This document shows, piece by piece, positions 1 through 32,792 of a DNA stretch of 32,792 nt. The stretch is from a bacterium (GTDB lineage Bacteria; JACRDZ01; JAQUKH01): NCBI GenBank assembly GCA_040754625.1, contig JBFMCF010000107.1:1-32792 (forward strand), read 5' to 3'. A model generated the notes under the pieces. The model searched no databases. It was not told where the DNA came from and saw only the letters and a program-made list of their open reading frames with translations. Both the position numbers and the translations under genes were made by a program. Position 1 is the first letter of the stretch; the number at the start of each line of letters is the position of its first letter.

Positions 1-39
1 TACCAGGATAAACTGTTCATAGCTTGTAAGTTGTTTCAC
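1..39 (-). CDS. Start of a divergent gene, cut by the window edge
   Basis: Reading the minus strand, a GTG at 39-37 opens a frame that stays open to the window edge and encodes MKQLTSYEQFILV. It is preceded by a perfect Shine-Dalgarno, GGAGGAG (51-45), with a five-base spacer, which is the main reason for calling it. The pattern 'LTxxExxIL' resembles the start of small winged-helix regulators such as PadR proteins, but thirteen residues cannot assign a family. It is transcribed away from the polysaccharide locus, so a local regulator would be plausible; that is inference only. The ribosome site lies inside a hairpin listed separately. Confidence 0.45.
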   Translation of the reverse strand, partial: MKQLTSYEQFILV

Positions 40-86
40 GAAAGCTCCTCCTTTTTCCAAAGATTTCTCTCTGGAGGAGCTTTTCG
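39..86 (-). promoter_or_regulatory. Hairpin burying the Shine-Dalgarno and start of the divergent gene
   Basis: CGAAAGCTCCTCC (39-51) and GGAGGAGCTTTTCG (73-86) are inverted repeats that pair along nearly their whole length with one bulged base, around a loop of about 21 bases. In the minus-strand transcript the Shine-Dalgarno GGAGGAG and the first base of the GTG start fall in one arm. The fold should therefore hide the ribosome site, as in translational switches or thermosensors. There is no T-run directly after either arm, which argues against a simple terminator. The inverted repeat is seen directly; the control role is inferred. Confidence 0.5.
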
Positions 87-125
87 TCTTCTTCGGGCTA
101 TATATTAAAGGATTTCAACAGAACC

Positions 126-154
126 TTGACGAATAATTAAAAAAATGTTAAACT
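126..154 (+). promoter_or_regulatory. Probable sigma70-type promoter of the dockerin-cohesin-hydrolase operon
   Basis: TTGACG (126-131, five of six consensus) is followed after 17 bases by TAAACT (149-154, four of six). A better -10 match, TATAGT at 155-160, sits too far away (23 bases) to use the same -35. The dockerin gene starts 27 bases past the -10 box. In AT-rich DNA such matches arise by chance, so confidence is moderate. Confidence 0.42.
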
Positions 155-180
155 TATAGTTTATCATAAGGTATCAAATA

Positions 181-507
181 ATGATGTTATTAAAAAATAG
201 AAAAATAATTATTATCATACTGATTTTAATAACACTGCAATATATTAATTATAAACTGGAAGAGACTGTTTTTGCAGAAACTACGAAAACTATTACAATA
301 AAAGTAAGCCTTTTATTTAAGGCGGATATAGATAGTTCAGGCAGGGTTGACGGCAAGGATTTAGCACTGCTTATGTTTTTCTTCGGTAAAACGGAAAGTG
401 AATACAAGTCAAACAGTTTTAATATAAATCCGGATATTAACGGCGACAAAATAGTAGATGGCGAAGATTTGGTAATTTTGGCCAGTCATTTTGGGCTTGA
501 AAAATAA
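181..507 (+). CDS. Small secreted dockerin type I protein
   Basis: A 108-residue protein with a signal-peptide-like N-terminus: basic KNRK, a run of Ile/Leu at about 9-19 and a likely cleavage near VFA-ET (31-33). The rest is almost entirely a dockerin. Two calcium-loop repeats are plain: D49-I-D-S-S-G-R-V-D57-G-K-D60-L and D85-I-N-G-D-K-I-V-D93-G-E-D96-L, each followed by a helix ending in FG. Both loops keep the acidic or polar ligands at positions 1, 3, 5, 9 and 12. Dockerins bind cohesins, and a cohesin-type protein is encoded 14 bases downstream, so the pair may form a cell-surface complex. No catalytic domain is attached, which is unusual. ATG at 184 is an alternative start; AAGG at 168-171 favours 181. 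Confidence 0.8.
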   Translation: MMLLKNRKIIIIILILITLQYINYKLEETVFAETTKTITIKVSLLFKADIDSSGRVDGKDLALLMFFFGKTESEYKSNSFNINPDINGDKIVDGEDLVILASHFGLEK

Positions 508-521
508 GCGGGGAAATTGAT

Positions 522-1079
522 TTGAAAAAATATCTTCTATACCTGATTATCACACTGCTTACAGTAACTGATGGATGCAAATGCGGCAGCGGCGGCGACA
601 ACGGCGCCGTGACCCCGTCTGCCGCTATTCCCGAGGTGAAAATAGGGGTGACCAATCCGGTAAATATGGGTGATTTTTCCTTAACGGTTGATATCTCTGA
701 TGTTTTGAACGCAGCAGGGATTTATTTCAGGCTGTATTTTGACCCTAAAAATATCCAGGTTAAAGATAAAAATAAGCCGGTAAACAGTGTTGAAGAAGGT
801 TTGTTTTTTAACCAGGGTGGAATTACCACAAGTTTAATGGTCAATTTTCTTGATCAAAATCCCGACACGGGATGTTTGATAATAGGGCTTTCCCGTGCCG
901 GCGGGAAAACAGGAATAACCGGTTCAGGGAATATATTGAAATTCACATTTACTACTATAACTGCAGGCACAACTTCAGTTAAGTTTACTGAAACAGCCTC
1001 AGATAATTCATTGTTCACACCGGAATTGGAAAATATATCAAGTGTCAAGTGGACAAACGCGGAGGTAATAGTCAAATAA
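522..1079 (+). CDS. Cohesin-domain protein, probably surface-anchored
   Basis: A 185-residue protein from a TTG start, preceded by a GGGGA ribosome site. The N-terminal hydrophobic segment (5-15) ends in T-D-G-C19-K-C; a Gly/Ser/Asn linker after the cysteine looks like a lipoprotein, but Asp at -2 and Thr at -3 make a poor lipobox. Residues about 38-185 fit a cohesin fold: an opening strand VKIGV, the pattern 'AGIYFRLYFDPKNIQV' typical of the first cohesin sheet, and a closing 'ILKFTFTTITAG' with a final WTNAEVIVK strand. Cohesins bind dockerins; the preceding gene encodes one. Its stop codon overlaps the next start (TAATG), so the hydrolase is probably translationally coupled. The family assignment is by pattern recognition. 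Confidence 0.72.
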   Translation: MKKYLLYLIITLLTVTDGCKCGSGGDNGAVTPSAAIPEVKIGVTNPVNMGDFSLTVDISDVLNAAGIYFRLYFDPKNIQVKDKNKPVNSVEEGLFFNQGGITTSLMVNFLDQNPDTGCLIIGLSRAGGKTGITGSGNILKFTFTTITAGTTSVKFTETASDNSLFTPELENISSVKWTNAEVIVK

Positions 1080-4000
1080 TGTTTAAAAAAGTGGTATTTT
1101 TGTTTTTTACAATTTTTTTCTTGAATAATATAGGTATATTTGCGGCTCCTTCTATAAGCAACATTACCGACAACAGATCGAGCTATACTAACAGTGAAAT
1201 ACCGAGATATAAGAAGTTTGAAATAAGTTTCGATGTAGAAAATATGGATACATCTGTAACGAATCTTCAATTACCTTATGACTCAACCCCTCCGGCAGGT
1301 ATAACCGCTGGGGTAGGTATTACTGTTGATGGATTATTTTTGCCTCCAGGAGAAATAAATTGGGACAGTGCGAAGATACAGCCGGGATTCTGGTATGAGA
1401 ATTTTACAATGGATAAGAATGATACAGCGCACACTCCTGTTACCTCTTTCGGCAATTATCCTGATTGGATTTATGCTGAAGGCAAAGAACAATGGAAAAT
1501 CAGGTTCGCTCCAACCCAAATCGGCCAATGGAAATACAAAATCAGAGTAGTTGACGCTTCAGGCCAAACAGAGTCTTCAGAACAAACTTTTAATGTTGTT
1601 TCTTCTAATAGTAAAGGATTTATTAGGGTAAGCCAGGCTGACAAAAGATATTTTGAATTTGATAACGGGGAAGTTTTTATACCTGCGGGGTTAAGTTTGA
1701 TGACACAGGGAATAACACAGGGAATATCTCAGGGGATATTATCAAGATTGTGGAATAATACATGGCAGAATAAAGCAGTAGAAAACAAATTAAATTTATT
1801 CAGACCCTGGTTTACAGCATGGCAGGAACTGCCAATTTATGGAGGGTATGGGTCTACCAGGTCGTCATATTTTAGATTTTTAAAACTGGTTTTAAATTCG
1901 TCAGATACCTATGGGGAACCACAGGGTGTCCATTCCGGGAAATATGCCTATAAAAAATCCGTAGACGATGTAAAAGACTGTAATTATTGCTATGACTATG
2001 GTGCAAGGGCATTTTTAAATACCAGCTTCATATTAAAGCCATACGCGAAATATAAATATACCGGATGGATAAAAACAGTAAATCTGCAGGGAGATGGAGC
2101 AGGCGCGATGTTATATGCGACGCAGGGTGTTTTTGACTGGGTAACAGTAAATTCCATGATGGTTAAATATTTCAGTGATACTGCTTGGACAAACGTTGAC
2201 ACTAATTTTAAATTAACAGGTGATAATAACTGGACGCAGGTTGAAATGATTTTTACGAATAAAGAAAGACATTGGATATACCTGGGAGGAGAGGCCTGGA
2301 ACAGAGATTTAACCAGTTCCAATATCGGCACATTACAGGGTACAGCTTATTTTGATGACCTGTCTTTAAAAGAAGTTTTGGCTGACAGTACGTTGGGACC
2401 TGAACAGCTTGATAAAGGAGATATGGAATTTCATGAACATTTCGCACAAAGATATAGCTATCAGTTTGACAAGCTGCTGGAGTGGGCGGAGGCTAACAGC
2501 GTATATTTTAAAGTAAGTATTGAGGAAAAACAGGAAGAGACCTATACGAGAATAAAAGATAATGGCACTATTGATGCTGTCTGGCCTCAATGGGCTGGAG
2601 AAGAAAATTATGCTGGCCGTGCCGCTGGAAATACGCCCTTAAAATGGTATGAAAAAGCATATTGGCGTTATCTGATTGCCCGCTGGGGTTACAGTACTTC
2701 AATACATTCATGGGAGCAATTTAATGAACAAGACCCTAATTCCAGTTTTGTCTGGCAATTGACAAATGAATTTGGAGAATATGTCCGTCAAAATGACCCT
2801 AATAGGCACCTTGTTACCACTTCATTCTGGTCAGGTTTTCCGTCACAGCAATTCTGGTCAAATCCTGCTTATCCGAACGTGGATTATGCGGATGTGCACA
2901 AATATTTAAATCCTTACTCCAGCTATTCTTTTTGGGGTAATTATTTTAGTGAAAATAATATCAGCATTGAAACAAGGCCGGGATATATTTACGGTGGAAG
3001 CGGTTATTCAATAAAAATTCCGGTCAATCCGCCATCTTCATATGCCAAAAGTGCCGATGGTGTAATCATTCAGGGTAATGGAACCTGGACTATAAAATAT
3101 TTAATGAAGACAGAAAATTTACAAGGAACAGTTACCAGCAATGGCCTTTTGAGGGGCGGTTTGCTTTATAGAGTAGATACTTACGGCGATTCTACATACC
3201 AGTTTAGTAAAGTCCCAAGAATGGCTATGAGTAATTATTATTTAGACGGCAATATTCCCCCCGGAACTTACGACTGGACAGAATTCAATGGTACTTTTCA
3301 AATACAGGATAACGGCTTCCATTATCTATATATTTCCTTTAGTAACGAGGATTATAAAAGCGGAGATGCCTGGATAGATAATGTAGAAATAATCTCTCCT
3401 GTTGGAGAAAAAATATACGTCAACGGTGAATTTGATTTTTCGTCAAAACAGGGAGAAGATCTTGCTCTTTATGTTAAAAATTTTGCTAATTCGCTTAATG
3501 CCGGAAAGCCCGCAATCTGGGGAGAAATAGGGTTAATGGAAAGTACAAATACGGATATTGAATCAGAATTGTTAAAGCAGGACACTGTGGGTGTGGGTTT
3601 TCATAACATTATCTGGTCGCAAATCAGTCCTTCCGGAACAGGTGTATTATATTGGCATCATTTAAATGAAATTTACGGTGTAAAAAACTGGATTTACCAC
3701 TTCAGGCCGTATGTTGAGTTTATGCAGGGAATTCCTCTAAATAATGGAAAATACCAGGACGCCAATGCATCTTCCAATAATATAAATTTGAGAGTATGGG
3801 GGCAAAAAGATACTACCAATGCTAAGGCTCATCTCTGGATACAAAACAAAAAGCATACATGGAAGAATATAGTAGATAAAATAAACATCGATTCGGTTAT
3901 GGGGAATATTACAATCCCAAATATGAATGATACTACTTATTCAATTGATTGGTGGGATACATATTCCACTGCCGGGACGGAATTTAGAAAAACAAAGACA

Positions 4001-4924
4001 TCTGCTTCCGGGGGCAATTTAACTTTTTCCCTGCCAAATCCTTTATCTGCTGATGTAGCGGTAAAAATAAGTCCTGTGGCAGGTACAGCGACTGTTCCTG
4101 TTTTGGATTGGACGGGTGAGGTTGGATACACTAATGATGGGGTTGATCCTGAAAACGGTGATAACACTGCCAGTTTTAATTTCCGTGTCAAGTATACTGA
4201 AGCACAAAATACTTGCCCTTCTTTCGTCCGTTTGTTATTAAATAAAAATGGAGATAATGATTATACTGATACCGGAGAAATTATTGATATGGAAGAAGAC
4301 AATCCCGGGGATAATGATTTTACAGGCCCGGAGGGAAAAATTTATTCTAAAAAAATCACTGCCCCTTTCATTTCAAACACTGCTATTATCCCATATAAGT
4401 TTGAAGCGTCTAATGGCATCTTTCCTGCTTCCGGGGCACCTGTAACAGAAATTAACACCATAAATTTAAATTATAATTTATCGATAAATGTGGATACCGC
4501 TGGAGTTAATTTGAACCGGCTTAGCCTGTCTTCTTTTTCCCAGCCTGTCAGTATTAATGTTACAAACGCGACTATTTATGATTCTGCCTCGTTTACTCTC
4601 CAGATTACAGCATCAACATCAAGTAAAAATGACTGGAGCGCGGGTAATGCTTCGGGAAAAGAAGTCTATATGCTCAAGGCCCTTTTTACCGGGGTAACCG
4701 AAACACCTGTCGCAGGTGATTTTAATGATGATGATATAGTTACAACTACTGTGAAAACGTCTTCTCCGATAAGCTTTGGAAACTCTAAATTTCTGGCAAA
4801 TGGCTCAAATGTTCCTGCCGGCGGGTCGGTAAAGCTCTGGTTGTTATTTAAATCCCCGGAATCAAGCACTTCCCAATCGGAACAAAATATTTCACTTACA
4901 ATTGGCATTGTAAACACAAATTAA
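1079..4924 (+). CDS. Secreted multidomain glycoside hydrolase (DUF5060 plus clan GH-A-like barrel)
   Basis: 1281 residues from ATG 1079, chosen over an in-frame GTG at 1049 because the ATG sits just before a signal peptide (MFKKVVFLFF...IFAA), overlaps the previous stop and has GGAGG 13 bases upstream. Residues about 40-180 resemble DUF5060, the Ig-like N-terminal domain of several glycosidases, followed by 'YFEFDNGEVFIPAG', the usual entry into a TIM barrel. The barrel carries W545-E-Q-F-N-E550, a likely acid/base, and W814-G-E816, a likely nucleophile. Two jelly-roll carbohydrate-binding-like modules (about 275-435 and 630-780) interrupt the barrel. A beta domain and Ig-like, calcium-rich-looking C-terminal modules (about 1010-1281) follow. 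Substrate is unknown; by analogy with hydrolases in other exopolysaccharide loci it may trim the local polymer. It has no dockerin of its own. Confidence 0.75.
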   Translation: MFKKVVFLFFTIFFLNNIGIFAAPSISNITDNRSSYTNSEIPRYKKFEISFDVENMDTSVTNLQLPYDSTPPAGITAGVGITVDGLFLPPGEINWDSAKIQPGFWYENFTMDKNDTAHTPVTSFGNYPDWIYAEGKEQWKIRFAPTQIGQWKYKIRVVDASGQTESSEQTFNVVSSNSKGFIRVSQADKRYFEFDNGEVFIPAGLSLMTQGITQGISQGILSRLWNNTWQNKAVENKLNLFRPWFTAWQELPIYGGYGSTRSSYFRFLKLVLNSSDTYGEPQGVHSGKYAYKKSVDDVKDCNYCYDYGARAFLNTSFILKPYAKYKYTGWIKTVNLQGDGAGAMLYATQGVFDWVTVNSMMVKYFSDTAWTNVDTNFKLTGDNNWTQVEMIFTNKERHWIYLGGEAWNRDLTSSNIGTLQGTAYFDDLSLKEVLADSTLGPEQLDKGDMEFHEHFAQRYSYQFDKLLEWAEANSVYFKVSIEEKQEETYTRIKDNGTIDAVWPQWAGEENYAGRAAGNTPLKWYEKAYWRYLIARWGYSTSIHSWEQFNEQDPNSSFVWQLTNEFGEYVRQNDPNRHLVTTSFWSGFPSQQFWSNPAYPNVDYADVHKYLNPYSSYSFWGNYFSENNISIETRPGYIYGGSGYSIKIPVNPPSSYAKSADGVIIQGNGTWTIKYLMKTENLQGTVTSNGLLRGGLLYRVDTYGDSTYQFSKVPRMAMSNYYLDGNIPPGTYDWTEFNGTFQIQDNGFHYLYISFSNEDYKSGDAWIDNVEIISPVGEKIYVNGEFDFSSKQGEDLALYVKNFANSLNAGKPAIWGEIGLMESTNTDIESELLKQDTVGVGFHNIIWSQISPSGTGVLYWHHLNEIYGVKNWIYHFRPYVEFMQGIPLNNGKYQDANASSNNINLRVWGQKDTTNAKAHLWIQNKKHTWKNIVDKINIDSVMGNITIPNMNDTTYSIDWWDTYSTAGTEFRKTKTSASGGNLTFSLPNPLSADVAVKISPVAGTATVPVLDWTGEVGYTNDGVDPENGDNTASFNFRVKYTEAQNTCPSFVRLLLNKNGDNDYTDTGEIIDMEEDNPGDNDFTGPEGKIYSKKITAPFISNTAIIPYKFEASNGIFPASGAPVTEINTINLNYNLSINVDTAGVNLNRLSLSSFSQPVSINVTNATIYDSASFTLQITASTSSKNDWSAGNASGKEVYMLKALFTGVTETPVAGDFNDDDIVTTTVKTSSPISFGNSKFLANGSNVPAGGSVKLWLLFKSPESSTSQSEQNISLTIGIVNTN
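1703..1738 (+). repeat. 12-base tandem repeat, three units, in the hydrolase gene
   Basis: ACACAGGGAATA occurs twice in a row (1703-1714, 1715-1726), followed by TCTCAGGGGATA (1727-1738), which differs at three positions. It is in frame and encodes TQGI-TQGI-SQGI (residues 209-220), at the start of the catalytic barrel just after the predicted first strand. Confidence 0.85.
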
Positions 4925-4939
4925 TTTCCCAAAATTCAC

Positions 4940-4968
4940 TTGTTAAATATCTGAATTTATGTTATAAT
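4940..4968 (+). promoter_or_regulatory. Strong extended -10 promoter for the chain-length/kinase operon
   Basis: TTGTTA (4940-4945) and a perfect TATAAT (4963-4968) are separated by exactly 17 bases, and TG at 4960-4961 makes an extended -10 (TGTTATAAT). It lies in the 138-base gap between the hydrolase and the chain-length gene. Transcription would start near 4975, giving a leader of about 88 bases before ATG 5063. This separates the secreted module from the biosynthesis operon. Confidence 0.7.
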
Positions 4969-5062
4969 ATTTAATTTAATACGTTAATATATTTGAAGTT
5001 AAAAGTCGACATAGTTGTTTTAGTATCTGTGTAATTGTTATTATTTATAGCAGGAGTAAAGT

Positions 5063-6484
5063 ATGAATGGAAGTCAAGACAAGATAGCAACAGGAAATTA
5101 TTTAATTACAATCAGGCGTGTTTTTATTAAACGCTGGTGGCTGATTATTTTAATTACTTTTATTGTATCAATTTCCGCTTTTATTACAAGCAAAATCGTG
5201 GAACCGGTTTACGAGGCCAGTACAAGTATCCGTGTGCAGTCTCCACTCCAATTATCGGTCGGGAACAAGTCTATGTTCGGTAAAACTTCTTTAGAACCTG
5301 AAGCTATGTGGTTAAAAAGCCGTTATTTGCTGGAACTGGTCATGAAAAATCTGGGCATAGGAAATATGAATAACAAAAAAGAATATATTGAAATTATGGA
5401 AAAATTAGTAAACAACATAAAAGTGCAGACCTTTGAGGGCGCAAATACACTTGTTTTAACTGTGCGCTGGAACGAGCCTGAAATGGTGGCCAGAATTACC
5501 AATACACTGGCGGATACATTTATTGAAAAGTACCAGTTGTTTAACAGCGCCCTATCCAAAGACAAGAGGGTTTACATAGAAGAACAATTGAATTTAATCC
5601 GTATAAAGCTTGATGAGGCGCAAAAGAATTTAAGCGATTTTCAAAAAAAAGAGGGAGTGATATCTCTGGATGGAGAAATTAAAGGGATTACTGAGCGTAT
5701 TTTTTCATGGGAGGCAAAACGATACCAGGTAGAAATGGACATTAAAATCGCACAGGCTAAATTTAACCAGTTAAAAGAGCAGATATCTTTGGGCAGGGAA
5801 GATACCACCCTGAATTTTCAGGCCATGTTTTTCAGAGACAACCCTGTTCTTTTGTCACTGCAGGAAACGATTTCCAGGTTTGAATCAGAGGTAGCTTCAA
5901 TGAGTTATATGTATACGAATGAGTTTTCTCCTCTTTTGATAAAAAAGAAGCAGCTTGAAGAACTCAAAGATAAATTCCATGCTGAATTAACTAAATCTGC
6001 TTCTGAAAATAAATCATATAATAACCAGCGGCAGAAGGATTTTATATTAGACATGGTCCAGGCGGAAATGGAAATAGAGGCGAAGCAAAATGAACAAACT
6101 CTGTTAACCGATTTGATAGAAAAAGAACAGGAAAAACTAAAAAGTTTTCCGGAAAAACAGATTCATTATGTTGATATTTTAAGGGAAGAAAAAGTAAATG
6201 AAGAACATTATACTAATTTGTTAAAAAGACTGGCAGAGGCACGCATTGAAGAAAATGTTGATATGTGGGATGTGAGGGTTTTTGACCGCGCGTACCAGCC
6301 ATATCGTCCATTAAAGCCTAAACCCGTGCAGAATACCATTTTTGGTTTAGTAATAGGTTTAGTATTAGGGATAGGTGTGTCCATGGTTTTTGAATATTTT
6401 GATGATTCATTTCATTCAATAGATGAAGTAGAACAATTTTTGAACCTGCCTGTGCTCGCGGCAATTCCAAAGATGGAAGAATAA
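5063..6484 (+). CDS. Polysaccharide co-polymerase / chain-length determinant (Wzz-GNVR family)
   Basis: 473 residues with AGGAG six bases before the ATG. The layout is that of polysaccharide co-polymerases: a short cytoplasmic N-terminus, membrane segment 1 (about 26-44), a large periplasmic domain rich in charged, helix-forming sequence (about 175-400, probable coiled coil with an interrupted hydrophobic repeat), the 'PYRPLKPKP' motif (413-421) and membrane segment 2 (about 425-443). Such proteins set polymer length and activate a BY-kinase. It ends shortly after the second membrane segment with no Walker motifs, so the kinase is a separate polypeptide, encoded 25 bases downstream. This is the split layout of CpsC/CpsD-type systems rather than fused Wzc. 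First gene after the strong promoter at 4940-4968. Confidence 0.9.
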   Translation: MNGSQDKIATGNYLITIRRVFIKRWWLIILITFIVSISAFITSKIVEPVYEASTSIRVQSPLQLSVGNKSMFGKTSLEPEAMWLKSRYLLELVMKNLGIGNMNNKKEYIEIMEKLVNNIKVQTFEGANTLVLTVRWNEPEMVARITNTLADTFIEKYQLFNSALSKDKRVYIEEQLNLIRIKLDEAQKNLSDFQKKEGVISLDGEIKGITERIFSWEAKRYQVEMDIKIAQAKFNQLKEQISLGREDTTLNFQAMFFRDNPVLLSLQETISRFESEVASMSYMYTNEFSPLLIKKKQLEELKDKFHAELTKSASENKSYNNQRQKDFILDMVQAEMEIEAKQNEQTLLTDLIEKEQEKLKSFPEKQIHYVDILREEKVNEEHYTNLLKRLAEARIEENVDMWDVRVFDRAYQPYRPLKPKPVQNTIFGLVIGLVLGIGVSMVFEYFDDSFHSIDEVEQFLNLPVLAAIPKMEE

Positions 6485-6509
6485 AATAAGTTATTAATAT
6501 GAGGGGATA

Positions 6510-7364
6510 ATGAAAGATAATACAAATAAAAAAAATCTTCTTGGGGAAATATTAATTCATTCAGGTTTTATAACACAAGAACAACTGGAGTATGCTTTAA
6601 AAGAAAGACAAAAAAATGGCGGCAGGTTAGGCGAAGTGTTGGTCCGTTTAGGATATATATCATCCCAGACTATTTCCACAGTACTCAAAAAACAGCTGGC
6701 GTCTTCTCTCCTGGTTAACCATAAGATGCTGGAATCGCCTGAATTTAGTGAATTTTACCGTCTTCAAACAAGCATAAAAATGGCCCTTTTTTCCGACGAA
6801 CCGCTCAAATCTATAATGGTTACAAGCTCAATTCCTGAAGAAGGCAAGAGCTTTAGTGTAAGTTACCTGGCAATGATCATTACTTCATTAATGAATAAAC
6901 GGACGCTTCTTATTGATGCTGATTTGCGCCGCCCGTCTATCCATCTAAGATTTGGATTGTCATTGGTCTATGGGTTAACCGATGTATTAATTGAAAACAA
7001 AAAGATAGACGAATGTTTGCAGGATACCGAACTTGCCAATCTCAAGGTGTTGACTTCCGGGTCCCGCTGCCCGAATTCTTCATCTTTATTAGGTTCCCAG
7101 AAGATGAAAAATTTAATTAATGAGCTTAAGGAAAAATTTGATTTGCTGATTTTTGATTCATCCCCGCTTTATCCATTGGCTGACGCAATTATTTTAAGTT
7201 CTTATGTTGACGGGGCAATTTTAGTTATAAAGTCAGGTTCAACCAGAAGGGGAATAGTCCAGAGGGCTGTAAATACTTTAAAAGATACAAAAGTTAAAAT
7301 CCTGGGGACAATTTTAAACCAGGTAGAAGATGAAATTCCGAAATATTATTATCATAATCAATAG
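6510..7364 (+). CDS. BY-kinase with an N-terminal MshEN-type (c-di-GMP receptor-like) domain
   Basis: 284 residues; GAGGGG precedes the ATG. Residues about 79-284 are a CpsD/CapB-type tyrosine autokinase: Walker A P109-E-E-G-K113-S, Walker A' LLID136-A-D138-L-R-R-P, Walker B LLIFD216, and a short C-terminal tyrosine cluster Y279-Y280-Y281 as the likely phosphosite. The first 64 residues do not belong to that family. They hold two tandem 24-residue motifs (10-33 and 39-62) with a five-residue spacer, LLGEILIHSG... and RLGEVLVRLG..., which match the paired motifs of MshEN, the c-di-GMP-binding N-domain of GspE/MshE ATPases. Motif II is complete, ending in Gln62; motif I has Leu for the first Arg and Arg33 at the Gln position. 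It likely phosphorylates itself and partners with the preceding co-polymerase; c-di-GMP control is inference. Confidence 0.88.
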   Translation: MKDNTNKKNLLGEILIHSGFITQEQLEYALKERQKNGGRLGEVLVRLGYISSQTISTVLKKQLASSLLVNHKMLESPEFSEFYRLQTSIKMALFSDEPLKSIMVTSSIPEEGKSFSVSYLAMIITSLMNKRTLLIDADLRRPSIHLRFGLSLVYGLTDVLIENKKIDECLQDTELANLKVLTSGSRCPNSSSLLGSQKMKNLINELKEKFDLLIFDSSPLYPLADAIILSSYVDGAILVIKSGSTRRGIVQRAVNTLKDTKVKILGTILNQVEDEIPKYYYHNQ

Positions 7365-7393
7365 TAAGTAGAATTCAATCTAAAAAAGATAAA

Positions 7394-8833
7394 ATGTTGA
7401 ATACTTTTAAAATAGAAACAATACCGGATAGTAAAAATATATTATTACGGGCAACCTTTTTTTCACTTATTCTGGCACTAATAATAGGTTTTGTTATTGG
7501 AATATTGTCTCCTTTGTATGCAATAGGTTTTATAGTTTTCCTGTTTTTCATCATTTTAACTATTTCGAATATCCGGCATGGAATACTTTTTTGGCTGTCA
7601 ACCGGAGGGCTATTTGCTGTTCCGCTTTACACAATCAGAAATACAAGTATATATCCAAGTATGCTTATGTTATCCGTGGTTTTTATTTTCTGGATTTTTA
7701 TAGCATTAGAAACTAAAAAATTTTTAATTACTCAGACAAAATTATTCTGGCCCCTGATTTTGCTTGTTATTATAACTATTCTTTCCAGTTTCAAAGGCGT
7801 TATTCTCTATGACCCTGAAGTCAGGGGAGAACACCGTTTTGCTTTAGTTCAGATTTTCGCGTCTTTTTTAATAATTTTTTCTGTGTTTACTGCTTTTTTA
7901 ATACCAAGATTTTTTCAGACAACTAAAGAAATCCGGCAGATATATTCTGCTTTGATATATTTAGGTATAGGGATATTTATTTTTGAACTTTCAGGATTAG
8001 GCAGGTTTGGGTTCTCGCCAATCTGGGCGCCTTTAATGCAAGCGAATGCGGTTTCACTATCTTATACCAGTTTGTTATTTATGCCTGAATTATCACTTTG
8101 GAGAAAGATTCTATTTTCTCTTTTGATTATTTTTTCCCTCCAATATATTCTGGCGCAGTTTTTTTCTGGAGGGGAGCAATGGATTACAGGATGGGTTGTT
8201 TTTGTTATACCTTTGATTTTTATAACTTTTTGCAGGTCAAAAAAATGGGGTATTTTTCTTGTAATTTTGTTTTCCGTTTTGATATTCACCATGGCCGGTT
8301 CGCAGGTAAAAAATATGTTTGACATGGCGGAGAAAGAAAGAGATTATGACCGTTTAATAATGTGGATGTTTGCTTTTAAAATATGGATTAAAAATCCATT
8401 TTTTGGTGTTGGCCCTGGTAATTATATGGATTATATTTTAACCTATGCACATAAAGAGTTTGCCTATACATCTGCCCACAACCAGTATTTTCAGATACTT
8501 ACTGAACTGGGAGGCATTGCGTTTGTTTGTTTTTCCGGATTAATAATAAAAATTTCCTTTCTGGCAAAGTATCTTTTCAATAAAATAACAGATAATTTTT
8601 TGAAAGTATTTATAATTGCTATCATAGGAAGTATATATGGGCAGTTATGTGCCAGCTTTATGGGAGATTATATACTGCCTGCTTATCATAATGGCGGCTC
8701 CAGGAATATCTCAACAACAATTTATTTTTGGGTTTTAGTAGGGACTTTAATAGCTATAGAACAAATTGTTAAGGATGTTGAAGGCTCCACGGGAAGAACG
8801 TCCCTCGAATTTAAAACACGGGAATTTTTATAA
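7394..8833 (+). CDS. Wzy/WaaL-type membrane protein (O-antigen polymerase or ligase)
   Basis: 479 residues with about eleven or twelve hydrophobic segments spread along the chain. Near the C-terminal third it carries 'NPFFGVGPGNY' and then 'SAHNQYFQILTELGG', the His-Asn pattern of the Wzy_C/O-antigen ligase superfamily, on a large periplasmic loop. Members either polymerise lipid-linked repeat units or ligate finished polymer to an acceptor, and sequence alone does not separate the two. With a chain-length protein next door polymerase is plausible; with the Wzm/Wzt exporter further on, ligase is equally plausible. The final twenty residues are hydrophilic and without obvious motif. No good Shine-Dalgarno is seen before ATG 7394. 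Confidence 0.85.
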   Translation: MLNTFKIETIPDSKNILLRATFFSLILALIIGFVIGILSPLYAIGFIVFLFFIILTISNIRHGILFWLSTGGLFAVPLYTIRNTSIYPSMLMLSVVFIFWIFIALETKKFLITQTKLFWPLILLVIITILSSFKGVILYDPEVRGEHRFALVQIFASFLIIFSVFTAFLIPRFFQTTKEIRQIYSALIYLGIGIFIFELSGLGRFGFSPIWAPLMQANAVSLSYTSLLFMPELSLWRKILFSLLIIFSLQYILAQFFSGGEQWITGWVVFVIPLIFITFCRSKKWGIFLVILFSVLIFTMAGSQVKNMFDMAEKERDYDRLIMWMFAFKIWIKNPFFGVGPGNYMDYILTYAHKEFAYTSAHNQYFQILTELGGIAFVCFSGLIIKISFLAKYLFNKITDNFLKVFIIAIIGSIYGQLCASFMGDYILPAYHNGGSRNISTTIYFWVLVGTLIAIEQIVKDVEGSTGRTSLEFKTREFL

Positions 8834-8843
8834 AAGGAACATC

Positions 8844-9761
8844 ATGGATTTATCAATTGTAATTGTCAGTTTTAATACGCGGGATATATTGAGAAATTGT
8901 CTTAAGTCGATATATGAAAAAACTAAAGGAATAGAATTTGAAGTTGTTGTTTCTGATAATAATTCGACAGATGGCAGTTTGAACATGATTGAAGAAGAGT
9001 TCCCCGAGGTGATTTTAATAAAAAATAACACAAATATTGGATTTTCCTCAGCTAATAATCTTGGGTTTTATATTGCCAGGGGAAGATTTGTTCTGGCCTT
9101 AAATCCTGATACGGTTATTCTTAATAGCGCTTTAACAACTATGGTCCAATTTATGAATAACCGCCCTGAAGCAGGAGTAAGCGGGTGTAAATTGTTAAAC
9201 GAGGACGGAACACTTCAGCCTTCATGGGGAAATTTTCCGAATATTTTATCTGAGATTTTCTATAGCACTTTTTTAAACAGAATTTTTACTCATAGTAAAA
9301 GGATAGACAGGGGTGATTTTTATGAAGTAGACTGGGTTATGGGAGCATTTATTATGGTTAGAAAAGAGGTTATAGAGAAAACTGGTGTTTTTGACGAGGA
9401 TTATAACCCGGTATATTCCGAAGAAGTAGACTGGTGTTATAGAATAAAAAAATCGGGCTGGAAGATATATTATTACCCGGGAGCAGAAGTAATACATCTT
9501 GCAGGGCAATCGACTAAAAAAAGACCCCTCTGGGCTATGTTGTTGTTGCACCGTAATAAATATCTTTTTTTTAAAAAAAATTACAGCAGGATATATGCTG
9601 ATGCCTATAGAATAATAAGAATAGGTATTTATGCCATTCTTATAATATTTATTTTTATTATGGGGCTTTTCAGCAGGAGTGAAAGAGATTTATTGCAGCA
9701 GAAATGGAAACTGCTTGTTTTATTTTTGCATCCGGATTTGAAAATACCCACAAATTGTTAA
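8844..9761 (+). CDS. GT2 glycosyltransferase, rhamnosyltransferase-like
   Basis: 305 residues. ATG 8844 is chosen because AAGGA (8834-8838) sits five bases upstream and MDLSIVIVSFNTRD is the usual GT2 opening; an upstream in-frame ATG at 8766 would overlap the membrane-protein gene. GT-A landmarks are present in order: SFN and DNNSTDGS nucleotide-binding segments, ALNPDT (metal-site region), a GAFIMVRKE acceptor loop, GVFDEDY, and SEEVDWCYR followed by a His-containing IHLAGQS. This is the WbbL-like pattern. A C-terminal hydrophobic helix (about 261-277) probably docks it to the membrane. It likely adds one sugar to the lipid-linked repeat unit; donor unknown. Paralogues in the window are at 25302 and 28547. 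Confidence 0.9.
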   Translation: MDLSIVIVSFNTRDILRNCLKSIYEKTKGIEFEVVVSDNNSTDGSLNMIEEEFPEVILIKNNTNIGFSSANNLGFYIARGRFVLALNPDTVILNSALTTMVQFMNNRPEAGVSGCKLLNEDGTLQPSWGNFPNILSEIFYSTFLNRIFTHSKRIDRGDFYEVDWVMGAFIMVRKEVIEKTGVFDEDYNPVYSEEVDWCYRIKKSGWKIYYYPGAEVIHLAGQSTKKRPLWAMLLLHRNKYLFFKKNYSRIYADAYRIIRIGIYAILIIFIFIMGLFSRSERDLLQQKWKLLVLFLHPDLKIPTNC

Positions 9762-9763
9762 AA

Positions 9764-9779
9764 AAGGAAATTTTATATT
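9764..9779 (+). promoter_or_regulatory. Ribosome-binding site and ATT start codon of the next glycosyltransferase
   Basis: AAGGA (9764-9768) is followed after eight bases by ATT (9777-9779), which opens IKILFLTQLFPYPLDHGGK, the family's normal N-terminus. No ATG, GTG or TTG lies in frame between the previous stop (9759-9761) and 9852. An AUU start is therefore the best reading, unless the T at 9779 is a sequence error for G. Confidence 0.65.
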
Positions 9780-11060
9780 AAAATATTATTTTTAACACAA
9801 CTTTTCCCTTATCCGCTGGACCATGGAGGGAAAATTAAATCTTATTATTTTTTGGAAGCCTTAAGTGAACAATATGAGATTGTTTTTATTTCTTTTATCC
9901 GTTCGGAAAAGGAAAAAGAATATGTAAAACACATTAAGCCTTTTTGTAAAAGGATTGAGGTTTGTAACATTGAGCGTTCAGTGAGGAAGAATATTATTGA
10001 TGCCTTTAAGAGTATCTTTTTAGGAAAGTCTTTTATTGTTTTACGTGATTTTGTTACAGAAATGCAGGGTTTAATCGATAAAGTTATAAAAGAAGAGAAT
10101 CCTGATTTTATACATATTGATCACTTGCAGATGGCTCAATATATCAAAGGAGACAAAAAGGGAATAAAAATTTTAGATGAACATAATGTTGAATATCAGA
10201 TATTGAAAAGAATCTTTGAGATTGAAAAGAATTATTTTAAAAAAATATTTACATATTATGAATTCAATAAATTAAAAAAAGTTGAAAAAGAGGCATGCCT
10301 GGAATCGGATTTAGTAATAACCGTGTCTGATTTGGATAAAAGAACTTTGGCTGATATGACTTGTAATAATGTCAGGTTTAAAACAATTCCTATTGGTGTT
10401 GATACGGAATATTTTTTTTATCAGCCTATCAGGAATAAACAAGAAAATGCAATTGTTTTTATTGGCACCCTTTACTGGCCGCCTAATATAGATGCTGTAA
10501 TGTGGTTTTATAAAGAGGTGTGGGGAAAATTAAAAAATAATAATGATATTAGAAATTTAAATTGGAAAATAATTGGATTGAAACCTGTTGATGAAATTTT
10601 ACAATTAGCTGAAATTGATAAAAATATAGATGTCCATGGCAGTGTTGCCGATGTCAGGCCATTTATGCGGGAAGGAAGTGTTTTTATTGTCCCCCTTTTT
10701 TCCGGGAGCGGCATGAGAGTTAAAATCCTAAATGCTATGGCCTGCGGGATCCCGGTTATTTCAACCAGTATTGGTGCGGAAGGGATAGAAGGACTGAAAC
10801 CAGTTAACTTTAATTTTTGTAAGGAACAAACTAATTACAATTTACGATTCACGATTCACGATTCAAACATCTGGATTGCTGATAAACCGGAAGAATTTAT
10901 TGATGCGATTATGACATTATTTATTAATAATGAATTGAGAAGCCAATTATCACAAAGTGGGCGAAAATTAATGGAAGAAAAATATAGCTGGAAAACCCAG
11001 GGGGAGAAATTGTTAGCCGTATATGAAGAGGCAAAGAGCCTTAGAAGAGTTATAACTTGA
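9777..11060 (+). CDS. GT4 glycosyltransferase starting at AUU, with a repeat-derived insertion
   Basis: 427 residues if started at ATT 9777. A start at TTG 9852 would remove 25 residues containing the first strand and glycine-rich loop that every GT-B enzyme needs. The paralogue at 29428 begins MNILFICSWFPYPPDNGS and aligns without gaps to (M)KILFLTQLFPYPLDHGGK here. The C-terminal half has the GT4 donor-site pattern: 'VFIGTLYWPPNIDA', 'FSGSGMRVKILNAMACGIPVIST', 'GAEGIEG'. Both resemble the sugar-transferase group linked to PEP-CTERM/EpsH systems. Residues 344-363 are an insertion containing three ACGATTC repeats, exactly where the 29428 paralogue also has an insertion. The gene is in the same frame as the GT2 gene upstream, separated by one TAA and 15 bases. 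Confidence 0.85.
   Translation: MKILFLTQLFPYPLDHGGKIKSYYFLEALSEQYEIVFISFIRSEKEKEYVKHIKPFCKRIEVCNIERSVRKNIIDAFKSIFLGKSFIVLRDFVTEMQGLIDKVIKEENPDFIHIDHLQMAQYIKGDKKGIKILDEHNVEYQILKRIFEIEKNYFKKIFTYYEFNKLKKVEKEACLESDLVITVSDLDKRTLADMTCNNVRFKTIPIGVDTEYFFYQPIRNKQENAIVFIGTLYWPPNIDAVMWFYKEVWGKLKNNNDIRNLNWKIIGLKPVDEILQLAEIDKNIDVHGSVADVRPFMREGSVFIVPLFSGSGMRVKILNAMACGIPVISTSIGAEGIEGLKPVNFNFCKEQTNYNLRFTIHDSNIWIADKPEEFIDAIMTLFINNELRSQLSQSGRKLMEEKYSWKTQGEKLLAVYEEAKSLRRVIT
10844..10864 (+). repeat. Heptanucleotide tandem repeat ACGATTC x3
   Basis: Three perfect copies of ACGATTC (10844-10850, 10851-10857, 10858-10864), with a degenerate fourth copy, ACAATTT, just upstream (10837-10843). They lie inside the GT4 coding region; three units make 21 bases, so the reading frame is kept. 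The surrounding 60 bases (10806-10865) form an insertion relative to the family. Confidence 0.9.
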
Positions 11061-11091
11061 TAAAATAATGTCAGAATTTAAAAGGAAAAAT

Positions 11092-12084
11092 ATGAGAAAA
11101 ACCACATTTTTTGTATTTAAAAGGCATGCGGTTTCAATATTAAAAAGATTAAATTTTACAAGGATTTTAAATATTTTTGTATTAATTATTGAAACAAAAT
11201 TAAGAAAAGTAAAAGTAAAGCATTATCCTATTGTCGCAAGGATAAACACAATTCCCTATTGTAATCTTTTATGCCCTGGCTGTAAGGGGGAAAAGTATAA
11301 AGATGTAAAAGAGTCCACGCATATAATAAAGTTTGAGGAATACAAAAAGATAATCGACAAGATTTCAAAACATTTAATGCTTGCGATTTTATACGATGAA
11401 GGTGAGCCATTATTAAATAATGATATTTACAAGATAATAAGCTATACAAACAGCTTGAATATTTCCACAACAATAAGCACCAACCTGTCTTTTAAAATGA
11501 CAGAGAAGAATATTGATAACCTGATATTGTCGGGATTGGACCGTTTAATTGTTTCGCTTGACGGAATGACTCAGGAGATATATGCGCGTTACAGGGTTAA
11601 TGGAGATGTTGAGTTGGTAAAAGACAACTTGAAGAAAATAATAGAGGCTAAAAAGAAGCATAATAAAAAATACCCGGTTATTGATGTCCAATTTTTGAAT
11701 TTTGGTTACAATGAACATGAGATGCACGATGCGGAGAAATTTTCCTATTCTGTTGGTGCGGACACATTTAGTTCTTATGACGCGAATTTTCACGGATGTT
11801 ATCCATTTGATGGTTCTGAATCTGAACGTGTCAAATTAGGATGTTCATGTATATGGACCGCATTACATATAAATAACGATTGTATGGTCTATCCCTGTAA
11901 TTATGGAGAAGATAACGGGTTTGAACCTATTGCGTCAATATATGAAAATGATTTTAATGCATTTTGGAATGGAGAATTTATCCAAAAACTAAGAAAAGGC
12001 TTTAATAAAAAGAATAAAAAATTAGAATATTGGCAGTGTAAACAATGTCCTAATTCAGAGGCATTGCCGCGTATTTTGCAATAA
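11092..12084 (+). CDS. Radical SAM protein with a SPASM-type C-terminus
   Basis: 330 residues from ATG 11092, preferred over in-frame ATG 11068 because AAGGA (11082-11086) is five bases upstream of it. The radical SAM signature C-N-L-L-C-P-G-C (CxxxCxxC, binding the 4Fe-4S cluster that cleaves S-adenosylmethionine) is near residue 60, followed by 'LYDEGEPLLN' (the GGEP-like motif) and 'LIVSLDG'. The C-terminal part has further cysteines: LGCSC-IW, DCMVYPC and YWQCKQC, as expected of SPASM extra cluster ligands. Substrate is unknown. Relatives act in peptide or cofactor maturation, but similar genes also appear inside polysaccharide clusters, where a role in sugar or lipid-carrier modification is possible. 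It sits between a GT4 gene and the exporter. Confidence 0.85.
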   Translation: MRKTTFFVFKRHAVSILKRLNFTRILNIFVLIIETKLRKVKVKHYPIVARINTIPYCNLLCPGCKGEKYKDVKESTHIIKFEEYKKIIDKISKHLMLAILYDEGEPLLNNDIYKIISYTNSLNISTTISTNLSFKMTEKNIDNLILSGLDRLIVSLDGMTQEIYARYRVNGDVELVKDNLKKIIEAKKKHNKKYPVIDVQFLNFGYNEHEMHDAEKFSYSVGADTFSSYDANFHGCYPFDGSESERVKLGCSCIWTALHINNDCMVYPCNYGEDNGFEPIASIYENDFNAFWNGEFIQKLRKGFNKKNKKLEYWQCKQCPNSEALPRILQ

Positions 12085-12113
12085 AAAATAAATAATTCCA
12101 GAAGGGACATCAA

Positions 12114-12896
12114 ATGTTTTTTTATTTTAAAGAACTTTTCCACTACAGAGAACTGCTTTTTACTTTTGCAGCAAGAGATATAAAAGTTCGCTATAAACAG
12201 ACTATCATGGGGGTTGGCTGGGCACTTTTACAGCCGCTTTCTTTAATGATTATTTTTACAATTGTATTTTCAAAACTTGTGAGAATACAATCCGAAGGTA
12301 TTCCGTATCCTGTTTTTTCATATTGTGCTCTTTTGCCATGGAGCTTTTTTTCAAATTCTGTTAATTTTGGAGTTGCAAGCATTACTAATAATATGAACCT
12401 GGTAACAAAAATCTATTTTCCGCGAGAAGTATTTCCTTTTTCAGCCGTGATAGCAAGTTTTATTGATTTTCTTATTGCTTCAATTATTTTTATCGGGATG
12501 ATTGTTTTCTATAAAATAAATTTAAATTTTTATATGATATGGATTCCAGTAATTATTTTGATCCAAATAGTTTTCACACTCAGTATCGTCTTGTTTTTTT
12601 CCGCGTTAAATGTTTATTATAGAGATATAAAATATATTATGCCAATAACAATCCAGATATGGATGTATTTAACACCAATCATTTATCCTATTAATTTAGT
12701 CCCTGAAAAATATAGGACAATATATATGTTAAACCCAATGGCGGGAATCATTGATGGATATAGAAACGTTATTCTTAAGAGTTTACAACCGGATTTCAAA
12801 CACCTTATTCTTGCTGCATGTGGCTCATCAATTCTTTTTATTTTAGGTTATTTATATTTTAAAAAAGCTGAAAGGGTTTTTGCTGATATTATATAG
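12114..12896 (+). CDS. wzm: ABC-2 polysaccharide exporter, membrane subunit
   Basis: 260 residues with AAGGGA before the ATG. Features of the ABC-2/Wzm/TagG family: the N-terminal 'FHYRELLFTFAARDIKVRYKQT' amphipathic region (family pattern 'L...RDikvRYkqs.LG'), 'GVGWALLQPL', and about six hydrophobic segments, ending in 'MYLTPIIYP' and 'NPMAGIIDGYR'. It forms the pore that moves lipid-linked polysaccharide across the inner membrane, with the Wzt subunit encoded 9 bases downstream. The pair points to ABC-dependent export of at least one polymer made by this locus. Confidence 0.93.
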   Translation: MFFYFKELFHYRELLFTFAARDIKVRYKQTIMGVGWALLQPLSLMIIFTIVFSKLVRIQSEGIPYPVFSYCALLPWSFFSNSVNFGVASITNNMNLVTKIYFPREVFPFSAVIASFIDFLIASIIFIGMIVFYKINLNFYMIWIPVIILIQIVFTLSIVLFFSALNVYYRDIKYIMPITIQIWMYLTPIIYPINLVPEKYRTIYMLNPMAGIIDGYRNVILKSLQPDFKHLILAACGSSILFILGYLYFKKAERVFADII

Positions 12897-12905
12897 GGAG
12901 AATAA

Positions 12906-14102
12906 ATGTACGCAATTGAAGTAAACAATGTTTCTAAAAAATACAAAATCGGGCAAAAAAAAGATAGTCTGAAAGACACTATTCCAAATACTTTAAAAAG
13001 GTTATTTCATCCTGAGGAACCAAAAAATGAATTTTTAGCCCTTGATTCTATTGATTTTAAAATAAAAGATGGTGAATCAGTAGGAATTATTGGACCGAAT
13101 GGTGCGGGGAAAAGCACTATTTTAAAATTACTTTCAAAAATTACAAATCCTACTTCAGGTGATATAAAAATATATGGAAAACTTGCCGCATTAATTGAGG
13201 TTGGTGCCGGATTTCATCCCGACCTGACAGGAAGGGAAAATATTTTTCTTAATGGGTCAATTTTAGGATTAAAACGAGAAGATCTGGATAAAAAATTTGA
13301 CGAAATTGTCCAATTTTCCGGGCTTGAAAAATTTATCGACACTCCAATAAAGCGGTATTCATCAGGTATGTCTGTGAGGCTTGGTTTTTCTGTAGCGATA
13401 CATTTAGACCCGGATATTCTTTTAATTGATGAGGTGTTAGCAGTTGGAGACATGAGTTTTCAGTCCAAATGTTTCGAAAAAATGAATGAGTTAAGAAAAA
13501 AATTAAAAGCTATAATATTTATTTCCCACAATATGGATATGGTTAAACGGATTTGTCAAAGAAGTATTTTTCTTTTAAATGGGAAAATTATGTTTGATGG
13601 TAATAGTAGTGAAGCTGTCGAGAAATATAGAAGTTATGTGTTTATGAACAATGGAGATAAATATGGTGGTTTAAGAGAAGGTACGGGTGAAATACTAATA
13701 AGTAATGTACAGGTTCTAAGCGAAAGTAATGAGGAAAAAAATGTATTTAATCAAAATGAGAAGATAAAGATAAAAATATGCTATACGGCAAAAAAACAAA
13801 TAAAAAAACCATATTTTAGCGTATCGTTCAGAACGGAGGATGATTATCGGGTATTTGGATGTCATTCAGACATGGATGATTATTTTTTAGACGAGGTCAA
13901 AGGGGAAGGAGTTATTGAGATAGTATTTAAAGAGATAAATCTTTTGCCAAATATATTTTTTATTAATGTAGGTGTTTGGAATAAAAATACCGGAATTCCT
14001 TATGATTACCTGAAGCAAATAAAAACTATTAAAATATCGGGTTCTTCAAAAGCCATAGGTTTTGTTGATATAAAACGGGAATGGAAAAAAGAAAATATTT
14101 AA
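12906..14102 (+). CDS. wzt: ABC polysaccharide exporter, ATPase with C-terminal carbohydrate-binding domain
   Basis: 398 residues; GGGAG precedes the ATG. The ATPase part (1 to about 240) holds Walker A GPNGAGKST (63-71), signature SSGMS (152-156), Walker B ILLIDE with D175 and E176, and the switch His208 in ISHNM. 'ALIEVGAGFHPDLTGREN' is the segment typical of the Wzt/TagH branch. Residues about 250-390 form a beta-rich domain like Wzt_C, which in known O-antigen exporters recognises the finished non-reducing end of the chain. Its presence suggests that chain termination is checked before export. The gene ends eleven bases before the next start. Confidence 0.95.
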   Translation: MYAIEVNNVSKKYKIGQKKDSLKDTIPNTLKRLFHPEEPKNEFLALDSIDFKIKDGESVGIIGPNGAGKSTILKLLSKITNPTSGDIKIYGKLAALIEVGAGFHPDLTGRENIFLNGSILGLKREDLDKKFDEIVQFSGLEKFIDTPIKRYSSGMSVRLGFSVAIHLDPDILLIDEVLAVGDMSFQSKCFEKMNELRKKLKAIIFISHNMDMVKRICQRSIFLLNGKIMFDGNSSEAVEKYRSYVFMNNGDKYGGLREGTGEILISNVQVLSESNEEKNVFNQNEKIKIKICYTAKKQIKKPYFSVSFRTEDDYRVFGCHSDMDDYFLDEVKGEGVIEIVFKEINLLPNIFFINVGVWNKNTGIPYDYLKQIKTIKISGSSKAIGFVDIKREWKKENI

Positions 14103-14113
14103 AAGGTGGTATT

Positions 14114-15250
14114 ATGAAGTTAATATATGTGTCTTTTGGTAACATCCCATCAAAATGGGCTCATACAATTCAAATGATGAAAATGTCAGAAGCATTAGCT
14201 CAGGAAGTTGATAAATTTGAACTGGTTACAATGACAGATTTAAAATCATTTTTTAGAAAAGATTTTGATTTTTATTCATGGTATGGAATTAAGAAAAAAT
14301 TCAAAATAACAAGACTCCCTTTAGAATGGAAGAAAACCTCAACAATTTATGAGGGCTGGGAATACCCGAAATTTAATAAAATTGCGCCACTATATTGTAA
14401 GTTAGTTTCACCCGATATTGTTTATACGAGAAAACCTTTTATTGTTAATAAATGCATTAGATTGGGTGTGAATGTGATCTTTGAATCCCATGATCCATTA
14501 ATTGGAGATGATATAGCACATATAGATTCTGTAAAGAACAAAAAAGAATTACTATGTGTGGTTGCTCTTAGAGATTTTGTTAAAAATTGGTATATTGATA
14601 TATTAGGGTTGAACAAATCGAAAATAATTGTTGCACCTAATGCTGTTTCACTTGAAAATTATAATATAAATGTTTCCAAAAATCACATTTTTGAAAAATA
14701 TAGAATCCCTGTATTCCAAAAAGTGGTTATTCACTGCGGGCATCTTTATGAAAACAGAGGAATTGATTATGTAATAGAATGTGCCAAAAATTTAAAAGAT
14801 GTATTATTTCTTTTTATTGGTGGCTGGAGTGAAGATGTTGATAAATATCGTAATAAAACTAAAGAGTTAGGCAATGTATTATTTACTGGGTTTATTCCAA
14901 ATAGCGAAGTTCCGTCTTTATTAAAAACAGCTGATTGTGTTTTAATGCCTTATTCCAAAAAACTTGGTGTGGCAGAATATGCAACTCCTTTAAAGATGTT
15001 TGATTATATGGCTTCAAAAGTGCCCATTGTTGCATCAAAACTTTATGGGCTTCAAGAATTTTTAAAACATGACTATAGTGCAATATTAGTAGAACCAGAT
15101 GACTGGAGGAGTTTATTAGATGGAGTAAAATTTGTTTTTGATAATAAAATTGCAGCACAAAATCTTGCTGATAATGCATATAAAGAAGTTGAAAAGTATA
15201 CTTATTCGAATCGTGCAAAAAGAATTTTAGAATTCTCTTTAGATAGATAA
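14114..15250 (+). CDS. GT4 glycosyltransferase
   Basis: 378 residues. ATG 14114 is preferred because AAGGTGG lies four bases upstream; an in-frame ATG at 14081 would overlap wzt by 22 bases and add an unlikely charged leader. The opening MKLIYVSFGNIPSKWAHT is a GT-B first strand and loop. The C-terminal half shows 'VVIHCGHLYENRGIDYVI', 'LFTGFIPNSEVPSLLKTAD', and 'ATPLKMFDYMASKVPIVAS', where the usual second Glu of the donor motif is Asp. No membrane segment is evident. It probably acts on the lipid-linked repeat unit at the cytoplasmic face; donor and linkage cannot be told. Confidence 0.86.
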   Translation: MKLIYVSFGNIPSKWAHTIQMMKMSEALAQEVDKFELVTMTDLKSFFRKDFDFYSWYGIKKKFKITRLPLEWKKTSTIYEGWEYPKFNKIAPLYCKLVSPDIVYTRKPFIVNKCIRLGVNVIFESHDPLIGDDIAHIDSVKNKKELLCVVALRDFVKNWYIDILGLNKSKIIVAPNAVSLENYNINVSKNHIFEKYRIPVFQKVVIHCGHLYENRGIDYVIECAKNLKDVLFLFIGGWSEDVDKYRNKTKELGNVLFTGFIPNSEVPSLLKTADCVLMPYSKKLGVAEYATPLKMFDYMASKVPIVASKLYGLQEFLKHDYSAILVEPDDWRSLLDGVKFVFDNKIAAQNLADNAYKEVEKYTYSNRAKRILEFSLDR

Positions 15251-15270
15251 TTAATATATTGAGGTGAAAA

Positions 15271-16857
15271 ATGGAAATTCAGAAGAAACATATAGGGCTA
15301 ATCGGTCTTGGATATTGGGGAAAAAATCTTTTACGTAATTTGTATGAACTGGGAGTTTTGCATTCTGCCTGTGATTTGAATGAATATGTTATTAAAGAAT
15401 GTGAAAGAAAATATTCCGATATTAATTATACTGCTTCATTTGATAACATCTTTAAAAAACCAGAAATTAAGGCAATTGCGATTGCAACGCCTGCTGTTAC
15501 TCACTATGAACTTGTTAAGAAAGCTATAGCAAACGATAAAGATGTATTTGTCGAAAAGCCCCTTGCTTTGACAGTTAGGGAAGGAGAAGAGCTTGTTTAT
15601 CTTGCCCGGGAAAAAAATAAAATTTTAATGGTGGGGCATATTCTTCAATATCACCCTGCAGTAGTAAAATTGAAAGAAATGATTTCTTCAGGCGAACTCG
15701 GTAAAATTCGCTACGTATATTCGAATAGGTTAAATATAGGGAAGCTCCGGACAGAAGAAAATATATTGTGGAGCTTTGCCCCTCATGATATATCAATGAT
15801 TCTTATGCTGTTGGGGGAAGATCCTGTTGAAGTTTCTGCTTTTGGAGGTGATTATCTTAATCAAGGTATAAATGATATTACGTTGACAACATTAAATTTT
15901 AAAAATGGTATAAAAGGACACATATTTGTCAGCTGGCTGCATCCATATAAAGAGCAAAAATTGATAGTTGTTGGTTCAACAGGAATGGCGGTTTTCGATG
16001 ATGTCACAAAAGAAAAGTTGTTTTTGTATCCTCATCAGATTAAATGGGAAAACGGCAAAATTCCTGTGGCGCAAAAAGCTGATTTTCATGTCATTCCTTT
16101 CAGTGCAGGTGAACCTTTAAAATTGGAACTTCAACATTTTTATGATTGTGTTCAGTCGAGAAATACGCCAAAGACAGACGGGACTGAAGGATTAAAAGTT
16201 TTAAAGGTATTGGAAGCTGCGGAGGAGTCGTTGATTAAAAAAACAAGCATATCAATCCAATCCGGGAATTTGCCGCAGGGAGTCTTTATTCATAAAACTG
16301 CTTGTATAGATGATAATGTTATCTTGGGTGAGGGAACGAAAATATGGCACTTTTCACATGTCCTTAAAAATTCTAAAATTGGGAAAGACTGCATTATCGG
16401 ACAAAATGTGACAATAGGCCCGGATGCGGTTGTCGGCAATAAATGCAAGATACAGAATAATGTTTCTGTTTATAAAGGTGTGGTTCTGGAGGATGAAGTT
16501 TTCTGCGGTCCGTCGTGCGTTTTTACAAATGTTTATAATCCCCGTGCATTTATTGAACGCAAAAATGAATTTAGAAATACTCTAATAAAAAAAGGAGCAA
16601 CTATTGGTGCAAATGCAACTATTGTTTGTGGTGTTACTGTAGGTTCTTATTCGATGACAGGCGCAGGTGCTGTAGTGAAAAAAGATGTTCCTGATTATGC
16701 TGTTGTAACAGGTATTCCCGCAAAACAGACGGGATGGGTATGTAAGTGCGGCGTAACCTTTAAAGATTGTAAGAAAACATCCTTAGTGTGTAAATCTTGC
16801 GGGAGTAAATATAAAGTTAAAAAAGGGAATTTTTTAGTGATAGAGGAGAAAATATGA
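15271..16857 (+). CDS. Fused sugar-nucleotide oxidoreductase and N-acetyltransferase (WlbA/WbpB-WlbB/WbpD type)
   Basis: 528 residues; GAGGTG before the ATG. Residues 1 to about 325 are a Gfo/Idh/MocA dehydrogenase: Rossmann motif G12-L-G-Y-W-G17, then 'VEKPLAL' with the catalytic-region K96 of the EKP motif. Residues about 335-490 are a left-handed beta-helix of hexapeptide repeats like the WbpD/WlbB acetyltransferases, with 'TNVYNPRAFI' and 'GAGAVVKKDVPDYAVVTGIPAK'. A C-terminal zinc-ribbon-like tail follows, C491-x-C493 and C507-x-x-C510. In the known pathway the first enzyme oxidises C3 of UDP-GlcNAcA, an aminotransferase aminates it, and the acetyltransferase acetylates the new amine. 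The aminotransferase gene overlaps this one by four bases (ATGA), which strongly supports the assignment. WbpA- and WbpI-type partners are not in the window. Confidence 0.9.
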   Translation: MEIQKKHIGLIGLGYWGKNLLRNLYELGVLHSACDLNEYVIKECERKYSDINYTASFDNIFKKPEIKAIAIATPAVTHYELVKKAIANDKDVFVEKPLALTVREGEELVYLAREKNKILMVGHILQYHPAVVKLKEMISSGELGKIRYVYSNRLNIGKLRTEENILWSFAPHDISMILMLLGEDPVEVSAFGGDYLNQGINDITLTTLNFKNGIKGHIFVSWLHPYKEQKLIVVGSTGMAVFDDVTKEKLFLYPHQIKWENGKIPVAQKADFHVIPFSAGEPLKLELQHFYDCVQSRNTPKTDGTEGLKVLKVLEAAEESLIKKTSISIQSGNLPQGVFIHKTACIDDNVILGEGTKIWHFSHVLKNSKIGKDCIIGQNVTIGPDAVVGNKCKIQNNVSVYKGVVLEDEVFCGPSCVFTNVYNPRAFIERKNEFRNTLIKKGATIGANATIVCGVTVGSYSMTGAGAVVKKDVPDYAVVTGIPAKQTGWVCKCGVTFKDCKKTSLVCKSCGSKYKVKKGNFLVIEEKI

Positions 16858-18005
16858 AACAAATCCCGATGCTTGATTTAAAACTTGAATATGAGTATAT
16901 GAAAGATGAGATAGACAAAGCTATCAAGAAATGTCTCGATCACCAACATTGGATTTTGGGCCCAGAAGTAAAAGAACTGGAAGAAAAAGTTGCTTCATAT
17001 CTTGATATGAAAAATTGTATAGGTGTATCTTCGGGGACAGATGCCCTGGTGCTTTCTTTAAGGGCTTTGTCAATTAAGCTAAAAAAGAAGGAATATTTCG
17101 ATAAAAATGACTGGATAATCACTACTCCATTTACTTTTACTGCAACAGGTGATGCAATTTTAAGAGCGGGAGCAACACCGGTTTTTATTGATATAGATCC
17201 AGAAACATACAACATCGATACATCAAAAATCAAAGACTATTTGAATTCAAATGAAGGAAAAAGAGTTATTGGAATTGTCCCTGTTCATCTTTACGGCCAA
17301 TCGTGCGAAATGGACAAGATTTTGAAACTGGCTAAAGAATTTAACCTGTTTATAGTTGAAGATGTAGCCCAGGCCTTTGGCGGTATGTGGAAAGGGAAAA
17401 AACTTGGTTCTATAGGTGAATTAGGTGCCTTTAGTTTTTTCCCGTCAAAAAATCTTGGATGTTTTGGTGATGGCGGTATGGTGTCAACCAGTGATAATGA
17501 ATTGGCCGAAATTGTAAAAATGCTTTTAAAACACGGCGGGAAAGACAAATATAATGTAAACCATATTGGTTATAATGCCCGTCTTGATACATTACAAGCA
17601 TCGGTGTTAATTACAAAAATTAAGTATATTGACGAATTTAATGAAAAAAGAAGAGAAATAGCTGAGTGTTATAAAAAAGGATTATCTGCAGTAAAAGGTA
17701 TAACGATACCAGAAGTTATTAAGGATACTCTTCATGTTTTTCATCAATATACTATCAGAGTTAATAGCAATATAAGGACTGAATTACAGAATTTTTTGAC
17801 AGATAAAGGTATATCTACTATGGTTTACTATCCTTTTCCTTTGAATAAAATGAAGGTTTTTGAAAACAAATCTATAAGTTATCTTTCATTAGATAATGCT
17901 AAAAAAGCTTCTGAAGAAGTTTTAAGTTTACCAATTGAGCCTTTACAGAAGTATGAAGATACAAATTACATTATTGATTGTTTGAATAAATTTTTTATGC
18001 AGTGA
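16854..18005 (+). CDS. PLP-dependent sugar aminotransferase (DegT/DnrJ/EryC1; WbpE/WlbC-like)
   Basis: 383 residues. The start overlaps the previous stop in ATGA, with GAGGAG upstream. Family marks: 'MLDLKLEYEYMKDEIDKAI' N-terminus, 'VSSGTDALVLSLRAL' (cofactor phosphate binding), VED170-VAQ173 contacting the pyridine ring, and the internal aldimine lysine K199 in 'FSFFPSKNLGCFGDGG'. It should aminate the 3-keto sugar made by the oxidoreductase half of the preceding fusion, after which the acetyltransferase half acts, giving UDP-2,3-diacetamido-sugar. Length and motifs are normal and nothing is broken. Confidence 0.93.
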   Translation: MKQIPMLDLKLEYEYMKDEIDKAIKKCLDHQHWILGPEVKELEEKVASYLDMKNCIGVSSGTDALVLSLRALSIKLKKKEYFDKNDWIITTPFTFTATGDAILRAGATPVFIDIDPETYNIDTSKIKDYLNSNEGKRVIGIVPVHLYGQSCEMDKILKLAKEFNLFIVEDVAQAFGGMWKGKKLGSIGELGAFSFFPSKNLGCFGDGGMVSTSDNELAEIVKMLLKHGGKDKYNVNHIGYNARLDTLQASVLITKIKYIDEFNEKRREIAECYKKGLSAVKGITIPEVIKDTLHVFHQYTIRVNSNIRTELQNFLTDKGISTMVYYPFPLNKMKVFENKSISYLSLDNAKKASEEVLSLPIEPLQKYEDTNYIIDCLNKFFMQ

Positions 18006-18015
18006 ATAAAACTAA

Positions 18016-18099
18016 ATGGATTATTTCCGTATCATCAAAATATTAGCCGAGTATTATCAGAAATTTTCTTCAATAACTTATCTTTTTAAAAGATTTTAA
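18016..18099 (+). CDS. Possible 27-residue peptide upstream of the deacetylase
   Basis: A small frame, MDYFRIIKILAEYYQKFSSI..., ends at TAA 18097-18099, two bases before the deacetylase ATG. It is amphipathic with Tyr, Phe and Lys. It has no clear Shine-Dalgarno, and such a frame could occur by chance, but the deacetylase also lacks one, so translational coupling from this frame is conceivable. No known family recognised. Confidence 0.2.
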   Translation: MDYFRIIKILAEYYQKFSSITYLFKRF

Positions 18100-18101
18100 A
18101 C

Positions 18102-19040
18102 ATGTATTTAGTAATAACAATTGATGTGGAACCCGATTGCAGTTTATCATGGCTTTATTCGAATCCTTTGACTTTTGATGGTGTCCAGATTGGAATAGGT
18201 GAAAAACTTCAGCCTTTATTTAATAAGTATAATATCTGTCCTACGTACCTTATTAATAATGTTGTTATGGAAGATGCAAAAAGTGTTTCTGTTTTATTAA
18301 ATTTAAAAGGACATTTTGAACTTGGTGCCCATTTACACCCTGAATTTATAGAACCACAAAAGAAATATTTTGATTACTCTAATAAAAGAGGTGAAATGAA
18401 TGAATGTTATTTACATGAAGATGTCGAGTTTGGGAAAATAAAAAATATCACAGAATTATTTTACAAGTCTTTTAACCGTAAACCATTGTCTTTCCGGGCA
18501 GGGCGGTTTAGTGCCGGGGTAAATACAATAAAAAGTCTTAAGAAATTAGGGTATAAAGTTGATACTAGTGTTACACCTCATATTAATTGGAATGATGAAA
18601 CCCGGGAATTACCTGTTGATTATTCACAAGCTTTTGAACAGCCGTATTTTATTGCAGAGGATTCAATCCTGGGTAAATGTGACTCTGACTGCAACATATT
18701 GGAAGTCCCTGTATCAATAGCAAAAATAAAAAAAATATTCAGAAATGAAAAGCTTATATGGTTACGTCCTGTTTATTCAACCTATGAACAAATGATAGAT
18801 TTAATAAAACATTATCAAAAAAAATATAAACATTATGATTTTATAGTCGTAAATATGATGTTTCACAATATTGAGCTTATACCTGGTAAAAGCCCTTATA
18901 CAAAGTCTGAAGAAGAATGCAGGGAATATATGAAACTTCTTGAAAAATTTATGGTTTTTTGTTTAAAAGAAAGAATAGAAAGTGTAAATTTGTCAAAGCT
19001 CTATGATATTTCTCATGATAAAAAAATAAAGAAAAATTAA
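18102..19040 (+). CDS. Divergent polysaccharide deacetylase-like protein
   Basis: 312 residues. Features of the NodB/carbohydrate esterase 4 fold are visible but unorthodox: TID8-VEPD12 in the place of the TFDDG motif, 'ELGAHLHPEF' with H77 and H79 as metal-ligand candidates, 'FRAGRFS' (131-137) at the Arg motif, and a late FHN histidine. The pattern is that of WalW-like or uncharacterised deacetylase relatives found with glycosyltransferases. It probably removes acetyl groups from a sugar or polymer, perhaps in the cytoplasm because no signal peptide is seen. The start has no Shine-Dalgarno. It is nine bases upstream of a second, more typical deacetylase gene; the two are not obvious duplicates. 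Confidence 0.75.
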   Translation: MYLVITIDVEPDCSLSWLYSNPLTFDGVQIGIGEKLQPLFNKYNICPTYLINNVVMEDAKSVSVLLNLKGHFELGAHLHPEFIEPQKKYFDYSNKRGEMNECYLHEDVEFGKIKNITELFYKSFNRKPLSFRAGRFSAGVNTIKSLKKLGYKVDTSVTPHINWNDETRELPVDYSQAFEQPYFIAEDSILGKCDSDCNILEVPVSIAKIKKIFRNEKLIWLRPVYSTYEQMIDLIKHYQKKYKHYDFIVVNMMFHNIELIPGKSPYTKSEEECREYMKLLEKFMVFCLKERIESVNLSKLYDISHDKKIKKN

Positions 19041-19049
19041 TAATCATTT

Positions 19050-20105
19050 ATGAACTACCTAAATAGCGTTTCAGAAAGTTTTAGATGGAGGATGCGTAAA
19101 TTAAATAATAGCATTGATATATTTAAAAAATATACTTTATTTAAAATCGGATATTATCGAATGTCTATCGACAAGACAAGGGATCCGTACTTTATCCTTG
19201 CATACCATGGGATAACAGATAAAATCAGAAACCCTGTTATAGATAAATGGGCTGTTACTGCAAAGGAACTATCTGAACATATTGAGTTTTTGCAAAAAGA
19301 CTTTGAAATAGTAACCTTGGATACTCTGTTAGAGCTGGTTAAAAATAATAAAAAATTAAATAAACCTTGCCTTGTTATTACGTTTGATGATGGTTTTGAA
19401 AACATTTATCTTAATGCCTATCCTTTACTGCGTGGGAAAAAAATTCCTTTTTTAGTCGCTTTTCCTTCCGGATTGCTGGGAACATCAAGGACAATATGGA
19501 CAGTCGAGCTGGATATAATCACACAGCTTTCGTCCCTTGGGGAAATTTTTATTCCCTCTGCGAATGGCCTGCCAGATATTGTTTTTCCGTTAAGAAATAA
19601 AGAAGAACGTATCAGGGCTTCTATTGAAATACGACGAATTGCAATGCCTGTCGGCGGAGATTATTGCTGTAAAATTGCAGACAGCCTAATTGAACAATAT
19701 GGTTTTGATAATTATAATAATTTAATTGATGAATACCCTTATTTTAAAATGATGTCTGTCCCGCAGGCCCAAGAGATGGTTTTAAACGGAGTAGAGCCAG
19801 CGGTCCATGGAAGGTTTCACCTGCCGTTAAATAATGCTGATGATTCAACATTGAAAAATGAGATTGTTGAATCACGCAGGGAGCTTTCAGAAAAATTAGG
19901 CGTAAAAGATATCGGGCATTTTTGTTTATGCCATGGTGCATCCAGCGTAAAAGCTATCGAGCTTATAAAGCAAACAGGATATAAATCATGTTTGACATCG
20001 GAAAAACCCGGCAGAGTGAAATACGGTGACGATATGTATGAACTTAAAAGGTTTGAAAGCAACAAAAATATTTTGAATCTTGTTAGTTTATTAGCAAAAG
20101 AATAA
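19050..20105 (+). CDS. Polysaccharide deacetylase (NodB/CE4 family)
   Basis: 351 residues. Motif 1, T111-F-D-D-G115, supplies the catalytic base and a metal ligand; 'AYHGI' at 51-55 is the usual upstream strand. Motif 2 is 'VHGRFHLPL', an HxxxH metal pair. At the third motif, which usually reads RxPYG, this protein has 'FCLCHGASS', so the arginine is missing. No clear signal peptide is visible, although the first forty residues are basic. The likely reaction is N- or O-deacetylation of the polysaccharide or its precursor, in line with its place among modifying enzymes (deacetylase-like gene upstream, phosphoglycerol-transferase-like gene downstream). Confidence 0.86.
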   Translation: MNYLNSVSESFRWRMRKLNNSIDIFKKYTLFKIGYYRMSIDKTRDPYFILAYHGITDKIRNPVIDKWAVTAKELSEHIEFLQKDFEIVTLDTLLELVKNNKKLNKPCLVITFDDGFENIYLNAYPLLRGKKIPFLVAFPSGLLGTSRTIWTVELDIITQLSSLGEIFIPSANGLPDIVFPLRNKEERIRASIEIRRIAMPVGGDYCCKIADSLIEQYGFDNYNNLIDEYPYFKMMSVPQAQEMVLNGVEPAVHGRFHLPLNNADDSTLKNEIVESRRELSEKLGVKDIGHFCLCHGASSVKAIELIKQTGYKSCLTSEKPGRVKYGDDMYELKRFESNKNILNLVSLLAKE

Positions 20106-20135
20106 TCTGAGAGGCAGATAGGACAGGATTAATAT

Positions 20136-22247
20136 ATGGATTTTTTAAAAGAGAATAAATTGAGGGGAAACTATTTATTTGCCTGCAAATCGGTCTTTTA
20201 CATGGCAGGTAAGGTATTAATTGCTTCCTTTCTTGTGGGTATTTTTGCAGTTGCAAAAATATTTTATAACGGCGGACCCGGTTATAGAAATATTTTATTA
20301 ATTGGAGGGACAGTTTTGACATTTTTTACAATGACTATTTATGGGGTACTGGTTGCTTTTTACAATGACGAAAAGCAAGATAGCTGGTTAAAATTATTTA
20401 TTTCTTTCTGTGGTTTTTTTCCCTTTATTTTCGGTTGTTATTTGATTTTTTATGAATCATTTTGGAGGGCTAAACTTTTATTAAAGGAATTTTCCTTCCA
20501 AACAATATTAGCAGGATTATTTTTTTTATCTGTGGGGCTAATTATAATAAATGGCATCAATAAAATAAAAATATTGCAAAAAAATAGTGACAAAAGATTT
20601 TATTTTGCAAATTGGTCTTTTGCCTTTATTTTATTTTTGTTTGCATTCCCAAGATTACTTGGAGGGATATCGCCGCAGGGAAATAGTTTCAGATTAGAAA
20701 TTCCTTTTATTTTGTTTTGGTATTGGTTTTTTTGTTTTATCCAAAGAGAAAATAATTATAAACCATACATAGCTGCAGTTCCGATTTTATTATTTTATTT
20801 ATTCTTTGATTTATATTATATCGCATTTGGCAAAATATTTAAGATTATTGATATTAAAGAAATACCTGGATTGGTTAAAGTCCTTCCTTTTTCTTATACT
20901 GTTGTCGGTATAATGTTGATAATTATACCTTCCTTTTTATATATATTGTTTGTTGATTACAAGAAATACAAACAATTATTAGCAGGAATGATTATAGTAT
21001 TTTGTTTAAGTTGTACTGTTAAATATACCCCGGACATTTTTTTGAAGTTTTTTAATTTTACCTCAAAAGGTGTCACTGAGTGGTCGGACAAAAAGAGTGT
21101 TGAAGATAACGGCCGTTTTATGATGATACTATATTCAGAAGCAAAAAGAAATTTGGCGATCAAACAAACTATGTTATTTAGAAATAGGGATAAATATGAG
21201 AAAGAAATAAAAGCATTATCAAGTTATCTTGCCAGAAAAAGTATCAAAAGAAATATCCATTTAATAGTATTAGAAAGTTTTCTGGACCCAACGCTTTTAA
21301 GGAATGTCAGGTTTTTAAAAGAACCAATTTATCAGGAATTTTCATCTTTCTTTCATGGAAAAGAAGGATTTTCCATTTCACCGGTATTCGCGGGTAAAAC
21401 AGCCCAGGCGGAATTTGAAATATTATGCGGTATCCCGGCGCTTGATGTTCTTGACAGTGTGGAGTTTAATTTATTTACAGGGGGTGATGCGTACGGCCTC
21501 CCGGGAATTTTAAAAGAAATAGGTTATCGCACCATTGTCTCTAACGCTTACAGGCCGGATTTATTTAATGCTTTCCAGGCCTATAAAAGTATAGGTTTTA
21601 GCGAGATATATTTTCCCGTTGAATATACACCTGGATTGGAGACTTATCTTTCAACGGGGGATATCACAGATGAAGAAATAATGTTTGACAGCACTCTGTT
21701 TGATCAAAATATCAAATTTATTTCCAGGATTATTCAAAATAATCCTGGTCAACCTATATTTAATTATGTTATAGGTTCCTACGGCCATTATCCATTTAAG
21801 CTAAATAGGAATAAACGGCCTGAGATAATCGAAATAAATTCTGAAATAGGCGGGGATGAACTCAAAAGGCAGGTTAATCAATTTTATTACCGGAGCGAGG
21901 CCGTAATTAAGTTTGTAAAAGAATTAATTAATATCGACCCTGGTAGTATGATTGTTTTAGTCAGTGACCATCTTCCATTTTTTGTTGATTCTGATGACTA
22001 TAGTTTATTTGGTTACCTGGAAAATATAGAAAATGCAAACAAGTATAATAGAATTTATATTGTTGAAAACGGAGAACCTGTAAAATATGATACCATTTTT
22101 CATCATGATATCCCAACTCTAATATTGAATTATATTACAGGCGGGCAATATCTTCTGGAAAATCATTACGATTTCGGGTTGAGACCAATAGATAAGTCAA
22201 AATATTATGAAAAATATATGCGGTTCATGGCACACGCTATTAAATAA
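20136..22247 (+). CDS. LtaS/MdoB-like membrane phosphotransferase (alkaline phosphatase superfamily)
   Basis: 703 residues. About eight hydrophobic segments fill residues 15 to about 300; a soluble domain follows. That domain has the metal-site marks of the lipoteichoic acid synthase/phosphoglycerol transferase group: E380 in 'IVLESF', the likely catalytic nucleophile T422 in 'FAGKTAQAEFE', and D611-H612 in 'VLVSDHLPFF', plus 'FNYVIGSYGHYPF' and 'HHDIPTLILNYITGG'. Relatives move phosphoglycerol or phosphoethanolamine from lipids to glycans outside the inner membrane. The function here is probably decoration of the exported polymer with phosphoglycerol or a similar group; donor and acceptor are inferred only. 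The gene lies between the deacetylases and a run of glycosyltransferases. Confidence 0.85.
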   Translation: MDFLKENKLRGNYLFACKSVFYMAGKVLIASFLVGIFAVAKIFYNGGPGYRNILLIGGTVLTFFTMTIYGVLVAFYNDEKQDSWLKLFISFCGFFPFIFGCYLIFYESFWRAKLLLKEFSFQTILAGLFFLSVGLIIINGINKIKILQKNSDKRFYFANWSFAFILFLFAFPRLLGGISPQGNSFRLEIPFILFWYWFFCFIQRENNYKPYIAAVPILLFYLFFDLYYIAFGKIFKIIDIKEIPGLVKVLPFSYTVVGIMLIIIPSFLYILFVDYKKYKQLLAGMIIVFCLSCTVKYTPDIFLKFFNFTSKGVTEWSDKKSVEDNGRFMMILYSEAKRNLAIKQTMLFRNRDKYEKEIKALSSYLARKSIKRNIHLIVLESFLDPTLLRNVRFLKEPIYQEFSSFFHGKEGFSISPVFAGKTAQAEFEILCGIPALDVLDSVEFNLFTGGDAYGLPGILKEIGYRTIVSNAYRPDLFNAFQAYKSIGFSEIYFPVEYTPGLETYLSTGDITDEEIMFDSTLFDQNIKFISRIIQNNPGQPIFNYVIGSYGHYPFKLNRNKRPEIIEINSEIGGDELKRQVNQFYYRSEAVIKFVKELINIDPGSMIVLVSDHLPFFVDSDDYSLFGYLENIENANKYNRIYIVENGEPVKYDTIFHHDIPTLILNYITGGQYLLENHYDFGLRPIDKSKYYEKYMRFMAHAIK

Positions 22248-22255
22248 ATTACTCT

Positions 22256-23476
22256 ATGAAATTAAGGATCGCTTTTTTAACAGCAGAATCAGTAACAGAA
22301 GGTGCTTTTGACGGTGGGCTGGCAAATTATCTAAACCGGATAACAAAAGGCTTTATGTCAAGAGGGCACGAGGTTGAAGTATTTTCCATATCAAATAAGA
22401 ATGAAACGATAGAAAATAACGGTATTAAAATACACAGGATAATTCCAGAGGCTAAGTGGTATAGTTTTACAAGCCGTTTTTTCAGGAAAAAGTTAAGCAG
22501 TTTCAGGTGGTTATTTCTGGAATCTTATTGTTTATATAAAAAATTTATTGAAAGACATAAAGAAAAACCCTTTGATATTGTTCAGGTCCCGAGCTACAGA
22601 GCGTCAGGTTTATCTATTGTTCTTAGAAATAAACTTCCGATAACTACGAGAATATCAAGTTACAGAAAATTAAGCAATGAGACACACGGGAAAGAAAGGA
22701 ATTTAGATGTCAGGCTTGAAGAATGGCTTGAAGAGGTTGTTATCAGGCGGGTCTGTAGGTCTTATGCCCCAAGTAAATATTTGGCTGATAAAATATCAAG
22801 CACTTTGCACAGGAAGATTGATGTTTTAAAACCATCTTTTTTTATAGACCTCGATAGAAGCAGATATGATGATGAATTTTATGCTAAAAATCTAAAAGAA
22901 AAAAAGTATATCCTGTTTTTTGGGGGAATAAATAAATTGAAAGGTATTTTCATTTTACTTGAAGCACTTAAGAAAGTTTTTAAAGAAAATAGTCAGATTA
23001 ATGTTGTTTTTATTGGAGAAGATGTCCCTTACAAAAACAGAAATTGTATGGAAATAGTAAAACAAGAATTAAGTGAGTATCTCAATAGAATTTATTATTT
23101 TAAACCTCTGCCGCATGCGATTCTTTATCCGGTTTTGATGAATTCTGAAATTGTAGTAATACCTTCTCTGGTTGATAATATTCCAAACACCTGTCTTGAA
23201 GCCATGGCTCATGGGTGTGTAATTGTTGCCTCGGATGGGGCAAGCCTTGATGAGTTGATAGAGAATGGTAAAAGTGGGTTCTTATTTAAACTGGGGGACC
23301 CTGATTCTCTGGCAGAAAAACTTTTATTGGCATGGAATTTGTCTCAAGAAGAAAGGGAAAGAATAAGCGCTAATGCAAAAAAGGCGATTGAAAAATTGGC
23401 ACCTGAAATAGCTGTGAAAGAGTTGGAAGATTATTATGTAAAAACGATTGAAGAATGGAAGAAAAACAAACTATAG
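22256..23476 (+). CDS. GT4 glycosyltransferase
   Basis: 406 residues, eight bases after the previous stop. A GT-B N-domain opens with MKLRIAFLTAESVTEGAFDGG and the segment 'GGLANYLNRITKGFMSRGHEVEVFS', in which GG binds near the acceptor site. The C-domain has 'LFFGGINKLKGIFILLEAL' and 'VVIPSLVDNIPNTCLEAMAHGCVIVAS', containing the donor-site Glu, then 'ELIENGKSGFLF'. This is a complete family 4 retaining transferase. It is the last gene before the toxin-antitoxin pair and shares no promoter with it. A weak AT-rich hairpin over its stop codon is not convincing as a terminator. Confidence 0.88.
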   Translation: MKLRIAFLTAESVTEGAFDGGLANYLNRITKGFMSRGHEVEVFSISNKNETIENNGIKIHRIIPEAKWYSFTSRFFRKKLSSFRWLFLESYCLYKKFIERHKEKPFDIVQVPSYRASGLSIVLRNKLPITTRISSYRKLSNETHGKERNLDVRLEEWLEEVVIRRVCRSYAPSKYLADKISSTLHRKIDVLKPSFFIDLDRSRYDDEFYAKNLKEKKYILFFGGINKLKGIFILLEALKKVFKENSQINVVFIGEDVPYKNRNCMEIVKQELSEYLNRIYYFKPLPHAILYPVLMNSEIVVIPSLVDNIPNTCLEAMAHGCVIVASDGASLDELIENGKSGFLFKLGDPDSLAEKLLLAWNLSQEERERISANAKKAIEKLAPEIAVKELEDYYVKTIEEWKKNKL

Positions 23477-23504
23477 TTTTTAGACTGTAGTTGCTTAATA
23501 GAGC

Positions 23505-23533
23505 TTGACATACGACGTATAAATTAATATAAT
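23505..23533 (+). promoter_or_regulatory. Perfect-consensus promoter of the toxin-antitoxin operon
   Basis: TTGACA (23505-23510) and TATAAT (23528-23533) are both perfect and separated by the optimal 17 bases. Transcription would begin near 23540, leaving a leader of about 17 bases that consists mainly of the ribosome site AAGGAGGT (23543-23550). This is by far the strongest promoter seen in the window. Confidence 0.88.
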
Positions 23534-23542
23534 ATATACGTC
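23514..23542 (+). promoter_or_regulatory. Operator-like inverted repeat over the toxin-antitoxin promoter
   Basis: GACGTATA (23514-23521) and TATACGTC (23535-23542) are perfect eight-base inverted repeats 13 bases apart. They flank the -10 box, with the right arm covering the expected transcription start. Binding by the antitoxin or the toxin-antitoxin complex would block the very strong promoter, the usual autoregulation of such operons. The binding is inferred. Confidence 0.6.
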
Positions 23543-23556
23543 AAGGAGGTATTGAT

Positions 23557-23805
23557 ATGGATACAAAATTAACCTTACGATTGGAAGATAATTTAATAAG
23601 AAATGCAAAAAAATATGCTAAAGGGAAAGGTTCCAGCCTTTCTATAATAGTTTCAAATTATTTCAGGTCTATTTTGATTAATCTAAAAGAAGAAAATATC
23701 GAATCACCTGTTTTATCTGAAATAGCGGGTATATTATCTCCAAGGGCTGATAATAAAAAATTGCTCAAAAGTTACAAAAAACACATTGAGGAGAAATATC
23801 TTTGA
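23557..23805 (+). CDS. Antitoxin of a PIN-toxin pair (DUF6364/ribbon-helix-helix-like)
   Basis: 82 residues with AAGGAGGT seven bases before the ATG. The N-terminus, 'KLTLRLEDNLIRNAKKYAKGKGSSLSIIVSNYFRSI', has the strand-helix-helix pattern of ribbon-helix-helix antitoxins (a short beta strand KLTLRL, then two helices). The charged C-terminal half (about 45-82) probably wraps the toxin. It should neutralise the PIN protein encoded next and, through the DNA-binding N-terminus, repress the operon at the palindrome 23514-23542. Its stop overlaps the toxin start by four bases. Small, AT-rich and standing alone with its own promoter, the pair looks like a cassette inserted between glycosyltransferase genes. 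Confidence 0.82.
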   Translation: MDTKLTLRLEDNLIRNAKKYAKGKGSSLSIIVSNYFRSILINLKEENIESPVLSEIAGILSPRADNKKLLKSYKKHIEEKYL

Positions 23806-24215
23806 AAAATGTTTTTTGTGATATAAACTTTATTCTTGATATTTTTTTAGAAAGAAAACCATTTTATTACGCCGCCGCTAAATTATTTAAAAAAATAGAA
23901 GACAAAGAAGTAAACGGATATCTCTGTTCTTTAAGTTTCCCAATTCTTTTCTACTTATTATCTAAAGAGTTGAGCAGAGTAGAGGCAATAAAGACATTGG
24001 AGAAGATCAGAATTGTTTTTAATGTTGCAACTGTCGATGAAAAAATAATTGATTTGTCCCTTTCATCTGATTTTAATGATTTTGAAGATGCTGTTCAGTA
24101 TTATTCTGCCATTCAATCAAAAGCGAATTTTATTATTACAAGAGACAAAAGCGGTTATACAAGTGATAAAGTACCAGTTTTGACACCTGAAGAATTCCTC
24201 GCATTATTAGAATAA
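23802..24215 (+). CDS. PIN-domain toxin (VapC-like ribonuclease)
   Basis: 137 residues from a TTG start in the overlap TTGA; GAGGAG lies eight bases upstream. The nearby ATG at 23809 is out of frame. PIN-domain acidic residues are in place: D7 in 'VFCDINFILD', E95 and D96 in 'DFEDAVQYYSA', and D115 in 'FIITRDKSGY', which together hold the metal ions for RNA cleavage. The DxNxxLD start and 'TRDKSGY' are common in PIN toxins paired with DUF6364-like antitoxins. The likely activity is growth-inhibiting RNA cleavage held in check by the antitoxin. No sign of damage. Confidence 0.86.
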   Translation: MKNVFCDINFILDIFLERKPFYYAAAKLFKKIEDKEVNGYLCSLSFPILFYLLSKELSRVEAIKTLEKIRIVFNVATVDEKIIDLSLSSDFNDFEDAVQYYSAIQSKANFIITRDKSGYTSDKVPVLTPEEFLALLE

Positions 24216-24273
24216 AAAAATAACTTATCAAGTAAATATTTATCACGATATTGTAAATTTATTTCAGGTTCTT

Positions 24274-25299
24274 ATGAAAAATATTCCAAAACTTAGTGTT
24301 TTAATAACATCTTACAATGATAGTAAATTTATATCCCAATGCATGGATTCAATTTTAACCCAGACATTTCAGGATTTCGAGATTATTATTGTTGATGATG
24401 CATCAAGGGATAATACTGTTGAAATTATTAAATCTTATCAAAAGAAGAATGCAAGAATAAATTTAATTTGTAATGAGAAAAACATAGGATTAGCCAAGAG
24501 TCTAAATAAAGGACTTCAGTATTGCAGGGCAGATTTAGTCGCACGGCAGGATGCAGATGATTATTCAGTGCTGACCAGATTTGAGGAACAATTGAGTTAT
24601 CTTAATAGGTTTCAGGATGTTATCCTTTTAGGAACACAGGAAATAGGTGTTGATGAAAGTAATTCAGGAATTGAATCACCTTATTGTTATCCTGTAGGGT
24701 ATGAAATTATTCGTAATACTTTGATTAAAAGGAATTGTTTTAATCATTCATCTGTAATGTTTAAGAAGGATGTTATTTTATCTGTTGGGGGGTATAGGCC
24801 TTTTCCTGCATGCCAGGATTATGATTTATGGATTAGAGTTGCAAAAAATTATAAGGTTGATAATTTAGACAAAAAGCTCGTATACAGACGATTTGTAAGA
24901 AATTCAATATCCTTTAAAAGAATTGAAATACAAACAGCATCTAATAGTGTCATTTGTAAACTTGCCAGACAGAGATTTAATCTGGGATATGATGAACTTG
25001 ATAAATTCAGAGACAAAGAATTAGAAAAGAAAATTTGGGGAATGGTAAAAAAAGATATAAGAATAAATAAAAAATTATGTGCTTCAAAAAATGTATATTT
25101 TTTTGAATATGTACTCAAAACAGCAGGCAGGAAAGACGCATTTATTTATTTACTGCGTGCTTTGACGTTAGATCCTTTTAACCCCTATATTATTCGTCTT
25201 CTTTTGGATACTTATATATCAAAAAAAATATGGTATTATTTATCTGGATTTAAAAGAAGTGTTTTTAATAGAATTGATAATAAAATATCCGGAAAATAA
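24274..25299 (+). CDS. GT2 glycosyltransferase
   Basis: 341 residues. GT-A pattern from the start: 'LSVLITSYNDSKFISQCMDSILTQTFQDFEIIIVDDASRD' (nucleotide-binding half), then R91-Q-D93-A-D95-D96 as the DxD metal site, 'NHSSVMFKKD', 'VGGYRPFPACQDYDLWIRVA' with the acidic acceptor-base region. This is the common SpsA/WcaA-like branch, distinct from the rhamnosyltransferase-like GT2 genes at 8844, 25302 and 28547. It begins 58 bases after the toxin gene with no convincing promoter in the gap. It probably adds one hexose or aminosugar to the repeat unit; donor unknown. Confidence 0.92.
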   Translation: MKNIPKLSVLITSYNDSKFISQCMDSILTQTFQDFEIIIVDDASRDNTVEIIKSYQKKNARINLICNEKNIGLAKSLNKGLQYCRADLVARQDADDYSVLTRFEEQLSYLNRFQDVILLGTQEIGVDESNSGIESPYCYPVGYEIIRNTLIKRNCFNHSSVMFKKDVILSVGGYRPFPACQDYDLWIRVAKNYKVDNLDKKLVYRRFVRNSISFKRIEIQTASNSVICKLARQRFNLGYDELDKFRDKELEKKIWGMVKKDIRINKKLCASKNVYFFEYVLKTAGRKDAFIYLLRALTLDPFNPYIIRLLLDTYISKKIWYYLSGFKRSVFNRIDNKISGK

Positions 25300-25301
25300 A
25301 A

Positions 25302-26237
25302 ATGGAAATAGTAAAACAAGGCAATGAAAATATAATTAATAATAAATCAGGTCTTGTATATATAATTATTTTAGTTTTTAATGGTAAAAAGTGGCTAAAA
25401 AATTGTATCAATTCGGTACTGGCTACAAATTACAACAATTATAGGATTTTAATTATAGATAATGCCTCACAGGACGGCAGTGCTGAATATGTAAAGCAAA
25501 ATTATCCGCAGATTGAACTAATCCAGAATTCCAAAAATTATGGTTTTGCCGAAGGAAACAACATTGGTATCCGATATACTTTGAGACAAGGTTCAGATTA
25601 TGTAGTTCTTTTAAATCAAGATACTAAAGTTGATCCGGACTGGATTAAAAATTTAGTCCAGATAGTTGAAAAAGATAAAACAATTGGTATCTTGGGGCCT
25701 ATACAATACGATTATGAAGGGGAAGATATAAATAATAAATTTATAGACCTTTTAAATACCAGTAAGCAGTTCAGAGAAAATAGAAATAATAAACCGCTGG
25801 AGGAATTATATGAAGTAGACCGTGTTATTGGCGCAGCAATGCTGATGACACGGAATGTTTTAGAGACTGTCGGATTTTTTGATCCGTTATATTTTTCTTA
25901 TTGGGAGGAATCAGATTTATGCCGGAGGGCAGTTTATCACAAATTTAAAATATTTGTTGTAACAACAAGTAAAATATTCCATTGGGATGACAGGGGTCAT
26001 TCCATTCCAGAAATAAAATATATTTATATAAGAAATCATTTCCTTTATTTTTTAAAAGATCCCAATAAAATATTTATAAAAAATATATATGCATATTTTA
26101 AATGGGGATCAAAAGCTATAATAAGTTCTGGTCCTGTTAAAAATTGGAAATACTTTTTAGAAATATTATGGATCCATATCTGGATATTATTTCATTTACC
26201 TTATATTATTTTTAGACAATATAAGGATAGAAAATAA
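25302..26237 (+). CDS. GT2 glycosyltransferase, rhamnosyltransferase-like
   Basis: 311 residues, starting two bases after the previous stop. After a polar leader of about 18 residues comes 'VYIIILVFNGKKWLKNC', then 'IDNASQDGS', 'NYGFAEGNNIGI', 'LLNQDT' (metal-site region), 'GAAMLMTRN', 'VGFFDPLYFSYWEESDLCRRA' and a histidine in 'KIFHWDDRGHS'. A hydrophobic C-terminal helix probably attaches it to the membrane. It is a close paralogue of the product of 28547 (shared FAEGNNIGI and WEExDLCxRA), so the two probably add the same kind of sugar at different positions, perhaps a deoxyhexose. Confidence 0.91.
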   Translation: MEIVKQGNENIINNKSGLVYIIILVFNGKKWLKNCINSVLATNYNNYRILIIDNASQDGSAEYVKQNYPQIELIQNSKNYGFAEGNNIGIRYTLRQGSDYVVLLNQDTKVDPDWIKNLVQIVEKDKTIGILGPIQYDYEGEDINNKFIDLLNTSKQFRENRNNKPLEELYEVDRVIGAAMLMTRNVLETVGFFDPLYFSYWEESDLCRRAVYHKFKIFVVTTSKIFHWDDRGHSIPEIKYIYIRNHFLYFLKDPNKIFIKNIYAYFKWGSKAIISSGPVKNWKYFLEILWIHIWILFHLPYIIFRQYKDRK

Positions 26238-26240
26238 TAT

Positions 26241-27473
26241 ATGAAAACTAAATTAAGGATTGCGATTTATCATAATTTGCCGTCAGGCGGTGCAAAAAGG
26301 ACCCTTTATGAAATAGTGAAAAGATTATCAAAAAAACATCATATAGATCTCTATTCTTTATCATGTGCGAATAACGAGTATTGCGATATCAGACCTTTTA
26401 TCCAAAATTTCTATATATTTCCATTCTCCGCAATACAAGAATTTAAAAGCCCTTTTGGAAGGCTAAATTATTTGTGCAGAATTATAACTCTTATATATTT
26501 AGATTCACTTGCAAAAAAAATTGCCAGGTTAATCAATGAGAGAAAATATGATTTGGCATTCGTTCAACCCTGCCAATTTACACAAGCGCCATTAATTCTA
26601 AGGTATCTTAAGATTAAAACAGTTTATCATTGTCATGAACCATTGCGGTGGGTATATGATCACAAAATAAATAATAATCATAAAGTTCCTAAATGGAGGA
26701 AAATGGCAAGAGACATTTTCGATAAATTTGATATTTTCAGGTGCCTATATCAATATATGTATAAAAAAAATGATTTTACATCAACCAGAAAATCAACAAA
26801 GGTAATAGTTGTTTCAAATTTTATAAAAGAAAAAGTGCAAAGGATTTATAAAATACAGCCTGAACTGGTTTATAATGGCATAGACGTAAACAAATTTTCC
26901 CTGCCAGAAAATATAATGGAGAAAGATAATTATGTTTTATCTGTAGGCGCCTTATCACCAGTGAAAGGATTCCAATTTATTATAGAAACCTTATCGTTAA
27001 TTCCATTGGAAAAAAGGCCAAAATTAGTTATAGTAAGTAATACGGAAAATTTACAGGAACAGCTAAGATTGCAAAACTTAGCTGAGAAAAGAAGCGTTAA
27101 AGTAATAATATATAAAAAGATCGACGATGAACAACTAATAAAATTGTATCAAAGGGCTAAAATAACAGTCTATGCACCAGTTGAAGAGCCATTTGGATTA
27201 GTCCCACTTGAATCAATGTCCTGCGGAACATCTGTAATAGGAATAAGAGAGGGGGGGGTTTGTGAATCTGTTATTCATCAAAAAACGGGCCTTCTAACTG
27301 ATAGAGTTACAGAAAATTATGCTAAAGCTGTTCAGTTTTTATTGGAAAATAAAGAAGTAGCAAGGAGATATGATAAACAAGGCCGGGAATATGTCGTTGA
27401 AAATTGGTCATGGGAAAAATCAGTATCTAACCTGGAAAAATATTTTTATAATGTTGTTGATGATACTAATTGA
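26241..27473 (+). CDS. GT4 glycosyltransferase carrying a G8 tract
   Basis: 410 residues. N-domain: 'LRIAIYHNLPSGGAKRTLYEIVKRLSKKHHIDLYS'. C-domain: 'VLSVGALSPVKGFQFIIETL' and E-PFGLVPL-E, a clean EX7E donor motif, followed by 'SCGTSVIGIREGGVCESVI'. The EGGV segment is encoded by eight consecutive G residues (27251-27258) in an otherwise AT-rich gene; the tract is listed separately. The EGGVxE segment is conserved in the family, so slippage would destroy the C-terminal donor-binding region. Transfer of a sugar to the lipid-linked repeat is the expected role. Only three bases separate it from the upstream gene. Confidence 0.9.
   Translation: MKTKLRIAIYHNLPSGGAKRTLYEIVKRLSKKHHIDLYSLSCANNEYCDIRPFIQNFYIFPFSAIQEFKSPFGRLNYLCRIITLIYLDSLAKKIARLINERKYDLAFVQPCQFTQAPLILRYLKIKTVYHCHEPLRWVYDHKINNNHKVPKWRKMARDIFDKFDIFRCLYQYMYKKNDFTSTRKSTKVIVVSNFIKEKVQRIYKIQPELVYNGIDVNKFSLPENIMEKDNYVLSVGALSPVKGFQFIIETLSLIPLEKRPKLVIVSNTENLQEQLRLQNLAEKRSVKVIIYKKIDDEQLIKLYQRAKITVYAPVEEPFGLVPLESMSCGTSVIGIREGGVCESVIHQKTGLLTDRVTENYAKAVQFLLENKEVARRYDKQGREYVVENWSWEKSVSNLEKYFYNVVDDTN
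27251..27258 (+). repeat. G8 homopolymer inside a glycosyltransferase gene
   Basis: Eight G in a row, preceded by GAGA and followed by TTTGTG. The longest other G runs seen by eye are six (near 24787) and five. In a roughly one-third GC sequence an eight-base G run is unexpected and is the type of tract that slips during replication. Confidence 0.92.
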
Positions 27474-27482
27474 ATTAAACAA

Positions 27483-28550
27483 ATGAAAATAAATTTTATT
27501 ATCCCTTTCACATATATAACAGGCGGAATAAGAGTGATTTTTGAGTATGCGAACAGATTAACCGAAAAAGGGCATATTGTTAATGTAATTTATCCTTTGA
27601 AAGCCTATAACTTTGGAGATACGACGTTAAAAGGTTTTTATTGGCAAACCAAAGGTTCATTGAGAAATTTAATAAAAGGGAAAAAAATTAACTGGATTGA
27701 AATAAATTTTAATTTGTTACAAGTTCCTTTTATCACTGATATGTTTGTTCCAGATGCAGATGCAGTTATCGCAACAGCATGGCCGACCGCTTATTCAGTC
27801 TATAATTTATCTAAAAAAAAAGGAGAGAAATTCTATTTTATTCAGCATTATGAGATATGGAGCGGACAAAAAGAACTTGTTGATAAAACTTATAATTTGT
27901 CTTTATACCAGATAACTATAGCTTCATGGTTGGAAAGATTATTAAAGGAAAAATTTAATTCTAAAAAATTATCGGTAATTGTAAATGCTGTAGATATTAA
28001 TCTATTTTACAATGATCAAAAAACATATAATAAAAATAAGAGAATTCTAATGCTATATAGTCAGCATAAATGGAAAGGAGTTGAAGATGGCATAAGGGCA
28101 TTTGAAATTGCAAAAAAAAGCTACCCAAATATTGAATTAATCATGTTTGGGGTTAAGAAATATCCTGATGTTCCAAGTTATGTTGAATTTTATGAAAATC
28201 CGAAACAAGAAAAAATAAGAGAAATCTATTGTTCTTGTGATATTTTTATTTCGCCGAGCTGGACGGAAGGATGTCAGTTGCCCCCCATGGAAGCTATGGC
28301 TTGTAAATGTGCCGTTATTGCAACAAATATCGGCGGGATCCCGGATTATACCATTCCCGGGAAGACCGCTTTAGTATCGGAACCAAAAGATATAAATAAA
28401 TTAGCGGAACATCTTATTTTTCTGCTTGGTAATGAAAATGAGCTTAAACGTTTATCCTTCGCAGGTTATGAATATATTAAAAATTTTACATGGGAAAAGG
28501 CAGTGAAAAAATTTGAGAAAGTCCTTGAAGAAGGACTAAGAAACAAATGA
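27483..28550 (+). CDS. GT4 glycosyltransferase
   Basis: 355 residues. The start MKINFIIPFTYITGGIRVIFEYANRLTEKGH has the GT-B glycine loop. The middle 'YFIQHYEIW' and 'ASWLERLLKEKF' and the C-domain E-GCQLPPM-E (EX7E) with 'AMACKCAVIATNIGGIPDYT' fit the group of family 4 enzymes often found beside rhamnan- or O-antigen genes. Length is slightly short for the family but no motif is missing. Its stop overlaps the next start by four bases (ATGA), so it is translated together with the GT2 at 28547. Confidence 0.89.
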   Translation: MKINFIIPFTYITGGIRVIFEYANRLTEKGHIVNVIYPLKAYNFGDTTLKGFYWQTKGSLRNLIKGKKINWIEINFNLLQVPFITDMFVPDADAVIATAWPTAYSVYNLSKKKGEKFYFIQHYEIWSGQKELVDKTYNLSLYQITIASWLERLLKEKFNSKKLSVIVNAVDINLFYNDQKTYNKNKRILMLYSQHKWKGVEDGIRAFEIAKKSYPNIELIMFGVKKYPDVPSYVEFYENPKQEKIREIYCSCDIFISPSWTEGCQLPPMEAMACKCAVIATNIGGIPDYTIPGKTALVSEPKDINKLAEHLIFLLGNENELKRLSFAGYEYIKNFTWEKAVKKFEKVLEEGLRNK

Positions 28551-29428
28551 TTTACATAATTATTATAAGCTGGAATAAATTAGACGATATTGTCGACTGC
28601 TTAAATTCCATTTTCGAATCTTTATTTGATGGATTCAAAATTATTATTGTAGATAATGCTTCAGAACAGGAAATTGTTAAAACTATACATAACAAATTTC
28701 CTCATGTGGTAATTATTGAAAACAAAACAAATTTAGGGTTTGCCGAGGGAAATAATATTGGTATTGACTATGCCTTAAAAGAGGGTGCTTCAGATATACT
28801 TTTATTAAATAATGATGTAATAATTGACCCTAAAATGATAGGAGAACTGTTTAAGGTTTTACATTCTGATTGTAAGATTGGGATTGTAGGCCCTAAAGTT
28901 TATTATTATGGTGACCAAAATATTTTGCAGTCTGTGGGTGAAAAGTTTGATGAAAATCTGACATTGGATATTCGCGCTAATAAGAATATTGACAAAGGAC
29001 AATTCGATAGGGTAGAGGAAGTTGATTTTACTACAGGCTGTGCGTTAATGATTAAAACAGAGGTTATAAAAAAAATCGGACACTTTGATCCAAAATTTTA
29101 TATGTATTGGGAAGAAACTGATTTATGTTTCAGGGCTAAAAATGCCGGTTACAGTATAATTTATGTTCCAAAAGCAAAGATGTGGCATAAGGGAGGGGCA
29201 GTTTCGACACCTATAATTACTTATTATATGACGCGTAATAAATTATTTTTCTTAAAAAAACATAAATTTGGAAGCATTAAAATATTAAAAACTTTATTTG
29301 GAAATATTAAAACTATCCTTAGTTGGAGCATACGAGCAAAATGGAAAGATAAATTTCAAGAAAGAAATATGGCCATTAAGGCGATTATTGATTTTTTATT
29401 AAACAGGACAGGGAGGTTTATCGTTTAA
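28547..29428 (+). CDS. GT2 glycosyltransferase, rhamnosyltransferase-like
   Basis: 293 residues starting at ATGA overlapping the previous gene. Motifs in order: 'IIIISWNKLDDIVDCLNSIF', 'VDNASEQE', 'TNLGFAEGNNIGI', 'LLNNDV', 'GCALMIKTE', 'GHFDPKFYMYWEETDLCFRA', and His in 'KMWHKGGAVS'. It matches the product of 25302 over its full length, with that gene carrying an extra N-terminal leader, and more distantly the one at 8844. The last 60 residues are basic and probably membrane-associated. It ends in TAATG, overlapping the next GT4 by one base. Confidence 0.92.
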   Translation: MIYIIIISWNKLDDIVDCLNSIFESLFDGFKIIIVDNASEQEIVKTIHNKFPHVVIIENKTNLGFAEGNNIGIDYALKEGASDILLLNNDVIIDPKMIGELFKVLHSDCKIGIVGPKVYYYGDQNILQSVGEKFDENLTLDIRANKNIDKGQFDRVEEVDFTTGCALMIKTEVIKKIGHFDPKFYMYWEETDLCFRAKNAGYSIIYVPKAKMWHKGGAVSTPIITYYMTRNKLFFLKKHKFGSIKILKTLFGNIKTILSWSIRAKWKDKFQERNMAIKAIIDFLLNRTGRFIV

Positions 29429-30666
29429 TGAATATCCTTTTTATTTGTTCGTGGTTTCCTTATCCGCCAGATAATGGCTCAAGAATCAGGTCATTTAATC
29501 TAATAAAAGCTCTTTCTAAAAAACATAGAATTAGTTTAATGTCTTTTAGGCAATCTGATGTTTCTGGGAAAGATATAGAATCTTTGAAAGAATATTGTAA
29601 TGATATTAAAGCTATATATTTTAAGAGTTTTAATCCAAAAAGCTTTAAAGCTTTTTGGGGCTTTTTTAATTTGACGACTCCACGAAGTTTAATTGACATT
29701 TATAATAAAGAAATGCAAGAAAATGTTTGTAATATAATTAAAGATCAGAAAATTGATTTAATAATTTGCACTGAACCTCAAGTTGTATTATATGCAAGAA
29801 AATTCAAAAAAATCCCTAAAATATATTCTGAAGTTGAATATCCTCCACTGCCCATATCAAGAGGTGAAACATTTAAAGATTTAATTATATATAAGTTAAG
29901 ATATTGGAAATCGGTTAATTTCCTTAAGAAAATATTATCAGAGTTTGACGGTTATGGAACTGCTTCCGAAATTACACGGCAAAAAGTTTCGGAAATAAAT
30001 TCTTCCATTTTAAATGAAATTATTCCAAATGGAGTTGACATACCCAACCATTCCCTCAGCTTTATTAAAGAACAAAAAAATACAATAATTTATTCAGGTT
30101 CTATGACTTATGGAGCCAATTATGACGCAATGGAATATTTTCTGGGTAAAATTTATCCTTTAATAAGAAAAGAAATAAAAGACATCAAATTAAAAATAAC
30201 CGGAAGTATTGAGAATGTTGATATTAATAAATTAAAAGCAGATAATAGTGTTGAATTAACCGGATATGTTAATGATATTAAATCTTTAATAATAAGTAGT
30301 GACGTATGCATAGTGCCTTTAAGAGTTGGCGGAGGGACGCGGCTGAAAATAGTCGAAGCAATGGCTTTAGGAACTCCTGTTGTTTCAACATCAAAAGGAG
30401 CGGAAGGAATCGAAGGTCTCAAACCAGTTCTATCCTCTGGAGCCTCGACCCTGGAGCCTGGAACTTTTTATAACATTTGGATTGAGGATGAACCGGAAAA
30501 TTTTGCAAAAGGAGTAGTTGAGTTACTAAAAAATCGGGAGTTTGCTGAACAGATGGCTATAAATGCAAGAAAATTAGTGGAGGAACGGTATGATTGGAAA
30601 ATGATTGGTGAAAAATTTGGAATATTCATTGAAAAGGTTATTGAGAAAAAGAAAAACAGCATTTAA
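29428..30666 (+). CDS. GT4 glycosyltransferase with a repeat-derived insertion
   Basis: 412 residues, start overlapping the previous stop, GGGAGG upstream. MNILFICSWFPYPPDNGSRIRS opens a normal GT-B domain; the C-domain has 'IYSGSMTYGANYDAMEYFL' and 'GGGTRLKIVEAMALGTPVVST', then 'GAEGIEGLKPV'. It is a paralogue of the AUU-start gene at 9777 and, more distantly, 31478. Residues 335-348 (LSSGASTLEPGTFY) are an insertion encoded by imperfect seven-base repeats of the type GCCTGGA; after it the family sequence resumes with NIWIEDEPENF. The 9777 paralogue has a different insertion between the same residues. The enzyme is probably active, as this loop lies outside the core motif. Confidence 0.9.
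   Translation: MNILFICSWFPYPPDNGSRIRSFNLIKALSKKHRISLMSFRQSDVSGKDIESLKEYCNDIKAIYFKSFNPKSFKAFWGFFNLTTPRSLIDIYNKEMQENVCNIIKDQKIDLIICTEPQVVLYARKFKKIPKIYSEVEYPPLPISRGETFKDLIIYKLRYWKSVNFLKKILSEFDGYGTASEITRQKVSEINSSILNEIIPNGVDIPNHSLSFIKEQKNTIIYSGSMTYGANYDAMEYFLGKIYPLIRKEIKDIKLKITGSIENVDINKLKADNSVELTGYVNDIKSLIISSDVCIVPLRVGGGTRLKIVEAMALGTPVVSTSKGAEGIEGLKPVLSSGASTLEPGTFYNIWIEDEPENFAKGVVELLKNREFAEQMAINARKLVEERYDWKMIGEKFGIFIEKVIEKKKNSI
30435..30462 (+). repeat. Heptanucleotide tandem repeat, four imperfect GCCTGGA units
   Basis: CTCTGGA (30435-30441), GCCTCGA (30442-30448), CCCTGGA (30449-30455) and GCCTGGA (30456-30462) are four consecutive seven-base units with consensus (G/C)CCTGGA. They are much richer in G and C than the flanks and lie inside an in-frame 42-base insertion (30430-30471) of the GT4 gene. 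Confidence 0.85.
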
Positions 30667-30702
30667 CTTATATTGACATAATAACTTAAAAAGAAGCGTC
30701 AA

Positions 30703-31413
30703 ATGTTTAATATTATCAAACAAATCTATAGAATAGTAGAGCAAAAAATCCCAATAATTGCCAGATTGAAAATTCTTGTTAGAAATACCCTTAATGAGAA
30801 GAATTGTATATATAATATAAATGGAACTAACAATTCTATTTTAAAAGATGGGGTTAAATTGAATAATGTAAAATTTAATATAACAGGGAACAATAATAAG
30901 ATAATTATTGGGCCTGGTTGCTATTTAAATAATGTTAGATTCTATATCAAAGGTTCAGGACACAATATTGATATCTCAGAAAATTGTTGGTTTAAAAGAA
31001 GGGCGAGTATTGATTTTGAAGATGAAAATTGCACTCTTTTTATAGGTAAAAATTCTGTTTTAGAAGAAGCTAATATTGCTGTAGTAGAACCCGGTATGAA
31101 AGTAATTATTGGAGAGGACTGTATGTTTGGCCAACATATTTATATTCGAACCACGGATTCTCATTCAATAATTAGCCAGGAAAGCGGTAAACGAATAAAT
31201 TTCGCCAAAAATATTGAAATTGAGGATCATGTATGGATATGTGATCACTGTATTATTTTGAAAGGTGTACATATTGGTAAAAATAGTATTATTGGTGCAG
31301 GTTCTGTTGTTACAAAATCATGTGGCCCAGGTGTGATTTTAGCCGGTAATCCCGCAAAGGTAGTAAAAACTGGGGTTTCATGGGACAGAGAAAGAATCAA
31401 TAATCAGAAATAA
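30703..31413 (+). CDS. Left-handed beta-helix O-acetyltransferase (WcaF/maltose acetyltransferase-like)
   Basis: 236 residues. Repeating 'NN.KI.IG..C.LNNV' hexapeptide-like turns begin near residue 40 and run to about 210. The likely catalytic histidine is H154 in 'RTTDSHSI', and the C-terminal turns read 'IEDHVWICDHCIILKGVHIGKNSIIGAGSVVTKS' followed by 'GNPAKVVK', typical of acetyltransferases acting on sugars in polysaccharide clusters. It should O-acetylate a sugar of the repeat unit. The N-terminal forty residues are basic and unlike the usual maltose acetyltransferase lead-in. The ribosome site is weak. Confidence 0.86.
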   Translation: MFNIIKQIYRIVEQKIPIIARLKILVRNTLNEKNCIYNINGTNNSILKDGVKLNNVKFNITGNNNKIIIGPGCYLNNVRFYIKGSGHNIDISENCWFKRRASIDFEDENCTLFIGKNSVLEEANIAVVEPGMKVIIGEDCMFGQHIYIRTTDSHSIISQESGKRINFAKNIEIEDHVWICDHCIILKGVHIGKNSIIGAGSVVTKSCGPGVILAGNPAKVVKTGVSWDRERINNQK

Positions 31414-31418
31414 ATTTT

Positions 31419-31447
31419 TTGATAATATTGAGAAAGTAAATTATGAA
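31419..31447 (+). promoter_or_regulatory. Weak promoter candidate before the last glycosyltransferase
   Basis: TTGATA (31419-31424) is followed after 17 bases by TATGAA (31442-31447), matching consensus at five and four positions. It falls in the 64-base gap before a GTG-started gene. Chance matches of this quality are expected in AT-rich DNA. Confidence 0.25.
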
Positions 31448-31477
31448 TGATTAAAGCTTAAATCTGGAATTATTACT

Positions 31478-32683
31478 GTGAGAATTTTATTTATTACCCC
31501 ATACTTACCATCTTTAATCAGGGTCCGTTCATTTAACTTTATTAAATCCCTGAAAAAACAAGGGCACTCTATATATTTGGTTTCTCTTGTCCCTGATAAA
31601 AAGGAATTTGACAATTTGGAGGAAGTAGAAAAATATTGTGAAAAAGTTGAAACATTTTTTTTGCCGAAATATAAATCTATCTGGAATTGTGTTAAATATT
31701 TAATATCTTGTGTGTCGCTGCAGTCTGCGTATTGTTTTTCCGGAAAAATGAAGAAAAGAGTAAAGGAGTTGCTCGAAAAAGAAAAGTTTGATTTGATCCA
31801 TGTTGAATTTATAAGAGCGGCATATTATTTACCCAAAGAAAATACGCTGCCGTCGGTTTTTGATTCTGTAGACTGTGTTACTAATTTATATAAGCAATTT
31901 TCAGATGCAAAATATTCTTTTTTTATGAGGTTTATAAGGTATATAGAATGGTTTAAACTAAGCCGTTATGAACCAAGGGAAGCAGGAAGGTTTGATAAGG
32001 TTTTGATAACGACTGAAAATGAAAAAAAAGGACTTTTGGAATTAGATAAAAACCTGCCGGTTGAAGTTATTGCCAATGGAGTCGATTTTGAATATTTTAA
32101 ACCTCAAAACGCAGAGATTGAACCGTTTTCAATAGTTATGACCGGCAAGATGAGTTATATAGCGAATGAATTAGCGTTTATTTTTTTTGCAGAAAAAATC
32201 TGGCCTAAAATCAGGATGGAAATACCCCAGGCCATATTGTATGTTGTGGGAAATTGCCCGGGGCCCAAAGTAAAAAAATTTAAATCCTCGGATATTATTA
32301 TTACAGGATATGTCCCCGACCTTCGTTTATATTTGTCCAAAGCAAGTGTGGTTGTTGCACCAATTGTGGCAGGCGGGGGCATACAAAATAAGATACTGGA
32401 AGCTATGAGTATGGCAAAACCGGTTGTTACGACAAGCAAGGCATGTGAGGCTTTTCCCATGGATGTGAGTAATTGTCTGCTTGCTGGAGATACCCCTGAT
32501 GAATTTGCCAGGGCAGTAATAAATATTTTGAACGATGCAAACTTTGCAGAAAGTTTAGGAGCAAAAGCGCGGCAGTTTGTAGAAAAATATTATAATTGGG
32601 ATGAAAAAACTACAACACTGCTTCAAATATATAAAGGATTGCAAATTGAGGTAACCGGTCAGTTCCCGGTGGAAATCAGGTAG
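31478..32683 (+). CDS. GT4 glycosyltransferase, PEP-CTERM/EpsH-associated sugar-transferase-like
   Basis: 401 residues from GTG 31478; MRILFITPYLPSLIRVRS aligns with the starts of the paralogues at 9777 and 29428, which supports the GTG. Later motifs: 'FDSVDCVTNLYKQF', 'VIANGVDFEYFKP', 'IVMTGKMSYIANELA' and 'VVAPIVAGGGIQNKILEAMSMAKPVVTT'. This resembles the group of sugar transferases described beside PEP-CTERM/EpsH systems, although no exosortase gene is visible here. Unlike the other two paralogues it has no insertion after the 'KACEAF' segment. Its last ten residues (VTGQFPVEIR) are coded by a GC-richer stretch containing a small inverted repeat, next to the palindrome at 32685, so the true C-terminus may have been altered by a repeat element. 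Confidence 0.88.
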   Translation: MRILFITPYLPSLIRVRSFNFIKSLKKQGHSIYLVSLVPDKKEFDNLEEVEKYCEKVETFFLPKYKSIWNCVKYLISCVSLQSAYCFSGKMKKRVKELLEKEKFDLIHVEFIRAAYYLPKENTLPSVFDSVDCVTNLYKQFSDAKYSFFMRFIRYIEWFKLSRYEPREAGRFDKVLITTENEKKGLLELDKNLPVEVIANGVDFEYFKPQNAEIEPFSIVMTGKMSYIANELAFIFFAEKIWPKIRMEIPQAILYVVGNCPGPKVKKFKSSDIIITGYVPDLRLYLSKASVVVAPIVAGGGIQNKILEAMSMAKPVVTTSKACEAFPMDVSNCLLAGDTPDEFARAVINILNDANFAESLGAKARQFVEKYYNWDEKTTTLLQIYKGLQIEVTGQFPVEIR

Positions 32684-32684
32684 G

Positions 32685-32702
32685 CGCAGGCTTTAGCCTG
32701 CG
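32685..32702. repeat. Perfect GC-rich palindrome after the last gene
   Basis: CGCAGGC (32685-32691) and GCCTGCG (32696-32702) are perfect inverted repeats around TTTA, one base after the glycosyltransferase stop codon. A second small inverted repeat, ACCGG (32654-32658) with CCGGT (32666-32670), lies just upstream inside the gene. There is no T-run after the stem, so a classic intrinsic terminator is unlikely. It looks like a REP-type dispersed palindrome, which could still stabilise mRNA ends. Confidence 0.8.
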
Positions 32703-32779
32703 AGGAATCAAGTGAATAATAAATCTTAAAGACAACAGCAAAAAAAACCGAAGCAAAAGCCATAAAAAAAGGGAATAAA

Positions 32780-32792
32780 ATGGCATGCGAAG
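32780..32792 (+). CDS. Possible start of the next gene, cut by the window edge
   Basis: ATG at 32780 follows a purine-rich AAAGGGA about six bases upstream and opens MACE before the sequence ends. The 77 bases between the palindrome and this ATG are A-rich and show no other feature. Four codons do not allow any assignment. Confidence 0.25.

Follow-up and report, generated by a model that had tools for sequence, protein, structure and literature searches.

The stretch of DNA analysed here (the window, 32,792 nucleotides) carries a gene on its forward strand (6510..7364 +) for a 284-aa protein, the fusion protein, in which an MshEN_N-type domain precedes a BY-kinase. Its ATG start codon is at 6510 (+), 3 bases beyond a likely ribosome-binding site recognized from the sequence, AGGGG (6502..6506 +). 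The preceding gene (5063..6484 +) encodes a 473-aa PCP (Wzz/GNVR) chain-length determinant, with matches to Pfam Wzz (1.8e-11) and GNVR (9.9e-12), and to TIGR03007 (XrtA chain length, 6.4e-51) and TIGR03017 (EpsF, 6.6e-29). It ends 25 bases upstream of the fusion gene, in agreement with the sequence-only reading, which had tied the fusion to the control of polysaccharide length. The same PCP-to-fusion order occurs in a same-genus relative (L007), and the PCP protein is presumed to be the membrane activator partner of the kinase. Downstream, an O-antigen ligase/polymerase (Wzy_C) family protein (7394..8833 +; Pfam Wzy_C, 2.2e-15) starts a glycosyltransferase/ABC-export cluster.

Several neighbours complete the picture of the locus. 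A 1291-aa protein with a DUF5060 match (1049-4924) lies directly ahead of the PCP gene, as does its 1071-aa counterpart in L007 (5159-8374); in both genomes this large protein may serve the locus as an enzyme that processes the polysaccharide. Within the polysaccharide cluster, between glycosyltransferase and ABC export genes, is a radical SAM/SPASM protein (11068-12084). The segment 15271-18005 encodes a two-part protein, an oxidoreductase (GFO_IDH_MocA) joined to a hexapeptide acyltransferase, with a DegT aminotransferase behind it; together they resemble a WbpB-WbpD fusion plus WbpE, as would serve to make a diacetamido sugar acid.

Residues 10-33 (LLGEILIHSGFITQEQLEYALKER; 6537..6608 +) and 39-62 (RLGEVLVRLGYISSQTISTVLKKQ; 6624..6695 +) of the fusion protein form MshEN motifs I and II, separated by the five-residue spacer QKNGG. 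The 24-5-24 layout described in the sequence-only reading, whose span 6510-6701 corresponds to residues 1-64 of the 284-aa ORF, is therefore exact. A profile search bears out the assignment to MshEN: NF053729 (MshE-related cyclic di-GMP-binding domain, 53 positions) matched residues 11-62 with 70.9 bits (E 5.5e-20) against a curated NCBIfam cut-off of 38 bits. With the N-terminal 69 residues as query, phmmer retrieved MshE (5htl) at 4.3e-8 and the PilF GSPII-B domain at 3.3e-7.

The Pfam model PF05157 (MshEN) had no match in the fusion protein. In the source genome PF05157 covers solely the C-terminal subdomain, which follows the 53-residue domain, as illustrated by the ATPase on contig C54, where PF05157 matched 31754-32014 (minus) and NF053729 matched 32015-32173 (minus). 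Since PF05157 models this alpha/beta subdomain of full MshEN, which was not found in the fusion protein, Pfam is blind to the domain studied here, and we dropped the model as a test for MshEN. Any protein with the N-terminal part alone (compare G000:C54:31754-32173) would likewise escape PF05157.

To evaluate the motifs, we scored the extended MshEN consensus (PMC11731258) as (R/K/L)LGxx[LVI][LVI]xxG[LVIF][LVI]xxxxLxxxLxxQ, adding Phe at position 11, the residue found in MshE (PMC5013675). Of the 22 positions, 19 agree in the domain (10/11 in motif I and 9/11 in motif II); the highest score among 200,000 shufflings of its 53 residues was 13, so that a chance origin of the fit was rejected. MshEN domains of ATPases from other genomes scored 15-21. 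Both motif glycines (G12, G41) and five of the six stacking leucines (L11, L26, L30, L40, L59) are retained; the deviations are Arg33 in place of Gln in motif I, and in motif II Tyr49 and Ile55, the latter replacing one guanine-stacking Leu. The domain of L007 (18/22) shares the Arg33 and Ile55 deviations and additionally has Ile at motif I position 2.

The AlphaFold2 model of the full protein, built from a 40-sequence alignment (mean pLDDT 87.3; bundle core 86-96), displays a four-helix bundle (residues 5-17, 23-36, 40-47, and 52-69) followed by the BY-kinase. The best PDB match of the N-domain model was MshE with c-di-GMP (5htl), at 0.7 A over 54 columns and a Foldseek probability of 1.00; the E of only 0.034 reflects the small size of the domain. 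The first 13 PDB matches were all MshE or PilF GSPII domains. The N-domain is thus predicted to form a four-helix bundle like that of MshE 1-64. The 24-5-24 layout, the glycines, the stacking leucines, and the bundle are common to the MshEN_N receptors of MshE, PilB, and PilF; the fusion protein differs from these in lacking the C-terminal subdomain, in carrying Arg33 for Gln, and in having a tyrosine kinase in place of a secretion ATPase.

The kinase domain comprises residues 86-278 (6765..7343 +). TIGR01007 (polysaccharide biosynthesis tyrosine autokinase) matched residues 86-283 with 160.5 bits (3.6e-47; curated cut-off 108), supporting the earlier description of a CpsD-like tyrosine kinase behind the MshEN-type domain. 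Searches with the kinase found VpsO, CapA/B, BceF, Etk, and Wzc, and the closest structure to the full model was CapA2B2 (4jmp, E 2.1e-19), with VpsO, Wzc, and Etk also matched. Walker A (SSIPEEGKS, residues 106-114; 6825..6851 +), Walker A' (IDADLR, 135-140; 6912..6929 +), Walker B (LLIFD, 212-216; 7143..7157 +), and the C-terminal tyrosine cluster YYY (279-281; 7344..7352 +), which is YDYY in L007, are all intact. Judged by these motifs, the BY-kinase is intact and is predicted to autophosphorylate on tyrosine.

EX2RX2R is the oligomerisation motif of BY-kinases, as in CapB. It was not found in the kinase of the fusion protein, where the site is degenerate (S80..Y83..Q86) and is overlapped by the linker helix region (residues 63-85; 6696..6764 +); the nearest kinases (L108, L124, L011, and L017) are degenerate here as well. 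With the canonical motif absent, one cannot take the standard octamer cycle for granted. In this the protein departs from CapA/CapB and Wzc, with which it shares the kinase fold, Walker motifs, Tyr tail, and a PCP partner. PCP and kinase are two separate proteins, as in CapA/CapB; neither CapA/CapB nor Wzc has a sensor domain.

The protein is 82% identical to its L007 counterpart, and all 23 linker residues are identical between the two. Estimates of dN/dS for the pair, rough since dS is saturated, were ~0.11 for the MshEN part, 0 for the linker, and 0.04 for the kinase; to this approximation, the MshEN part evolves under purifying selection. Both halves belong to known families, and the protein is a real fusion of an MshEN_N-type domain to an intact BY-kinase. 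We consider it reasonably probable that it is a stand-alone (CpsD/CapB-type) BY-kinase with a compact 53-residue MshEN_N receptor-type domain at its front, an assessment that covers the whole explanation: fusion, c-di-GMP sensing, relay through the linker, and polysaccharide output.

A comparison with the EpsG family was needed, as the EpsG profile TIGR03029 aligns to residues 11-271. Our EpsG sample consisted of 321 genomes from the class of G148, selected on account of its RpoB, which is 79% identical to that of E. coli; 16 matches began at profile position 1-4. Among 17 aligned proteins, NF053729 matched 16, namely the fusion protein, its relative, and 14 of 15 EpsG-like proteins. EpsG is therefore already a fusion of the MshEN layout to a BY-kinase, and by sequence this type of fusion has a precedent in the EpsG family of Proteobacteria, apparently unremarked in the literature. 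An EpsF-type PCP gene lay upstream of EpsG in all 10 loci tested. The shared domain order, BY-kinase fold, and PCP-gene neighbour, together with the TIGR03029 alignment, would fit an ordinary EpsG family member from an EpsF/EpsG pair, but the score of 119.4 bits is far under the equivalog cut-off of 313.8, and in the tree the kinase groups with CpsD-like kinases (93/87) and apart from the EpsG clade. An AU test rejected a clade of EpsG plus the fusion protein (p = 0.0008). In addition, the MshEN part is nearer to the ATPase domains (27-39% identity) than to the EpsG domains (14-25%). Membership in the EpsG family is, on these grounds, very unlikely.

The two fusions also differ in their state of preservation. 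EpsG domains fit 9-17 of the 22 consensus positions, with eroded motifs that show FG and AA at key positions, whereas those of the fusion protein are near-canonical. In EpsG (L071-L086) the Walker A Lys is mostly replaced (GRS, GCS, GAS), with GKS kept in a few, and all aligned EpsG proteins stop short of any Tyr tail; the fusion protein has both. By sequence, most EpsG proteins resemble pseudokinases whose c-di-GMP domain has eroded. When the domain-less EpsG relatives L091 and L099 were added to the clade of EpsG and the fusion protein, the AU test gave p 0.139 and no rejection, which leaves room for a single origin with later losses. Independent origins are the better reading.

Among 386 diverse genomes, the intact fusion was found only in its own genome and in the same-genus genome. 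The search profile was built from two sequences and used with score thresholds that weak cases might not reach; with it, the intact fusion was absent from 195 genomes belonging to the phylum of G031, a genome with many MshEN genes that may be Myxococcota-like, and from 19 in the phylum to which the nearest stand-alone kinases belong. A tblastn search of plasmids with the domain alone gave no match. Other candidates were rejected: a Sinorhizobium plasmid match (H15/L068), fusion-like by coverage, was actually a plain Wzz-Wzc kinase lacking the domain; G489, whose match starts at profile position 23, also lacks it; and L125, L142, L143, and further kinases of 240-310 aa have different N-termini.

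The sequence-only reading knew of no characterised case of this fusion. In the openly searchable full-text literature we found neither a paper on an MshEN-BY-kinase nor one on c-di-GMP binding by EpsG, but the fusion type itself exists in the EpsG family. The main text of Wang 2016 names CheA, CheX, Ser/Thr kinase, REC, HD-GYP, cyclase, and glycosyltransferase as fusion partners; in that main text a tyrosine kinase is not named.

Does the domain bind c-di-GMP? The absence of the first Arg (Leu10) and of the last Gln (Arg33) from motif I, from which altered binding had been suggested, is seen in the sequence. The suggestion does not hold for the first residue: the published extended consensus allows Leu, so the loss of Arg is not damaging, and a hydrophobic residue at position 1 predicts tighter binding, Leu at this position belonging to a published high-affinity variant class (PMC11731258). 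It stands for the last residue, with Arg33 as the principal doubtful contact and main possible weakness. Changes of the equivalent MshE Q32 cost up to 5-fold in binding (<=5-fold; PMC5013675), and PilF Q190E still bound c-di-GMP at 950 nM (PMC11731258). The C-terminal subdomain is dispensable in MshE, whose isolated MshEN_N (residues 1-62) bound c-di-GMP at 0.35 uM, slightly better than the whole domain at 0.5 uM (PMC5013675). The source genome encodes 16 GGDEF domains, which are c-di-GMP synthase domains. We infer that the domain quite probably binds c-di-GMP.

Alternatively, the MshEN_N fold may have been kept while sensing was lost, leaving a docking or oligomerisation module that replaces the lost EX2RX2R contact. 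The degenerate EX2RX2R and the Arg33 and Ile55 deviations shared with the same-genus relative would suit such a role; EpsG keeps its fusion despite eroded motifs, and the XpsE N-domains have lost c-di-GMP binding (PMC5013675). Against this, both glycines and five of six stacking leucines remain, the consensus fit is as good as in MshEN ATPase domains and better than in any EpsG, the domain is under purifying selection, and changes of the Gln and of position 1 are tolerated (PMC5013675, PMC11731258). We therefore regard loss of sensing as unlikely.

The kinase would work with the membrane PCP protein encoded directly upstream. If the domain is a receptor, c-di-GMP would bridge motifs I and II of the bundle, and the resulting change could be relayed to the kinase via the invariant linker helix (residues 63-85), altering kinase-subunit assembly under the PCP and hence how far the Tyr tail autophosphorylates. 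More of the locus's polysaccharide would then be made or exported when c-di-GMP is high. The computed basis of this scheme is domain identity, predicted fold, consensus fit, kinase motifs, gene pairing, selection, and GGDEF presence. Regulation of the kinase by c-di-GMP has, in our estimate, a little better than an even chance, with activation slightly more likely than inhibition. A parallel would be E. coli NfrB, whose MshEN domain links c-di-GMP, at the level of the protein, to the making of polysaccharide; NfrB is itself a glycosyltransferase, whereas the present domain sits on the BY-kinase of a PCP pair.

Binding need not alter catalysis, since MshE ATPase activity changed by <10% on c-di-GMP although binding matters in vivo (PMC5013675). 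An effect on assembly is for the same reason a real alternative to a catalytic one: c-di-GMP could act on a scaffold, tuning how many kinase subunits sit on the PCP or how they assemble there, with phosphorylation secondary. EpsG, which retains the domain and loses catalytic residues, would be consistent with this. The catalytic motifs and Tyr tail of the fusion protein are all intact, which argues the other way, and we hold a primarily scaffolding role to be distinctly improbable. The fuller proposal, that a c-di-GMP-gated tyrosine kinase controls the PCP/BY-kinase phosphorylation cycle and that such fusions arose at least twice independently, intact here and degenerate in EpsG, is a tentative one that falls somewhat short of an even chance.

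The literature portrays the activating signals of BY-kinases as little explored (PMC5035731). With a c-di-GMP receptor built in, the kinase of a PCP pair would have such a signal ready for testing, and the signal would be the chief second messenger of biofilms. If so, BY-kinases would gain a direct small-molecule input, c-di-GMP control of chain-length-type polysaccharide systems would be placed at the protein level, and the fusion could couple a biofilm signal directly to sugar-coat production. An eroded version of this domain is present in nearly all sampled EpsG proteins, and the question thus reaches far beyond the source genus.

The source genome also encodes two MshEN ATPases and one exosortase. 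Its second BY-kinase (L131 604-2493, G000:C122) is of the joint Wzc type (629 aa); its Walker A' is altered (VSTDLRRP), and it lacks the MshEN domain. On contig C33, two ORFs of 535 and 655 aa each match the two-motif c-di-GMP domain below the cut-off and in its first half only (G000:C33:66916-66996 and 69515-69592).
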